Origin: Bacteroidota bacterium
Lineage (GTDB): Bacteria; Bacteroidota; Bacteroidia; UBA4408
Direction of reading: 5' to 3'
DNA: 64,000 nt
Assembly (NCBI GenBank): GCA_963169745.1
Contig: CAUJCU010000002.1
Location: 186,001-250,000, forward strand
How positions within the stretch are numbered: the first letter of the stretch is position 1; each line of letters starts with the position of its first letter. Below the pieces are notes generated by a model, which saw only the letters and a program-made list of their open reading frames with translations, made no database searches and was not told the DNA's origin. A program made the position numbers and the translations under genes. Positions 1 to 64,000 of the stretch are shown one piece after another.

Positions 1-102
1 GTCATATTCGGAATACAAAGTGTTATGGCCATTAAAATTGAATGTGGCTTCATCGGCTATAATCAGTTTCTTTTGCTCAAAGTAAATCGTGTAGTGTACC
101 AT
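1..102 (-). CDS. Partial N-terminus, probable Nudix hydrolase
   Basis: An open frame reads leftward from an ATG at 100-102 and runs off the left edge, so only about 34 residues are visible (starting MVHYTIYFEQKK). It is divergent from pyrE. In many Flavobacteriia a Nudix hydrolase with a similarly short beta-strand opening sits divergently beside pyrE, which is why I suggest that identity. The Nudix box itself lies outside the window, so the product is inferred from context and from the look of the first residues only. Confidence 0.45.
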   Translation of the reverse strand, partial: MVHYTIYFEQKKLIIADEATFNFNGHNTLYSEYD

Positions 103-147
103 TGTTTTGATTAAGAGCAAAATTAGTAAAATTTACTATGTAACACA

Positions 148-176
148 TTTGTTTTACAAAAATTTATGTAGGTTTG
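148..176 (+). promoter_or_regulatory. Promoter of pyrE, Bacteroidota type
   Basis: A TTTG at 148-151 is followed after 17 bp by TAGGTTTG at 169-176, matching the -33/-7 pair used by the Bacteroidota primary sigma factor. The -7 box ends only 4 nt before the pyrE ATG at 181, so transcription should start at or within a base or two of the start codon. That implies a leaderless or nearly leaderless mRNA. Confidence 0.6.
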
Positions 177-180
177 AGGC

Positions 181-822
181 ATGGTTTTCGATTCAAAAAT
201 AGCCGAACAAGCAGCTCAATATTTACTGGAAATTAGAGCTGTTAAATTACAGCCACATCAGCCTTTTACTTGGGCATCAGGATGGAAAAGCCCTGTATAT
301 TGCGACAATCGGGTTTCTTTATCTTATCCGCATATCCGTCAATTTTTTGCTGAAAGTTTTGCCTCACTAACCCAAAAGCATTATTCTGAAGCAACACTTG
401 TTGCCGGAGTTGCCACAGGAGCAATTGCACACGGTGTTTTAGTAGCCGAACAATTACAGCTTCCTTTTGCATACATACGGTCATCAGCTAAAGGACACGG
501 TCTTGAAAACTTAATTGAAGGCAAAATTGATGCCGGTGATAAAGTGTTGGTTATTGAAGATCTAATTAGTACCGGAATGAGTAGCCTTAAGGCTGTTCAA
601 GCTCTTGAAGAAAAGAAAATACACGTTTTGGGAATGGCTGCCATTTTTACCTATAATTTTGAAAAAGCACAACTTGCTTTTGAAGAAAAGAGATGTTCAT
701 TAATTACCTTAACAGATTACAGCTTTCTTATTAATACAGCCTTAAAAACCGGTTATATCAATGCTGCTGATGTGGACTCCTTAAACCAATGGCGTATGAA
801 TCCTGCCGAGTGGGGAAAATAA
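181..822 (+). CDS. pyrE: Orotate phosphoribosyltransferase
   Basis: Catalyses transfer of the phosphoribosyl group from PRPP to orotate, giving OMP, the fifth step of de novo pyrimidine synthesis in the cytoplasm. At 213 residues it has the usual family length. The PRPP-binding signature VLVIEDLISTGMSS lies at residues 122-135, and the flexible catalytic loop (RSSAKGHGLENLIEG region, residues 100-114) precedes it. The ATG at 181 is preferred because the promoter -7 box ends just upstream. The next gene, an SRPBCC protein, begins 31 nt downstream and is probably co-transcribed, an arrangement also common in Flavobacteriia. No anomaly is seen. Confidence 0.95.
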   Translation: MVFDSKIAEQAAQYLLEIRAVKLQPHQPFTWASGWKSPVYCDNRVSLSYPHIRQFFAESFASLTQKHYSEATLVAGVATGAIAHGVLVAEQLQLPFAYIRSSAKGHGLENLIEGKIDAGDKVLVIEDLISTGMSSLKAVQALEEKKIHVLGMAAIFTYNFEKAQLAFEEKRCSLITLTDYSFLINTALKTGYINAADVDSLNQWRMNPAEWGK

Positions 823-853
823 TAAACTTTATATACTTATACTATAAATCATT

Positions 854-1267
854 ATGAGTCAAACCAAACTTCAATCATCACAAGTTGAGCTACACCAATC
901 AAGCGAGCGTATTTATGATTTTTTATGCAATTTGAATAACTTTCAAAAATTAATGCCTCCTGAAATAAGTGATTGGAATAGCACAGAAACAGAGTGCTCC
1001 TTTACCTTAAAAGGGATGCCAACTATTGGTTTTATCTTATTTGAGAAAACACCGGTAAGTACCATTGTATATAAAGCAACCGGAAAAGTACCCAGTGATA
1101 TTTACTTAAGAGTGGCCTTGGAATCTGCTGCAGATAATGCATGTAAAGCCCAACTATTCTTGGAAGCAGAGCTTAATCCAATGCTAAAAATGATGGTAGA
1201 AAAACCACTTACAAAATTACTGGAAGTACTGGCAGCTAACCTTTCTAAGCTAAATCCTGAGGCATAA
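854..1267 (+). CDS. SRPBCC (START-like) family protein
   Basis: A 137-residue protein with the small-ligand-binding SRPBCC/polyketide-cyclase fold: an N-terminal strand rich in Gln/Ser, the segment SSERIYDFLCNLNNFQKLMP typical of the first helix pair, central beta strands, and a long C-terminal helix (PLTKLLEVLAANLSKL). The family binds hydrophobic ligands in a deep cavity; no catalytic residues can be named and the ligand is unknown. It lies 31 nt after pyrE on the same strand, so probably shares its transcript. Conserved pyrE linkage in Bacteroidota suggests a housekeeping role, but this is inference. Confidence 0.8.
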   Translation: MSQTKLQSSQVELHQSSERIYDFLCNLNNFQKLMPPEISDWNSTETECSFTLKGMPTIGFILFEKTPVSTIVYKATGKVPSDIYLRVALESAADNACKAQLFLEAELNPMLKMMVEKPLTKLLEVLAANLSKLNPEA

Positions 1268-1326
1268 GTTTCTTGTCTTTGGTCTATTCGGCAATCAAGG
1301 CTTTTTCTAAGTTGATAATTTAAGAC

Positions 1327-1334
1327 TAACTTTG
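1327..1334 (+). promoter_or_regulatory. -7 element before exosortase gene
   Basis: TAACTTTG matches TAnnTTTG and lies 24 nt before the ATG at 1359. No -33 TTTG is seen at the standard spacing. It would drive the exosortase-asd-PTPS transcript. Confidence 0.45.
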
Positions 1335-1358
1335 TAACTCAAACCTTTATACCCTATT

Positions 1359-1946
1359 ATGAGTACAAGTACTAACAAAGAAAAAACTTTATCTGAAATG
1401 GTTAAAAATCCTATGGTGCAGTTTATCATAAAAGCTGCTCTGGTTTATGCCCTGTGGGAAATTTTAAACTGGGTGCAGATGCATAATACTTCATTTGGTT
1501 CGGTGTGGATGACTTTACATAATGGTGTACGTGATAATATTGTAGTGGTTAGTTCATGGGTATTACGAACTTTACAGTATGACTTAATTCAATATGATAG
1601 TGTATTAATTATAAAAGGATCAGCAGGAGTTGATGTAGGGCCGGCTTGTGTGGGTTTTGGACTTTTGTTTGGCTTTGCAGGATTAATAATTAGCTATCAA
1701 GGTTCATGGAAATCAAAATTATGGTTTATTCCATTAGGATGGTTAGGCATTCATACTATTAATATTATTCGTATAGTTGTTTTAGCAATTATTTCTCATA
1801 TCAATAACGATTGGGTTGATTTCAATCACAAATATGTTTTTAACACCATAATTTACATTTTTATTTTTTTAATGTGGATGTGGTGGGTACGGTTTGTTGA
1901 GAATCAAGAAAAAAAGGACAGCTTGGTTCAACAAAAAAATAATTAA
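1359..1946 (+). CDS. Exosortase/archaeosortase family protein
   Basis: A polytopic membrane protein of 195 residues with several hydrophobic segments (roughly residues 17-40, 60-80, 96-115, 121-145, 161-182). The three hallmark residues of the exosortase family are present in order: Cys97 in the motif GPACVGFG, Arg138 in HTINIIRIV, and His157 in FNHKYVF. The family is believed to act as a membrane transpeptidase that cleaves a C-terminal PEP-CTERM-like tail and attaches the protein to an exopolysaccharide or lipid. I cannot assign the Bacteroidota subtype (XrtF, XrtX, XrtY or other) from the sequence alone. No recognisable partner or target is adjacent. asd starts 3 nt after its stop, so the two are probably co-transcribed. 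A short charged tail ends the protein. Confidence 0.85.
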   Translation: MSTSTNKEKTLSEMVKNPMVQFIIKAALVYALWEILNWVQMHNTSFGSVWMTLHNGVRDNIVVVSSWVLRTLQYDLIQYDSVLIIKGSAGVDVGPACVGFGLLFGFAGLIISYQGSWKSKLWFIPLGWLGIHTINIIRIVVLAIISHINNDWVDFNHKYVFNTIIYIFIFLMWMWWVRFVENQEKKDSLVQQKNN

Positions 1947-1949
1947 ATT

Positions 1950-2948
1950 ATGAAAGTAGCTGTTATTGGAGCCACCGGTTTGGTTGGCAACAAAATGATA
2001 CAAGTTCTTGAAGAACGAAATTTTCCGGTAACTGAATTAATACCTGTAGCTTCTGAGAAGAGCGTAGGAAAGATGATTTCATTTAAAGGAAAAAAATATC
2101 GAATACAGTCCATGCATGAGGCTATAGAAAGCACACCCGATATTGCTTTATTCTCAGCCGGAGGCAGTGTATCAATTGAATATGCTGAAAAATTTGCAGC
2201 ACGCGGAACTGTCGTTATTGATAATTCTTCTGCTTGGCGCATGCATAATCATATTAAGTTAATCGTTCCTGAAGTCAATGGAAATATCCTAACTCCACAG
2301 GATAAGATAATAGCCAATCCTAATTGCAGCACCATACAAATGGTTATGGTATTAAGCCCCTTACACCAACACTATCAAATAAAAAGAGTTGTTGTATCTA
2401 CTTATCAATCTGTAACCGGAACCGGAGCTCAGGCAGTAAAACAGCTTATGGAAGAGCGCAGCGGAAAACAAGTTACTCAAAGAGCTTACCCATACCCAAT
2501 TGATTTGAATGTAATTCCACAAATAGATATTTTTTTGGAAAACGAATACACCAAAGAAGAAATGAAAATGGTAAACGAAACCAAAAAAATATTACAAGAT
2601 GAAAATCTAAAGATAACAGCAACAGCGGTTCGAATTCCTGTTATTGGAGGTCACTCAGAAAGTGTTAATATAGAATTTGAGAAGCCTTTTGATTTAACTG
2701 AGTTGCGAGATTTATTATACCATACACCGGGAGTTACCATACATGATAATAAAGAGGAAAAAAGTTATCCTATGCCCTTAAATGCACATGAAAAAGATGA
2801 CGTATTTGTAGGCCGTATAAGGCGTGACGACACTTTAAATAATGGTTTAAATCTTTGGATTGTTGCCGACAATTTACGAAAAGGGGCAGCCACCAATGCT
2901 ATTCAAATAGCAGAATTGTTATTACAAAAAAAATTTATTAAACATTGA
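1950..2948 (+). CDS. asd: Aspartate-semialdehyde dehydrogenase
   Basis: Reduces aspartyl phosphate to aspartate semialdehyde with NADPH, feeding lysine, diaminopimelate, threonine and methionine synthesis. The N-terminal Rossmann motif GATGLVG is at residues 7-13. The nucleophilic cysteine is Cys126 in ANPNCSTIQ, and the catalytic His lies in IGGHSESVNIE in the second half. The 332-residue length fits the family. The gene follows the exosortase gene by 3 nt and precedes a PTPS-like gene by 12 nt, so the three form a tight rightward group. Nothing functional obviously links asd to the exosortase. Confidence 0.95.
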   Translation: MKVAVIGATGLVGNKMIQVLEERNFPVTELIPVASEKSVGKMISFKGKKYRIQSMHEAIESTPDIALFSAGGSVSIEYAEKFAARGTVVIDNSSAWRMHNHIKLIVPEVNGNILTPQDKIIANPNCSTIQMVMVLSPLHQHYQIKRVVVSTYQSVTGTGAQAVKQLMEERSGKQVTQRAYPYPIDLNVIPQIDIFLENEYTKEEMKMVNETKKILQDENLKITATAVRIPVIGGHSESVNIEFEKPFDLTELRDLLYHTPGVTIHDNKEEKSYPMPLNAHEKDDVFVGRIRRDDTLNNGLNLWIVADNLRKGAATNAIQIAELLLQKKFIKH

Positions 2949-2960
2949 TGATTGCGCAAT

Positions 2961-3377
2961 ATGAAAACAGCCGTTTATCGAAAATCATGGTTTAACTGTG
3001 CACATCGCTTGCACAATCAAAATTTAAGTGAACAAGAAAATCAAGATTTATTTGGCTTGTGTAATTTACCCAATTATCATGGTCACAACTATCAACTTAT
3101 TGTAAAAGTAGTAGGTTATGTTGATCCTATTTCGGGATATGTAATTGACATGAAAATATTAGCTCAATTGGTAAAAGAGCACATTGAAAAAAAGTTTGAT
3201 CACAAAAATCTGAATTTAGATACTCTTGAATTTAAAAATTTAAACCCTACGGCCGAAAATATAGCACGGGTTATTTACGAAATTCTTAGACCTAAAATAG
3301 ATGCTCGGTTAGAACTTGGAGTGCGACTTTACGAAACAGAAAGAAATTTTGTAGAGTATCCGGCTGAATTATTTTAA
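2961..3377 (+). CDS. 6-pyruvoyl-tetrahydropterin synthase / QueD family protein
   Basis: A 138-residue T-fold enzyme acting on 7,8-dihydroneopterin triphosphate. Zinc ligands are visible as the His of FNCAHRLHN near residue 14 and the two His of HGHNY. The catalytic Cys lies in LFGLCNLPNYHGHNY. FDHKNLNL and the anchoring Glu in LYETERN follow. The long loop before the Cys (LSEQENQDLFGLCN) resembles animal PTPS more than E. coli QueD, so the product may be a tetrahydrobiopterin precursor or the queuosine intermediate 6-carboxytetrahydropterin. The ATG at 2961 is preferred to an in-frame TTG nine bases upstream because it gives the family's usual opening. It ends the group that begins with the exosortase. 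Confidence 0.85.
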   Translation: MKTAVYRKSWFNCAHRLHNQNLSEQENQDLFGLCNLPNYHGHNYQLIVKVVGYVDPISGYVIDMKILAQLVKEHIEKKFDHKNLNLDTLEFKNLNPTAENIARVIYEILRPKIDARLELGVRLYETERNFVEYPAELF

Positions 3378-3422
3378 TAATTAACAGACTGGGGATAGTT
3401 GTGTCTATTTCCACAAAAAAAT

Positions 3423-4748
3423 TTACATTGCTTTAAGTATTTCAGCTAACTTTTGAGCTTGAATTTTTCTGGAATACACCTCTGTTCCTGTTGAATAGCA
3501 TGCAATATGACCTGATTGGCAAAACTCCTGCCATAAAGAATCAAAAACTACTTTCAAATGTTGTTTGTCTTTAACTACAATACCCCCTTTGGTATCTTCT
3601 ATAAGTTGTGCCTGAATGCGCTGACTGTAACCTTTAATAACTCCAACATTGTAAAAATTATCTTTTAAATACTCTGCCTCAGGATCGTTTTCAAAACAAA
3701 GCAGAATTTTTCTTTTTAATCCCAGGTAATCATAAATTTTTGTTCCCATAAAAGAATAATAGTTAAAAAGCAGCAGTACATTGCTTTGACTTAATATAGG
3801 GAGTAGTGCACTGTTAACAATTTTGGGGTGTATAATCACCCATTTTTGAATTTCAGGTAAATCATTAAGTACATAAGATTCTATTTCATTTGAATTATTG
3901 ATTCCATATAAATGAATTTCAACTTTATGCTCGGGATTTGCTTTTGTCCATTCACTGAAAACGAGTAAAAAAATCTTCCAAGGATGCCACTGATAAACCG
4001 TTCCCACAAATGATATGCGCAATTTATCTGAAGCTTGAGGTAAGCCGCTAACCTGATCAATTACTTCCGGATCATACCCGTTGCATACGATATGAAAAGG
4101 GGTTTGAGGCCTAGTTAACTGAGCTATTTGTAGTTGAAAAAATTCAGAAACAGTTGAAATAGCTGTAACGGTTTTTAGCACTCTCTTTTCAAAGAATGGA
4201 TTCGTATAACGGAAAATAGATTTTTGACGTCCTTTATTTTGTGACCAGGGGTCTCTGTAGTCTGCTATCCAAGGAATATTAAATTCCTTGCTTAAAAGTG
4301 AAGCATAATAATGCATTACAAATGGCTCACCTGTTGCTAATATAGTATCTACTTTGTTTTTTTTTAAATACTCTTTTCCGGCTTTGTATATCGTACTTTT
4401 AGGTCCAACAGGAAACATAAATTGCCTAATCTCATCCAGTAAAGTAAAAATTTTTCGTATCCCAATAAACCGCTTATCTCCGTATTTTAACATCAGTCTA
4501 TTACTCAATGAAGGAAAATAAGGGGCCCGAATTACAGTTGCATTTTCACTTTTTTCAATAATAGTTTGATTGGTTAACCCGGCTTCAATATAGTCCAGTG
4601 CACTCTCATGCTTATTGTCCCATTGTCGGGTAACAATAATAGGGTCAACTCCAAATTCATGCAAATACTTATACCAGCTAAATGGACGTAAGGCCCCAAC
4701 AGATACATAGGGCGGGAAATCATAAGCCAATATTAATACTTTCTTCAC
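3423..4748 (-). CDS. Glycosyltransferase, GT4-like
   Basis: A 441-residue GT-B glycosyltransferase. The N-terminal half opens with a hydrophobic strand followed by DFPPYVSVGALRPFSWYKY, typical of nucleotide-sugar transferases that act on surface polysaccharides. ADYRDPWSQN near residue 167 and AISTVSEFF are characteristic of the interdomain part. The donor-binding C-terminal domain carries LRISFVGTVYQWHPWK and GTKIYDYLGLKRKILL. Donor and acceptor cannot be told. It stands alone, convergent with the preceding gene, so it is probably a single-gene unit for envelope polysaccharide or glycan synthesis. Confidence 0.8.
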   Translation of the reverse strand: MKKVLILAYDFPPYVSVGALRPFSWYKYLHEFGVDPIIVTRQWDNKHESALDYIEAGLTNQTIIEKSENATVIRAPYFPSLSNRLMLKYGDKRFIGIRKIFTLLDEIRQFMFPVGPKSTIYKAGKEYLKKNKVDTILATGEPFVMHYYASLLSKEFNIPWIADYRDPWSQNKGRQKSIFRYTNPFFEKRVLKTVTAISTVSEFFQLQIAQLTRPQTPFHIVCNGYDPEVIDQVSGLPQASDKLRISFVGTVYQWHPWKIFLLVFSEWTKANPEHKVEIHLYGINNSNEIESYVLNDLPEIQKWVIIHPKIVNSALLPILSQSNVLLLFNYYSFMGTKIYDYLGLKRKILLCFENDPEAEYLKDNFYNVGVIKGYSQRIQAQLIEDTKGGIVVKDKQHLKVVFDSLWQEFCQSGHIACYSTGTEVYSRKIQAQKLAEILKAM

Positions 4749-4945
4749 TTTAGCAGAAATATAATTTAAGTATTTTGATATTAAAGAGAGGGCTAAATTA
4801 GTTTATTAAAATAAATTGCAAAAAAGTAAAATGTTATTTTAGATACATTTTTCTATAAAATCTATGAGTAGCTTGGCCTCTTATAGTGTTTTCTAAATAT
4901 CATTGATGTTCAAAAAAAAAGCAACTAATTAATTTATTAAATAAA

Positions 4946-4953
4946 TACTTTTG
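4946..4953 (+). promoter_or_regulatory. -7 element immediately before the WbqC gene
   Basis: TACTTTTG ends 5 nt before the GTG start at 4959, so the expected transcription start coincides with the start codon. No clear -33 box is visible. Confidence 0.45.
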
Positions 4954-4958
4954 TATTT

Positions 4959-5558
4959 GTGAATAGTATATTTAGTACTGCATACGCAGCGCCCATAGGT
5001 TATTTTCAAGCATTTATTCAAAGTGATGATTGTTTCGTTGAAATACATGAAAACTTTGTAAAACAAACAATAAGAAACCGTTGTAGAATTGCCACTTCAA
5101 ACGGAATACAGAATTTAATTATTCCCATTAGCGGCTCAAAAAGCCACATTCCTATATCTGATATAAAAATTTGTTATAAAACAAATTGGCAAAGGCAACA
5201 CATAAAAGCATTGGAAACAGCTTATAAGTCATCTCCCTTTTTTGAATATTATGCTGATGAATTGGCATTATTATATACTTCTCAACCCCATTTTTTATGT
5301 GATTGGAATATGCTTGTGCACAATCAATTAATAAAATGGTTAGGCTTAAAAAAAGAGTTTTCAAAAACGAAACACTTTGAAAAAGTTGTACCCTTTACAA
5401 ACGATTTACGTAATTATTCCCAAATTCAAAACAAGCACATTTTGTACTATCAGGTATTTGAAACGCGAACCGGATTTTTACACGATTTAAGTATTTATGA
5501 TTTATTATTTAATTGTGGAAATACAGCTTTGAGCCTAATTTTAGAAAATAAAAATTAA
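4959..5558 (+). CDS. WbqC family protein
   Basis: A 199-residue WbqC-like protein. The family signature near the N-terminus, TAYAAPIGYFQAF, is followed by a segment on binding of a first substrate (ENFVKQTIRNRCRIAT), then PISGSKSHIPISDI and WQRQHIKALETAYKSSPFFEYY, all typical of the family. WbqC-like proteins are linked to O-antigen or glycan assembly, with the reaction poorly defined. The GTG at 4959 is the best start because the conserved opening follows directly; there is no ATG before it in frame. The 3' end overlaps the convergent ppx/gppA gene by 4 nt. Confidence 0.85.
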   Translation: MNSIFSTAYAAPIGYFQAFIQSDDCFVEIHENFVKQTIRNRCRIATSNGIQNLIIPISGSKSHIPISDIKICYKTNWQRQHIKALETAYKSSPFFEYYADELALLYTSQPHFLCDWNMLVHNQLIKWLGLKKEFSKTKHFEKVVPFTNDLRNYSQIQNKHILYYQVFETRTGFLHDLSIYDLLFNCGNTALSLILENKN

Positions 5559-6472
5559 TCAAACTCAGCAGTAATTTCTGAAGTTTTATTTTGGTTTAAA
5601 AAATCTTGATACAATAAATGGACAATACCATCAGACAAGCCAATTTGAGGCACTTGTAATTTATCTATACGCGCCTCTCTCATGATGAATAGAAATATTT
5701 CGGTTGCCGGAATAATAACATCAGCTCTATCGGGATTTAAGCCAAGTATAGTTACTCTTTCATGATAGTTAAAAGTATTCAGATGAGCCTGTATTTCTTT
5801 TAGTTTTTGAAATGAAATCTGACGGTCATCTTTTTTCTTAGTCATATTAATAATCTTATTGATATTACCTCCTGAACCTATACCGCCTAATCGTGTAATA
5901 TTAGCAGTAATTTTATTAAGCCAATCCTTCATGTCGTTCCAGGTCTGTTTACTAACTCCGTTTTGCAATAGTCTTATTGTTCCTATATTAAACGAGTTTG
6001 AGTGTACTGCATTTCCTTTATGAAACAAGGTAAGCTCTGTACTTCCGCCACCAACATCAATATATAAATAGGTTTGCTGATCTTTCATTTTTTCGGCAGT
6101 ATGGTTGGCGTAAATTATTTCAGCTTCTTTTTTTCCATTAATAATTTCTAAATGAATTCCAGATTCTACAAAAATTCTTTTTATAATACTATCAGCATTT
6201 ATTGCTTCACGCATAGCCGATGTAGCACAGGCTCTATAAGAAATAACATCGTGTACAGCAATTAAATTTTTAAAAGCAATCATGGTATAAACCAGTTTGT
6301 CTTCTTTATTTTTAGTTATATATTTATCGCTGAAAGCATCTTCACCTAAGCGCAGAGGAACACGTATAAGACTTACTTTTTTAAAAACAATTTCTCGGCT
6401 AGGAGTTTCAAGCACATTACTAAATAATAATCTGACAGCATTAGAGCCTACATCAACAGCAGCAAATTTCAT
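5555..6472 (-). CDS. Ppx/GppA phosphatase family protein
   Basis: A 305-residue member of the actin-like ATPase superfamily that hydrolyses polyphosphate or pppGpp. The phosphate-1 motif AAVDVGSNAVRLL is at residues 4-16, the phosphate-2 motif YIDVGGGSTELTLF lies in the middle, and GGIGSGGNINKI and LGLNPDRADVIIPA follow. It lacks the C-terminal HD-like domain of long E. coli Ppx, as is common for the short Bacteroidota form. Whether it degrades polyphosphate or alarmone cannot be told. Its stop overlaps the WbqC stop from the opposite strand. Confidence 0.9.
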   Translation of the reverse strand: MKFAAVDVGSNAVRLLFSNVLETPSREIVFKKVSLIRVPLRLGEDAFSDKYITKNKEDKLVYTMIAFKNLIAVHDVISYRACATSAMREAINADSIIKRIFVESGIHLEIINGKKEAEIIYANHTAEKMKDQQTYLYIDVGGGSTELTLFHKGNAVHSNSFNIGTIRLLQNGVSKQTWNDMKDWLNKITANITRLGGIGSGGNINKIINMTKKKDDRQISFQKLKEIQAHLNTFNYHERVTILGLNPDRADVIIPATEIFLFIMREARIDKLQVPQIGLSDGIVHLLYQDFLNQNKTSEITAEFD

Positions 6473-6686
6473 AGTATCAATTCTGTTTCAAGTAAAAGTA
6501 TTCTAAATTTATATACTCATAATTATATGTAACATAAGGGTGTTGCCGGTTTCTCAATTTCAATTTTTTAATTTATTAAAGTAATTTGAAAATCCTGAAC
6601 TTTCACTCTTTAGTACTGAAAATCTAAATAAAAGGTAGAACAAATATATTAAAATAGAAAAAGGTTCGTTTGATATTCCTACAATA

Positions 6687-7043
6687 TCAGTTTTCAGACT
6701 TTTCATTTTTGCGGCCGAGCGATTCAAACACCCCTGTAACAATAGATAAAATAATTCCAAATAAAAAGGCCCACCAAAAACCATTAACGTGAAATCCATC
6801 AACAATATAGGATGCAAATAGAATAAGAATAGCGTTGATAAATATGAGGAACAAGCCCAGAGTTAATACTGTAATAGGAATAGTTAGTATAATCATTATA
6901 GGTTTAAGAACCGCATTAAAAAAAGCTAAAGTGGCTGCCAAAACAATAGCTGTAAAAGCATTATCTATACTTACCCCTGGCAAAATGTAAGCCGTAACTA
7001 AAATAGCAAGTGCAGAAATAACAATTTTAAAAATAAAGTTCAT
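6687..7043 (-). CDS. Small membrane protein, DUF360 / 'phage holin family' type
   Basis: A 118-residue protein with four hydrophobic segments (about residues 5-24, 30-50, 55-80, 90-110). The segment FNAVLKPIMIILTIPITVLT between the second and third helices is characteristic of the DUF360 family, which databases often label phage holin superfamily IV. These proteins are chromosomal and widespread; the label does not imply a prophage. Function unknown. The gene is divergent from the S46 peptidase gene. Confidence 0.8.
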   Translation of the reverse strand: MNFIFKIVISALAILVTAYILPGVSIDNAFTAIVLAATLAFFNAVLKPIMIILTIPITVLTLGLFLIFINAILILFASYIVDGFHVNGFWWAFLFGIILSIVTGVFESLGRKNEKSEN

Positions 7044-7062
7044 ATTTGTAGTATTGATTTGT

Positions 7063-7070
7063 CAAATATA
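7063..7070 (-). promoter_or_regulatory. -7 element of the DUF360 gene
   Basis: Reading leftward the sequence is TATATTTG, 19 nt before the ATG at 7043. No -33 box at standard spacing is apparent. Confidence 0.45.
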
Positions 7071-7096
7071 ATAGTATTAAAACAAACCTTGATTTT

Positions 7097-9256
7097 ATGA
7101 AAAAATTCATACTGCTTTTTATTAGTATCTTTATACTACAACCGGTTAAAGCCGATGAAGGGATGTGGCTTCCCTTGTTACTGAAAAGTTTAAATGAATC
7201 GGATATGCAAAGTAAAGGATGTAAGTTAAGTGCCGAAGATATTTTTAGTATTAATAAAACCAGTTTAAAAGATGCTATTGTATTATTTGGTGGAGGTTGT
7301 ACTGGTGAAATTATTTCAAAAGAGGGTTTGCTACTTACAAATCACCATTGCGGATTTGGCCAAATACAAAAACATAGTAGTGTTGAAAATGATTACTTAA
7401 CAGAAGGTTTTTGGGCAAAAAACAAGGCCGAAGAATTACCTAATCCGGGCTTAACAGCAACCTTCATAATAAGCATGGTAGATGTGAGTAATGAAATAAA
7501 CGATTATATAAAAAACGTCAAAGATGAAAGCACAAGAGAAAAGTTGATACAAGAAAAGTCGGAAGCACTTATTAAAGAAGCAAAACAAGGGACAAATTAT
7601 GACGCTTTGATAAAACCATTTTTTAATGGCAATCAATTTTATTTGTTCACAACAGAGACCTTTACTGATATTAGGTTGGTTGGGGCACCGCCTTCAAGCA
7701 TTGGAAAATTTGGCGATGTAACAGATAATTGGATGTGGCCTCGCCATGCCGGTGACTTTGCCTTGTTTCGTATATATGCTGGCAAGGATAACAAACCAGC
7801 CCCATACAGTAAAGATAACATTCCATTTACACCCCGCTATCATTTTACTATTTCATTAGATGATATTCAGGAGGGTGACTTTACTATGGTTTATGGTTTC
7901 CCCGGAAGAACATACGAATATTTACCTTCTTATGCTATTAAAATGATTCGAGAAATTTCGAACCCGGCTCGTGTTAAAATACGAGATAAACGTCTTGAAA
8001 TAATGCACGGGTATATGCGACAAAATGATACTATCCGAATTAAATATGCTGCAAAAAGTGCATCGGTAGCTAATGCTTATAAAAAATGGCAAGGTGAAAA
8101 CAAAGGGATTGACCGTGTTGATGCCATATCAAAAAAACAACAATTTGAAAAAGAATTCTTAAAAAGAGCAGTACAAAAAAATATTCCAGAAGCAACTACT
8201 ATACTTCTTGATCTTGAATTAAATTATAGTAAATTTTCGGAATACAGTCAACTTAGAGATTACTATATGGAAGCTTTTAAAGCAATTGAATTATTAAATT
8301 TTTCTCAGAATATGTTTTTGGGAATTTCAAAAATTTCCAATAAACAAATTGACAAAGACACACAAAGCAAAGAAATTGAAAAATTAAAAAAATATAGTGA
8401 TAGCTTTTATAAAGATTATGACAGCCGTGTTGATTGCAACATTTTTGCAGGGTTAATGACAATTTATTACAATGACTTAAAAGAAAAACTTCCTTACGAA
8501 TTATTTAAAGATTTAAAAGAAAAATATAAAGGAAATACCGAACTGTGGGCTAAGTATATTTTTGAGAAATCATTATTTGTGAACCAAGTCAAAGTTAATA
8601 AACTGCTTAAAGCGTTACCTGAAATACATTACAATATAGAGAAAGACCCCGCTCTAAAATTATTCCAGCATTTTGATAGTTATTATCTAAAAAACATAAA
8701 ACAACAATGGCAAAAACTGGATAGCACTTTAATGGTTTTAAACAGAAAATATATGGCCTATCAAATGGAATTAATGCCCGAAAAAAAGTACTACCCTGAT
8801 GCTAACAGTACCTTAAGAGTAGCCTACGGCAATGTGAGTAATTACAGTCCTAAAGATGGTGTGGTATATGAAACTTATACGACCTTAGAAGGAGTAATGG
8901 AAAAAGAAAGTAAAAAGAATCCGGAGTTTTACGTTCATCCTAAATTAAAAAAACTATTTGAAGAAAAAGATTATGGAAGCTATGCTGATAAAAATGGGAA
9001 AATGCGTATCGATTTTATTGCTAGTAATCACACTACCGGAGGTAATTCGGGAAGCCCGGTTTTAAATGCCCATGGTGAGTTGATAGGAATAAATTTTGAC
9101 CGCAACTGGGAAGGTACTGTTAGTGATATTATGTATGATAAAAACAAAGTGCGAAATATTATAGTTGATATTCATTATACTTTATTTATAATTGACAAGT
9201 TTGCCGGTGCCACACATCTCATTAATGAGCTAAGTATAAAAAAAAGAACTCCATAA
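7097..9256 (+). CDS. S46 family dipeptidyl-peptidase, DPP11-like
   Basis: A 719-residue secreted serine exopeptidase that releases dipeptides from peptide N-termini in the periplasm. A signal peptide covers about residues 1-19 (cleavage after VKA). The catalytic His lies in TNHHCGFGQ (residues 81-89) and the nucleophile is Ser651 in GGNSGSPV. Eighteen residues later, in GINFDRNWE, sits Arg669. This position corresponds to the Porphyromonas gingivalis DPP11 residue Arg673 that selects Asp/Glu at P1, whereas DPP7 has Gly there. I therefore favour acidic-residue specificity. Length matches the family. The gene stands alone and points to growth on peptides. Confidence 0.9.
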   Translation: MKKFILLFISIFILQPVKADEGMWLPLLLKSLNESDMQSKGCKLSAEDIFSINKTSLKDAIVLFGGGCTGEIISKEGLLLTNHHCGFGQIQKHSSVENDYLTEGFWAKNKAEELPNPGLTATFIISMVDVSNEINDYIKNVKDESTREKLIQEKSEALIKEAKQGTNYDALIKPFFNGNQFYLFTTETFTDIRLVGAPPSSIGKFGDVTDNWMWPRHAGDFALFRIYAGKDNKPAPYSKDNIPFTPRYHFTISLDDIQEGDFTMVYGFPGRTYEYLPSYAIKMIREISNPARVKIRDKRLEIMHGYMRQNDTIRIKYAAKSASVANAYKKWQGENKGIDRVDAISKKQQFEKEFLKRAVQKNIPEATTILLDLELNYSKFSEYSQLRDYYMEAFKAIELLNFSQNMFLGISKISNKQIDKDTQSKEIEKLKKYSDSFYKDYDSRVDCNIFAGLMTIYYNDLKEKLPYELFKDLKEKYKGNTELWAKYIFEKSLFVNQVKVNKLLKALPEIHYNIEKDPALKLFQHFDSYYLKNIKQQWQKLDSTLMVLNRKYMAYQMELMPEKKYYPDANSTLRVAYGNVSNYSPKDGVVYETYTTLEGVMEKESKKNPEFYVHPKLKKLFEEKDYGSYADKNGKMRIDFIASNHTTGGNSGSPVLNAHGELIGINFDRNWEGTVSDIMYDKNKVRNIIVDIHYTLFIIDKFAGATHLINELSIKKRTP

Positions 9257-9771
9257 TACAAACTGAATGTTTCTGAAAGCAATAATAATTTTACCATCCA
9301 TTAATTTTAAAATTAGAAGTGGTTGTAGCCTTCTATGCTTTTTTTAAGAGTTAATCAAAAAATTGATTTTACATAGGAATCAAAGGCTGCGAGCTTTTGC
9401 TTAAAGTAAAAAATAGAGTGAAAGTATATTTGCAACTAGAGCGCACAACATAATATTGAACATCACAAAAATAAAAAAATCAGATGTGTTTATATGTGTA
9501 ATGTTTAATGTTACAACACTTACTTTATTGTTTTATATTTTGTATAACACTCTGTATTCGTTTATAAATAAAGGTTTCAAGACAATGATTATTTACCACT
9601 GGATATTTTATTTCAGTTTGGTTACTTAAAAACAAAAATCATTTTTGTGATTAAACATGCTGATAACTAACAGTATTGTGTTAATAAATTAATGAAGTAA
9701 TTTTTTTGTAATATTCAACAAATGATTTTCTTTGTATCAAATAATTAATGGATTAATTAAAAACAAAAATC
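9257..9771. other. 515-bp gene-free region
   Basis: No credible ORF. A weak hairpin with T-run (TAGAAG...CTTCTA) at about 9315-9350 could end the S46 transcript. TATATTTG at 9425-9432 is a perfect -7 element with no ORF after it until 9772. A 17-nt direct repeat (TTAAAAACAAAAATCAT) occurs at 9626-9642 and again at 9757-9773, where it runs into the ATG of the next gene; the first copy also sits in a perfect 8+1+8 palindrome. Confidence 0.6.
9701..9734 (+). promoter_or_regulatory. Probable promoter of the Lys/Ala-rich gene
   Basis: TTTG ending at 9708 is followed after 18 bp by TTTCTTTG (9727-9734), one mismatch from TAnnTTTG. Leader would be about 32 nt. Confidence 0.35.
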
Positions 9772-10029
9772 ATGGCAACAAAACCAGCAGCAAAAAAAGC
9801 AGCCCCTAAGAAGGCCGCAGCAAAAAAAGCAGCTCCTAAAAAAGCAGCAGCAAAAAAAGCAGCTCCTAAAAAAGCAGCAGCTAAGAAAGCAGCTCCTAAA
9901 AAAGCAGCAGCTAAGAAAGCAGCTCCTAAAAAAGCAGCTCCTAAAAAAGCAGCAGCTAAGAAAGCAGCTCCTAAAAAAGCAGCAGCTAAGAAAGCAGCTC
10001 CTAAGAAAGCAGCAGCTAAGAAAAAGTAA
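9772..10029 (+). CDS. Histone-H1-like Ala/Lys/Pro repeat protein
   Basis: An 85-residue protein made only of Met, Ala, Thr, Lys and Pro. After MATKPAAKK it consists of fifteen five-residue units, AAPKK or AAAKK, mostly alternating so that the period is ten residues (30 bp); one place has two AAPKK units in a row, breaking the alternation. It is like the tail of linker histone H1 and the AlgP/Hc1-type bacterial proteins, so it should bind DNA non-specifically and help to condense the nucleoid. The opposite-strand ORF over the same repeat is rejected. The tandem DNA repeats should make its length variable between strains. A good terminator follows. Confidence 0.8.
   Translation: MATKPAAKKAAPKKAAAKKAAPKKAAAKKAAPKKAAAKKAAPKKAAAKKAAPKKAAPKKAAAKKAAPKKAAAKKAAPKKAAAKKK
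9778..10023 (+). repeat. Tandem 30-bp (15-bp) coding repeat
   Basis: The coding DNA repeats a 15-bp unit (gcagctcctaaaaaa-like and gcagcagctaagaaa-like) that alternates to give a 30-bp period. Synonymous differences (aaa/aag, gca/gct) are themselves repeated, suggesting recent expansion by slippage or unequal recombination. Confidence 0.85.
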
Positions 10030-10046
10030 ACTTTATGTTTATTGAT

Positions 10047-10081
10047 GAAAAAAAATCTCTCCAATGGAGGGATTTTTTTTT
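10047..10081 (+). terminator. Rho-independent terminator
   Basis: ATCTCTCC and GGAGGGAT form an 8-bp stem (one G-U) around an AAT loop, flanked by an A-run and at least eight T's. Confidence 0.85.
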
Positions 10082-10204
10082 ATACTTAAGTCAAAACATT
10101 TTATTTACTTCAACCTTAATTACAATTGTTGTATTCAATACCCTAAACACGTTTACAATACATAGCTTTATGGTATTAAAATATAGCCTTAATTTGTTTC
10201 CATT

Positions 10205-10840
10205 ATGAGTGTATTAAAACCACTTATTGAAAAAATAAATAAAGAAATTAATCAAGGTTTGCCCGGTATTAAAGCCCACCGTCTTATGCTTCCCGAAGGT
10301 CGAAGTATGCCTGATGACTACTGGAAATTTCTTAAAGATTATAAACAAAGTGCTGTAATGCTATTGCTTTATGAAGAGCAAAATCATATCAATATATTGC
10401 TAACCGAAAGACATCAATATGCGGGGAATCATAGCGGTCAAATTAGTTTACCCGGAGGAAAAAAAGATGTTCAGGACCTTAGTTTGTTAGACACCGCCTT
10501 AAGAGAAACTTATGAAGAAATTGGAATACTATCATCCGAGATAAATTTGATTACAGCAATGACCCCTTTATATATTCCTGTAAGTAATTTTTCAGTACAA
10601 CCATTCTTGGGTTATTTGGAAAAATTACCTCAATTAAATATAAACCAACATGAAGTTAAAGAAATTCTATCTGTTCCTATTGACTACCTTTCAAAACCCA
10701 GCACCAAGAAAATTTGTACTGTACATCCCTATTCAGGCTCTCCCTTAAAGGTGCCTTCATATAATTTCCAAAACAAAATTATTTGGGGAGCTACGGCAAT
10801 GATCATAAGTGAGTTTGAAAATCTTATTTTTCGAACTTAA
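10205..10840 (+). CDS. Nudix hydrolase, CoA pyrophosphatase type
   Basis: A 211-residue Nudix enzyme. The signature HSGQISLPGG at residues 76-85 marks the UPF0035 / CoA-diphosphatase group, and the Nudix box continues from GG with the residues RETYEEIG at 100-107 supplying the metal-binding glutamates. By family this cleaves CoA or acyl-CoA to 4'-phosphopantetheine and 3',5'-ADP. The start is ATG at 10205; a near-consensus -7 element TTAATTTG lies about 7-14 nt upstream, so the leader is very short. It is followed by a TerB-like gene with its own -7 box. Confidence 0.88.
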   Translation: MSVLKPLIEKINKEINQGLPGIKAHRLMLPEGRSMPDDYWKFLKDYKQSAVMLLLYEEQNHINILLTERHQYAGNHSGQISLPGGKKDVQDLSLLDTALRETYEEIGILSSEINLITAMTPLYIPVSNFSVQPFLGYLEKLPQLNINQHEVKEILSVPIDYLSKPSTKKICTVHPYSGSPLKVPSYNFQNKIIWGATAMIISEFENLIFRT

Positions 10841-10910
10841 TTTCTTTGTAATCTTATGCCATTTTTCAATGTAAAAAATTCAACTCATTTTATTATCAAA
10901 CTTCATTTTT

Positions 10911-10918
10911 TAATTTTG
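10911..10918 (+). promoter_or_regulatory. -7 element of the TerB-like gene
   Basis: TAATTTTG, matching TAnnTTTG, ends 14 nt before the ATG at 10933, giving a leader under 10 nt. Confidence 0.45.
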
Positions 10919-10932
10919 TATAAATTTTAACC

Positions 10933-11304
10933 ATGCCTAAACCTACTTTTACCCAGAGTGAATTTATTTTATTTGTGTATTTATGTATGGCCAATATAGA
11001 CAACAAATTGGGCATGAAAGAAATTGAAGTATTATTTGAAAAAATGGATTTAGATTTTTTTAGTAATAATACATCGAATGAACTTTTAGTTGGTGTTGTG
11101 TTTAAAAAATACAAACGTATGTCTCCGGAACAGCGCCTTAGGACTATTGAAATAGAAAGTAAAATACACCTTACAAATAACCAAAGTGCTCTTAAAATAT
11201 TACAAAATTTACATCATATTGTAAAAGCAGATGGAGAAATTAATACTACCGAAAGATCATTTTTTGAAACCATAGAACAAATCTTGAATAAAGCCTCAGC
11301 TTAA
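10933..11304 (+). CDS. TerB-like small helical protein
   Basis: A 123-residue, mostly helical protein without signal peptide. Its last third, HHIVKADGEINTTERSFFET, has the spacing of the metal-binding helices in TerB/DjlA-type domains (acidic ADGE and TTER segments), and the first part (CMANIDNKLGMKEIEVLF) resembles the matching N-terminal helix pair. Such domains are found in tellurite resistance and co-chaperone proteins, but this copy stands alone and no function can be deduced. The assignment rests on pattern only. Confidence 0.55.
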   Translation: MPKPTFTQSEFILFVYLCMANIDNKLGMKEIEVLFEKMDLDFFSNNTSNELLVGVVFKKYKRMSPEQRLRTIEIESKIHLTNNQSALKILQNLHHIVKADGEINTTERSFFETIEQILNKASA

Positions 11305-11338
11305 GCTTTTAAGATCTAAAACACCTATGTTTAAGGTA

Positions 11339-12235
11339 TTAATTTTTTGTTTTATACAGCTCCTCTTGCAATTGCTTAGTTGTTTTTCGACTGCCGTCAT
11401 GACTCCATCCTGGTGGCATAAATATATATTGTAATTTTGTCCGCAAAGGAACATTCTTTTTTAAATCATCGGCAATACTTTTCCACTCATGAAAAACCAC
11501 ATCAACCGGATGGTGTGGGTATTCTAAATTTTTAGTTAACCCATAACGAATATGCTCTCCTTTTAAATCATCTTCAGAAGTAAAAGTTCCAAACAATTTA
11601 TCCCAAATTATAAACACCATTCCCATATTTTTATCTAAAAAAATTAAATTAGAGGCATGATGCACCCTATGGTGCGAAGGAGTAACCATAAAGTATTCCA
11701 AAAATCCCAACTTATGGATATACTGTGTGTGGACAACGATTCCATAAATTTGGGTAACACTATACATAAACAAAATATCAAGTGGTTTAAAGCCAATTAA
11801 TGCTATTGGAATAAAATAAACAAAACGATACAATGGCTGAAATACGGAGGAACGGAATCCGGTAGTTAAATTAAATTTTTCGGAAGAGTGATGGGTTACA
11901 TGTACTGCCCAAAATAAACGACAAGTGTGATCAATCCGGTGTATAAAATAAAAGGTAAAATCTTGTAATATCAATAATACAATCCAGTATAAATAAGGGT
12001 TATTAATAGAAAATATTTTAACCTGAAAGAAGAGGGTTAGAAAGAAAATGGCAAAAGACCTAATTGCTATTTCAAGTAAAAGATTTAGCCCGGTCAAATA
12101 TATATTGGTAAGCGTATCTTTTTTGGTGTAGATATGTTTGTTGTGAACTGCGCTTATAATCATTTCCAAGCCAATAAGTATTATATAAATTGGTGTAGAA
12201 ACAAGCAAGATTAGAGTTTGTTTGTAATCCTCCAT
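11339..12235 (-). CDS. Sterol desaturase / fatty acid hydroxylase family protein
   Basis: A 298-residue integral membrane di-iron oxygenase. At least four hydrophobic segments occupy about residues 8-30, 45-72, 80-98 and 130-155. The histidine clusters expected of the superfamily are present: HRIDH, HVTHHS, HHRVHH and, near the end, HHPVD. These hold the two irons. The substrate may be a lipid, sterol-like compound or carotenoid; the sequence does not decide. It is convergent with the TerB-like gene and divergent from the acyltransferase gene, which suggests a lipid role but not a specific one. Confidence 0.85.
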   Translation of the reverse strand: MEDYKQTLILLVSTPIYIILIGLEMIISAVHNKHIYTKKDTLTNIYLTGLNLLLEIAIRSFAIFFLTLFFQVKIFSINNPYLYWIVLLILQDFTFYFIHRIDHTCRLFWAVHVTHHSSEKFNLTTGFRSSVFQPLYRFVYFIPIALIGFKPLDILFMYSVTQIYGIVVHTQYIHKLGFLEYFMVTPSHHRVHHASNLIFLDKNMGMVFIIWDKLFGTFTSEDDLKGEHIRYGLTKNLEYPHHPVDVVFHEWKSIADDLKKNVPLRTKLQYIFMPPGWSHDGSRKTTKQLQEELYKTKN

Positions 12236-12300
12236 ATTAATTATACTTTTATAAACAATGAATAATTGATTGGTAAAATAAATACTAATTGATAAAAAAC

Positions 12301-12308
12301 TAATTTTG
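12301..12308 (+). promoter_or_regulatory. -7 element before the PlsC-like gene
   Basis: TAATTTTG ends 6 nt before the ATG at 12315, so the predicted transcription start falls on the start codon. This also argues against the in-frame TTG at 12306, which lies inside the box. Confidence 0.5.
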
Positions 12309-12314
12309 TTGTCT

Positions 12315-13613
12315 ATGAATTTCTTTTTGCATTGGTTTTTAAAATCCTGGTTTAAAGCAACAGCAATCGTTTATTACGCAAAAGTAACTATTTTAAACTT
12401 AAAGAAAGTCCCATTAAAGCAACCACTTTTACTTGTAATAAATCATAGCAATGCTTTTTGGGACCCCACTTTAGTAGGATCATTTACCTATCAACGAATT
12501 TGGTATTTGGCTCGTGGCGATGTGTTTAAAAACAAAAAAATTGCATTTGTATTAAATATGTTGGGAATGGCTCCTATTTACCGAATGCGTGAAGGAATGG
12601 AAAATCTTGACAAAAATAAAGAATCATTCAATAAATGTTTTAGTTTATTTTCACATAACGAAACCGTTGCTATGTTTGCTGAAGGTGACTGTGTTCGGGA
12701 AAGTAAATTACGCCCATTAAAGAAAGGCGTTGCACGAATAGCCCATGGTACTTTGGAGCATTTAAAATACACGCCCAACTTCAAGGTGGTTTGTGTTGGT
12801 ATTAACTATGATGACCCTGATAATTTAAACAGTAAATTAATTATTAATTATAGTAATGCAATTACCGTTGCTGATTATTTTCAGAAAGGAGCCTCGCTTG
12901 ATGCAAAATCTGCTCACAGATTTATAAAAGATATTGAACATCAATTAGACGGTGTTATGTTTAATATTCATCAACGCGAACGTCATAAAATATTTCATTT
13001 TATACAGCGAAATTTTTGGGGACTAATTTCACGAAATAGTAAAAATGAGCAGATTAGCTTTGATCGGGTAAAAAAGTTTTCCGACAAAATCAATGATCTA
13101 TCAGATGATTTATGGAATACTTTAACTTATGAAGTGGAGGCCTACTCTATTAAATTAAAACAATACAACACCCGTGAAAAATATGTAAACAATTTCCTTA
13201 TATCCAGAAAATATTTAGAGCCCTATTTTATCACCTTAATCCTTTTTGTTCCTGCAATACCCGGCTTACTATTAAACTCATGGCCTTATTTTATTTCCCA
13301 AAAAATAGCCCAAAAAATTGTTCGTGAAAAAGAGTTTTATAGCTCCATTAATATTGCCGGTGCAAGTTTTATGTATATGCTCTGGTATATAATATTATTC
13401 TTTGTTCTTTTATTTTACTTTCCAGCAATTAAAGTAATTTTGCTAATCGTGTCATTGCATTTTAGCGGAATTATAGCACTTCATTTTGCAAGTTATATGA
13501 GAAGTATTAAGGGACAACTTAACATATTAAAATTAAAACCCACCGAAAAGAGTGTATTATTAGACAGCCGTAATCAATGTATTAACGCTATTGAAAAGCT
13601 TATTCAATTATGA
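12315..13613 (+). CDS. PlsC-type 1-acylglycerol-3-phosphate acyltransferase
   Basis: A 432-residue member of the glycerolipid acyltransferase family. The acyl-transfer motif NHSNAFWD is at residues 43-50 and the phosphate-binding FAEGDC motif follows about 75 residues later with RPLKKGVARIA. The C-terminal part, beyond the 220-residue catalytic core, is an extension with hydrophobic segments near residues 305-325, 350-375 and 375-395, making the protein an integral membrane enzyme. Glycerophosphate or another lipid could be the acceptor. ATG at 12315 is chosen over TTG at 12306 because of the promoter. It overlaps smpB by 4 nt (ATGA), implying translational coupling. Confidence 0.85.
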   Translation: MNFFLHWFLKSWFKATAIVYYAKVTILNLKKVPLKQPLLLVINHSNAFWDPTLVGSFTYQRIWYLARGDVFKNKKIAFVLNMLGMAPIYRMREGMENLDKNKESFNKCFSLFSHNETVAMFAEGDCVRESKLRPLKKGVARIAHGTLEHLKYTPNFKVVCVGINYDDPDNLNSKLIINYSNAITVADYFQKGASLDAKSAHRFIKDIEHQLDGVMFNIHQRERHKIFHFIQRNFWGLISRNSKNEQISFDRVKKFSDKINDLSDDLWNTLTYEVEAYSIKLKQYNTREKYVNNFLISRKYLEPYFITLILFVPAIPGLLLNSWPYFISQKIAQKIVREKEFYSSINIAGASFMYMLWYIILFFVLLFYFPAIKVILLIVSLHFSGIIALHFASYMRSIKGQLNILKLKPTEKSVLLDSRNQCINAIEKLIQL

Positions 13614-14068
13614 AAATGAAATTGGATAATAATATTCAGATTAAAAATAAGAAAGCAAGTTTTGAATATATATTAATGGATCGTTATGATTGTGGCTTGC
13701 AACTTCAAGGGTCTGAAATCAAATCTATTCGACAAGGAAAAGCTTCTATTGCCGAGGCCTATTGTTATATTCATGATGATGAAGTATGGATAAAGAATAT
13801 GAATATTTCTGAATATAAGGAAGCCAGTTTAAACAATCATGTTCCTAAGCGCGACCGAAAATTATTATTAAAGAAAAGTGAAATTTCAAAAATAGTTTCA
13901 AAGCTAAAAAACAAGGGTTTCACTTTAATTCCAACGCTGCTTTTTATTAATGAAAAAGGTTTTGCCAAGCTTCAAATTCATGTGGCAAAAGGGAAGAAAT
14001 TATTTGATAAGAGAGAATCTCTTAAAGAAAAGGATGCGGTGCGCGAAATAGCAAGGAAACTTAAATAG
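13610..14068 (+). CDS. smpB: SsrA-binding protein
   Basis: The 152-residue SmpB partner of tmRNA, which delivers it to stalled ribosomes for trans-translation. Characteristic segments are NKKASFEYILMDRYDCGLQL with the strand GSEIKSIRQGKASIAEAY, the NHVPKRDRKLLL loop, and the lysine-rich C-terminal tail (GKKLFDKRESLKEKDA...). The tail carrying the ribosome-binding helix is complete. Start ATG at 13610 overlaps the stop of the acyltransferase gene. A strong bidirectional terminator follows. No tmRNA gene (ssrA) is seen in the window. Confidence 0.95.
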   Translation: MKMKLDNNIQIKNKKASFEYILMDRYDCGLQLQGSEIKSIRQGKASIAEAYCYIHDDEVWIKNMNISEYKEASLNNHVPKRDRKLLLKKSEISKIVSKLKNKGFTLIPTLLFINEKGFAKLQIHVAKGKKLFDKRESLKEKDAVREIARKLK

Positions 14069-14080
14069 CGGGATAATAAA

Positions 14081-14115
14081 AAACGCTCAAAATTAACTTT
14101 GAGCGTTTTTTTTTT
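14081..14115. terminator. Bidirectional terminator between smpB and the M13 peptidase gene
   Basis: A perfect 11-bp stem (AAACGCTCAAA / TTTGAGCGTTT) with loop ATTAAC, with an A-run on one side and a T-run on the other, able to end transcription from both convergent genes. Confidence 0.92.
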
Positions 14116-14124
14116 AAAGCCATT

Positions 14125-16176
14125 TTACCAAATTTTGGCTCGATCTTTTTCAGCACGATACATTTTATCCCCTTCCTTCACATTAAATGCCTGATAAAAT
14201 TCGGGCATATTGCTAAAGGGACCTAAAACTCTGAATTTACCTGGGGCATGAGGATTGGTAAGAACCTGTTTTTTCAAAGCCTCATCGCGAAATTTGGTTT
14301 GCCACATTTGGGCTCCGGAAATAAAAAATCTTTGTTCAGGTGTAAAGCCATCTATTTTAGACGGTTTTGTTTTCCCTTGAAATGACTTTTGTAGAGCCGC
14401 ATAGGCAATAGTGAATCCGCCTAAATCAGCAATATTTTCCCCAACAGTTAGTGCACCTTTAACATGCAAAGTATCAATAGCAATATACTGGTTAAACTGG
14501 TCAATTACCATGAGTGTTTTTTCCTGAAATTTCTTTTTGTCTTCTGGAGTCCACCAATCGTTCATGTTGCCTTGGGCATCAAACTGTGATCCTTGGTCAT
14601 CAAAGCCATGTGTTATTTCATGTCCAATAACCGCACCAATTCGTGCATAGTTAACGGCATCATCAGCTTTAGGGTCAAAAAATGGAGGTTGCATAATTCC
14701 GGCCGGAAATACAATTTCATTATACGAAGGATTGTAATAAGCATTAACCGTTGGGGGTGTCATACCCCATTCTGTTTTATCAACAGGATTTCCGAGTTTG
14801 CTTAAATTAAATTGAAATAAAAATTTTGAAGCATTAACAGCATTCTTTAAGTATGACTCACGGTCAATTTCTAATGCTGTATAATCTTTCCATTTATCTG
14901 GATAGCCGAGCTTTCTGATAATAGTCTTAAGTTTTTCCTGAGACCTTTTTTTGGTTTCATCACTCATCCAGTCTAGCTGATTAATGTGTTCGCTGTAAGC
15001 AGCCATTAAGTTATCTACCATTTCATTAATTTTATGTTTACTGTCAGCTGAAAAATATTTTTCAACATACAACTTCCCAAGGGCTTCACCAATCGTGCCG
15101 TCTATAGCTTCCAGACTACGTTTCCAACGAGGCTTAATTTCTTGTGCCCCATTTAATGTCTTATCAAAAAATTCAAAATTCTCAGCCACAATATTATCGC
15201 TTAAAAAATGGGCTGCATCATCAATTAAATGCCATTGAAAATATATTTTCCAATCATTTATAGGTACAGATTTGTACATTTTACTTACTTCTTTAATAAA
15301 ATTTGGCTGTCCTACAATAATATCTTTCACGTTTTTTGCTCCTACTAATTCAAAATATTGTTTCCAGTTTATTTGAGGTGCATCTTTTGCAAGTTCATCT
15401 AATGTCCTTTTGTTGTACTGTGCTTCAATATCACGTTGTTCTATGGCATTCATAGATACCTTGGCCAATTGAGTTTCCATTTCCAAAACAACCTTAGCAC
15501 CTTTATCAGCCTGCTCTTTGTTGTTCCCTAACAATTGTAGCATTTTAGAAATATGGGCTTTAAATTTCTCTCGAAGTTCTTTAGATTCTGCATCTGTTTT
15601 CAAATAGTAATCAGGGTCAGGTAAACTCATTCCATTCTGAGTCAGGTACATCACATTTTCATTGCTGTTTTTAATATCGGCCATTACATATATTCCCCAT
15701 AACAAATTCATAGAAATTTGATGACAGCGTGCTGTAAGTGCAGTAATATCTTCAGGTTTTTTTAAACTATCTATGGCGGCTAACCAAGGTTTTAAAGGCG
15801 TAATGCCCTCAGCATTTAGCTTAACAGAATCCATAGCTGTAGCATAAAAGTCGCCAATTTTTTGTTTATCTGAACCCTTGGGAGCTTTCGTATCTTGAGC
15901 CGCCTCTTCTAGTAAAGAATGAAGATTTTTTCTATTGTTTTCTAAGAGTACACTAAAGTTTCCCCATTTTGACTCACTAGCTGGTATTTGTGTTCGTTTA
16001 AGCCAGTTTCTATTGGCATATTCATAAAAATCATCTTGAGGCCTTATGGTTGTATCCATAGCCGTAAGATCAATACCATATCCTTGTGTATTGTTACTTT
16101 CATTTTTTGAATTGTTGCTGCATGCTGAAATAAACATCACAATTGGTAAGATTAATAGAAATTTTTTTGAGTGCAT
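14125..16176 (-). CDS. M13 family metallopeptidase (neprilysin-like lipoprotein)
   Basis: A 683-residue zinc endopeptidase of the neprilysin/PepO family. The N-terminus is a lipoprotein signal with lipobox ISAC at residues 16-19, so the protein is anchored to a membrane. The zinc motif HEITHGFDDQG is near residue 522 and the third zinc ligand Glu lies in ENIADLGGF about 60 residues later. NAYYNPSYNEIVFPAGI, typical of the substrate-binding strand, precedes the zinc motif. The protein cleaves oligopeptides in the periplasm or at the surface. It begins a leftward unit and ends at the shared terminator. Confidence 0.93.
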   Translation of the reverse strand: MHSKKFLLILPIVMFISACSNNSKNESNNTQGYGIDLTAMDTTIRPQDDFYEYANRNWLKRTQIPASESKWGNFSVLLENNRKNLHSLLEEAAQDTKAPKGSDKQKIGDFYATAMDSVKLNAEGITPLKPWLAAIDSLKKPEDITALTARCHQISMNLLWGIYVMADIKNSNENVMYLTQNGMSLPDPDYYLKTDAESKELREKFKAHISKMLQLLGNNKEQADKGAKVVLEMETQLAKVSMNAIEQRDIEAQYNKRTLDELAKDAPQINWKQYFELVGAKNVKDIIVGQPNFIKEVSKMYKSVPINDWKIYFQWHLIDDAAHFLSDNIVAENFEFFDKTLNGAQEIKPRWKRSLEAIDGTIGEALGKLYVEKYFSADSKHKINEMVDNLMAAYSEHINQLDWMSDETKKRSQEKLKTIIRKLGYPDKWKDYTALEIDRESYLKNAVNASKFLFQFNLSKLGNPVDKTEWGMTPPTVNAYYNPSYNEIVFPAGIMQPPFFDPKADDAVNYARIGAVIGHEITHGFDDQGSQFDAQGNMNDWWTPEDKKKFQEKTLMVIDQFNQYIAIDTLHVKGALTVGENIADLGGFTIAYAALQKSFQGKTKPSKIDGFTPEQRFFISGAQMWQTKFRDEALKKQVLTNPHAPGKFRVLGPFSNMPEFYQAFNVKEGDKMYRAEKDRAKIW

Positions 16177-16269
16177 TTTTATTTAATTTAGTGTGCAATA
16201 ATACAATTTATTGTATCATCTCTGGCGTTTAAGCTTTAAAAACATGTAAATAAAACTATGTTGTAAGCG

Positions 16270-17076
16270 CTATGGCTCCAAAGTACTGAAGCATTTTCTT
16301 AAAAAAACTGTTAGTTTCTCAAGTACTTTATCCGGTTGTTCATAAAAGCCCATGTGAGCACTTTTTTCAAGAAGTAAAACAGAATTATGAGCCGGTAACT
16401 TAAACTGATGTTCATGTAATTCCATAGAAATTAATTTATCATGTAAGCCAACAATAAAAAGTACCGGAAAGTTGCAAAATTGTAAAATTACCTCTGTATT
16501 TTTCCGAATTATCATGCCTTCAAGAGCAGCAATAATTCCTTGTACTGAAGTTTTATGAGCCATATCTATAGCTGTGTTCAATAAGTGTGGGTGTTTTTTT
16601 ATTGTTTCTTGAAAAAATAATTTCTTAAGCGCTTCATTCAGGTACTTTTCTTTATTTTTCTTTACCACTCGAATTGCTTTTTTTCTGTCTATCTTTTTTT
16701 CATCAGAGTCTGCCAGTGCTGTTGAATGAAACAAAACCAAACCTCTTAAATTGTCCATATATTTTTCGGCAAATGCTAAAGCAACATAACCCCCCATACT
16801 GTGACCAATTATTACATATCGCCTGAGCAGAAGTGAATTGAGGACTGTCTTTACCCCATCAGCCATAAGGCTCATACTATGTATATAACCAAAGCTTTCG
16901 CTTTTCCCATGTCCGGGTAAGTCAATGAGTATTACTTTGTATCGCTTGCTCAATGTCGGAATTAAATATTCCCAACTATGCATATTCCCCAAAAAGCCAT
17001 GCAATAGGACTATTGGCCTCCCTTTTCCGAAAACACGGTAAAATATTTTTCCTTCTTTAAAAACAGTATAAGGCAT
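16270..17076 (-). CDS. Alpha/beta hydrolase
   Basis: A 268-residue alpha/beta-fold hydrolase. The oxyanion motif HGFLGNMHSW is near residue 25, the nucleophile elbow GHSMGGYVAL near residue 95, a probable acid in GLHDKLI and the catalytic His in SAHMGFYEQP close to the end, so the Ser-Asp-His triad is intact. It resembles the esterase/MenH-type single-domain group; the substrate cannot be inferred. It sits 23 nt downstream of the aminopeptidase gene on the same strand, so the two are probably co-transcribed. Confidence 0.88.
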   Translation of the reverse strand: MPYTVFKEGKIFYRVFGKGRPIVLLHGFLGNMHSWEYLIPTLSKRYKVILIDLPGHGKSESFGYIHSMSLMADGVKTVLNSLLLRRYVIIGHSMGGYVALAFAEKYMDNLRGLVLFHSTALADSDEKKIDRKKAIRVVKKNKEKYLNEALKKLFFQETIKKHPHLLNTAIDMAHKTSVQGIIAALEGMIIRKNTEVILQFCNFPVLFIVGLHDKLISMELHEHQFKLPAHNSVLLLEKSAHMGFYEQPDKVLEKLTVFLRKCFSTLEP

Positions 17077-17099
17077 CGCAAGTTATCAAAGCCTACCTA

Positions 17100-18395
17100 T
17101 TATTTAGAGGTAAGCATTATACGCTCAATATCATCAGCTTCAATGGGAATATGAGCCATCAAATTTACAGGGCCTTTCTCGGTTACCCATATATCATTTT
17201 CAAGCCTTATACCCAATTTTTCTTCGGGAATATATATGCCCGGCTCGCACGTAAAAACCATTCCGGCTTCAATAGGTTTGTTGAAATTACCTACATCATG
17301 AACATCTAACCCTAAAAAATGCGAAGTACCATGCATAAAATATTTTTTATACAAAGGTGTAGCCGGATTTTGTTGTGCCACATCTTCTGCCTTTAGAAGT
17401 CCCAAACCTATTAGCTCTTGCTCCATAAGTTTTCCAACCTGAGTATGGTAATGTGAAATATAAGCTCCTGGAACAAGCATTTGAGTGGCCGCTTTAAGCA
17501 CCCGGAGTACAGCATTATACACCTGTTTTTGGCGCACCGTAAATTTACCGTTTACCGGAACACATCGGGTTAAGTCACTTGCGTAATTTGCATATTCGGC
17601 AGCTACATCCAATAAAATAACCTCCCCATCTTGACATTCTTTATTATTTTCAACATAATGCAAAACACATGCACTTGCTCCACTTGCTATAATTGGCCCA
17701 TAGGCAAATCCATTTGAACGATTCCTAACAAATTCATGAATAAGTTCGGCTTCTATTTCATATTCAGTAACTCCAGGTTTTATAAATTTCAACAAGCGTT
17801 CAAAACCTTTACCAGTGATGTTGCATGCTTGTTGAATGAGTTCAATTTCATACTTATTTTTTACAGCACGTATGTTGTGCATAATTGGAGCCAAACGTTG
17901 ATAGTGATGTAGAGGGTACTTTTTCATGCACCAATCCAAAAAGCGGGCATCTCTGGTTTCTACTTCAACTACCGCACGTAAATGCTCGTTGGTGTTCAAA
18001 TAAATATTTTCGCTCTCGCATACCAATGTTTTAAAAACAGTTTCAAACTGTGAGAGCCAATAAACTGTTTTTATTCCTGAAGTAGTTGTAGCCTCTTCTT
18101 GAGTATATTTATGGCCTTCCCATACTGCAATGGTTTCATTTGTTTCCTTTAAAAACAATATTTCACGATGATTCACATTTAGAGCATGTGGAGCAATTAT
18201 TAAAATGCTCTCTTCTTGATCAATTCCACACAGATGAAAAAGATCGGTATTTTGTTTAAATCCTAAATGACCATCAGCGCTGCTAGGCATAATATCATTT
18301 GCATTAAAAACAGCAACTGAATGAGATAATAGATGTTTAATAAAACGCGCTCTATTATCAATAAATAATTGGGGGTTAATAGCTTTGTATTTCAT
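17100..18395 (-). CDS. Xaa-Pro aminopeptidase (M24B)
   Basis: A 431-residue aminopeptidase P family enzyme which removes N-terminal residues before proline. The N-terminal AMP_N domain covers about residues 1-165, and the pita-bread catalytic domain the rest. Metal ligands are in LLDVAAEYANYASDLTRC (two Asp), HGTSHFLGLDVHD (His), CEPGIYIPEE and RLENDIWVTEKG (two Glu). All are present, so the enzyme should be active. The start ATG lies just inside 18395; a near-match -7 box (TATATTTA) lies upstream. Together with the M13, S46 and M16 peptidases elsewhere in the window it supports a peptide-using lifestyle. Confidence 0.93.
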   Translation of the reverse strand: MKYKAINPQLFIDNRARFIKHLLSHSVAVFNANDIMPSSADGHLGFKQNTDLFHLCGIDQEESILIIAPHALNVNHREILFLKETNETIAVWEGHKYTQEEATTTSGIKTVYWLSQFETVFKTLVCESENIYLNTNEHLRAVVEVETRDARFLDWCMKKYPLHHYQRLAPIMHNIRAVKNKYEIELIQQACNITGKGFERLLKFIKPGVTEYEIEAELIHEFVRNRSNGFAYGPIIASGASACVLHYVENNKECQDGEVILLDVAAEYANYASDLTRCVPVNGKFTVRQKQVYNAVLRVLKAATQMLVPGAYISHYHTQVGKLMEQELIGLGLLKAEDVAQQNPATPLYKKYFMHGTSHFLGLDVHDVGNFNKPIEAGMVFTCEPGIYIPEEKLGIRLENDIWVTEKGPVNLMAHIPIEADDIERIMLTSK

Positions 18396-18527
18396 TATAA
18401 TTTTTCATTTTTGTAGGATTGGTAAATATAAGAACATCTAAGGATATGAGTCGTTAAAATAAATTTTAATTGCCCTATATTTCTTTGTATCAGCTGTTTA
18501 CATCATTATTTTTTAATATAATAATTC

Positions 18528-18572
18528 TTTGTAGCGGCTTCAAATAATAGTATCTTTGCCCGAATATCTTTG
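18528..18572 (+). promoter_or_regulatory. Promoter of the kor operon, with tandem -7 boxes
   Basis: TTTG at 18528-18531, exactly 19 bp, then TATCTTTG at 18551-18558: a textbook Bacteroidota promoter. A second TATCTTTG lies at 18565-18572, 14 bp after the first. The leader to the TTG start at 18632 is about 60-68 nt. Confidence 0.75.
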
Positions 18573-18631
18573 CAGCAACTATATGCTGTAATAGCAACAT
18601 TGTAAAACCAAATAAAATTAAATTAAAAAAA

Positions 18632-20416
18632 TTGAAACCTACTGATATTAACAATCCCGAGTACTTCCATAAAGTAGTGGATTGCCAGTATGCTTGTCCC
18701 TCTCATACACCGGTTCCTCAATATATAAGACTAATTGCTCAAGGTAAATATACCGAAGCCTACATGGTTAACTGGGATTCTAATGTTTTTCCCGGAGTTC
18801 TTGGTCGCACCTGCGATCGTCCTTGTGAGCCAGCTTGTAGGCGTGGCCGTGTTGAAGAAGAACCGGTAGCCATTTGTCGTTTGAAGCGTGTGGCAGCTGA
18901 TCACAAATCGGAAGTAAAAAATTTAATGCCACAAGGGCCTTTTAAACCCAACGGTAAAAAAGTTGCACTTGTTGGTGCAGGCCCATCATCGCTCACTGTA
19001 GCTCGCGACTTGGCACCTCTTGGGTATGAGATTCATCTTTATGATGAACAAAAATTAGGCGGTGGTTTTATGCGCAGCCAAATACCTGTTTTTCGTTTAC
19101 CCGAAGAAGTGCTGAACGAAGAAGTAAATTATATTTTAGAAATGGGAATTCACACTCATTTTAACCATTATGTAAAAAGCTTAAAAGACTTATTACAAAA
19201 GGATTACGATGCTGTGTTTATTGGTTCAGGAGCACCTAAAGGAAAAGATTTAACTGATCTTCCAGGACGTCAAGAAGGGGCCTCTAACATTCACATTGGT
19301 ATAAATTGGTTGGTTAGTGTTACCTTTGAACATACCCATAAAATTGGTAAAAAGGTTATTGTTTTGGGAGGTGGTAATACTGCTATGGATTGTTGTCGTA
19401 CCGCCCGAAGATTAGGTGGAGAAGAAGTTAAAGTGGTAGTTCGCAGCCCGTATGCCGAAATGAAAGCCTCTCCATGGGAAAAAGAAGATGCACAGCATGA
19501 AGATATTCCTATAATTGATAACCATGTTCCCAAATCATTTGTCATAAAAAATGGGAAGCTATGCGGAATGACTTTTGAAAAAGTTAAGCCTGAATATGAC
19601 CTTAATGGAAAAAGGAAATTGGTGCCTACCGGAGAAGCAGAAGTATTTATTGAAGCAGATGATGTATTGATAGCCATTGGACAGGAAAATAGTTTTCCAT
19701 GGATTGAACGCGATTTAGGAATTGAATTTAATAGTTGGGGAATGCCGGTAGTAAACGAAACTACTTTCGCTTCTACACATCCTAAAGTTTTTTTTGGTGG
19801 TGATGCAGCCTTTGGTCCAAAAAATATTATTACTGCAGTAGCTCACGGGCATCAGGCTGCGGTATCCATGCACCTGATGTGTTTGGAAAGAGATATTCAT
19901 GAACGCCCTTCACCTTATGTAAACTTACATAGTATGAAAATGGGGATTCATGAGTGGGCTTATGATAGCCATGTGGTATTAGATCAGCGCTATGTAGTTC
20001 CTCAAGTAACCAAACAGGTAGCACTTAGTAGTTTAAAAACAGAGGTAGAATTGGGATTCAGTCTTCCGGTTGGATACAAAGAAGCTGAACGTTGTTTAAA
20101 CTGTGATATACAAACTGTTTTCTTCTATGATAAATGTATAGAGTGTGATGCTTGTGTAGATATTTGCCCTACCTCTTGTATTACCTTTACCGAAAATCAT
20201 GAAGATGAAAGCATTTTACGAAAAATGCTGAAAGTACCTGCAGAAAATACCGAACAAAGCTTATATGTATCTGAACCGGTAAAAACCCAAAGAGTTATGG
20301 TTAAGGATGAAGATGTGTGCCTGCATTGCGGCTTATGTGCCGAACGCTGCCCAACCTCAGCCTGGGATATGCAACAATTTTTTTATAATGTAACAAAAGC
20401 TCCAAAAATTAAATAA
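18632..20416 (+). CDS. GltD-like FAD/NAD(P) oxidoreductase with C-terminal 2x[4Fe-4S]
   Basis: A 594-residue iron-sulfur flavoprotein. An N-terminal cysteine cluster (DCQYACPSHTPV, then CDRPCEPACRRGR) matches the GltD small-subunit Fer4_20 domain. The FAD Rossmann motif VALVGAGPSS begins near residue 112, and the NAD(P) motif VIVLGGGNTAMD near 243. Two C-terminal ferredoxin motifs follow, CIECDACVDICPTSC and CLHCGLCAERCP. Unlike glutamate synthase there is no GltB nearby. Instead the stop overlaps by 1 nt the start of korA, so this protein probably moves electrons between NAD(P)H and the Kor catalytic subunits. The start codon is TTG; no other start lies before the first conserved Cys. Confidence 0.85.
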   Translation: MKPTDINNPEYFHKVVDCQYACPSHTPVPQYIRLIAQGKYTEAYMVNWDSNVFPGVLGRTCDRPCEPACRRGRVEEEPVAICRLKRVAADHKSEVKNLMPQGPFKPNGKKVALVGAGPSSLTVARDLAPLGYEIHLYDEQKLGGGFMRSQIPVFRLPEEVLNEEVNYILEMGIHTHFNHYVKSLKDLLQKDYDAVFIGSGAPKGKDLTDLPGRQEGASNIHIGINWLVSVTFEHTHKIGKKVIVLGGGNTAMDCCRTARRLGGEEVKVVVRSPYAEMKASPWEKEDAQHEDIPIIDNHVPKSFVIKNGKLCGMTFEKVKPEYDLNGKRKLVPTGEAEVFIEADDVLIAIGQENSFPWIERDLGIEFNSWGMPVVNETTFASTHPKVFFGGDAAFGPKNIITAVAHGHQAAVSMHLMCLERDIHERPSPYVNLHSMKMGIHEWAYDSHVVLDQRYVVPQVTKQVALSSLKTEVELGFSLPVGYKEAERCLNCDIQTVFFYDKCIECDACVDICPTSCITFTENHEDESILRKMLKVPAENTEQSLYVSEPVKTQRVMVKDEDVCLHCGLCAERCPTSAWDMQQFFYNVTKAPKIK

Positions 20417-22236
20417 TGACAAAAGCCATTAATGACTTTGTAATTAGGTTTGCCAACGTAAACGGAAGCGGATCGGCAAGCGCAAATTTTTTATTTACAA
20501 AAGCCATATTTCGTATGGGAATTCCGGTAACTCCAAAAAACATTTTCCCTTCAAATATTCAGGGTTTACCTACCTGGTACGAGGTTCGTGTTAGTGCAAA
20601 AGGGTATTTGGGAAGACGTGAGGGTATAGATTTTATTGTAGCTGTGAATCCTCAAAGCATGCTTGCCGATGTTAAATCATTGCGCTCCGGTGGGTATTTC
20701 TTATATGACAGTACAAAAACATTAGACCCCAATTTAGTTCGTGAAGATATCAACTATATTGGAATTCCTTTGATGGAAATGAGTAATAATGCATTCACTG
20801 ATGCGCGTCAACGTCAATTATTTAAAAACATCATTTACGTTGGAGCCCTCTCGGCTCTGCTTGCAGTTGAGTTTAGTGTACTCGAAGAGTTGCTTGCCGA
20901 GCAGTTTAAAGGGAAAGAAAAATTAATACCGGCCAATATCAAAGCCTTAAAACTGGGTGTGGACTATGTACATAAAAACTTTTCATATCCCCTACCCCTT
21001 CATTTGGAAAGACTAAACCTTACCAGTGGCAAAATAATGATTGACGGAAATACCGCCTGTGGACTGGGCGCTTTGTATGCCGGGGCAACTGTAGCATCAT
21101 GGTATCCAATTACGCCATCTACATCGGTAATTGAGGCTTTTACAAACTATGCTCAAAAATACCGTACTGACTCCAACTCCGGAAATAATAAAGTAGCCGT
21201 TGTGCAAGCTGAAGATGAACTCGCAGCTATAGGTATGGTTATAGGTGCCAGCTGGAATGGTGCCCGAGCTTTTACAGCTACCAGCGGACCAGGCTTATCG
21301 CTGATGAATGAATTTTTAGGACTGGCTTATTTTGCTGAAATTCCGGTTGTATTGATTGATGTGCAACGAGCAGGTCCATCAACTGGAATGCCCACCCGAA
21401 CTCAGCAGAGCGATGTTCTAGAAGCTGCCTACGCTTCTCATGGCGATACCAAACAAATTATGTTATTCCCATCAACACCTAAAGAATGTTTTGAAATGAC
21501 AGCCACTGCTTTTGATTTGGCCGAACAATTACAAACTCCGGTTATTGTGCTTACCGATTTGGATTTGGGGATGAATGATCATATCTCAGATGCGCTTGTT
21601 TGGGATGACAACAGAAAATACAACAGAGGAAAAGTTTTAAGTGCGAGTGATTTGGAAAAGATTGAAAAATTTGGACGTTATCTAGATGTTGATAATGATG
21701 GGATTACCTACCGTACCTATCCCGGAACACATCCAAGTAAAGGGTCATACTTTACGCGCGGAACTTCACGAGATGAGTATGCCATTTATACTGAGGACAG
21801 TGCTGCCTATCAACGCAATATGGACCGATTAACAAAAAAATGGGAAACAACCAAAAAGCTGGTCCCTGCTCCTGAAATAAATACCGGAAAAAACAAAATA
21901 GGAATACTGTTCTTTGGCACCTCCTTATATGCTGCCCACGAGGCTCTTGATATCCTTCAAAGAAACGAAATTATTTTAGATGCCATTAGAATTAAGTCCT
22001 TCCCATTTAATAATCAGGTTAAAGAGTTTATTGAACAACATGACCTAATTTTTGTTGTTGAACAAAACCGTGATGCCCAATTAAAAAGTTTACTTCTAAT
22101 AGAAATGGGGATAAATCCAAATAAGCTTGTTTCTGTTTTAAACTATGATGGGATGCCTATTACAGCTGATAAGATAGCTGGAGAAATAAGTACAGTTATA
22201 AAACACAGTACCATTAGTTTAAGCACAGCAAATTAA
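20416..22236 (+). CDS. korA: 2-oxoacid:acceptor oxidoreductase, fused gamma-alpha subunit
   Basis: A 606-residue subunit. Residues 1-190 form the gamma domain (ANVNGSGSASANFLF, which holds the CoA/redox loop, through EVRVSAKGYLGRREG). The alpha domain starts with GNTACGLGALYAGA near 210 and continues with YPITPSTSVIEAF and AVVQAEDELAAIGMVIGASW, which contain family substrate- and TPP-contact residues. The layout is that of the KorA of two-subunit 2-oxoglutarate:ferredoxin oxidoreductases. It oxidatively decarboxylates a 2-oxoacid to acyl-CoA, or runs in reverse. The substrate, probably 2-oxoglutarate, is inferred from family. The start overlaps the stop of the flavoprotein gene (TAATG). Confidence 0.9.
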   Translation: MTKAINDFVIRFANVNGSGSASANFLFTKAIFRMGIPVTPKNIFPSNIQGLPTWYEVRVSAKGYLGRREGIDFIVAVNPQSMLADVKSLRSGGYFLYDSTKTLDPNLVREDINYIGIPLMEMSNNAFTDARQRQLFKNIIYVGALSALLAVEFSVLEELLAEQFKGKEKLIPANIKALKLGVDYVHKNFSYPLPLHLERLNLTSGKIMIDGNTACGLGALYAGATVASWYPITPSTSVIEAFTNYAQKYRTDSNSGNNKVAVVQAEDELAAIGMVIGASWNGARAFTATSGPGLSLMNEFLGLAYFAEIPVVLIDVQRAGPSTGMPTRTQQSDVLEAAYASHGDTKQIMLFPSTPKECFEMTATAFDLAEQLQTPVIVLTDLDLGMNDHISDALVWDDNRKYNRGKVLSASDLEKIEKFGRYLDVDNDGITYRTYPGTHPSKGSYFTRGTSRDEYAIYTEDSAAYQRNMDRLTKKWETTKKLVPAPEINTGKNKIGILFFGTSLYAAHEALDILQRNEIILDAIRIKSFPFNNQVKEFIEQHDLIFVVEQNRDAQLKSLLLIEMGINPNKLVSVLNYDGMPITADKIAGEISTVIKHSTISLSTAN

Positions 22237-22253
22237 GAAATACGTATCTATTT

Positions 22254-23306
22254 ATGACCTATATAAAACCTAAATTCCGTCACCCTAATTTAACTAAGAA
22301 TAAGCTTGGCTATACTATTGATTATTATGAAGGGGCTTTGTCGACACTTTGTGCCGGATGTGGGCACGACTCTATTAGTGCCGCTATTATTCAAGCCTGT
22401 TACGATTTATGTATTGAACCTCATCGTTTAGCCAAACTTTCGGGTATTGGTTGTTCCTCCAAAACACCTACCTACTTTCTTAGTAACTCTCATGGTTTTA
22501 ATTCTGTTCATGGGCGTATGCCTTCCGTAGCAACAGGAGCAAATTTGGCCAATAAAGATTTAATTTATTTTGGGGTATCTGGCGATGGCGATTCAGCCTC
22601 TATTGGAATGGGGCAGTTTGTTCATGCTGTACGCAGAAATGTTAATATGGTCTATATCGTTATGAATAACGGTTGTTATGGCCTCACCAAAGGACAAGAT
22701 TCTGCCACAGCAGATAATGGTTCTATAAGTAAAGCAGGTAGCTTAAACCAATTCGAAGCTATTGACATGGCTGCAATGGCATTAGAATTGGGGTCTGACT
22801 TTGTTGCTCAAAGCTTTTCGGGCGATAAAGAACAGCTTGTTCCTTTAATTAAAGCAGCTATCAATCATAAGGGATTTGCGCTCATAAATGTTATTTCACC
22901 TTGTGTAACTTTTAATAACAATGTTGGGTCAACCAAAAGCTATGATTATGTGCGACAGCATGTAGAAGCTACGGCCACAATTGACTTTGTTCCAGAAATG
23001 AAAGAAATTAAAACATCGTATAAAGAAGGGAGTGTAAAAAAAATTAGTATGCATGATGGCAGTAAGATAAGTCTTGAAAAACTTGCACCAAACTGGAATC
23101 CTCAAAATAGGCAATCGGCTCTACAGGCCATACACCACGCTCGTGAGAGTGGAAATATTTTAACAGGACTATTATATATTAACGAAGACACTATTGATTT
23201 GCATCGTTTAATAAAAACAGTAGAGGAGCCTTTAAACCAGCTTATCGAAAGCCACCTTTGCCCTGGAAACAAAGTGCTCCAAAGCATTAATGCTGAATTT
23301 TACTGA
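22254..23306 (+). CDS. korB: 2-oxoacid:acceptor oxidoreductase beta subunit
   Basis: The 350-residue TPP-binding beta subunit. Four Cys that would hold a [4Fe-4S] cluster are Cys33 and Cys36 (CAGCGHDS), Cys67 (GIGCSSKTP) and Cys217 (SPCVTF). The TPP/Mg motif is GDGDSASIGMGQFVHAVRRN, residues 110-129, then NNGCYGLTKGQ. The gene begins 17 nt after korA. With the flavoprotein gene it makes a complete unit for 2-oxoacid oxidation that might not need a free ferredoxin. A weak hairpin (TTGAG...CTCAA) follows the gene. Confidence 0.93.
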   Translation: MTYIKPKFRHPNLTKNKLGYTIDYYEGALSTLCAGCGHDSISAAIIQACYDLCIEPHRLAKLSGIGCSSKTPTYFLSNSHGFNSVHGRMPSVATGANLANKDLIYFGVSGDGDSASIGMGQFVHAVRRNVNMVYIVMNNGCYGLTKGQDSATADNGSISKAGSLNQFEAIDMAAMALELGSDFVAQSFSGDKEQLVPLIKAAINHKGFALINVISPCVTFNNNVGSTKSYDYVRQHVEATATIDFVPEMKEIKTSYKEGSVKKISMHDGSKISLEKLAPNWNPQNRQSALQAIHHARESGNILTGLLYINEDTIDLHRLIKTVEEPLNQLIESHLCPGNKVLQSINAEFY

Positions 23307-23413
23307 TTCCCTTTTTTGAGAAAGCTCAATCTTTAAAAAAGAAACAAAAAGATTTCAAAATTGTATCTTTCCTATTTTGCAGACAATAGAAACTTCTTTT
23401 TAATGTTGCGATA

Positions 23414-24391
23414 CTATGTATAAATTTCTAATATAGATGATCCTATAAATAGCCATAAAAGAAGTTCTGATAACCATTTCATTCTTGTTACCATAAAGAA
23501 ATTAGCCATAAATGCAGCTAAAGGAATAGTCATAAGCATTAAATACCTAATATTATATATAGGTGCCATACTAAAAGACAAGAGAGATAAGCCCAATAAC
23601 CAAAGAAGTACTACCAAAAAATTTCGTGAGAATATAGTGTTTACAGGCCAGCCCTTCAATAAAGCGCCCAACGATAACAAGGTTAGCAACAAAAGTACAG
23701 AGGCAACTATTAAAAAAGGCACAGGCATTCCTTTTAAACTAATAGCCATATCAGACGAAGGGAAGAAGATTTTGTCAAAAAGAAAAAAATTGACTTTATC
23801 TGTAATAAAGTAATAAGAAAAGGCATATAAATAGGGAAGAAACAAACCCATTAAAGAAATAATCCACTCGCGCCAAATAAATGGCCTTATAACAATTAGT
23901 GTAACCCAAATTACGGGATAAATAAATATTACCGGAAAGTAAAATAATGAAGCTATAGCAATCAGTAGCGAGGCATTAAATATACTGGAATAAGCTTGAT
24001 CAACCCGGTACGACTGACCAATTTTTAATAGGACTAATAAAATAAAAAAATTAGAAATAAGTAGCGGATAAAAACCCGTTAACTCTTTACAGCAGCTCAT
24101 TATTAAACAATAAAACAGAGCAGGCATATAAGTCCTTTCCAGCATTATTTCCAGCTTATTCAGAACATAGTTCAAAAAAAATCCTTCTGCAAAAACAAGA
24201 ATCAATGCTACTATATTATGGAATATCGGAATGTAATTTACGCCCCGCACATAAACCTCATATAAGGGCATGGTATTATTATAAGGCAAGGGGTTACTTT
24301 CTTGTAATGCCGGGAGCCATAAAACCAGTAGTAATAGGGCAAGTATAATAACCGATAAAATATTGTTATGCTTAAAAATTGAGAGTAACAT
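23414..24391 (-). CDS. Polytopic membrane protein, possibly DUF6427
   Basis: A 325-residue very hydrophobic protein with about nine to ten membrane spans spread evenly from residue 12 to 322. The opening (short cytosolic start, LLSIFKHNNILSVIIL) and length recall the Bacteroidota DUF6427 family, but I cannot confirm this without a profile search. No catalytic motif stands out. It is convergent with korB and divergent from the acyl-CoA dehydrogenase gene. A one-mismatch -7 box (TTACTTTG) lies 20 nt upstream. Confidence 0.6.
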   Translation of the reverse strand: MLLSIFKHNNILSVIILALLLLVLWLPALQESNPLPYNNTMPLYEVYVRGVNYIPIFHNIVALILVFAEGFFLNYVLNKLEIMLERTYMPALFYCLIMSCCKELTGFYPLLISNFFILLVLLKIGQSYRVDQAYSSIFNASLLIAIASLFYFPVIFIYPVIWVTLIVIRPFIWREWIISLMGLFLPYLYAFSYYFITDKVNFFLFDKIFFPSSDMAISLKGMPVPFLIVASVLLLLTLLSLGALLKGWPVNTIFSRNFLVVLLWLLGLSLLSFSMAPIYNIRYLMLMTIPLAAFMANFFMVTRMKWLSELLLWLFIGSSILEIYT

Positions 24392-24580
24392 GGCCCTTTT
24401 AGTACGTGCCCAAAGTAAGTACTTTTAGTTCAATTTTTTAATAACTTATTATTTTTTAAAAAATTCTACCCTTACTAAAAATGAAAAGAAAGTTTTTGCT
24501 AATTCTACTCGAATACAATGCTTATATAAGTTTATGGTTTGGAAATACAAATTGAACGCTTTTAAATACAAATAAATAGC

Positions 24581-24588
24581 TACTTTTG
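24581..24588 (+). promoter_or_regulatory. -7 element of the acyl-CoA dehydrogenase gene
   Basis: TACTTTTG lies 22 nt before the ATG at 24611. No -33 TTG at ideal spacing. Confidence 0.5.
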
Positions 24589-24610
24589 TCGGGCAAAAAA
24601 TTAAGAAATC

Positions 24611-25795
24611 ATGGCAACAAAAACAGACGTATTTCAACATCCCGATTACTATTTAATGGATGAGTTGTTAACAGACGAACATAAGTTAATAAGAGACACC
24701 GCTAGGGCTTGGGTAAAAAAAGAAGTATCTCCCGTAGTGGAAGAGGCTTGTCAAAAAGCAGAGTTTCCTAAACAATGGATAAAAGGATTAGCCAGTATTG
24801 GTGCTTTTGGTCCTTATATCCCCGAACAATATGGCGGTGCTGGATTAGATCAAATTTCTTATGGTATTATTATGCAAGAATTAGAACGCGGAGACAGTGG
24901 TTTGCGTAGTACTGCCTCGGTCCAAAGCTCTTTGGTTATGTACCCAATTTATACTTTTGGTACTGAAGCCCAAAAGATGAAATATTTACCCAAATTAGCC
25001 TCTGGAGAGTGGATGGGTTGCTTTGGATTAACAGAACCTGATCATGGCTCTAATCCTGGGGGCATGATTACACATATTAAAGATAAAGGTGATTATTATG
25101 AATTGAATGGGGCTAAGATGTGGATTTCAAATGCTCCATTTGCTGATATAGCCGTAGTATGGGCTAAGGACGAAAGTGGCGCAATTCGGGGCATGGTTGT
25201 TGAGCGCGGATGGGAAGGATTTACCACCCCCGAAACACATGGAAAATGGAGCTTAAGAGCCAGTGCAACCGGAGAATTAGTTTTTGACAATGTAAAAGTT
25301 CCGAAAGAAAATATTTTTCCTGAAATAAAGGGATTGAAAGGGCCTTTAAGCTGCTTAAACAGTGCCCGTTATGGCATTGCCTGGGGAGCTATAGGTGCTG
25401 CTATGGACTGCTATGATTCTGCTTTGCGTTACTCTAAAGAGCGTGTCCAGTTTGGCAAACCCATTGCCGGATTTCAACTTACACAAAAAAAACTGGCTGA
25501 AATGGTTACCGAAATTACAAAAGCACAGTTATTTACCTGGCGTTTGGGGGTATTAAAAAACGAAAATCGGGCTACCCCGGCTCAAATCAGTATGGCCAAA
25601 AGAAACAATGTTAATATGGCTCTTACCATAGCCCGTGAAGCACGTCAAATTCATGGAGGTATGGGAATTACCGGAGAATACCCTATCATGCGCCACATGA
25701 TGAACTTAGAGAGTGTAATTACCTATGAAGGTACACATGATATTCATTTACTAATAACCGGAATGGATATTACCGGAATAGCCGCATTTGAATAA
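24611..25795 (+). CDS. Acyl-CoA dehydrogenase, glutaryl-CoA dehydrogenase-like
   Basis: A 394-residue FAD enzyme. The segments SVQSSLVMYPI and GCFGLTEPDHGSNPG match glutaryl-CoA dehydrogenase closely. The residue that binds the glutaryl carboxylate in the human enzyme (Arg94) corresponds to Arg99 here, in DSGLRSTASVQ. The catalytic base is Glu373 in ITYEGTHDIH, and the protein ends in DITGIAAF as the family does. By family it converts glutaryl-CoA to crotonyl-CoA plus CO2 in lysine and tryptophan breakdown. It appears to be a single-gene unit. Confidence 0.88.
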   Translation: MATKTDVFQHPDYYLMDELLTDEHKLIRDTARAWVKKEVSPVVEEACQKAEFPKQWIKGLASIGAFGPYIPEQYGGAGLDQISYGIIMQELERGDSGLRSTASVQSSLVMYPIYTFGTEAQKMKYLPKLASGEWMGCFGLTEPDHGSNPGGMITHIKDKGDYYELNGAKMWISNAPFADIAVVWAKDESGAIRGMVVERGWEGFTTPETHGKWSLRASATGELVFDNVKVPKENIFPEIKGLKGPLSCLNSARYGIAWGAIGAAMDCYDSALRYSKERVQFGKPIAGFQLTQKKLAEMVTEITKAQLFTWRLGVLKNENRATPAQISMAKRNNVNMALTIAREARQIHGGMGITGEYPIMRHMMNLESVITYEGTHDIHLLITGMDITGIAAFE

Positions 25796-25817
25796 TCGTT
25801 AAAGTAAAAAAATACTA

Positions 25818-25847
25818 TTGATAAAAAAGTATTTTTAGTTATGTTTG
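25818..25847 (+). promoter_or_regulatory. Promoter of the small secreted protein gene
   Basis: TTG at 25818-25820, exactly 19 bp, then TATGTTTG at 25840-25847. The leader is about 21 nt to the ATG at 25874. Confidence 0.65.
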
Positions 25848-25873
25848 TCTTATAGTAACCAAACAATTTAATT

Positions 25874-26314
25874 ATGAAAATAAAAATAACAATAACGCTG
25901 TTTCTTTCATTCTTCCTTTTTGCAACCATCCCTACCTTTGCTCAAAAAGGAAAAAAAGACAAGCCTCTTGATGGACTTACCTTTACTGCTACTTTAACAA
26001 CAGAAGCATCAGCCAAACCTACGAAGCCTTTAAGTGATGAAATATCATTTAAAGGAGATAAAATAAAGTCAAAAACTATGGATGATAAATATAAGTTTAA
26101 GTCTGGAACTTATACCGCCACCATCGATTCTTCAAATGCCGAGGAAGTAGTTATAACTTTTGATGCCGTTATGAAAGGTGAAACGAAAGATGATGTTCTT
26201 ACTTGGCACGGCACAATTACAGATGAAGATATAGAAGGGAATGCCATTTGGACTAAAAAAGGAAAAACAAAAAAGAGTTTTGCCGTAACTGGAATTCTGA
26301 AAAAGAAGAAATAA
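25874..26314 (+). CDS. Small secreted protein of unknown function
   Basis: A 146-residue protein with a clear signal peptide (residues 1-23, ending TFAQ). The mature part is rich in Lys, Asp and Thr, ends in a basic tail (LKKKK), and has alternating short strands (FTATLTTEA, TYTATIDSS, EVVITFDAVM, TWHGTITDED) suggesting a small beta barrel or sandwich. I do not recognise the family. It has its own promoter and terminator, so it is a single-gene unit. Confidence 0.75.
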   Translation: MKIKITITLFLSFFLFATIPTFAQKGKKDKPLDGLTFTATLTTEASAKPTKPLSDEISFKGDKIKSKTMDDKYKFKSGTYTATIDSSNAEEVVITFDAVMKGETKDDVLTWHGTITDEDIEGNAIWTKKGKTKKSFAVTGILKKKK

Positions 26315-26335
26315 TAATTTTTAAAATAATTCAAG

Positions 26336-26366
26336 AAACCAGCTCTTAATAGGCTGGTTTTTTTTA
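26336..26366 (+). terminator. Rho-independent terminator
   Basis: AAACCAGC pairs with GCTGGTTT (8 bp) over a 9-nt loop, followed by a run of T. Confidence 0.9.
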
Positions 26367-26400
26367 TTTTATAAAAGCACTACTGCCATATATTAATTTA

Positions 26401-26408
26401 TAAATTTG
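26401..26408 (+). promoter_or_regulatory. -7 element of the yicC-gmk unit
   Basis: TAAATTTG lies 23 nt before the ATG at 26432. Confidence 0.45.
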
Positions 26409-26431
26409 CCAACAATAAATTTCAGCGTAAA

Positions 26432-27304
26432 ATGCAAACAATGTCAATGACCGGATATGGAAAAAGTAAAACCCATATAAACCATAAAGTTTTGTTAGCA
26501 GAGTTTCGGTCGGTAAACAGCAAGCAACTTGATTTGAATATTCGTTTACCCTTGTCATTGCGTCATAAAGAGCAAGAATTTAGAGCGTTGGTAAGTGACA
26601 CCGTTGAGCGCGGTAAGGTTGACTTATTTTTAAATTTTGAAAGTGAGTCAAACGAAAGACGTAATACTTTTAACAAACAACTAGCTTTAAAATATTATCA
26701 AGAATTACAACAATTTGCTCTTGAAACTAAAAGTAAAAAAGAACATTTACTTCCTTTGGTTTTTAATATGCCCGATGTGTTTACACAAGAAACAAATAAT
26801 ATTGACAGTAAAGAATGGAATAAAATTAAAACACTTGTTCAAAACGCCCTGAAAGACTTTAATGCGTTTAGAAAAGCTGAAGGACTAAGTATTGGTAAGG
26901 AGATTGCGGGTCGTATTAAAATTATATTATCACTTTTAACTAAGGTAGATCAAGCCGATAAATTACGCCTTACTGTTTTAAAAGAGCGTATTCGTAAAAA
27001 TATAAATGCAGTGGTACCTTCGGCCAAAACAAATAAAAATCGTTTTGAAGAAGAACTCATTTATTATATCGAAAAAATGGATATTACTGAAGAAAAAGTA
27101 CGATTAAAAACACACTGTACTTATTTTTTAGAAACTATGAAAGAAAAATCATCAGGCCGAAAATTGGGATTTATTTCACAGGAAATTGGGCGTGAGATTA
27201 ATACTATAGGCTCTAAAGCTAACGATGCCGACATCCAAAAAACAGTAGTCCAAATGAAAGATGAACTGGAAAAAGTAAAAGAACAATTGATGAATGTTTT
27301 ATAA
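26432..27304 (+). CDS. YicC family endoribonuclease
   Basis: A 290-residue protein with the family opening MSMTGYGKS near the start, the EFRSVNSKQLDLNIRLP strand, and a C-terminal half with ETMKEKSSGRKLGFISQEIG and the final helix REINTIGSKAND. E. coli YicC is reported to be an RNase that acts on RyhB and related RNAs. The gene is next to gmk (8 nt), a widely conserved pairing. Start: ATG at 26432, two codons before a second ATG. Confidence 0.93.
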   Translation: MQTMSMTGYGKSKTHINHKVLLAEFRSVNSKQLDLNIRLPLSLRHKEQEFRALVSDTVERGKVDLFLNFESESNERRNTFNKQLALKYYQELQQFALETKSKKEHLLPLVFNMPDVFTQETNNIDSKEWNKIKTLVQNALKDFNAFRKAEGLSIGKEIAGRIKIILSLLTKVDQADKLRLTVLKERIRKNINAVVPSAKTNKNRFEEELIYYIEKMDITEEKVRLKTHCTYFLETMKEKSSGRKLGFISQEIGREINTIGSKANDADIQKTVVQMKDELEKVKEQLMNVL

Positions 27305-27312
27305 AATGCACA

Positions 27313-27885
27313 ATGACACAAAAAGGGAAACTAATTATTTTTTCAGCCCCTTCGGGTGCCGGTAAAACAACCATAGTACATCATATATTAAGTCAGTTTA
27401 AAGAGATTCAATTTTCTGTTTCAGCTTGTAGTCGAAAAAAGAGAGCTGGGGAGAAAGATGGGAAAGATTATTATTTTATAGGTATTAAAGAGTTTAAACA
27501 AAAAATAGCTGAAGATGCTTTTGTAGAGTGGGAGGAAGTTTATGAAAATCACTTTTATGGTACACTTAAAAAAGAAGTTGAAAGAATCTGGAGAAGTGGC
27601 CACCACGTTATTTTCGATGTTGATGTAGTTGGGGGTCTAAATTTGAAACGCTTTTATGGCGATAAAGCTCTAGCGATATTCGTAAAAGCTCCATCTATAA
27701 AAGATTTGGAAGAAAGATTAAGACAAAGAGATTCTGAAACTCCCGAAAGTATTGCCCGCAGAATGGCTAAAGCCGAAAAAGAAATGGCCTATGCTTCTGA
27801 ATTTGATTATGTGCTGATGAATGATGATATGCAACATGCCTTTTCAGATGCTGAAAAATTAATTGCCGATTTTATCTATGCCTAA
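27313..27885 (+). CDS. gmk: Guanylate kinase
   Basis: A 190-residue nucleotide kinase that phosphorylates GMP to GDP. P-loop SAPSGAGKTT is at residues 11-20. GMP-binding residues are in SACSRKKRAGEKDGKDYYF, and the lid is around RLRQRDSETPESIARRM. Length is normal. It is co-transcribed with yicC. The stop overlaps the stop of the convergent flippase gene by 2 nt. Confidence 0.96.
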   Translation: MTQKGKLIIFSAPSGAGKTTIVHHILSQFKEIQFSVSACSRKKRAGEKDGKDYYFIGIKEFKQKIAEDAFVEWEEVYENHFYGTLKKEVERIWRSGHHVIFDVDVVGGLNLKRFYGDKALAIFVKAPSIKDLEERLRQRDSETPESIARRMAKAEKEMAYASEFDYVLMNDDMQHAFSDAEKLIADFIYA

Positions 27886-29324
27886 GTGCTAAATTCTTTT
27901 TTTAAGCTTTTAAAATTAATTACTCTTAAGGAGAGCGCCACCAAAACAAAGCCAAGCGAACAAATAAGAGCTGCCGGCAATAAAGCACTCACAAAAATAT
28001 TAGTGATATACACAAGTATTATAGCACTTAAAACAAATACAAGAAGAGCTGCTAAATAACGCCAGTTTATTTGAAACCGAAAAACATATTGTGATACAAC
28101 TACCTGAAACAGGGCTGTTAATCCTTGAGTAATAATACTGCTGTAAGCACTGCCTTCGGCCTTGTAATAAGGTATTAATGCAAAGTTAAGTATAATATTC
28201 AATAACATTCCTGAAGCTGCCATATAATTTAATGTTTTAAGGTTACCATTTGCAGTTAACAATGTTCCAAATACATAAGTTGTTGAAACAAAAACAAAGC
28301 ATATCATAAGTGATGAAAACACCGGTGCTGACTCATCGGTATGATGATGATAAAGCAAAGTCATAATTTTGTGGCTATACTGAAATGAGAAAATAGCAAC
28401 CCCGGTTGAAAGAACAAACAATATTGAGAACGATAGTCGAACTAAATCTTCAACAGTATGTTGTAATTTTATCATACGTGAAAATAAAGGGAGCAATAAT
28501 CCAGCAAAAAGATAAGCTATCATGTTGGCCGCATCAAGCAAACGATAGGCAGAGGCATAAATGGCCGATTGTTCTTTCCCATCGGGAAGTAAACGTTCTA
28601 ACATTACGGCATCAATTCGATTGTAAAAAGTCATTAATAGGATCAGAATTGCATAAGGATAACTCTTCTTTAAAATCATTAAGAAAAATGTAGTGCTCCA
28701 TTTTAACCTCTTAAGATTGGCTTTTCTGAACACTAATATCAAACAGATAGCTACTGTTAAAATATAAGCACTTGTTTGACTGTATATATACCATTCAATT
28801 TTAAAAGGATTCTGGCTGTTCGAAATACCACCCCATAGCAGCATGCTGCAAATAAAAATCATAATAACACGATCCAGTACAGAAATAATACTGTCCGTTT
28901 TAAACAGATGCAAGCCAGCTAAATTGCTCCTTAAATACAAAATAAAAGAAGCTAAAAATTGGTTCAAACCCATAATTAGCAGAAGCTTTAACTCATACCC
29001 CTTATAACCAATAAGGAACCCTGTAAATAAGGTTACCATTAAATAAACTAATGCCAACAACAAGCGAAGTATTACAATACCCGAAAGATGTTTGCCAAGA
29101 AGATGATTGTTTTGGGCTATGTTTTTATTATTGAAATTAGTAATCCCAAAATCAAGAAATATGTTGAATAAAAAAGAAAAATTGAATAAAGCATAAAATA
29201 AGCCATAATCAGCTGGGGTTACCGTGTTTTGTACTGCACGGTCAATCCCCAATATCCAAAAAGGCTTGATAAGCAAATTAAGAAGCAGCAACAAAGCCAA
29301 ATTGGTAATAAATTTCTTTTGCAT
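27882..29324 (-). CDS. Polysaccharide flippase, MATE/MOP superfamily
   Basis: A 480-residue polytopic protein with about twelve to fourteen membrane spans. The opening (TNLALLLLLNLLIKPFWILG then a hydrophobic span with DYGLFYALFNFSFLF) and the central YPYAILILLMTFYNRIDAVM segment are typical of Wzx-like polysaccharide exporters. It would flip a lipid-linked glycan across the inner membrane; which one cannot be seen, since no glycosyltransferase cluster adjoins it. Confidence 0.85.
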   Translation of the reverse strand: MQKKFITNLALLLLLNLLIKPFWILGIDRAVQNTVTPADYGLFYALFNFSFLFNIFLDFGITNFNNKNIAQNNHLLGKHLSGIVILRLLLALVYLMVTLFTGFLIGYKGYELKLLLIMGLNQFLASFILYLRSNLAGLHLFKTDSIISVLDRVIMIFICSMLLWGGISNSQNPFKIEWYIYSQTSAYILTVAICLILVFRKANLKRLKWSTTFFLMILKKSYPYAILILLMTFYNRIDAVMLERLLPDGKEQSAIYASAYRLLDAANMIAYLFAGLLLPLFSRMIKLQHTVEDLVRLSFSILFVLSTGVAIFSFQYSHKIMTLLYHHHTDESAPVFSSLMICFVFVSTTYVFGTLLTANGNLKTLNYMAASGMLLNIILNFALIPYYKAEGSAYSSIITQGLTALFQVVVSQYVFRFQINWRYLAALLVFVLSAIILVYITNIFVSALLPAALICSLGFVLVALSLRVINFKSLKKEFST

Positions 29325-29418
29325 CTACTTTTTGTGAGGCCTTATGTCATACTCTTAATATGCTCCTATTTATTGGTGTAAAAAATGTTGAAAGAAGTTC
29401 ATTCTAACATTTGCTTGT

Positions 29419-30366
29419 TTAATGCAATCCTTTATTCGCCAAGAAACGCTCCGCATCAATAGCAGCCATACATCCGCTTCCGGCTGCTGTAACTGCCTGT
29501 CTATAAATATGATCTTGCACATCTCCACAAGCAAACACCCCTTCAATATTAGTATGCGTACTGTCGAGGCGTGTAATAATATACCCATTCTTGTCCATTT
29601 CTAAGTAAGGCTTAAAAACTTTTGAGTTCGGTTCATGACCAATGGCCACAAAAAAACCGGTAATATCCAAAATACGTTCTTTATTGTTTAATGTGTTCAA
29701 AACTTTAACTCCGGTTACACCTTGTTCTCCTAGTATTTCAACCGTAGTGTGATTGTATAAAATTTCAATGTTAGGGGTATTGGTTACACGATGTTGCATT
29801 GCTTTTGATGCTCTCATTTCATCTCTTCGAACTATCATATAAACTTTACGGCACAACTTAGACAAATAAGATGCCTCTTCAGCCGCAGTATCACCAGCGC
29901 CAACTATAGCTACATCTTGACCACGAAAGAAAAACCCATCACATACTGCACAGGCAGAAACTCCAAAGCCATTCAATTTTTGCTCACTGGGTAAACCTAA
30001 CCATTTGGCCGAAGCTCCGGTAGCAATTATAACAGTATTAGCCTCAACAACTTTATTTTCGTCAATTGTAACCCTATGCGGAAAACTACTAAAATCAACA
30101 GAAGTAGCTGTTCCCCATCGTATTTCAGTACCAAAGCGCTCAGCTTGTTTCTTTAAATCTTCCATCATTTCGGGGCCCTGTGTTCCTTCTGGATAACCCG
30201 GAAAATTTTCTACTTCAGTAGTAATAGTAAGTTGGCCACCCGGTTGTAAACCCTGATAAATAATGGGCTTCAAATCAGCACGAGCTGCATATATAGCCGC
30301 AGTATATCCGGCAGGACCAGAACCAATAATCAAACATTTAATTTTTTCTATTTCTGTATGTTCCAT
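29419..30366 (-). CDS. trxB: Thioredoxin-disulfide reductase
   Basis: A 315-residue flavoprotein which uses NADPH to reduce thioredoxin. FAD motif GSGPAGYTAA at residues 16-25, redox-active pair Cys139-Cys142 in ACAVCDG, NADPH motif GAGDTAAEEA, and the closing GVFACGDVQDHIYRQAVTAAGSG. The start is taken as the ATG at 30366 (MEHTEIEKIK), not a TTG 30 nt upstream, because a -7 box lies between the two and because the FAD motif should start near residue 12-16. It is a single-gene unit. Confidence 0.94.
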   Translation of the reverse strand: MEHTEIEKIKCLIIGSGPAGYTAAIYAARADLKPIIYQGLQPGGQLTITTEVENFPGYPEGTQGPEMMEDLKKQAERFGTEIRWGTATSVDFSSFPHRVTIDENKVVEANTVIIATGASAKWLGLPSEQKLNGFGVSACAVCDGFFFRGQDVAIVGAGDTAAEEASYLSKLCRKVYMIVRRDEMRASKAMQHRVTNTPNIEILYNHTTVEILGEQGVTGVKVLNTLNNKERILDITGFFVAIGHEPNSKVFKPYLEMDKNGYIITRLDSTHTNIEGVFACGDVQDHIYRQAVTAAGSGCMAAIDAERFLANKGLH

Positions 30367-30384
30367 AGTTTTAATTTTATATTG

Positions 30385-30392
30385 CAAATATA
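30385..30392 (-). promoter_or_regulatory. -7 element of trxB
   Basis: On the minus strand TATATTTG, ending 18 nt before the ATG at 30366. Predicted leader is about 13 nt. Confidence 0.55.
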
Positions 30393-30555
30393 GCAATTAC
30401 TTCCTTTTATCTTATCTGCTTTTACCCCCATTCAATAGGCTAAATCACATAATAGAATCAATTGCTAACCAATAAAAATAGCTTATTGTCTTTATTCAAA
30501 ATAAAAGGTATTAAACAGGTCATATATAGTATATTTAATATTGAAAGTGTTTTTT

Positions 30556-30563
30556 TATCTTTG
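30556..30563 (+). promoter_or_regulatory. -7 element of the acyltransferase pair
   Basis: TATCTTTG ends 16 nt before the ATG at 30580 and lies downstream of an in-frame TTG at 30541, which rules that codon out as a start. Confidence 0.55.
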
Positions 30564-30579
30564 CCATTATGATGTACTT

Positions 30580-31461
30580 ATGAAAGATGCTGAAAAAAAT
30601 GCTTCTGAGGATCTAAAGCAAAGTGAAGTCAAAGCTTTTGTTGATGTAGAAAAAGTTATTGCCGAAAAAAATCCGGCTCTTTTAAAAACCTTACCTCGTT
30701 TTATCATTTCATATATTAAACGTGTTCTACATCAGGATCAAATAAACGCTTTTATTATTCGAAATGGTCATTTATACGAACTTGATTTTATTGCTAAAAT
30801 TATAGAAGAGTTTGGGGCAAACATTCATGTACATGGGCTTGAAAATATTCCAGAAAAAGGAGGAGCAGTTATTGCTTCCAACCATCCTTTGGGAGGACTT
30901 GATGCCATGGCTTTAATGCATGGATTAAGCAAAAAACGAAAAGACATGAAATTTATTGTTAACGATATACTCTTGTCTTTTAAGAATCTTAAAGGTGTTT
31001 TTATACCCGTTAATAAACATGGGCGCAGTGGAATAGAAAGTGTAAAAATGATTAATGAACAATTTGCTTCTGAGGCTTTAACTCTAGTGTTTCCGGCAGG
31101 CCTGGTTTCACGTAAACAAAAAGGGGGAATTATTAAAGATTTAGAGTGGAAGAAAAGTTTTATAACTAAAGCAAAAAAATACCATCGAGATATTATTCCG
31201 GTATTTATTGACGGATATAACAGCAATTTTTTTTACAATTTATCGCGCTGGCGAAAACGATTAGGAGTTTCGGCCAATATTGAAATGTTTTATTTAATGG
31301 ATGAAATGTATAAGCAACAAAATAAAGATATATATATTTACATTGGAAAACCGATTTCATATACCACTTTTAATCAAAGTAACACTGACGAACATTGGGC
31401 TAACATTGTTAAAGAAAAAGTATATAAACTGGCGGTAAATAATCTGGATACTAAAAAGTAA
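30580..31461 (+). CDS. Lysophospholipid-type O-acyltransferase (GlsA/OlsA-like)
   Basis: A 293-residue acyltransferase. The HX4D-type motif is in ASNHPLGGLDAMAL, and the FPAG motif is in LTLVFPAGLVSRK, where family members have the acceptor-phosphate site. The middle (KFIVNDILLSFKNLKGVFIPVN) agrees with the PlsC fold. It stands 6 nt upstream of a GNAT N-acyltransferase. The same pair in Bacteroides thetaiotaomicron (GlsA and GlsB) makes glycine lipids, and OlsA/OlsB make ornithine lipids. This enzyme would add the second, ester-linked acyl chain. The amino acid head group is not decided by sequence. Confidence 0.82.
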   Translation: MKDAEKNASEDLKQSEVKAFVDVEKVIAEKNPALLKTLPRFIISYIKRVLHQDQINAFIIRNGHLYELDFIAKIIEEFGANIHVHGLENIPEKGGAVIASNHPLGGLDAMALMHGLSKKRKDMKFIVNDILLSFKNLKGVFIPVNKHGRSGIESVKMINEQFASEALTLVFPAGLVSRKQKGGIIKDLEWKKSFITKAKKYHRDIIPVFIDGYNSNFFYNLSRWRKRLGVSANIEMFYLMDEMYKQQNKDIYIYIGKPISYTTFNQSNTDEHWANIVKEKVYKLAVNNLDTKK

Positions 31462-31467
31462 AAACTC

Positions 31468-32400
31468 ATGAAACCTATAATTGCACCAATTGATAAAAGT
31501 TTGATAAAAAAAGAGCTTAATGAATTACGTTTTGTTAGGAATACCAATAATGGCAACAATAAAATTTATATTGTAAGCCATCATGACTCGCCCCATACTA
31601 TGCTTGAAATTGGAAGACTTCGTGAGCTTACCTTTAGAGCAGCGGGAGGAGGTACAGGTAAGGACTGCGATATTGATCATTTTGATACAGACCCAGTATG
31701 TTATAAGCAGCTCCTAGTGTGGAATCCTGAAGAAGAAGAATTTGTTGGGGGTTATCGTTTTATTCGGTGTGCTGATGTTATTGATTACAACAAACAAGAA
31801 GTTAAACTGGCTACTTCTGGTTTATTTGATTTTAGTCCTAAGTTTATTTCCGATTATATGCCTAAAACCATTGAGCTTGGTCGTTCTTTTGTACAGCCTA
31901 AATATCAACCAGGTGTTGACTCACGTAAAGGTTTATTTGCCTTAGACAATATATGGGATGGTTTAGGTAGTTTAGTAGTTGATAATCCTGATGTGGCCTA
32001 TTTTTTTGGAAAAGTTACCATGTATCTTAATTTTAATAAAGAAGCACGTGATATGATTTTGTACTTCCTGAATACATTTTTTCCAGATCCGGAAAAATTA
32101 ATGGTTCCGTTTCACCCTTTATATATAAACACTCCAAAAGAGCAATTAGATTCGCTTTTTAAAGGTTTAGATTATAAAGAAGCTTTTAAAGTTCTTAATA
32201 CTAACGTCCGTGCATTAGGCGAAAATATTCCTCCTTTGGTAAATATTTATATGAATCTTTCGCCAACAATGAAAACTTTTGGGACTTCATTAAATAAAAA
32301 CTTCGGAGAAGTTGAAGAAACAGGTATTTTAATTACCGTAAAAGATACCTATCCGGCAAAAATGGAGCGTCACATAAATTCTTATAAGAAAAATACATAA
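31468..32400 (+). CDS. GNAT-type N-acyltransferase (GlsB/OlsB-like)
   Basis: A 310-residue protein of the hemolysin-like acyltransferase group. The core is EIGRLRELTFRAAGGGTGKD, DIDHFD and VGGYRFIRCAD, followed by TIELGRSFVQPKYQ, where the conserved Arg/Phe contacts the acyl carrier. It would attach a 3-hydroxy fatty acid to the amino group of an amino acid, the first step in glycine- or ornithine-lipid synthesis. It lies 6 nt after the O-acyltransferase and its stop shares one base with the engB start (TAATG). The pairing is the strongest evidence for function. Confidence 0.82.
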   Translation: MKPIIAPIDKSLIKKELNELRFVRNTNNGNNKIYIVSHHDSPHTMLEIGRLRELTFRAAGGGTGKDCDIDHFDTDPVCYKQLLVWNPEEEEFVGGYRFIRCADVIDYNKQEVKLATSGLFDFSPKFISDYMPKTIELGRSFVQPKYQPGVDSRKGLFALDNIWDGLGSLVVDNPDVAYFFGKVTMYLNFNKEARDMILYFLNTFFPDPEKLMVPFHPLYINTPKEQLDSLFKGLDYKEAFKVLNTNVRALGENIPPLVNIYMNLSPTMKTFGTSLNKNFGEVEETGILITVKDTYPAKMERHINSYKKNT

Positions 32401-33014
32401 TGCCCCTTCATATTCATGATGCCCGTTTTTTGGTTAGTAATACTTCTTACCTGAAGTGTCCGGAAGCTCAATATCCGGAGTATGCTTTTATTGGGCGAAG
32501 CAACGTAGGTAAGTCATCTTTAATAAATATGCTTGTAAATAAGCAAGGTTTGGCTAAAACTTCGGCAAAACCCGGGAAAACACAATTAATTAATCATTTT
32601 ATTATTAATGAAAAAAATAAGCCTTGGTATTTGGTTGACTTACCGGGTTATGGATATGCAAAAACATCTAAAAGCAGCGCACATCAATGGAGTAAATTTA
32701 CTATTGATTATTTAGTAAGAAGAAAGAATTTATTATGTGTTTTTTTACTGGTTGACAGCAGACACGAACCTCAAAAAATTGACTTGGAATTTATGATTTG
32801 GATGGTTCAAAATCAACTTGCATTTTGTCTTGTTTTTACCAAAACCGATAAGTTGAAAAAAACACAATTAAAAAGTTTTTTAGCTGCCTATAAAAAACAA
32901 CTTTTAGAACTTTGGGAAGAGTTGCCTCCTATATTTATTACCTCATCTGAGAAAAAAATAGGAAGAGATGAAATTCTTTCATTTATAGAAGATACCAATA
33001 AGATTATTCCATAA
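32400..33014 (+). CDS. engB: Ribosome biogenesis GTPase YsxC/EngB
   Basis: A 204-residue small GTPase required for 50S assembly. G1 is GRSNVGKSS at residues 32-40; G3 is DLPGYGYAK; G4 is TKTDKLKK; and G5 is the SSEKK segment. Length is as expected. It overlaps the upstream N-acyltransferase gene by 1 nt, so ends the acyltransferase operon. Confidence 0.94.
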   Translation: MPLHIHDARFLVSNTSYLKCPEAQYPEYAFIGRSNVGKSSLINMLVNKQGLAKTSAKPGKTQLINHFIINEKNKPWYLVDLPGYGYAKTSKSSAHQWSKFTIDYLVRRKNLLCVFLLVDSRHEPQKIDLEFMIWMVQNQLAFCLVFTKTDKLKKTQLKSFLAAYKKQLLELWEELPPIFITSSEKKIGRDEILSFIEDTNKIIP

Positions 33015-33046
33015 AAATAATCAATCTTCACATTGCCCCTAATTTT

Positions 33047-33922
33047 TTAGTACTTCCCTCCTGATGTACCTATATTCTCAATAGGATGCCAAGTAGTTTT
33101 AATTTCTTGTGCTTCTAAAATAAAATATGGATTAGGTTCATCAAAATTATGTGGATTGTGCAACAATACCCTTTTTACATTTTGTACTCCAAGCTCTTGT
33201 ATTGATTTCATAACAAGCTCATCATTCCCATAATAAACAAGAGCATTCACATCCATGTGGCTGGCAAAATGACTCTGCAACTCACTTAATTTCCCCGTTA
33301 AAATATTAACCACCCCTCCGGGTACATCAGAAGCATGAATAACTTCTGCTAGTGTTACAGCACATAAGGGCTTAACCTCAGAAGCCAATACAACACAAGT
33401 ATTCCCTCCGGCAATAACCGGAGCTATTGCACTTACTATTCCAGTAAGGCTGCTTTTAACAGGAGCAAGAATACCCACTACACCGGTAGGTTCAGGAACT
33501 GAAAAATTAAAATGAGAACTGGATACTGGGTTAATTGTTCCAAATATTTGTTGGTATTTGTCACACCATCCTGCATAATATACCCATATATCAATAGCCG
33601 TATTTACTTCACTTTCGGCTGCTCTCGGCTTGTTTCCCTGCATTACGAGTTCCTGTATAAATTGAAGTTTGCGGGTTTCAAGCATTTCAGCAATACGATA
33701 TAATATTTGCGAACGATTAAATGCGGCTCGGCCACTCCATGACGAAAAAGCACCACGTGCAGCTACTACGGCATTTCTAAAGTCCTTTCTGGACGACAGG
33801 CATACATTAGCTATAAGCTTACCTGATTGGTTCAATAAAGGATAGTATCTGCCACTCTCGGTACGCGGAAATGCTCCGCCAATATATATTTTATACGTTT
33901 TCAATATTTCTAATCTATCCAT
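33047..33922 (-). CDS. Half-length aldehyde dehydrogenase homologue (pseudoenzyme)
   Basis: A 291-residue ALDH-fold protein, about 60 percent of normal length. The N-terminal part aligns well (YIGGAFPRTESGRYYPLLN, then the GVVGILAPVKSS nucleotide loop, where active enzymes have GQIIPWNFP). It stops shortly after the segment matching the catalytic Glu, and the catalytic Cys loop is absent. The end is ENIGTSGGKY, and an in-frame stop follows; nothing suggests a frameshift. It lies 67 nt after a complete ALDH gene. ALDH16 proteins consist of a catalytic ALDH plus a second, shorter Cys-less ALDH domain, so this looks like a separate gene for that second domain. Confidence 0.75.
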   Translation of the reverse strand: MDRLEILKTYKIYIGGAFPRTESGRYYPLLNQSGKLIANVCLSSRKDFRNAVVAARGAFSSWSGRAAFNRSQILYRIAEMLETRKLQFIQELVMQGNKPRAAESEVNTAIDIWVYYAGWCDKYQQIFGTINPVSSSHFNFSVPEPTGVVGILAPVKSSLTGIVSAIAPVIAGGNTCVVLASEVKPLCAVTLAEVIHASDVPGGVVNILTGKLSELQSHFASHMDVNALVYYGNDELVMKSIQELGVQNVKRVLLHNPHNFDEPNPYFILEAQEIKTTWHPIENIGTSGGKY

Positions 33923-33989
33923 GACTTGTTTGTTATTTATGAAGATTAAACTTTACAGAAGTAATTATTATAAAAATAAAGCATTTTAT

Positions 33990-35462
33990 TTATTCCATAT
34001 TCAAATAAGCACTTAGTCCATGCAAGCCGCCTTCGCGACCAAAGCCACTTTCTTTGTAACCTCCAAACGGAGAAGCAGGATCAAACTTATTAAAAGTATT
34101 TGCCCAAACTACCCCAGCTCGCATTTTTGTGGTTAGGTTAAATATTTTAGAGCCTTTATCTGTCCATACGCCAGCGCTTAAGCCATAAGGCGTATTATTT
34201 GCTTTTTCAATAACTTCCTCTACTGTTCTAAATGTTTGCACCGCGAGTACAGGGCCAAAAATTTCTTCTTGTACAATACGATGACTTTGTGATGCATTTA
34301 AGAAAAGTGTAGGGCGGCAAAAAAATCCTTTTTTAGGAATATCGCAAGAGCTTTGAAAAAGTTCAGCACCTTCGTCTTTGCCTATCTTCAAATACTTATT
34401 AATAGTTTCTAATTGGTTTTTGCTGTTAATGGCGCCTATATCGGTATTCTTATCTAATGGATTACCTACAATAAGTGTTTCCATCCGGTCTTTTAATTTT
34501 CTGATAACAATATCGGCCACACCCTCTTGTATAAATAAACGGCTTCCGGCACAGCATACATGTCCTTGATTAAAGAAAATACCATTAATAATCCCTTCAA
34601 CAGCTTGGTCAATAGGGGCATCTTCAAAAATAATATTAGCGGCTTTTCCACCTAGTTCAAGTGTTAGCTTTTTAGGCGTACCGGCTATTGATTTTTGAAT
34701 TAGCTTACCCACATCAGTTGACCCGGTAAAGGCAATTTTATTGATATCGGGATGATTTACCAAGGCAGCACCGGTAGCTCCAGCACCGGTAATAATGTTA
34801 ACTACGCCATGAGGCAATTCGCTTTCTTGAATTATTTCGGCTAGCTTTAATGCAGTTAATGGAGTGGTTTCAGCTGGTTTTAACACTACTGTATTTCCTG
34901 TAGCCAAAGCTGGAGCAATTTTCCAGGCAGCCATTAACAATGGAAAATTCCATGGAATGATTTGTCCTGCTACCCCAATTGGTTGTGGCTTTCGGTTTGG
35001 AAAAGCATACTGGAGCTTATCAGCCCAGCCTGCATAGTAAAAAAAATGATTAGCCGCTAATGGAATATCTATATCTCGGCTTTCACGAATAGGTTTACCC
35101 CCATCCATTGTTTCAATAACTGCAAGTTCGCGTGCGCGCTCTTGCATTAAACGAGCAATACGAAACAAATATTTACCTCTTTCAGCAGCAGGCATTTTAC
35201 TCCATACATTGGTATAGGCCGCTCGAGCAGCCTTAACAGCTTTATTAACATCTGCTGTATCAGCCAAAGCAACTTTAGCTAAATGCTCTTCATTTGAGGG
35301 GTTAATGGTGCTAAAATATTTTCCTTTTTCGGGCTTTTCAAATCTCCCATCAATAAATAAATCGTATTGTTCTTTCAGTTGAATATGCTTGGTATCTTCT
35401 GTAGCCGGAGCATAATTCCATCCACTTTTAAAATCAAGCGAGAGCATATTTTTTTTTGCCAT
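33990..35462 (-). CDS. Aldehyde dehydrogenase
   Basis: A 490-residue NAD(P)-dependent enzyme which oxidises an aldehyde to its acid. The coenzyme motif GQIIPWNFP, FTGSTDVGK, catalytic Glu in TLELGGKAANI and catalytic Cys in NQGHVCCAGSRLF are all present, as is PFGGYKESGFGREGG at the end. Length is full. It lies 75 nt after deoC; in the deoxyribose pathway the aldolase product acetaldehyde would be a natural substrate. With the short gene behind it, total length is about 780 residues, close to that of single-chain ALDH16. Confidence 0.9.
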   Translation of the reverse strand: MAKKNMLSLDFKSGWNYAPATEDTKHIQLKEQYDLFIDGRFEKPEKGKYFSTINPSNEEHLAKVALADTADVNKAVKAARAAYTNVWSKMPAAERGKYLFRIARLMQERARELAVIETMDGGKPIRESRDIDIPLAANHFFYYAGWADKLQYAFPNRKPQPIGVAGQIIPWNFPLLMAAWKIAPALATGNTVVLKPAETTPLTALKLAEIIQESELPHGVVNIITGAGATGAALVNHPDINKIAFTGSTDVGKLIQKSIAGTPKKLTLELGGKAANIIFEDAPIDQAVEGIINGIFFNQGHVCCAGSRLFIQEGVADIVIRKLKDRMETLIVGNPLDKNTDIGAINSKNQLETINKYLKIGKDEGAELFQSSCDIPKKGFFCRPTLFLNASQSHRIVQEEIFGPVLAVQTFRTVEEVIEKANNTPYGLSAGVWTDKGSKIFNLTTKMRAGVVWANTFNKFDPASPFGGYKESGFGREGGLHGLSAYLNME

Positions 35463-35537
35463 TTCGGTATGTGTAAAATGAATATTTTTAATCTTATTTT
35501 TTTATGTGTGAATGCTTAAATTGAGAAGCATAAGCGG

Positions 35538-36449
35538 TTAATCTTTTGAAAAATAATCACCCGATTGGTAAACTCCTGTAGCCTCTTTCATAAGCTGCAT
35601 AAGCACATCATTTGCCAAACTGCTGGCACCAAATCGAAACCATTCGTTACTCAACCATGCCATACCCAAGGTTTCTTTAACCATTACCAAATAATGTAAT
35701 GCTGTCTTTGCGTTAGATATACCTCCGGCAGGTTTCATACCAATCATTAAACCTGTTTTGTAGTAGTAATCTTTTATGGCGTCTAACATAACAAGAGTTA
35801 CCGGCATAGTAGCAGCCGGGCTAATTTTTCCGGTTGATGTTTTAATAAAATCGGCACCGGCATAAATTGCAATATCACTGGCTTTGCGTACATTATCTAA
35901 GGTAGATAGTTCGCCTGTTTCAAAAATTACTTTTAACCGTGCTTTTCCACAAGCTTCCTTAATAGCAGCAATCTCATCAAAAACATAAGTAAAATTTCCT
36001 TTTAAAAACTCGCCCCGACTGATAACCATATCAACTTCATCGGCTCCGTTTTCAACAGCAAAGCGAGTATCAGCAAGTTTAACATCCAATGTTGATTGCC
36101 CACTAGGAAACGCAGTAGCAACAGAGGCTACTTTAACTGAAGTATTTCTTAAGGCTTCTTTAGCCGTTTTTACCATACTGGGATATACGCAAACAGCAGC
36201 TGTAGTTGGGATACCGGGTAAAACATCATGGAGATGTGCTGCTTTATAGCACATTTGCTTTACTTTTCCTTCGGTATCTTTGCCTTCAAGAGTTGTTAAA
36301 TCAATCATACTGAGTACCATTTTCAGACCCTGAATTTTGGTCTCTTTTTTAATACTTCGGGTAGTAAACCGCGCACATCGTTCTTCAACACCCACTTGAT
36401 CAATAACAGGTGTTTTTCTAAAATCAGACAAATTGGTTGTTTTATTCAT
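35538..36449 (-). CDS. deoC: Deoxyribose-phosphate aldolase, long form
   Basis: Cleaves 2-deoxyribose 5-phosphate to acetaldehyde and glyceraldehyde 3-phosphate. The Schiff-base Lys is in FIKTSTGK and the second catalytic Lys in MIGMKPAGGIS. At 303 residues it resembles the longer animal-type DERA rather than the 259-residue E. coli form, with an N-terminal extension. The ATG at 36449 is chosen; a TTG at 36470 overlaps the -7 element and is rejected. It heads a leftward unit of deoC and two ALDH genes. Confidence 0.92.
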   Translation of the reverse strand: MNKTTNLSDFRKTPVIDQVGVEERCARFTTRSIKKETKIQGLKMVLSMIDLTTLEGKDTEGKVKQMCYKAAHLHDVLPGIPTTAAVCVYPSMVKTAKEALRNTSVKVASVATAFPSGQSTLDVKLADTRFAVENGADEVDMVISRGEFLKGNFTYVFDEIAAIKEACGKARLKVIFETGELSTLDNVRKASDIAIYAGADFIKTSTGKISPAATMPVTLVMLDAIKDYYYKTGLMIGMKPAGGISNAKTALHYLVMVKETLGMAWLSNEWFRFGASSLANDVLMQLMKEATGVYQSGDYFSKD

Positions 36450-36467
36450 ACCATGAAAATTAACAGT

Positions 36468-36475
36468 CAAATATA
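36468..36475 (-). promoter_or_regulatory. -7 element of deoC
   Basis: On the minus strand TATATTTG, 18 nt before the ATG at 36449. It overlaps the competing TTG codon. Confidence 0.5.
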
Positions 36476-36480
36476 AAACT

Positions 36481-39400
36481 TTATTGATAGTTAGCCGAGT
36501 CGGCTAGTTTGTTTTTCAGTTCCTCGATGCGTTTCTCCTTAAAAGGCTGCCTTCTGCGTTTATTGGTTTCGGTAAAATATTGATGATTCTCAAGGAAAGG
36601 AACTTGTATTTCATCCCATTCTTTATTGGTTTTTATTTTTCCAAAAGCCATGAGTTCTTTTTTTAAGGAGTCTGAAATTTCATAAAAATCTTCACGTCCT
36701 AAATAGTCTAAGTCTGCATCACACATTATCATCTCTAAATGGGTTTTTGGTCTTTGAGGCATTTCAGTGGCCATAATAATTTTACTAATAACCCCAATTT
36801 GGTGCTCTGAGTATCCGTATTTAGGCAATATTTCGTGCGCATACGCTACGCCAATGCATTCGTTTTTTGTGTACTCTTTGGTAAACCCTGAATCATGAAA
36901 TAAAGCTGCAGTTTTCAGTAAAAATAAGTCTTCGCCTTCTACGCCTTCTAACCGGGCTATTTCTTCTGCTGCATTTGTTACATCAATAGTATGATGTATT
37001 CCGTGATAATAAAGGTTTTCCGGCAATCGTTCAGAAAGTAATTTCAGTACCCTCATTTCTGATTTTTTATAGCTGAATTTATCCAGTAAAAGCTTATTAA
37101 AAAGTTCATCAAAAATTTCATTCGGCACAATTCCTTCGTTATCTTTTGAGAGTTTAGGTTTAATCCGATCTACAAAGTACATTTCAATTTCGCCTTTGTT
37201 TTTAGCTGCAATTTTTCCACGATAAGTGCAATCAAAAAAATCCTTAACGTGATCGTAAGTAGCTTTGGTAATATTCACTCTTCCGGCCTCTCCACTGCTT
37301 TCTGTTCGGCTTGCGGTATTTACGGTATCGCCCCAAATATCAAAAGCAAATTTTGTTTTGCCAATAACCCCGGCAATAATTTCACCTGTATTAATGCCTA
37401 TACGTAATTTCCAAGTATATGTTTTTCCATCTATATCAATACTTGCATTCTTCATAAAATGTTGAATTTCAAGAGCCGTTAATACAGCTTCGATAGGATT
37501 ACTCTTGTTTCGAATTGGAATTCCTCCGGCACACATATATGAATCACCAATGGTTTTAATACGCTCCATATTATATTTTCCGGAAATCTCATCAAATTTG
37601 GTAAAGTACTTATTGAGTTCATCTACTAATTGCTGTGGTCTTAGCTTTTCGGCAATTTTGGTAAACCCTTCAAAATCGGTAAAAACCACCGTACACAAAC
37701 TGTAGTTACGGGGTTTAGAAAAGCCCTTGTTCATAAGCTCTTCAGCCGTTTCCTTTGGCAAAATACTTAATACTAAGCTTTCTGTTCTTTTTTTCTGTTC
37801 CTCTATAATGGCCTTTTGAGACTCTATTTCTCCCTTTTGCTTGAGTACGGTGGTTGTTCGTTCTTTTATTTGATTCTCAAGAAAATTTCGCTGTTTGACA
37901 ATGCGGTATTCTCTTTGTTTATAATAATAAAAAATCACACTCACCAAGGCTAAAAGAAATAGTCCTCTAAACCACCAGGTTTTCCAGAAAGGAGGAGTAA
38001 TGATAATCTTAATCATGGCAGGTTGTTTACTCCATACTCCATCAGAGTTTGAGCCTAACACTTTAAAAGTATATTCGCCTGGTTCTAAATTGGTGTAATA
38101 TGCCTGATTTTGCGTGCCTACATAATTCCACTCTTCATCTATGCCCTCCATCATATATTTAAACTCGTTGTTTTCGGGGGCAGAAAAATGTAATGCGGCA
38201 AATTCAAATGAAAAAAAATTTTGTTTGTAAGAGAGTACTATTTCTTTGGTAAAAGAAATACTTTTTCGAAGCAGTTTACTCTGGAGTACATTTATAGGTT
38301 TGTTAAATATTTTAAGTGCTGTAATAACAACATTAGGGGCAATGGTGTCATTTATGATTTGGTTTGAAAAAAATGCATTCATGCCGTCAACACCGCCAAA
38401 AAACATTTCTCCTTCTGATGATTTAAAAGAAGCTCCACTGTTAAACTCATTACTTTGCAGTCCATCGTTTTCATAATATGAAGTAACTGTGCTATCGCTC
38501 AGTTTAATCTTTATTAATCCATTATTGGTACTGCACCAAAGCACATCCGAACTTTCGGGCAATATGCTGTAAATGGTACTTTCGCTTAATCCTTTAAATG
38601 TATTCAAACGGTTTACCTTTCCATTCAAAGTATTTAATTCATTTAATCCGCTTCCGTATGTGCCTACCCACAAATAACCCTTTTTGGTTTGGGCTATACT
38701 TAAAATATTATTAGAACTCAGAGAAATATCGCTATTCAAATCGGAAAGAAACTTTACAAAATAAGCCTTGTTTGTAATGCCTTTCGTTTCTTTATAAAAA
38801 TCAATTTTATTTATTCCTCCTCCAAAAGTTCCCAGCCACATGTTTCCGTCCATATCTTCCTGTATAGCTCGCACATCATTATTTGAAAGTGAATTTATTG
38901 CATTGTTATTCGTATAAAAATCGGCACTTCCATCGGATAATACGATACTAAAAAGGCCTTCTTTAGTTCCAATCCACAAGGTACTATCTGATGCTATTTT
39001 TAAGGATAAAATAAATTTTTCACGCAGTTGATTATGCCATGTTTCTTTTATTTTATAGGGTATAATATGGTGCTCTCGTATATTATATTCAAACAATCCT
39101 TTTTCGGTTCCAATAAGTAAAATTTGTGATGTTAGTTTTTGAATACATGTTACAGAAAGGCTTACTTGGGGCTCTTTATTTGGTATTTTTATCGTAAAAT
39201 TAGTTCCGTTTTCTCTATTTAGAACAGTTAACCCGGCATCGGTACCAATATAGAGGGTGTTGTTCGCAACATCGTCATAAATACTCCACACGTTGTTGGT
39301 ATGACTCTTTAACCCAAAATTAGTGCGGGGTGTTAGAAGTTTAAATTTATTTTGTAAACGGTCAAACTTATTTATTCCGGCTTCTGTTCCTACCCACATC

Positions 39401-40407
39401 GTTCCGGTCATATCTTCATATATACAGTTTACTTTATTTCCACTAATCCCCTTTCGATTATCTGGTGAAAACTGAAATTTAGCAAAATTTCCGGTTTTTG
39501 TGTTGTATTTAAGAAGCCCTCCATAAGTGGCTAACCAAAATGCTCCCGATTTATCTTTAAATATTTCTTTAATAAAATTATTCGTTATTCCATTTCGTTT
39601 TCCCGGATCGTACTTGATGTTTGAAAGTTTTCCAGAGTTTCTATGAAATATGTTTAAACCATTATCTGTGCCCAACCATAATATAGAATCATTAATTTCT
39701 TGGATTGAGAAAATTGAATTATTGTAGAAATTATCTTTTTGCTCCTTAAACAAGTGCTGTAGTTTTTTTTCGGAAATGGTGTATTTCAAAAGTCCCTTGT
39801 TATTAGTTCCTATCCAAAGTACACCACTTTTGTCGGCATATAAACATTGTATAATGCTTTGTGTAAAAAGACTGTTAAACTCCAGTTCAATTAATTTAGG
39901 AGCTTTATCATTAAGTTTTATTTGAAAAAGGCCGGTACCACCCGAAGCCGTGTATAAGACGTTTTGATATACATAAACAAGGGTAAAACGTTGCTTTAGT
40001 TCGCTACCTGAATGACTATGAATAAAATGTGTAAACCGTTCTGTTTCGGGATTAAATTTGTTTAATCCGTTTTCTGTTGCAATCCATAAATTTCCATCTT
40101 CATCAACGGCTAAATCATTAATATAATTATTTGAAACCGTATTACTGTCTTTAGGATTTGTTTTATAACTTTTAAAGTGATACCCGTCAAACTTATTTAA
40201 ACCATCTTGAGTACCAAACCATATAAAACCTTGTTTATCCTGAACAATGCAGTTTACAAAACTTTGTGACAAGCCATCACGAAGGCCATAATAATCAAAA
40301 CTAAAGTTGTTGTCTTGTGCTTTGGCATTAGAAGTGATGAAAGCTAACCCAAATGCAACAAGGCCAATTACGGTATATATTACATTTCTTTTCAAGAAAT
40401 AAAACAA
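36481..40407 (-). CDS. Propeller-sensor adenylate cyclase with HD hydrolase domain
   Basis: A 1308-residue membrane protein. Order: signal peptide (1-31, ending AKAQ); a double set of Reg_prop beta-propeller repeats (about 40-690, repeated IWFGTQDGLNKFD-like units); Y_Y_Y domain (about 715-805); one membrane span (about 812-832); coiled coil (about 835-880); class III nucleotide cyclase (about 900-1085); HD domain (about 1130-1250). Metal Asp residues are in FTDFEGFT and TIGDSYM. Lys in RIKTIGD and Asp in FDIWGD are the ATP-selecting pair, so cAMP is the likely product. HD ligands are in HHTIDV, FHDSGF and CDADLD. The start is TTG, 3 nt after an acyl-CoA carboxylase gene. Confidence 0.88.
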   Translation of the reverse strand: MFYFLKRNVIYTVIGLVAFGLAFITSNAKAQDNNFSFDYYGLRDGLSQSFVNCIVQDKQGFIWFGTQDGLNKFDGYHFKSYKTNPKDSNTVSNNYINDLAVDEDGNLWIATENGLNKFNPETERFTHFIHSHSGSELKQRFTLVYVYQNVLYTASGGTGLFQIKLNDKAPKLIELEFNSLFTQSIIQCLYADKSGVLWIGTNNKGLLKYTISEKKLQHLFKEQKDNFYNNSIFSIQEINDSILWLGTDNGLNIFHRNSGKLSNIKYDPGKRNGITNNFIKEIFKDKSGAFWLATYGGLLKYNTKTGNFAKFQFSPDNRKGISGNKVNCIYEDMTGTMWVGTEAGINKFDRLQNKFKLLTPRTNFGLKSHTNNVWSIYDDVANNTLYIGTDAGLTVLNRENGTNFTIKIPNKEPQVSLSVTCIQKLTSQILLIGTEKGLFEYNIREHHIIPYKIKETWHNQLREKFILSLKIASDSTLWIGTKEGLFSIVLSDGSADFYTNNNAINSLSNNDVRAIQEDMDGNMWLGTFGGGINKIDFYKETKGITNKAYFVKFLSDLNSDISLSSNNILSIAQTKKGYLWVGTYGSGLNELNTLNGKVNRLNTFKGLSESTIYSILPESSDVLWCSTNNGLIKIKLSDSTVTSYYENDGLQSNEFNSGASFKSSEGEMFFGGVDGMNAFFSNQIINDTIAPNVVITALKIFNKPINVLQSKLLRKSISFTKEIVLSYKQNFFSFEFAALHFSAPENNEFKYMMEGIDEEWNYVGTQNQAYYTNLEPGEYTFKVLGSNSDGVWSKQPAMIKIIITPPFWKTWWFRGLFLLALVSVIFYYYKQREYRIVKQRNFLENQIKERTTTVLKQKGEIESQKAIIEEQKKRTESLVLSILPKETAEELMNKGFSKPRNYSLCTVVFTDFEGFTKIAEKLRPQQLVDELNKYFTKFDEISGKYNMERIKTIGDSYMCAGGIPIRNKSNPIEAVLTALEIQHFMKNASIDIDGKTYTWKLRIGINTGEIIAGVIGKTKFAFDIWGDTVNTASRTESSGEAGRVNITKATYDHVKDFFDCTYRGKIAAKNKGEIEMYFVDRIKPKLSKDNEGIVPNEIFDELFNKLLLDKFSYKKSEMRVLKLLSERLPENLYYHGIHHTIDVTNAAEEIARLEGVEGEDLFLLKTAALFHDSGFTKEYTKNECIGVAYAHEILPKYGYSEHQIGVISKIIMATEMPQRPKTHLEMIMCDADLDYLGREDFYEISDSLKKELMAFGKIKTNKEWDEIQVPFLENHQYFTETNKRRRQPFKEKRIEELKNKLADSANYQ

Positions 40408-40410
40408 GCG

Positions 40411-41952
40411 TTATAGTGGAATATTTCCATGCTTTTTTCGTGGCATATTATCCACCTTATTCTCTAGCATTTTAAAAGCAATAATTAGTTTCTCTCGTGT
40501 ATCTTCAGGAATAATAACCTCATCCACATAACCCCTTTCGGCTGCCCGATATGGATTGGCGAAATGTTCTATATACTCTGTTTCTTTCTCTTTTAACTTG
40601 GATACAGGATCTGCGGCTGCTGCTATTTCTGATTTAAAAATTATTTCGGCTGCCCCTTTTGCCCCCATCACTGCTATTTCGGCTGTAGGCCATGCATAGT
40701 TCATATCAGCCCCAATATGTTTGCTGTTCATAACATCATAAGCACCTCCATAAGCCTTTCTGGTAATCACAGTGATGCGAGGCACAGTAGCTTCACAAAA
40801 AGCATATAGTAATTTTGCACCGTTATTAATAATACCATTCCATTCTTGATCTGTGCCGGGTAAAAATCCAGGAACGTCTTCGAACACAAGCAGTGGAATA
40901 TTAAATGAATCGCAGAAACGCACGAAACGTGCTGCTTTGTTTGATGATTTTATATCTAAAACCCCAGCTAAAAAGGCAGGTTGATTGGCAACTATTCCAA
41001 TGCTTTTTCCTCCTAGTCGGGCAAAGCCAACCACAATATTCTCAGCATAATTTTTATGCACTTCTAAAAATGTTCCCATATCAATAACTTCTTCAATAAT
41101 CTCACGCATATCATAAGGTTTATTGGCATTTTCGGGAATCATATTATTTAATTTCGGGCGCTTCTCATTACCCGGTTCATAAGTGCTATGTGGAGCTGTT
41201 TCTTCGCAATTTTGAGGTAAATAACTGAGTAAATCTTTAATATTCTTAATACATTCCAACTCATTTGCACATGAAAAATGGGTTACTCCTGATTTGGTAC
41301 TGTGTGTTGAAGCTCCTCCAAGTTCTTCGCTGCTTACTTCTTCGTGTGTTACCGTTTTTACTACGTTGGGGCCGGTTACAAACATATATGAAGTTTGCTC
41401 TACCATCATAATAAAATCGGTAATAGCAGGTGAATACACGGCACCTCCTGCACAAGGCCCCATAATTGCTGAAATTTGCGGAACAACCCCAGAAGCTCGT
41501 GTGTTTCTGTAAAAAATATCAGCATAGCCTCCTAAAGATACCACCCCTTCCTGAATTCGCGCTCCCCCACTATCGTTCAGCCCTATTACAGGGGCTCCAT
41601 TCTGCATTGCTAAATCCATAATACGGCAAATTTTTTCGGCATGGGTTTCGCTTAATGAGCCCCCAAAAACAGTGAAATCTTGCGAAAAAACATATACTAA
41701 GCGGCCATTAATAGTGCCAAAACCTGTTATTACGCCATCGCCTAAGTACTTTTCACGTTCCAACCCAAATTCAGTAGATCGATGTGTTACCATCATACCA
41801 ATTTCTTGAAAGGAGCCCTCATCCAGTAAAAAATGCAATCGTTCGCGAGCAGTTAGTTTTCCCTTTTTATGTTGAGAGTTTATTCGTGCTTCACCTCCTC
41901 CTAACAGGGCTTGTTTTGTTTTTTGCTGAAGTATATCAATATATTTTGTCAT
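40411..41952 (-). CDS. Acyl-CoA carboxylase beta (carboxyltransferase) subunit
   Basis: A 513-residue biotin-dependent carboxyltransferase, most like propionyl-CoA carboxylase beta. The N-terminal carboxyltransferase domain holds [20 protein letters not shown] and [12 protein letters not shown] (acyl-CoA oxyanion hole). The C-terminal domain holds [12 protein letters not shown] and [13 protein letters not shown], with the second oxyanion hole and biotin site. No biotin carboxylase gene is in the window. The promoter is strong and the next gene downstream, 3 nt away, is the cyclase sensor. Confidence 0.93.
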
Positions 41953-41971
41953 AAATTATCATAATGGGTTA

Positions 41972-42002
41972 CAAACTTAGTTTAATTTTTAGGGTGAACA
42001 AA
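41972..42002 (-). promoter_or_regulatory. Promoter of the carboxylase-cyclase operon
   Basis: On the minus strand TTTG (41999-42002), exactly 19 bp, then TAAGTTTG (41972-41979). Leader to the ATG at 41952 is about 14 nt. Confidence 0.75.
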
Positions 42003-42010
42003 AATGCAAT

Positions 42011-42721
42011 CTACTCCAATTCCCAAAGGATGCTAACCTCATCAGAAACTACCATATCATTGGGAGAAAACCCCTGCATAGAACCAGAATCCTCTTCCAT
42101 GAGCAGTGCGCGAGATTTTAGTGCAGGGTAAACAGGAGCTTCAAAGTTTGTGGCACCATACTCAATATGGCGAATATTTTTTAATTTTAAAGATGCCTCT
42201 GAAGCTATTACCCCTGCTTTTCGTTTTGCATCGGCAACCGCCAAACGTATCAGTTTTTCATTTGTTATATTTTTTAAACTATCCGAAAGTTGGAAACTAA
42301 AGCTTAAATTAAAATCTTGAGGGCTTTCTGAAAATTTATTTAAAATTTGTGTTATCTTCTCTTTGCTATACAAAAAGCGCGCTTGCATATTCTGTGTTGC
42401 TACAAACCCACTATCTTTAGTTAAACCTCTGCGGTAAACCATATTTTTATTAACTTGAAAGTCTGTTGTTTTAATGCTCTTCTCACTAATTCCGGCTGCT
42501 ACAAACTGTTTTATTAGCTCTTTCGCCTTTCTATCCAAACCCAACATAGTTTGGTTTACATCTAGTCCAATATAGGTAGCTGTTATGCTCACTGTTCCTT
42601 CATCGGGCTGTACTTTTAGAGTAGCAGAACCTTTAATACTAATGGTTGCAGGAGGCTTTTTATCTTGTGCTATTATGTTGGTGCTAATCAGCATAAATAA
42701 TAAAACGAGAATTTTTTTCAT
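42011..42721 (-). CDS. SIMPL (DUF541) domain protein, exported
   Basis: A 236-residue protein with a signal peptide (residues 1-18, ending IIAQ) followed by the SIMPL/DUF541 fold: ISIKGSATLKVQPDEGTVSI, characteristic of the first strand, then helices with KRKAGVIASEASLKL near residue 170 and a final strand. Family members are periplasmic and sometimes linked to stress, with no settled mechanism. It has its own -7 box and is probably a single-gene unit. Confidence 0.88.
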   Translation of the reverse strand: MKKILVLLFMLISTNIIAQDKKPPATISIKGSATLKVQPDEGTVSITATYIGLDVNQTMLGLDRKAKELIKQFVAAGISEKSIKTTDFQVNKNMVYRRGLTKDSGFVATQNMQARFLYSKEKITQILNKFSESPQDFNLSFSFQLSDSLKNITNEKLIRLAVADAKRKAGVIASEASLKLKNIRHIEYGATNFEAPVYPALKSRALLMEEDSGSMQGFSPNDMVVSDEVSILWELE

Positions 42722-42750
42722 AGTATTTTCTATTAAAATAAAGTATTATA

Positions 42751-42758
42751 CAAAGCTA
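42751..42758 (-). promoter_or_regulatory. -7 element of the SIMPL gene
   Basis: On the minus strand TAGCTTTG, 29 nt before the ATG at 42721. Confidence 0.45.
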
Positions 42759-42984
42759 ATGGAGTAAAGGTAATATACCTAATTTGTTATCAAAACATAA
42801 CAGATTTTTTTAGAATGTAATACACGCAATCAGAAATTCTCTCTCCATTTAAAACTGTTGTATAATTATTGAAGTATAACTTTCGGAGTGTGAAGAAAAG
42901 CAGAAGCCTCCAGAGAGCTATCCAAATTAGGTTTTTTCATGTTTGGCTTATTTTCTATTCCATATTATATTATTCGTAGTCTTA

Positions 42985-43587
42985 TCATATTTCTGTTGCT
43001 GTTAGTCTATCATTTTGCATGATTAGTTCTTCTCCATTTAGCCAATTCCGCTCGTTGTTTTCCGAAATAATTACTGGCATACGTTTTTTTGTATTGTGTA
43101 TTTTGCTCATGAGCTCGTTGGCTTCTGTTGTCAAAATGGTATATGTGCTTAATATTTCACCTGTTGATTGGTCTGTCCACTCGCTAAAAAGTCCTGCAAA
43201 TGCAAATAGTTCGTTATTGGGCAATGTCATCTCGTATTTTTGTTTTTGCTTGCCTTTTTCGTCCAACCAATGCCACTCATAAAAACCGTCTGCAAGAATC
43301 AAACAACGATTATTTACAGAGTTTCTAAATGACGGTTTTTCGTGAATGGTTTCTATTCTTGCGTTCAGGGTGTTTTTCTTTATGCTATCGTCTTTTGCCC
43401 AAAACGGGATAAGTCCCCAATTAAAGAGTTGGATTGTATTTGTTTTTTTATTCGTAATTACAGGGGTTTTAGGAAATTGAAACCCGTTATAAACGGTTGG
43501 TGTAAATAAGGCTTCATTTTCAAACTTTGCTCTAAATCGGTTTTGCAATTCTTGTGCTGATTTTGATTGTTTACTATGAAAACACAT
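42985..43587 (-). CDS. SRAP-domain protein (YedK/HMCES type)
   Basis: A 200-residue protein that by family crosslinks to abasic sites in single-stranded DNA. Cys2, the crosslinking residue exposed by Met removal, is present (MCFHSKQ). Asn75 in LNARIET, Glu104 in GFYEWHW and His164 in KIHNTKKRMP complete the active site. The ATG at 43587 is 1 nt beyond the umuC stop, so the gene is the third of a compact SOS unit. YedK-like genes are commonly found next to SOS genes. Confidence 0.93.
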   Translation of the reverse strand: MCFHSKQSKSAQELQNRFRAKFENEALFTPTVYNGFQFPKTPVITNKKTNTIQLFNWGLIPFWAKDDSIKKNTLNARIETIHEKPSFRNSVNNRCLILADGFYEWHWLDEKGKQKQKYEMTLPNNELFAFAGLFSEWTDQSTGEILSTYTILTTEANELMSKIHNTKKRMPVIISENNERNWLNGEELIMQNDRLTATEI

Positions 43588-43588
43588 T

Positions 43589-44848
43589 TTACAAGTTTAT
43601 TGTTATGATGTCGTTTAAGTTGGTGGTGTAATGTGGCGACAATTTTTGTTGTTTCATTTTCCATACTCTTTTTGTGTCTTGCGAAGCAAGGCGGATTTTC
43701 TGTTGTCCAAACAGTAAATTCAATTTATCTATTGTCTGCATTAACGGAATATGACGTTTATCACGGCTTTCAAAAAGTGTTTGTTGCAAATTGTCGGCTT
43801 GTGAAAAATCTTGAACAATTACACCAGCTTTTTTGTAGGCGTAACCTTGTTTAAAAATCTTTTGTAATGCTTGTGTTGCAAATTTTACAAGCTCAATGCT
43901 TGAGCTTGTAGGGAAAGGTAATTTTACAACTATGTTTCGGCTATACTGTGGTAAATCTTTTCTATGTCCGTTGGTATGTATAAAAACCATTAATGAATTA
44001 CAGCAAGAATTTTGTTTGCGTAACTTCTCGGCACATGACGAAGCAAATGTATTTATTCGCTCTGCTAATTGTTCGTATGTTGTGTAATTGGTTTCGAAAC
44101 TCCGTGTTGTGGCAATGCTTTTTTTAATTTGTGTTTCTTCCAAATCAAGTGTTGGAATGCCTTGCAAATCGTGTTTTAAGCGTAGCCCAACAATTGCCAT
44201 TTGTTTTTTTACAAACTCATCATTAAGTTGTGTAAAATCAAAAGCTGTTTTTACTCCAATTGCACTTAGTCTTTTACTGTGCTGTCGGCCAATTCCCCAA
44301 ACATCTTCTACTTTCAGCCATTTTAGGGCTTTTACTCGCTTTTCTTCACTATCAATAATGTAAACACCCTGGGTTTCGTTGGGATATTTTTTGGCAATAC
44401 GATTGGCTACTTTTGCCAGTACTTTTGTGGGTGAAATTCCTATACTAATGGGTATTCCTGTCCACTTCGATACTTTGTAACGCATTCCTTCACCATAGGT
44501 TTGTAAATTAAAAAGATCAAAGCCTTTAAGTTTTAAAAAACATTCGTCAATGCTATATATTTCCATCTCTGGCGAATAATCGGAGAGGATTGTGATTACC
44601 CGATTACTCATATCGCCATACAAAGCAAAGTTGGCAGAAAAGACCTGCACATCGTGCTCCTGAAAAAGTTTTTCGTATTCAAATGCAGGTGCTCCCATGG
44701 GAATACCAACAGCTTTTGCTTCATTGCTTCTTGCTATTACGCAGCCGTCATTATTAGAAAGTACAACAATAGGCCTTCCGTTTAAGTCCGGACGAAAAAC
44801 CCGTTCGCACGAAGCGTAAAAGTTATTACAGTCAATAAGTGCAAACAT
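43589..44848 (-). CDS. umuC: Error-prone DNA polymerase V catalytic subunit
   Basis: A 419-residue Y-family polymerase for translesion synthesis. The metal-binding Asp6 is in [14 protein letters not shown], and the second acidic pair in [25 protein letters not shown] gives the incoming nucleotide contact. The thumb helix-hairpin-helix is near [15 protein letters not shown], and the little finger follows; the UmuC-type C-terminal tail is present. It directly abuts umuD (the ATG is adjacent to the umuD stop). Confidence 0.93.
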
Positions 44849-45295
44849 TTACACATCTTTAATAACGTGAGTAACAACTCCCCAAATTAAAAAGTCATTT
44901 TCTTTGGTAACTCGTATCGGTTGATACTTTTCGTTTTCGGGAATAAGAAATATTTCATTTTTAGAAATCTGAACACGCTTTGCCGTAAACTCTCCGTCAA
45001 TATAACAAACAGCTATTTTTCCATTGGTTGGTTCTAAACTTCGGTCAATTATCAATAAGTCGCCATTGCAAATACCTGCATTTTTCAGCGAATCTCCCTT
45101 TACTCGTCCGTAAAAAGTTGCCGATGGGTTTTTAATTAAATGACGGTTTAAATCAATAGTTAAATCTACAAAGTCTAACGCTGGCGATGGGAAACCTGCC
45201 GAGATTCCATTATCCACATAAGGCAAAGCAAGTGCTGTTTCGGTATTTGCCGAAAAAATGTCTATGATGTTACCGGTGTGTAGTTTTAATGTCAT
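44849..45295 (-). CDS. umuD: SOS protein UmuD, S24 autoprotease
   Basis: A 148-residue self-cleaving partner of UmuC. The cleavage site is Ala33-Gly34 in ISAGFPSPALD, equivalent to Cys-Gly in E. coli. The catalytic Ser69 is in VKGDSLKNAGI and the general base Lys106 in GEFTAKRV. There is no DNA-binding domain, so it is UmuD and not LexA. It heads the leftward umuD-umuC-SRAP unit. A spaced dyad upstream may be the operator. Confidence 0.93.
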   Translation of the reverse strand: MTLKLHTGNIIDIFSANTETALALPYVDNGISAGFPSPALDFVDLTIDLNRHLIKNPSATFYGRVKGDSLKNAGICNGDLLIIDRSLEPTNGKIAVCYIDGEFTAKRVQISKNEIFLIPENEKYQPIRVTKENDFLIWGVVTHVIKDV

Positions 45296-45316
45296 GAGGT
45301 TGTTTGTTCAAAGTCT

Positions 45317-45342
45317 GTACGGATGGTTCGAGAAGGTCGTAC
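45317..45342. promoter_or_regulatory. Candidate SOS operator upstream of umuD
   Basis: GTACG (45317-45321) and CGTAC (45338-45342) are inverted repeats with TCGA at the exact centre, a 26-bp spaced dyad ending 22 nt before the umuD ATG. I know no Bacteroidota LexA consensus to match, so its role is inferred from symmetry and position. Confidence 0.35.
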
Positions 45343-45644
45343 CAAACATCAGTTTATCTAAAAAGCATCGTTATTTTTCTAAATTATTTAGCCCTAAATT
45401 TACCTATTTATTTCTGTTTTAAGCAAGGTTTATTTTATACTTTTTCAAAATAATTTTCTTCCCCTAAAAAAAAGATACGTTCGTAAATCAGATCAAAGCA
45501 GGCCTTAAATTCAAAATACATCCCTTTATGTTGGAATTCTTATTTGTTTAAACCTAATTTTAAGCATAATAAACCTAAGGGGCCTTATAAAAAAAATACG
45601 AATTGGAATTTAAACAATTTTTAAACTAATCTTGAATTATAAAT

Positions 45645-45652
45645 TATTTTTG
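45645..45652 (+). promoter_or_regulatory. -7 element of the C25 peptidase gene
   Basis: TATTTTTG ends 4 nt before the first of two tandem ATGs (45657, 45660), so the transcript should be leaderless or nearly so. Confidence 0.5.
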
Positions 45653-45656
45653 TGTA

Positions 45657-48600
45657 ATGATGTTTCGACTCTTTCTTAAAACTTGTGTTTCAATTTTTGT
45701 GCTTTCCCTTTTGCTTTCGGTTAATGGCTTGGCACAAACTCTTGGGAACGAATGGATAAACTATAGTCAACAGTATTATAAGTTTCCGGTGCTATCAGAT
45801 GGGATGTACCGCATAGAATACAGCACTTTACAAGCTGCCGGTGTTCAACTATCCACATTAAACCCCAAAAACATACAAATTTTTGGCCGGGGTAAAGAAA
45901 TTCCTTTATATATCGAGGGTGAAGCTGATGGAACATTTAACACCAATGATTTTATAGAGTTTTATGCCCAAAGAAATGATGGCTGGTTTGATTCTTTGGC
46001 TTACGATATGCCACAACACATAGGAAATCCCTATTACAGCTTATTTAACGATACGGCTTGGTACTTTTTAACGTGGAACAACAGCACTCTTAACGAGCGT
46101 ATGAGCATTGAAACAGATACCGTAAATTTTAACCTTTACCCCCCTGAGCCATACTGTTTAGCACAATCTTTAAAGTTTTACAGCGATACGTATTATGCCG
46201 GAGAAACTAACGGTATTGCTACTACCGATCCGGAATATACCGAGGCCGAAGGGTGGTTTAGCGCCAGATGGCAGGTTGGCGGTAGCCGAACCGAGAGCTT
46301 ACCAACAAAAAATGTATATACCGCAGGCCCTCCGGCTCAAATAAAAACTAAAATAATAGGCGCTTCCAACGCTGCAAATTATGCCAATGATAATCGCATA
46401 AAGATTGAGTTACTAGGTAGTTCAAACATTACTCTTACCGATTTTGTTTTTGATGGCTACTCGGTTCACGATCTTAATTTTACAACCCCGGTTGCTAATT
46501 TGTCAACCCCTAACACACAAATAAAATACGCTACTCTTAGTACCGCAACACCGCACCAGCAATACACAGCATTAGCCTATACTCAAATTGAATTTGCTCA
46601 TACTTTTGACTTCGAAGGATTTACAAAATATCAATTTAAACTCCCCGTAAATCTTACCCAGCTTAAATCAAAGCTTATTATGACCAATCTTTCGTTGAAC
46701 GGCACTCCGCATTTTTATGATTTAACTAATAAGCGAAGAATAGTAGTGGCACACAGCAATGGTGTTTATAGTGTGTTAACCCCTAATTTGGGCACTGTAA
46801 AAACATGTTTAATAATTGGAACTAATGACATTATTACAATAACTAATTTAAAACCTATTACGCCATCGGCCAAGTTTACCGATTATGGTTTAATAGGTAA
46901 TATGAGTGATTTCGTTATAATCAGTCACCCAAAACTATGGACAGAGGCGCAAAGCTATGCCGCCTACAGAAACAGTACCGGAAAAAGCAGTTTACTCGTT
47001 GATGTAGAAGAATTGTATGATCAATTTGCTTATGGAATCAGGAAAAATCCATTATGTATTAGAAGATTTATGGATTATGCCGTTCAAAATTTTACTATTA
47101 TGCCTCAAAACTTGTTCCTTATTGGGAAGGGAATAAGCTGGGATCAGGGTCGAAAAAACGCAGCTTATTATGCCTTATGCTTGGTGCCTACTTTTGGATA
47201 TCCTCCTAGCGATGCTTTGCTTACTGCCAAAATAAATGGAACTGTTGGGTACGAGCCCGGTGTTCCACTAGGGCGTATAGCCGCCAATAATAACTCTGAA
47301 GTTGTTGCTTATAAAAACAAAGTAATGCAACTTGAAGCGCAAAGTGAAGGCTTGTGGATGAAAAATATTTTACATTTTGCTGGAGGTTTTGATCTCCCCT
47401 CACAATCTGTTTTAAAATATTATTTGCAACAATACGAACATATTGTTGAAGACACACTGTATGGCGGGCACGTTACTACATTTAGCAAAACCAGTACAGC
47501 TCCTATACAAATTACAGCTTCAGACAGTATCAAGAATCTAATTGAAACAGGTGTTTCTATGATGACTTTTTTTGGTCATGCTGCAGGAAGTGGCTTTGAC
47601 CAAAATATTGATGACCCCTCCACTTATAATTGGAACGGAAAATATCCCTTATTGATTGCCAATTCATGTTTTGTTGGAAATATACATCTGCCACCGGGAC
47701 AGTACATAACTGCCAGTGAGAATTATACTTTATCACCCAATGTTGGTACTATTGGTTTTCTAGCTACCGTTGGAAGCAATGTGCCCTTACCTTTGTATGA
47801 TTACACCCGTAATTTTTTAATTAATCTTACGCAAACCCACTACGGACAAGGCATAGGAACTGCTATGAAAGAAGCCATAAAGACTGTTCAAGTGAATTCT
47901 TACGACTTATTAAAAGATGCTTGCCTCGAAATGACTTTACATGGAGACCCTTCAATAAATATCAACACCCACCCGTTTCCCGATTATGCAATTAGCGTAA
48001 ATGATATTTATACAAAACCGGCAGCAGTTACTACTGACTTAGATTCTTTTAATTTACAAGTAATTGTGAGTAATTTAGGGCGAGCTATTCACGACTCAAT
48101 AGTGCTTGAAGTAAAACGAACGCTACCTGATGGAACAAATGGTGGAGTTTTTAGTAAACTAATTACAGCACCTTTGTACAAAGATACCATTACATTTAAG
48201 CTAAACACAAATTTTATAAACGGATCCGGTATAAATACTTTAGATATTTATGTGGATGCTACCAACAAGATTTTTGAAACATCAGAGAGTAACAATCATA
48301 TTACATACAGTCTATTCGTGAGAAGCGATGATATCAATCCGATTTACCCTTATGATTTTGCCGTAGTGCCCAAAAACAAAGTTACGCTAAAAGCGAGTAC
48401 CAACGACCCTTTTGCATCTGTAAAAACATATCGTTTTCAGATAGACACCACTGATCTATTTACACATCCTGTACAAGGCTTGGTTACACAATCAGGCGGG
48501 GTGGTAAATTGGGAAATCCCTTTTTCATTAACAGACAGCACTGTTTATTTTTGGCGTGTTAGTCGTGATTCTGCCAGTGGCAGTAATTATAAATGGCGCG

Positions 48601-50723
48601 AAAGCTCATTTCAATACATCCCAAATAAGTCAGGCTGGGGGCAAGCTCATTTCTTTCAGTTTAAAAACGATAATTTCAAATATCTCAATTACAATCGTCC
48701 GCAGCGAAAATTTGACTTTGCTCCACATGCCCGGCAACTCACATGCCGAACCTTTAGTGCCCCCCCCGGACAAAGACCTACTGATGCCGACTTATACGCC
48801 TCTGAGTATAAACTAGACTCAGAGGTTCAGGAGTATGCCGGCTGTCAATATACTGCTAATATCCATGTTGCCGTTATTGACTCGCTAACGCTTGAGTCAT
48901 GGGGAAAATATTGGGTGGACAACACGCAAAGCCCTCCGGTGGTTTATAACCCTACCCACAACTTCGGCAACCTGAATAACGGTGCCGGATGCCGAAACCA
49001 ATTAGAGAAATATTTTATTTTTCAAACAGGTAACGCCTCTCAAATGGCAGGTTTAAAAAATATGCTTAACAATAAAATACCAGTTGGAAATTATGTGTTA
49101 GTTTATACCTGGATACGAGGAAATTCGCAAAGTCTTGCCGACACCGGGTTCTATTCTGCCATGGAGGCTTTAGGAGCCGACAGTATAAGATACCTTGCAA
49201 ACGACAGAGCCTATATTTTCTTTGCTAAAAAAGGGTACCCCAATACGGCACAAGAGGTTTTAAGTTTACCTAACAGCTTTAGTCAAATAAATTTAAGCAC
49301 TACATTAACCAGCAATTGGAAGAACGGCACAATAAACAGTGATTTAATTGGCCCTGCTCTTAGCTGGGATTCGTTACATTGGAGGCAATTACCTTTGGAG
49401 TTATCAACTCATGATAGTATTAATTTGAGTCTTATCGGAATAAAATACAATGGAACAAAAGATACACTTATCCAAAATCTTAGCTATACTCAAAAAGATA
49501 TTTCTTTAAGTGGAATTGCTAATGCACAAACATATCCCTACTTACAATTAGTAACAGAAATGAGCGATGACAGCTTGCAAACGCCACCTCAAATGCGCAG
49601 ATGGCATATACTTTACAAAGAAATACCCGAGGCAGCTGTAAACCCTAATAAATATTTTAGCTTCTATAATGCTACTGTAAACGAAGGAGAAAAAATTAAC
49701 TTTAAAATAGCTGTTGAAAATGTAAGTCGGGTAAGCATGGACAGCTTACTCATTAAGTATTGGTTTGAAGACCGCAATAGAATGGTGCACGCCTTACCTT
49801 ACGCACGTCAAGACTCCTTGCGGGCAGGTGATACACTTTTGAGTGCGCTGCAAGTACCTACTTTGGGTTTTTATGGTGCTAATACATTATGGATGGAGGT
49901 AAATCCTAAAAAGCCTAACACCAATTCGTTTGATCAGATTGAACAATATCATTTCAATAATTTTGCACAAGTGCGTTACAACGTATCCAGCGATAAAATT
50001 AACCCGTTACTCGATGTTACCTTTGATGGAGTACACATCATAGATGGTGATATTGTTTCGGCAAAACCACAAATAGAAATGAAACTCAATGATGAAAATA
50101 AATTTCTTGCTTTGCATGACACTAGTGTCTTTGCCGTTTATTTGAAAACACCATCAAATAGTGATTTACAAAGAGTTTGGTTTAGCGGGGATAATCCCTA
50201 TCAAATTAAATTTATACCGGCCGAACTTCCTGATAATACAGCCGGAATAATAATGAACCCAATTTTTAAATTAGATGGCAAATACGAACTTATGGTTGAA
50301 TCAAAAGATGCCAGTAATAACAAATCGGGAAGCAATGTGTACCGTATAAGTTTTGAGGTTATCAACCAATCCACCATTACCGAAGTGATGAACTATCCCA
50401 ATCCATTTAGCACCTCAACGCGCTTTGTATTTACACTTACCGGAAGTGTAATTCCTGATTATTTTAAAATTCGAATTTTAACCATCAGCGGTAAAGTAGT
50501 TCGTGAAATTACACAAGATGAATTAGGTTCTATTCATATAGGACGAAATATTACCCAATATGCATGGGATGGGAAAGATGAATTTGGAGACCGCCTGGCA
50601 AACGGTATATATTTTTATAAAGTATTTACCGGAATACAAGGTGAAAGTATTGAAAAAAAAGAAACTCAGGCCGATCAGTATTTTAAAAAAGGATATGGAA
50701 AAATGGTTTTAATTGGTCGTTAA
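45657..50723 (+). CDS. C25 (gingipain) family peptidase, PorU2-like
   Basis: A 1688-residue exported protein. Signal peptide 1-27 (ending GLAQ). The C25 peptidase domain lies about 400-770 with His641 in FFGHAAGSG and Cys671 in LIANSCFVG, the catalytic dyad. A CARDB-like domain follows (about 785-900: LQVIVSNLGRAIHDSIVLEV). More Ig-like modules lie in the second half, and a FlgD/T9SS-like C-terminal domain from about 1590 (MNYPNPFSTSTRFVFTL ... YAWDGKDEFGDRLANGIYFY). PorU is the protease that trims T9SS cargo and links it to A-LPS; this larger form has been named putative sortase PorU2. Other T9SS components are not in the window. Confidence 0.8.
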   Translation: MMFRLFLKTCVSIFVLSLLLSVNGLAQTLGNEWINYSQQYYKFPVLSDGMYRIEYSTLQAAGVQLSTLNPKNIQIFGRGKEIPLYIEGEADGTFNTNDFIEFYAQRNDGWFDSLAYDMPQHIGNPYYSLFNDTAWYFLTWNNSTLNERMSIETDTVNFNLYPPEPYCLAQSLKFYSDTYYAGETNGIATTDPEYTEAEGWFSARWQVGGSRTESLPTKNVYTAGPPAQIKTKIIGASNAANYANDNRIKIELLGSSNITLTDFVFDGYSVHDLNFTTPVANLSTPNTQIKYATLSTATPHQQYTALAYTQIEFAHTFDFEGFTKYQFKLPVNLTQLKSKLIMTNLSLNGTPHFYDLTNKRRIVVAHSNGVYSVLTPNLGTVKTCLIIGTNDIITITNLKPITPSAKFTDYGLIGNMSDFVIISHPKLWTEAQSYAAYRNSTGKSSLLVDVEELYDQFAYGIRKNPLCIRRFMDYAVQNFTIMPQNLFLIGKGISWDQGRKNAAYYALCLVPTFGYPPSDALLTAKINGTVGYEPGVPLGRIAANNNSEVVAYKNKVMQLEAQSEGLWMKNILHFAGGFDLPSQSVLKYYLQQYEHIVEDTLYGGHVTTFSKTSTAPIQITASDSIKNLIETGVSMMTFFGHAAGSGFDQNIDDPSTYNWNGKYPLLIANSCFVGNIHLPPGQYITASENYTLSPNVGTIGFLATVGSNVPLPLYDYTRNFLINLTQTHYGQGIGTAMKEAIKTVQVNSYDLLKDACLEMTLHGDPSININTHPFPDYAISVNDIYTKPAAVTTDLDSFNLQVIVSNLGRAIHDSIVLEVKRTLPDGTNGGVFSKLITAPLYKDTITFKLNTNFINGSGINTLDIYVDATNKIFETSESNNHITYSLFVRSDDINPIYPYDFAVVPKNKVTLKASTNDPFASVKTYRFQIDTTDLFTHPVQGLVTQSGGVVNWEIPFSLTDSTVYFWRVSRDSASGSNYKWRESSFQYIPNKSGWGQAHFFQFKNDNFKYLNYNRPQRKFDFAPHARQLTCRTFSAPPGQRPTDADLYASEYKLDSEVQEYAGCQYTANIHVAVIDSLTLESWGKYWVDNTQSPPVVYNPTHNFGNLNNGAGCRNQLEKYFIFQTGNASQMAGLKNMLNNKIPVGNYVLVYTWIRGNSQSLADTGFYSAMEALGADSIRYLANDRAYIFFAKKGYPNTAQEVLSLPNSFSQINLSTTLTSNWKNGTINSDLIGPALSWDSLHWRQLPLELSTHDSINLSLIGIKYNGTKDTLIQNLSYTQKDISLSGIANAQTYPYLQLVTEMSDDSLQTPPQMRRWHILYKEIPEAAVNPNKYFSFYNATVNEGEKINFKIAVENVSRVSMDSLLIKYWFEDRNRMVHALPYARQDSLRAGDTLLSALQVPTLGFYGANTLWMEVNPKKPNTNSFDQIEQYHFNNFAQVRYNVSSDKINPLLDVTFDGVHIIDGDIVSAKPQIEMKLNDENKFLALHDTSVFAVYLKTPSNSDLQRVWFSGDNPYQIKFIPAELPDNTAGIIMNPIFKLDGKYELMVESKDASNNKSGSNVYRISFEVINQSTITEVMNYPNPFSTSTRFVFTLTGSVIPDYFKIRILTISGKVVREITQDELGSIHIGRNITQYAWDGKDEFGDRLANGIYFYKVFTGIQGESIEKKETQADQYFKKGYGKMVLIGR

Positions 50724-50772
50724 ATAATTCTATATTCTAATTCCTATTAATTTGGTTATCCTTAATTAGTTT

Positions 50773-51180
50773 TTATGACTCGGATAATTCAATAATACGA
50801 TCAAACTCAAAAGCTTTTACAGTACCTACCGAAAGCCGTGAAAGCCTAACTAAATCCATATTCTCTAATATTTTATCTGCCTTAATTTGAGCCAAACTAA
50901 CAGTTTTTTTCAAGGCTTTAAATGGAACAAACTCTACAGCAACCCAAGCTGTTTCAGTTGTGGAAGGATCCTGAAAAAACTCTTTTCTTACCTTAGCAAT
51001 TCCCACTATTTCAAGACCTTCATTGCTATGATAAAACAAAGCCAGATCACCTTTTTTCATAGCCTTTAGATTGTTTCGTGCAGCATAGTTACGAACACCA
51101 TCCCAAACTGCTTTTTTATCTCTAAAAAAAGTATCCCAACTGTATTTATACGGTTCTGATTTGATTAGCCAGTAATTCAT
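50773..51180 (-). CDS. EVE domain protein
   Basis: A 135-residue single-domain protein. The signature YWLIKSEPYKYSW at residues 3-15, VWDGVRNYAARNNLK, GDLALFYHS and GIAKV are EVE family features. EVE is a YTH/PUA-like fold that binds modified bases in DNA or RNA. The short linked genes behind it (DUF488 and SMUG2) may share this theme. Its start is ATG at 51180, with TAATTTTG at 51202-51209 as -7 element. Confidence 0.93.
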   Translation of the reverse strand: MNYWLIKSEPYKYSWDTFFRDKKAVWDGVRNYAARNNLKAMKKGDLALFYHSNEGLEIVGIAKVRKEFFQDPSTTETAWVAVEFVPFKALKKTVSLAQIKADKILENMDLVRLSRLSVGTVKAFEFDRIIELSES

Positions 51181-51201
51181 GAAAAAGTAGTATCAAAAAC
51201 T

Positions 51202-51209
51202 CAAAATTA
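51202..51209 (-). promoter_or_regulatory. -7 element of the EVE gene
   Basis: On the minus strand TAATTTTG, 21 nt before the ATG at 51180. Confidence 0.45.
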
Positions 51210-51383
51210 TACTTTTTTCGAGAATAAATCTTCTTTATGCTACCATATTATCATCAAAAATAAATGGTAGCATTTTTTTGAATTTTTGAGTCCATAATCA
51301 TTTGAAAAAAGTACAAGTGCATTACTTAAAAAACGGGTAAACCTATATGCTATACTAGTTTACGAAAAAACACTAAATATGGA

Positions 51384-51737
51384 TTATTTCAACTTTTTCA
51401 GCACTTCCAATAAAACTATTGCCTGATTGTGTTTTTCATCTTTTGCACCATACAACAAGGTTACTACCTGCTTTTTACTTATCTCTTTTATTCGTTTTAG
51501 TGTTTCTTCTTGTTCCTTTAATTCAATTTCATAGCGCCTGGCAAACTCCGGAAACAATTCTTGTTGGTGATTAAACCATTTACGCAAAGCGGTGCTTGGT
51601 GCAATATCTTTTAACCATTCTTGCCAATAGGTATCGGACTTTGAAAATCCCCTAGGCCATAAGCGATCGGTAAGTATGAGGTAACCATCATTAGGAGTGG
51701 GTTTTTCATATACTCTTTTAATTCTAATCATAGCCAT
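51384..51737 (-). CDS. DUF488 family protein (YeaO-like)
   Basis: A 117-residue protein with the DUF488 signature: RIKRVYEKPTPNDGYLIL, then DRLWPRGFSKS and WLKDIAPSTALRKWF, and TLLYGAKDEKHNQA near the end. Function unknown. It starts 4 nt after the SMUG2 gene ends on the same strand, so these two form one unit. Confidence 0.9.
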   Translation of the reverse strand: MAMIRIKRVYEKPTPNDGYLILTDRLWPRGFSKSDTYWQEWLKDIAPSTALRKWFNHQQELFPEFARRYEIELKEQEETLKRIKEISKKQVVTLLYGAKDEKHNQAIVLLEVLKKLK

Positions 51738-51741
51738 AATA

Positions 51742-52431
51742 TTAGTTTAAGGTTTGTAAATATTTTAAAATAAACCGATCCTTTTCTTTTGAAAAATATT
51801 GCTGGATATAACGAGGATGCTCTAAGACACTCAACTTTTTAAATAATGACGCTTTGCGATTTAACATAGCAATATAGGAAGCATTCTTTTTCCCTAATAC
51901 AAAAGCATGACTCGTATCAATACCCATACTGATGTGTTTCTGCAAAGTTTCAGTCATATAAGTTTCCAAATCTTTAAAAAGAGTAGGATCATCATAATAA
52001 TTGGCATTAAGCCACTTGTTTGGATTCTTTTTGTTACTAATTATTGCCAGTGGAAAAGGAGAATTTATATAAAAGTTTTTGTAAAAAAGTTTTGCCCCTC
52101 CATACTGTGCTATCATGTCATACATAAATACCGAAGATACTTCATGCGTATGAACTGTTTTCATTTTAATACCACATACTTGCTCTAACCTTTTGGTATC
52201 TGTAAAAGGAACTCCGGTTACAGCAGCGCCATGGCGACTTGGATTTATGCCAATAATTAATCTACGTGGTTCATTATCGTTATAAAAGTATTGATAAAAT
52301 GCTTCCATAACACGAATTGTTTCAGGGTTATGTGCAAAAGGGTTTATGGTTTCAAAGCCTACCGGTAGCTTAACCTTGAATTGTAATTGGTGGTTGTAAT
52401 TAATAACCCGCTGTGCAAATGTACTTGACAT
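51742..52431 (-). CDS. SMUG2-type uracil-DNA glycosylase family protein
   Basis: A 229-residue protein with the SMUG2 (DUF4918) signature GINPSRHGAAVTGVPFTD at residues 80-97, matching the GIN/GMNPG active-site motif of SMUG-type glycosylases. A later segment, ISNKKNPNKWLNANYYDD, lies where the second loop occurs. It would remove uracil or a damaged base from DNA. It is the first gene of a pair with DUF488. Confidence 0.82.
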   Translation of the reverse strand: MSSTFAQRVINYNHQLQFKVKLPVGFETINPFAHNPETIRVMEAFYQYFYNDNEPRRLIIGINPSRHGAAVTGVPFTDTKRLEQVCGIKMKTVHTHEVSSVFMYDMIAQYGGAKLFYKNFYINSPFPLAIISNKKNPNKWLNANYYDDPTLFKDLETYMTETLQKHISMGIDTSHAFVLGKKNASYIAMLNRKASLFKKLSVLEHPRYIQQYFSKEKDRFILKYLQTLN

Positions 52432-52520
52432 TTCTGTTTATTGAACCAAGCTCAGCTTAAATAAGAATTATGCCTTAATGTTGGCTTAGCAATACTTTTC
52501 GTTTCTTTTGTAAAATTTAA

Positions 52521-53018
52521 TTACTTAACACAATTTGCAGCTTGTTTTATCTTTTTGGCCTTGCTCTCATTAAACTGATAGTTGGTATATTCTTTTCCAA
52601 AAGTAATTTTCATAACTTGAACAGGAGTAGCACAAAATTTTGCCCAATCACTAGCTTTTATGGTATAAAAAGGGTAATAAGTGGTTGCTTCTATCATTTC
52701 GTCAGCTTTCCCTATGGGAGTATATTTTTCGTCAGCAATACCATAAATTTCTTCGTTATCACTAAACAGTACGGTTAGGGTATCTCCTTTCTTAATGTTT
52801 TCCTTTTGAAGCTCAGCAAAAGTAACCTCTATCCCTATTTTATAAACCCCCTCTTCATTGTTGGTCCATACAACAAATTGATTGGTTACAGGAATCATAA
52901 TACGCTTTTTATGAAGACCGGTTTTAGCATTAGTTTCTTGAAAGTTGTAAGTACATTTCTGAGCCCATGTAAAGGTTCCCAAAATTGTTAAGGCTAAGGT
53001 TAGTAAAATAGTTTTCAT
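52521..53018 (-). CDS. Secreted protein of unknown function
   Basis: A 165-residue protein with signal peptide (1-19, ending TWAQ). The mature protein is small and mostly beta, with three Cys (KCTYNF at the start, KFCATPVQ, and near the C-terminus NCVK). I recognise no family. The ATG at 53018 is preferred over TTG at 53042 because it starts the signal peptide correctly and because of the -7 box upstream. Confidence 0.75.
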   Translation of the reverse strand: MKTILLTLALTILGTFTWAQKCTYNFQETNAKTGLHKKRIMIPVTNQFVVWTNNEEGVYKIGIEVTFAELQKENIKKGDTLTVLFSDNEEIYGIADEKYTPIGKADEMIEATTYYPFYTIKASDWAKFCATPVQVMKITFGKEYTNYQFNESKAKKIKQAANCVK

Positions 53019-53046
53019 TATCCGTAAAAATTTAATTTTCAAAAAT

Positions 53047-53054
53047 CAAATATA
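53047..53054 (-). promoter_or_regulatory. -7 element of the secreted protein gene
   Basis: On the minus strand TATATTTG, 29 nt before the ATG at 53018. Confidence 0.45.
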
Positions 53055-53215
53055 AGGTTAATTTGAATAATTATCTGTTTTTACTTCTTAATTCTTTCTC
53101 AATTTTTGATGCAATTGGAAGTATATGAGTTTATGAATTATTCAATACTCATAACATTTATTAAAAGATGATTTTTTTTGATAGATTTTTTTTATTATTA
53201 CACAAAAATATAATA

Positions 53216-53359
53216 ATGGTTTCTAAACGCTCATCTGTATTTTTAATTATTTTAGCAAGCACTCTACTTACTATATTCTCTGCTTGTCGTGCTTCACATG
53301 GTGGTGGTCGCAATTGCCCAAGCTATGGAAACACTGCAATTCCCAACAACTCAATTTAA
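53216..53359 (+). CDS. Tiny lipoprotein
   Basis: A 47-residue protein: a signal sequence with lipobox FSAC, then only about 26 mature residues (CRASHGGGRNCPSYG and a short tail). The ATG at 53216 is preferred over one at 53168, which would add 16 residues before the signal. Small lipoproteins with a CPSYG- or CPAYG-like motif are seen in many Bacteroidota, function unknown. I see no clear promoter. Confidence 0.6.
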   Translation: MVSKRSSVFLIILASTLLTIFSACRASHGGGRNCPSYGNTAIPNNSI

Positions 53360-53565
53360 TTTCTCTCAAATAACCATTACTTTGTTTTAATAAAGGGGGC
53401 TAATCTTTTGATTTCCTTCTCATCAAATAAATATTCGGCACAAAATGTGCTTGATTTTTATATACAAGCAGAAATAATAATATGTGTTTTATGGATAAAA
53501 TATTTAATCCTATCTCATAAAATTAACTTCTAAACCTAAATCCTTACTTTTTTTATTTATTGCGC

Positions 53566-56412
53566 CTATTTTCCCTTATGGGTTTCAACAAAATTCCCTT
53601 CCATGTTAAACTCATCTATATCATAACCCATTCTTTTTAAAGGTTCCAATACGGTGTTCTTATCTCCTACAACAACAATAGCCATTTTCTCGATGGGTAA
53701 ATATTTATGTGCTGTTGCATTTATTGATGATTTTGTAGCATCTAAAAGAATTTTCTTTTGCTTTTCTAAGAAATTTTTCTCTAAATCAAATTCAATAATT
53801 CTTTTTAGAAAACCCGCCTTTTGACTGTTTGTTTCATATTTAAGAGCTTCCGATAAACTTAATGCATCTTTTGTAAATTTAAGTTCTGTATCGGTAATTC
53901 CTTCATTTCTGTATTTTTTCATTTCTTTAAAAATTTCAACCAAACTACTGTCAGTTGTACTTGCTTTTACACCGGTAGAAACCGTAAATGGTCCTTTGAT
54001 TTTAGAGCCTATAAAAGATGATCGAGCTCCATAAGTATAACCCTTATCTTCTCTTAAATTTAAATTAATACGACTGTTAAAAGCGCCTCCAAAGGCAAAA
54101 TTCATAAGTTGACATTGGTAATAATCACCAAATGCATCAAACGGAAGTGCAACGTAACCAACACGTAGCTCGCTCTGAGGTGCTTTGTCTTTATTTATAA
54201 AATAAATTTTTGTTTTCTCAATAGCAGGTACTGTAATATCTATCGGCATTGAAAGTTTTTTATTTTTCCAATCATTTAAAAAACTTAGTTTCTGAAGTAC
54301 CTCTTCCTGCTTTATTTTTCCAACTACTACCAATGTGCTGTTATTCGGAGAAAAGTTATTTTCAAAGAATTTTCGTATATCTTCAATTTCAATGTTATCT
54401 ACACTTTGAGCAGTTCCTGAAACGGGTGTAGAGAATATATGATTAGCCCCATAAAGTATCTTATTAAAATTATTGTTGGCCAGCACAGAGGCCTGGTTGT
54501 TTTGATTGGCAATAGTTTGAAGTAATTTGTTTTTTACTTTTACAAACTCATCACGATCCATGATGGGCGTAAAAAACATTTCTTTAAAAATAGATAAAGT
54601 GGAGTCCACATTTCTTAACATGGAACTAATGTTAAACACAATCTCAGTTGCAGTTGTGTTAACCTCGACACGACTTCCTAAATTGCTTAATATCTGACTA
54701 AGCTCCTCGCCCGTATGATGAGCCGTAGATTCTTTTAGCATTTCGGCAGTTAGCATAGCTATTCCAGCTTTATCTATAGGGTCATAAAAATGACCTGCAC
54801 CAACAGCAAGTTGAATGTTTATCATGGGCAGTTCTTCATTATAAGTACCTATTGCTTTAAGTTCATTCGGCAAGGTTTTAGTCCAATAATCAAGAGATTT
54901 TAATATCGAAGCTGGTCCGGCTTGTGGTTGAATTGAGCGATTAAAATTGTCTTTGGCTTTTACATACTCCAAATGACTTACGTCTATTTTATTTGTTTTA
55001 TTGTAAACCTGCGTAGTATCCTGTATAAAATTATTCGGATGTGCTACTTCTGTTGGGTTATCTTTAGGGAAAACACTTAGTATTACAGCATTCTTTTTAT
55101 AGATATATTTTTCAAAAACTCGCAATACATCTTGTGCCTTCAATTTATTTAGTTTCTCAAAGTATTGTGCCATAACGTTGGGGTTATTTTGAAATGTTTG
55201 CCCACTGGCCAAAGTTGAAGCTTTTCCACTAACGCTTGAAATAGAGTTTAATAGAGATGCTTCGGTTTTTTGTTTAAAGCTTTTCAAATCATCATCGGTT
55301 ATACCATTGGCTTTAAATTCTTCCAACACATCATTAAATAACATCTCTATTAGTGACAAAGGAATACCAGGCATGGCTAATGCCGTAAAGTTAAATTTTC
55401 CGGCTAATTCCTGTGTAGGATGCGTAGTGTAGGCTGATAATGCTTTCTGGTCATACACCAATTTTCTATAAATAGGACTGTTTTTATTGCCACTCAAAAT
55501 TTCGGCCAATGCGTCTAAAGCAATTTCATCATTATCATTTGCAGGTACAGTAGGATAGTTTATAGAGAGTAAAGGCTGCCGAATGTTATCACCATAACTA
55601 ATATATCTGTTTTTATCTAACTCTACTGGTGTTTTGTCCATTTTTGGAATCACAGGTCCGGGATTTATTTTTCCAAAATACTTATCGGCAAGTGCAATAA
55701 CCTCTTTGGCTTTTACATCTCCAGCTACTGTAAGAGTAGCATTATTAGGGCCATACCAACGTAGAAAGAATTGTTTCAAATCATCAAGTGTTGCCTTGTC
55801 TAAATCTCTTAAATAACCTATAGTTGGCCAATTATATGGGTGGCCATAAGGATAAAGAGCCTGCCCTATTTTTTCATTTACTAATCCATAAGGTCTGTTG
55901 TCATAATTTTGCCCTCTCTCATTTTTGACGGTACTTCGTTGAATCTCAAATTTTTGTTGTGTTACGGCATCCAACAAAAATCCCATTCTATCAGCCTCAA
56001 GCCATAGAGCCACTTCGAGCTGATTGGAAGGCAGTGTTTCAAAATAATTAGTACGATCTGTATTAGTAGTACCATTTAAAGTACCTCCGGCAGCAGATAC
56101 AATTTTAAAATGCTGTTCATCTCCTACATGGTCGCTCCCTTGAAACATCATGTGTTCAAAAAAGTGAGCAAAACCACTACGTCCCAATTCTTCACGGTTG
56201 CTCCCAACATGATAAGTTACATCTACATGCACAATAGGATCACTTTGATCTTCATGAACAATTACAGTTAGGCCGTTGTTCAAAACATATTTCTCGTAGG
56301 GAATAAAAAAAGGGTTACTTTTCTTTTCAACCTTTTCAATTAACTTAGGTTGTGCTGTAAGTGAAAGGGCTAAAAAACAAAGACTAATTAAAGAGAAGCT
56401 AAATTTCAACAT
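53566..56412 (-). CDS. M16 family metallopeptidase, two-pair form
   Basis: A 948-residue periplasmic zinc peptidase. Signal peptide 1-20 (ending LTAQ). The inverted zinc motif HFFEH is at residues 83-87, with the distal Glu in the following helix (RSTVKNERGQN). The second M16 half lacks such a motif, as usual for the inactive lobe. Full length for a four-domain M16 enzyme. It cleaves oligopeptides. It ends leftward; tRNA-Ala is divergent behind it. Confidence 0.93.
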   Translation of the reverse strand: MLKFSFSLISLCFLALSLTAQPKLIEKVEKKSNPFFIPYEKYVLNNGLTVIVHEDQSDPIVHVDVTYHVGSNREELGRSGFAHFFEHMMFQGSDHVGDEQHFKIVSAAGGTLNGTTNTDRTNYFETLPSNQLEVALWLEADRMGFLLDAVTQQKFEIQRSTVKNERGQNYDNRPYGLVNEKIGQALYPYGHPYNWPTIGYLRDLDKATLDDLKQFFLRWYGPNNATLTVAGDVKAKEVIALADKYFGKINPGPVIPKMDKTPVELDKNRYISYGDNIRQPLLSINYPTVPANDNDEIALDALAEILSGNKNSPIYRKLVYDQKALSAYTTHPTQELAGKFNFTALAMPGIPLSLIEMLFNDVLEEFKANGITDDDLKSFKQKTEASLLNSISSVSGKASTLASGQTFQNNPNVMAQYFEKLNKLKAQDVLRVFEKYIYKKNAVILSVFPKDNPTEVAHPNNFIQDTTQVYNKTNKIDVSHLEYVKAKDNFNRSIQPQAGPASILKSLDYWTKTLPNELKAIGTYNEELPMINIQLAVGAGHFYDPIDKAGIAMLTAEMLKESTAHHTGEELSQILSNLGSRVEVNTTATEIVFNISSMLRNVDSTLSIFKEMFFTPIMDRDEFVKVKNKLLQTIANQNNQASVLANNNFNKILYGANHIFSTPVSGTAQSVDNIEIEDIRKFFENNFSPNNSTLVVVGKIKQEEVLQKLSFLNDWKNKKLSMPIDITVPAIEKTKIYFINKDKAPQSELRVGYVALPFDAFGDYYQCQLMNFAFGGAFNSRINLNLREDKGYTYGARSSFIGSKIKGPFTVSTGVKASTTDSSLVEIFKEMKKYRNEGITDTELKFTKDALSLSEALKYETNSQKAGFLKRIIEFDLEKNFLEKQKKILLDATKSSINATAHKYLPIEKMAIVVVGDKNTVLEPLKRMGYDIDEFNMEGNFVETHKGK

Positions 56413-56422
56413 ATTAAAAAAT

Positions 56423-56455
56423 TTTGTGCGAAATTAGCATAAATATATATATTTG
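56423..56455 (+). promoter_or_regulatory. Promoter of tRNA-Ala
   Basis: TTTG at 56423-56426 and TATATTTG at 56448-56455, with 21 bp between. Predicted start is about 37 nt before the tRNA. Confidence 0.55.
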
Positions 56456-56497
56456 CGCTCTCAAAATAATAAAGCTTCAAACTTTATAATGTATCAT

Positions 56498-56571
56498 GGG
56501 GAATTAGCTCATTTGGCTAGAGCGCTTGCCTGGCAGGCAAGAGGTGACCGGTTCGAATCCGGTATTCTCCA
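56498..56571 (+). tRNA. tRNA-Ala (anticodon GGC)
   Basis: A full cloverleaf: acceptor GGGGAAT / ATTCTCC with discriminator A, D-stem GCTC/GAGC, anticodon stem CTTGC/GCAAG with loop CTGGCAG (anticodon GGC), and T-stem ACCGG/CCGGT with loop TTCGAAT. CCA is not encoded. The opposite strand reads as the tail of the recombinase pseudogene. Confidence 0.95.
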
Positions 56572-57635
56572 CGCTACGGGAAGACTTATTTAAAACTAAG
56601 TTCTTCCCGTTTTTATTTTTGTTAGAAGACTTGTTATCATTGCATATTAGAGCGAAGGCTTCGTTAATAGATGTGGTTCGATACGCTCCTTTTGAAAAAA
56701 TCAACTTTTCTGGAAATATCGAACCAATAATTCTTTGTTTAACTTCTGTATCACTTGCTGCATAATGCTTTGGGAGATTTTTGAGCAAATCAAAACAAGT
56801 GTCTATTTTGCTTCCGATATTTTGAACACCTTGTTCATGTTTGGCAATTTCTATCTCTAGTTTTTTAATTTTTTCTTCAATTTCACTCTTCATTTCTTTG
56901 TATTCACTAACAGAAAATTCACCATCGAGCATCAGCTCTTTTGCATAGGAAAGTCTTTGATTTTGTTTTGCAATCTCCTTTAGAATTGAATCAATTTCAA
57001 CCTTGTTATCTCTATTCTTATTTTTGAATTTATCTTTTAAGATTTCAACATATAACTTCATAGCAGGAGTGTTTGAAGTATAACTTTTCAATAAATTTTC
57101 AAATTCAGTGTTTAGTACATCTGCTCTATGTCTAACACCACAACCCTTTGAGCAATGATAGTAGTAAAAAATCTGCCCGTTGCGACTTCTAGAGCCTGAA
57201 CCCGTTAAATTTTTATCACAAACCGAACATCTCAAGAAGCCTCTCAAAGGAAATTCAGTACGTTGGGTAGATATTTTGCTTGGTCTTTTCGTTTTTCTAC
57301 GCTCCAATATCTCTTGAACTTTATAAAATGTCCTTTCGTCAATCAGTGGTTCATGTTTACTATCTACCCATTGCGCTGGCTCATCCTTGTATGCCGCAAC
57401 ATAAATTTTACCGTTATAACCTTTATTTCTAAGAAGCGCCCAGAAAGTACTCCGAGTTGATTTTAACCCTTCTTTGTTGAGTTTATGCCTTAATTCCTCA
57501 ATATTGTATAGACCTGTTGAAAATTACTGAAATGCTTTTTTAATTAACTTTTCATTCTAGCCTCCTTCTGGTACAATAATAGGTTTATTGTTCTCATCTC
57601 TTGTGTTCTTATATCCTCTTAAACAAGCTCCTATT
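56504..57635 (-). pseudogene. Decayed serine recombinase (large type)
   Basis: A leftward frame carries the middle and C-terminal parts of a large serine recombinase: GACLRGYKNTRDENNKP, the recombinase domain (STGLYNIEELRHKLNKEGLK, STFWALLRNKGYNGKIYVA), the zinc ribbon (RCSVCDKNL ... YYHCSKGCG) and a coiled coil. The catalytic N-terminal resolvase domain is missing. Two in-frame stops interrupt it, TAG at 57557-57559 and TAA at 57524-57526, after which the frame is open to 56504. The last 22 or so codons lie inside the tRNA-Ala gene on the opposite strand. It joins an IS3 fragment at its broken end. It cannot be functional. Confidence 0.85.
56576..56620 (+). terminator. Terminator of tRNA-Ala
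   Basis: ACGGGAAGA and TCTTCCCGT form a perfect 9-bp stem around an AT-rich loop, followed by a T-rich run. Confidence 0.85.
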
Positions 57636-57821
57636 ATAAAAGGTTGCGCGGGATACACCATGTTCCCGACTGATCTCGTCAACACTTTTGCCAAGATCAA
57701 AGGACTTCAAAATTTCGGCAATTTTTACCGAAGAAAATTTGCTCTTTTTCATTTTATAGTAGTTAAAATTAAACATTTTTTTGACTACTTTTAAATTGTA
57801 CTATTTTTGGGGGAGCCGACA
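57609..57821 (-). mobile_element. IS3-family left-end fragment with truncated orfA
   Basis: A leftward ATG at 57752 starts a 47-residue frame with the HTH of IS3-family OrfA (KSKFSSVKIAEILKSFDLGK, then SVDEISREHGVSRATFYN) that stops at 57609 after a few foreign residues. The homology ends about 57635, where the recombinase remnant begins. The upstream end, around 57821, reads TGTCGGCTCCCCC leftward, like an IS3 terminal inverted repeat starting with TG. The rest of the IS is absent. Confidence 0.75.
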
Positions 57822-58045
57822 CAAGGTGTACTTCTCTTGTTTGTCAATGGTTTTTTTAGAATCATCATATATATATTTGTAGATTGAATTTTGGCTATCA
57901 AAAGTATTTCTTACTAACCTTAATAATATTTCCTTATTAATCAATAACTTAAAACAATTAACCGAAATTTAACGGGCTAATATATTGATTCATATAAATA
58001 AAATTGTATATTTAGCTGAATATGAACTAATAATACCTTTAATTT
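57822..58045. other. AT-rich intergenic, no gene
   Basis: It lies between the IS fragment and the large exported protein gene. No clear TAnnTTTG element with correct spacing is seen; TATATTTA at about 58007 differs by one base. No RNA gene is recognised. Confidence 0.5.
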
Positions 58046-61000
58046 ATGATACCAAATTCATTAAACATTAAAGGGCTACAAAAACGCAAGAGCCGCGAAG
58101 CACAGATCTTACAAAGCCAGAGTATTAACAGCAAAAAACCTCAGAGGGTCAGAGAGATTCTCTTGAAATATAAATACCGACAGCGATTGTTAAAAATCAT
58201 TTTGTTGTTGTCCTTTATTACATTGCCTAATTCTTTGTATTCTCAAGTTGGTTCTTCATGTGCAACACCTGTAAATTTGGGACTTGGTTCCACATATAAC
58301 GGCTCCCAATCCTTCCTGATGCCAAGTGGCGAAATTTGGCTTAAATACATAAATCCTTCAAGTTCAATTAGATTAAATTTCATCCCAGATACAACAGGTG
58401 GAGTAAACTCATTAAAATTTAGCGAGATTTATGTTTATAGGGATTCATGTGGAAATAATAAACAAATTTTTGCTGAATTTGATACAAGTCAAGCAACTTC
58501 CATAAATTATTTATTAACTAAGATTCCGGTTTATAGTAATATTTATATTTATTTGAAACGATATGTAAATGCTTACTGCGGGGATTGTGATACTGCTTAC
58601 AAAAACTTTACAATCAACATCGAATCAAACAATAATTTAACTGGTGGTACTTCATGTAATGCTTCTCCTTGTCCAAACAATCTTGTTTTAAATGGAGATT
58701 TTGAAGAGTACACTTCATTAACTACTTATGGAAGTGACTGGAATAACAATATTTGTGGCTGGAGTTCTGTATGGGGTAGCCCAGAATATTATAACTCAGA
58801 TAATACTGGAGGATTATTGGATATACCATCAATTTATACTGGCTCTGCTGGTATTTCAACGAATTGCCATATTGATGTACCACCAAATTCTACCTCTAAT
58901 ATTTGGTACAATGGAAATTCAAATAATGCGATGGCAGGATTAAATATGGATTATGGGCAGTATGATGTGCTCGAGGGCAATTTAAGTGCAAATTTAATTG
59001 CATCAAGACAATATTTTGTAAGCTTTAATGCAATTAATAGTGGAGCTGAAAATTATGCAGGAGAATTTATGATTAACTTCTCTGGTGCTGCCTATTCACC
59101 AAACAATGGCACTGATTTTACAGATTACTCTGATATATCTTTGACATGTACTGGTACTCCGCCTTCTTCTATTGGACAATGGGATACTTACAGTAATGTA
59201 TTTACCGCAACGGGAGGTGAAAACAGGTTTCACATAGGAAATATTGATAATCAGTTAAACACCCCATCATTGAATCAAGGATTGATAACTATTGGCACCT
59301 TACCTGAATATCTTTTCGTTGATAATTTTGTACTTGTACCTTTAGCATATGCAGGTAATGATGTAAGTTTATGCCCTTCGGCAACAGCACAATTAGGTAC
59401 TTGCCCAATTCCAGGTGCAAGTTATACATGGAGCCCTACAACTGGCCTTGATGACCCAAACATTGCAAATCCTATAGCAACAGGTACTGGAACTGCAATT
59501 AACTATACTGTTTATGTTACTATAACAATAGGAGGTGTCACATATAATGATAATGATGTAGTTACTGTTACGGCAGGTGGTACAGCAGTTACATTAGGAG
59601 CTAGTCCTTTGGTACTAACCAGTGCAGGAACAACTGTTATAACTGCTACTCCAGCAGGTGCAGGTACCTATGCATTTTATGATTTAGCTAATCCAGGAAC
59701 AATATTGCAAAATAGTACCTCAAATACTTATACAACTCCTACATTAAGCGCATCAACAAGTTATGGTGTAACACTTACTGATGCAAATGGTTGCACTGCA
59801 CAGGGTACAGTTAATATTATTTATACCGCAACTCCATGCAATGGAAGCAGTCCTTTAACACATATTTCTAGCAATAGTACAACGCAATTAACGGCTGGAC
59901 CTTATAATGGGGTAGCATTTGATGTTTCTAATGGTTTTACATTTAATTCTGATGTTAGTTTTACTAATTGTGAGTTTTGGATAAGGGATGGGGCAACTGT
60001 AAACATAAATAGTAATAAAACAGTTACAATGATGACCAGTTTAGTAAGGCAATGCGATAAAATGTGGAACAGAATAAACAATAGCGGCACCTTAAAAGCA
60101 CTAGAGACCACTTTTACCCAAGGTGATATGGCTGTGGTAATGAATGATAATTCTTCTGCAATTTTAATAGACTGCTTTTTTAATGATAATGTATATGGTA
60201 TTAATACACTGACAACAACTCCCCAAAAAACAATTTACCTTGATGTAACAGGTACAACATTCCAACATTTGAATGGATTTGTAACAGCTTATAGTGGTCA
60301 GCCTACACATTATACATTACCTGCTGCTGGAATTTTGTTAACCAATTGTAGCAATACCGATATTGGTAATGATGTTTTTAATGCTAACTTGTTTAATAAT
60401 ATGTATGTTGGAATAGTTGCCAATACCACAAATACGCATATTACTAATTCTTTTTTCAACAATTTTTCTATATTAAATCCAACCAGTGCAACTCCACCTG
60501 CACCTGGCTCTGGATTATCTTTTCCATACAGTTCCTCTGGTGTAGCCATCTTGGGCTTACAGTCACAAAATTCGGGTACAGCTTATACAATTGATGTTCA
60601 TCCGGGAGTTGGTCAGGTTTTAGGTACAAATCCCACAATTGTCGATGCCGATTATAAAGGAATTTTAACTACTGGAATTGGTGCAGAGATTAATGAGTTA
60701 ATAATTGAAGATTGTAATGTTGGTATACAAAATGAGGCTGTTACATTATTAAACCATGTTGAAATTTTTAATTGTGATATAAATACTTTGTTTAATGGTA
60801 TAAATTGGCTTGGAAATTTAACAGGAAGCAATTTGTGGGCAGAAGGAAATACTGTCAATGTAAGTAATACATCGTTTTTTAATGGAAATGGCATCCAAAT
60901 AAGTAACAATGGTGCACAAACTCCTAATTCAGGAATTTTTTCTTTTCCTCAATTAATAAATAATGAAATTACTTTAAATAATATTGGGAAGGGAATAAGA

Positions 61001-62629
61001 ATTAATAACTCTAGTCAAACCATTGCAAGTGCAAATACAATCCATAAAAATTTTACAGGGACTCCGTTTTTAGGCTTTGATATTTCCGCCTCAGATAGTT
61101 TGACAATTAACAACAATGAATTGACGTGTTCAACTGCATATACAACCTCTGGAAATGCAGCAAGTACCAATGTTGGTATTCGAGTGAGTGCCTCAAACGA
61201 TTTAACAATTGCATGTAACTCTACAAATGGCCATTATTACGGTATAACTTTTTTAGGTGACTGCGATGGTACAGGTGCCAATTTTAGAACAAACCAAATA
61301 GGAACGCATTATTATGGTTTGTTTTATCAAGCATCAGCTTTGGTGGGTGAGTGTTTATACAATGGCAACAGGTGGGTTACAACTGCCCCAAGCCCCAATG
61401 CTTTTCATGCAAGAAATGATAATGCGGTAGCGCTAACACCATCTTGTTTAGTCAATTCCAATGCTCAGTACTTATTAAATGAAATAAGAACATCTGGAAC
61501 AGGAGATGTTACTACTAACTCCTTTCCTGTGCCTGCGAATAACAGGCAATTGGCCAACCCATGCACCACGGGTACATTTGTATTGGATAATACAGGTTGG
61601 ATTACTAATAATTCAGGAACTGATTTAGTTTGCAATGATCCAATTGGTTCTAATTTATTAATAATAAACAACTTGGAAATGCGTGCCATGGGCTTGGCTG
61701 GTGCATTGGAGTTTAATGATGAAACTAAACAAAATGCTGAAGAGCACCTTTATAGAACTTTAAAAAGCAATCCTGATTTGTTAATTGAAAGTGAAGCACT
61801 TGCTTCTTTTAATGATAGCAGAACAGGCTCAACTGTTGAAAAGCAATGGATCGTTAATCAACGTATAAAAGAAGCTCATACCAATTCATACTTAACTGTA
61901 TTAAAACAAAACTCTAACCAAATTAATACTATTCAGCAAACTTTACATTCATTGTTAAAAAGTAATGCCGATTCAGTTTCTATAAATAATACAAAGGTTC
62001 AATTGGCATATTTTCAATCACTACAAGAAACTTATGAAAGCAATTGGAAAAACAACCTTATAAGTAAAAAATTATTAGCAACACTTACAAATAATTCTAT
62101 CGAACCCAATAATCTAATTGATTACAATTATAAGTTAATAACTGGTATTTATTTGAGTAAAATATTAGGACAAGAAGTAATTGATCTCCACGATGATAGT
62201 ACTACTATTTTTAATGTTGCAAAACAGTGCCCTTTAGCTGGAGGAAATGCTGTTTATTGGGCGCGAGCAATGTTTGAAACATTAGTACCTTATATGAATT
62301 ATAATGACGATTCTGCATGTGTGCAAATTGTTGAAGAAAGAAGATCAAATGAGATAAGTTCAAAAGCTTTATTAGATTTGAATCAGCAGAATAATTTATT
62401 GCAAGTCTATCCTAACCCTACCAATGGATTAATAACTGTAAACTCAGGTGAAAATCAAAATATCATATTAATTGAGCTATTTGATTTAATTGGCAATAGA
62501 TTAAAAATAGATAATTATTCTAGAAATATAGTTGAATTGGATTACACTAATATCTCAAAAGGCAGCTATACATTGAAAATCACCAATCAAAACAATAGAA
62601 TCAATTACTTTAAAATTGTTATCCAATAA
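58046..62629 (+). CDS. Large type IX-secreted beta-helix protein
   Basis: A 1527-residue exported protein. The hydrophobic signal is at about residues 48-66 (IILLLSFITLPNSLYSQ), preceded by an unusual basic extension. Beyond are a Cys-containing N-terminal module, an Ig/PKD-like domain (about 437-515: NDVSLCPSATAQLGTCP), a long right-handed beta-helix-like region (about 600-1130, many N-rich short strands), a helical region (about 1210-1370) and a T9SS type A sorting domain (from about 1448, VYPNPTNGLITV to the end). A TTG at 58163 would give a conventional signal peptide and could be the real start. Surface role inferred; no enzyme motif. Confidence 0.8.
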   Translation: MIPNSLNIKGLQKRKSREAQILQSQSINSKKPQRVREILLKYKYRQRLLKIILLLSFITLPNSLYSQVGSSCATPVNLGLGSTYNGSQSFLMPSGEIWLKYINPSSSIRLNFIPDTTGGVNSLKFSEIYVYRDSCGNNKQIFAEFDTSQATSINYLLTKIPVYSNIYIYLKRYVNAYCGDCDTAYKNFTINIESNNNLTGGTSCNASPCPNNLVLNGDFEEYTSLTTYGSDWNNNICGWSSVWGSPEYYNSDNTGGLLDIPSIYTGSAGISTNCHIDVPPNSTSNIWYNGNSNNAMAGLNMDYGQYDVLEGNLSANLIASRQYFVSFNAINSGAENYAGEFMINFSGAAYSPNNGTDFTDYSDISLTCTGTPPSSIGQWDTYSNVFTATGGENRFHIGNIDNQLNTPSLNQGLITIGTLPEYLFVDNFVLVPLAYAGNDVSLCPSATAQLGTCPIPGASYTWSPTTGLDDPNIANPIATGTGTAINYTVYVTITIGGVTYNDNDVVTVTAGGTAVTLGASPLVLTSAGTTVITATPAGAGTYAFYDLANPGTILQNSTSNTYTTPTLSASTSYGVTLTDANGCTAQGTVNIIYTATPCNGSSPLTHISSNSTTQLTAGPYNGVAFDVSNGFTFNSDVSFTNCEFWIRDGATVNINSNKTVTMMTSLVRQCDKMWNRINNSGTLKALETTFTQGDMAVVMNDNSSAILIDCFFNDNVYGINTLTTTPQKTIYLDVTGTTFQHLNGFVTAYSGQPTHYTLPAAGILLTNCSNTDIGNDVFNANLFNNMYVGIVANTTNTHITNSFFNNFSILNPTSATPPAPGSGLSFPYSSSGVAILGLQSQNSGTAYTIDVHPGVGQVLGTNPTIVDADYKGILTTGIGAEINELIIEDCNVGIQNEAVTLLNHVEIFNCDINTLFNGINWLGNLTGSNLWAEGNTVNVSNTSFFNGNGIQISNNGAQTPNSGIFSFPQLINNEITLNNIGKGIRINNSSQTIASANTIHKNFTGTPFLGFDISASDSLTINNNELTCSTAYTTSGNAASTNVGIRVSASNDLTIACNSTNGHYYGITFLGDCDGTGANFRTNQIGTHYYGLFYQASALVGECLYNGNRWVTTAPSPNAFHARNDNAVALTPSCLVNSNAQYLLNEIRTSGTGDVTTNSFPVPANNRQLANPCTTGTFVLDNTGWITNNSGTDLVCNDPIGSNLLIINNLEMRAMGLAGALEFNDETKQNAEEHLYRTLKSNPDLLIESEALASFNDSRTGSTVEKQWIVNQRIKEAHTNSYLTVLKQNSNQINTIQQTLHSLLKSNADSVSINNTKVQLAYFQSLQETYESNWKNNLISKKLLATLTNNSIEPNNLIDYNYKLITGIYLSKILGQEVIDLHDDSTTIFNVAKQCPLAGGNAVYWARAMFETLVPYMNYNDDSACVQIVEERRSNEISSKALLDLNQQNNLLQVYPNPTNGLITVNSGENQNIILIELFDLIGNRLKIDNYSRNIVELDYTNISKGSYTLKITNQNNRINYFKIVIQ

Positions 62630-62639
62630 ATAAATATTC

Positions 62640-62677
62640 TATATGCAAACAACTCTATTATGAGTTGTTTGCATATA
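62640..62677. terminator. Perfect 16-bp hairpin between two cargo genes
   Basis: ATATGCAAACAACTC (62641-62655) pairs exactly with GAGTTGTTTGCATAT (62662-62676) around TATTAT; the flanking T and A at 62640 and 62677 add a pair. No strong T-run follows (only AATCTTTAAAAG), so it is either a weak terminator or an mRNA-processing structure. Confidence 0.6.
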
Positions 62678-62690
62678 ATCTTTAAAAGAT

Positions 62691-64000
62691 ATGAAAAAAC
62701 TAATACAAATAATTGTAACTATAGCTATTTCTATTTTGCATGTTTATGGGCAAAATACTAATGAAGGCTATTCTAATAATCGTTTATTGGGATATTATAA
62801 TTCAAATGCACCATATAGAGGTCTTCAATTTAATTCTTACAGTGGTACAGAGACCTTAGACAGTATCCCTCTTCCATTTCAGTTTTATAGTAATAGCGCA
62901 AATATTTCTGATGAACAAGGCAATCTTTTATTTTACTCCAATGGGTTTCATATTGCAAATGCACAAAATCAAATAATACCGAATGGTGATTCATTAGGGT
63001 ATGTTTATTTGCCTGGATCGTATGGGAATCTGTTTACAAATTATAACGTTTTTGGCGCACCGCTGCCTCAATCTTCAATTATTTTACCCACACCAGGTAA
63101 CAGTAATACTTTCACCATAATTTATGCTACACTATATGATACTGTAAATTGGGATCATACATTCAAACCAAGTAAATTTCTGAAAAGGGCTATTGTTGAA
63201 AAAGATTCAAACGGAATTTATTTTGTTTCAGAAAAGGATAAAGTTTTAATACAAGATACAATTTTGGCAGGAAGTATTTTTGCAGTAAAGCATGGAAATG
63301 GGAGAGATTGGTGGGTTTTTGTACAAAAATTTTCAGTAAGCAAGTACTTTAAATTACTTATTACACCAGATAGTACCTATATTACAACTGGTGTTTATCC
63401 TGGGATTCCTGCCTTTATTGATGCTTGCAATGTAATATTTTCTAAAAATGGAAGGCAATTTGGACGTGCAGTAAATAATGCCTGGCAGGCAAGGTTTTAT
63501 GATTTCGACAGATGTACTGGCGAGTTTAGTAATTTAATTTATGACAATACGCTTTCGCCCCAGTCCCATGCAGGAAATGCCTATAGCCCACGTGGTAAAT
63601 ATTTTTATTTTAGCGAAACTCAAAAAGTTTGGCGCTATAATCTGCAAGCCCCTGATATTCCTGCTAGTAAAGAATTGGTTTACACACATACAGGATACAT
63701 AGATCCTATTTTTAATATTCCGTCCAATTATTGGACTATGGATACACCGCATGATGGCCGAATTTACATTATTGGAAGTAGTTCCATTCACCGCCAAAGT
63801 TGGATAGATTACCCTGATACACCAAATGTGGCCGATGTAGGTTTTCATCATTATGAGTACGTTCTACCACGGCCAAATAATGGTTCTAATACTTATCATC
63901 CTAATTACACTTTAGGGCCAGATATTGGCTGCCCATGCGATACATTAAACTTAACTGTAAAACAAATTGATATAAACAAACCTTTAGGTTTAAAAGTATT
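62691..64000 (+). CDS. Exported beta-propeller-like protein, partial at right edge
   Basis: The frame is open from ATG at 62691 to the window's end (at least 436 residues). A signal peptide (1-21, ending VYGQ) begins it. The module ISDEQGNLLFYSNGFHIANA and the later blocks NGRQFGRAVNNAW and PHDGRIYIIGSS recall a widespread Bacteroidota secreted family with repeated statements of the type DxxGNLLFYTDG, thought to fold as a beta propeller, often carrying a T9SS or gliding-motility-associated C-terminus. That end lies outside the window. It follows the beta-helix protein by 61 nt. Confidence 0.75.
   Translation, partial: MKKLIQIIVTIAISILHVYGQNTNEGYSNNRLLGYYNSNAPYRGLQFNSYSGTETLDSIPLPFQFYSNSANISDEQGNLLFYSNGFHIANAQNQIIPNGDSLGYVYLPGSYGNLFTNYNVFGAPLPQSSIILPTPGNSNTFTIIYATLYDTVNWDHTFKPSKFLKRAIVEKDSNGIYFVSEKDKVLIQDTILAGSIFAVKHGNGRDWWVFVQKFSVSKYFKLLITPDSTYITTGVYPGIPAFIDACNVIFSKNGRQFGRAVNNAWQARFYDFDRCTGEFSNLIYDNTLSPQSHAGNAYSPRGKYFYFSETQKVWRYNLQAPDIPASKELVYTHTGYIDPIFNIPSNYWTMDTPHDGRIYIIGSSSIHRQSWIDYPDTPNVADVGFHHYEYVLPRPNNGSNTYHPNYTLGPDIGCPCDTLNLTVKQIDINKPLGLKV

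Follow-up and report, generated by a model that had tools for sequence, protein, structure and literature searches.

Can one membrane receptor carry out both the synthesis and the breakdown of a cyclic nucleotide? The question is raised by a minus-strand gene at positions 36481–40407 of the window, the whole 64,000-nucleotide stretch of Bacteroidota DNA analyzed here, in which the sequence-only reading had described a signal peptide, Reg_prop propellers, a Y_Y_Y domain, one membrane span, a coiled coil, a class III cyclase, and an HD domain in one polypeptide. The open reading frame runs for 1308 amino acids from a presumed TTG start codon with no internal stop, and a Pfam scan gives Reg_prop (seven stretches, 8.6e-49), Y_Y_Y, Guanylate_cyc, and HD, in that order. 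The described layout is thus borne out by the reading frame and the Pfam matches, with the span placed by its position. From the N terminus, and with all coordinates on the minus strand, a clear hydrophobic stretch in sequence and hydropathy marks the signal peptide (residues about 1–31; 40315–40407) and is followed by the periplasmic propellers (about 32–735; 38203–40314) and the Y_Y_Y domain (741–803; 37999–38187; 1.8e-18). The predicted membrane span (about 813–829; 37921–37971; LFLLALVSVIFYYY) lies below the Kyte–Doolittle cut-off of 1.6 and is called from its place after a PFWxTWWFR motif (here PFWKTWWFR). It leads into a coiled-coil or cyclase transducer segment (about 832–890; 37738–37914), recognized from the sequence and modeled by AF2 as a long helix, the cyclase domain (900–1079; 37171–37710), a linker with a conserved PN..F in the alignment (1080–1124; 37036–37170), and the HD domain (about 1125–1300; 36508–37035). 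A carboxylase β-subunit gene (40411–41952, same strand) lies 3 bp upstream; as this neighbor is conserved only inside the genus, no functional link through an operon is claimed.

The sensor half, with its propeller repeats followed by Y_Y_Y, is homologous to the hybrid two-component sensor domain of PDB 4a2l (E 2e-106). The hybrid two-component Reg_prop–Y_Y_Y sensors of Bacteroidota (PDB 4a2l, 3v9f, 3ott) share this homologous periplasmic sensor and the single membrane span, but their output is a histidine kinase, whereas that of the fusion protein is a cyclase plus an HD hydrolase. The Pfam scan of the 1308-residue protein detected no histidine kinase or receiver domain, so it is not a hybrid two-component system. 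A protein of the same genus (L056) has the same sensor and cyclase layout, Reg_prop–Y_Y_Y–class III cyclase, but lacks the HD domain, which is therefore an addition that the sensor–cyclase pair does not require.

The cyclase domain matches the Pfam Guanylate_cyc model over residues 900–1079 with 167.5 bits against a curated cut-off of 21.9 (3.2e-49), and is homologous to the adenylate cyclases 5o5k, 8buz, and others. Its modeled fold matches known class III cyclases, including the bacterial adenylate cyclase 5o5k/5o5l, with Z about 27 at 1.3–2.5 Å. Alignment identifies the metal-binding D911 (FTDF) and D955 (IGD), the ATP-selecting pair K951/D1023, and the transition-state residues N1030 and R1034. 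Across 88 fusions, K951, D955, and N1030 are each present in all 88, D911 in 85, D1023 in 86 (Glu in the other two), and R1034 in 81. The domain score and the catalytic residues indicate a class III adenylate cyclase, and the K/D pair, of the class IIIa ATP type, suggests that ATP is the substrate. The fusion gene encodes the only class III cyclase (Guanylate_cyc gene) in the window's own genome. The same genome encodes six cNMP_binding proteins (L037–L042), in none of which (0 of 6) was the canonical Glu/Arg cAMP cassette seen by eye; one of them (L038) has the FGE with Pro in place of Arg.

The HD domain is matched by Pfam over residues 1137–1232, with 2.2e-4 in the full protein and 1.6e-5 for the domain alone (25.6 bits against a cut-off of 22). 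Alignment places H1139, H1171-D1172, and D1230 as the H…HD…D metal ligands of an HD superfamily hydrolase; together with both cyclase metal Asp residues and the Lys/Asp ATP pair, every residue picked out by the sequence-only reading is present. That reading had also recognized that it would fail if close homologs lacked the HD metal ligands, and these are intact in 88 of 88 fusions. H1135, H1139, H1171, D1172, E1183, T1214, P1217, D1230, D1232, and H1275 are all invariant in this set.

To place the protein in its family, one genome per species was scanned (84,980 species), giving at least 492 relatives. The best 80 of these are all cyclase–HD fusions that match from the cyclase end through the HD domain, although, being the nearest to the query, they give no frequency for the fusion; open frames of at least 1190 residues occur in 53 of them, and about 50 share the layout of roughly 1300 residues. 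A fusion of about 1298 residues is encoded by the cultured species Brumimicrobium salinarum (L156). In the full-length members scanned (36 loci and the window), Reg_prop and Guanylate_cyc were each detected in 37/37, far beyond chance, and Y_Y_Y in 36/37. An order-level search of eight genomes from five genera gave a match in every genome: six other genomes of the order contain the whole cyclase–HD query in a single match (55–83% identity), and one, 71% complete, contains cyclases without the fusion. Chance or misassembly is ruled out by the orthologs, which are present in each of the order's five genera and in dozens of other genomes. The sequence-only reading had called the layout new; no paper on a bacterial cyclase–HD fusion was found in the literature searched, but the layout belongs to a widespread, conserved Bacteroidota family and is not a singular invention. 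No plasmid record searched had one place covering 80% of the cyclase and HD domains.

Upstream of the conserved cyclase–HD unit the sensor can be replaced: by TPR in one relative (L081), by an unassigned sensor with a weak Y_Y_Y in three (L128, L136, L146), and by little beyond a membrane span in Marinifilum flexuosum (L150), whose fusion has no propeller sensor. A protein of 1866 residues (L069) has the order protein kinase–AAA ATPase–GAF–class III cyclase–HD. In a tree of HD domains the cyclase-fusion label has to change twice, and L069 falls among stand-alone forms (100/98 and 96/78), away from the 38 other cyclase fusions. The tree indicates that the cyclase–HD fusion arose at least twice and that L069 is an independent fusion.

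Of 395 Bacteroidota genomes sampled, 133 encode relatives of the HD domain. Their noncyclase forms comprise stand-alone proteins of about 200 residues as well as fusions with PycTM, with TPR modules, or with a membrane part resembling YitT. The window's own genome has no member of this HD family besides the fusion HD. A class III cyclase is present in 43 of 48 genomes with a stand-alone HD protein and in 162 of 347 others (odds ratio 9.8, p 6e-9, with HD forms sorted by frame length and the kinship of genomes ignored in p). A cyclase gene lies within about 6 kb at 9 of 40 stand-alone HD loci, against 0.45 expected, the nominal adjacency p being too small because some of the 40 loci come from related genomes; at one locus (L160) two cyclase genes in tandem immediately precede the HD gene. 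In genomes of different families (L161, L165, L168, L172, L198), class III cyclases of about 350 residues are encoded within a few kilobases of stand-alone HD genes. The repeated joining of cyclase and HD domains points to a metabolite common to both, most plainly cAMP.

HD domains of this family are also joined to the Pycsar effector PycTM, and the ligand of PycTM is a cyclic mononucleotide. These HD–PycTM proteins, in which the HD is joined to a membrane effector and not to a cyclase, might be self-limiting effectors. They are about 400 residues long (L070–L073, L076, L077, L079; Pfam-confirmed in L072) and common in Bacteroidota, at about one per genome; proteins of HD–PycTM length showed no significant co-occurrence with class III cyclases in the sampled Bacteroidota genomes (p 0.07). 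Other architectures recognized by eye are a TIR-like N terminus with a FlgO-like/TPR part and the family HD at the C terminus (L067, L068), and the family HD fused to a YitT-like multispan membrane protein (L011, L021/L180).

We lean cautiously toward a self-limiting receptor, one that would make cAMP through its cyclase and hydrolyze it through its HD domain. Starting from the layout, the intact residues, and their conservation, we infer the following sequence of events. The periplasmic propeller/Y_Y_Y part would bind a ligand, probably a polymer fragment by analogy with the hybrid two-component sensors, and the signal from the ligand-bound propellers would cross the membrane span and coiled coil to a cyclase dimer. 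The dimeric class III adenylate cyclase would turn ATP into cAMP, and the C-terminal HD domain would hydrolyze the cyclase's own 3′,5′-cyclic nucleotide to the monophosphate. With the two activities coupled in this way, the output would be a brief, local, or ligand-set cAMP level; the ligand may shift the balance, or the HD domain may merely limit spread.

In a fold search with the AF2 model of the HD domain, built, like that of the cyclase plus HD, on alignments of relatives (mean pLDDT 93.6 and 89.7, respectively), the best matches were PDE10A (Z 17.4; 196 residues, 2.9 Å), PDE7A (16.9), YpgQ (16.8), and 2pq7 (16.4). The modeled fold thus fits class I phosphodiesterases and nucleotide hydrolases equally well, PDE10A and YpgQ being tied, and is compatible with a phosphodiesterase without being specific for one. 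Because the PDE and YpgQ matches tie, a cyclic nucleotide as the HD substrate is something that we infer. No PDEase_I (PF00233) match appeared in the fusion protein up to E 5; one relative (L068) has a weak one (0.049). A sequence-profile search against solved structures placed 2pq7 first (2e-4) and PDE9A at E about 0.5. The HD domain may thus hydrolyze another nucleotide, either as an NTP/dNTP pyrophosphohydrolase like YpgQ or by acting on a linear product, so clearing the cyclase's substrate or product and not cAMP. We consider this unlikely, although it draws on the fold tie with YpgQ and on the closest sequence match, 2pq7, a predicted HD hydrolase whose DADRLDAIG motif resembles the DADLDYLG of the fusion HD. 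Bacillus subtilis YpgQ and 2pq7 both have an HD fold of equal size, with the DAD.LD..G-like motif in 2pq7, but YpgQ is a stand-alone nucleotide hydrolase, unlike the cyclase-fused HD. The HNxxxH motif was discarded as proof of a class I phosphodiesterase because H(D/N)xxxH is superfamily-wide in the alignments; not being PDE-specific, it suits another nucleotide hydrolase as well. Against such an activity, the HD is coupled repeatedly and specifically to class III cyclases and PycTM, and not to other nucleotide enzymes.

A different doubt arises at residue 1182 (36862–36864), just before the invariant E1183: 79 of the 88 fusions have Asn at 1182 and nine have His, as compared with His in 51 of 51 nonfused HD relatives. 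As N1182 replaces the His of the nonfused relatives, the HD chemistry may be altered in most fusions, and the domain might bind a nucleotide without hydrolyzing it and exert allosteric (feedback) control over the cyclase. Precedent comes from EAL and HD domains that are inactive but regulatory, yet metal ligands invariant in 88/88 would be unusual for a dead domain, and we find this explanation rather improbable. It is very improbable that the cyclase makes a cyclic nucleotide other than cAMP (cGMP or, on the Pycsar pattern, cUMP/cCMP) in a possibly defense-related system. The cyclase does give a weak match to PADLOC PycC models (2.3e-10, 38 bits), and fusions of the HD family to PycTM exist, but the score against the generic Guanylate_cyc model is much greater (167 bits), the ATP-type K/D pair is nearly invariant, and the secreted-sensor layout suits environmental sensing. 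A Pycsar or defense assignment was dropped, as the PycC match is weak and no PycTM gene was seen by eye among the neighbors. For the self-limiting receptor, the proposal that one protein may combine synthesis and breakdown of a cyclic nucleotide gains from the conservation of the cyclase and HD active sites across 88 fusions, the two independent fusions, and the adjacency and co-occurrence of stand-alone HD proteins with cyclases. The six cNMP_binding proteins without a canonical cassette and the nonsignificant co-occurrence of HD–PycTM-length proteins with cyclases count against it, and the substrate of the HD domain is where it stays conditional, given the tie between the phosphodiesterase and nucleotide hydrolase folds.

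The closest known parallel is CAPE of streptophytes, a class III cyclase and a class I phosphodiesterase in one membrane-associated chain, for which cyclase activity has been shown and phosphodiesterase activity assayed (PMC5159850, PMC8115329). The fusion, known here from its sequence, likewise has a class III cyclase and an HD-superfamily phosphodiesterase candidate in one membrane-associated chain, but in CAPE the phosphodiesterase is N-terminal and a genuine class I enzyme, and the protein has two membrane helices, is eukaryotic, and lacks the propeller sensor. Set against the CAPE pairing of class III cyclase with class I phosphodiesterase, the cyclase is present, and the HD is C-terminal and is not PDEase_I by sequence. 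By analogy, and with no homology of the whole, the fusion receptor is best read as a bacterial counterpart of plant CAPE. GGDEF–EAL and GGDEF–HD-GYP proteins likewise pair the synthesis and breakdown of a single messenger within one polypeptide, but the messenger is c-di-GMP, and the GGDEF cyclase and EAL are unrelated to the domains of the fusion. In the literature searched, which comprised non-subscription papers, no paper on a bacterial cyclase–HD fusion was found; as far as could be searched, the parts are well known and their coupling is undescribed in bacteria.

To our knowledge, cAMP signaling in Bacteroidota is little described, and here the genome's only class III cyclase sits on a glycan-type sensor and carries a likely off-switch of its own. 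As a tentative proposal, held with less than even confidence, the HD domain may found an unrecognized bacterial cyclic mononucleotide phosphodiesterase family, widespread in Bacteroidota in stand-alone, cyclase-fused, and PycTM-fused forms, that turns off cAMP signals and, perhaps, those of the Pycsar type, with the fusion receptor as its bifunctional, ligand-set form. If the HD domain does hydrolyze cyclic nucleotides, it would represent a new bacterial phosphodiesterase family, explain hundreds of unannotated proteins, provide a connection to the HD–PycTM proteins, and make the fusion a receptor-controlled maker and breaker of cAMP.
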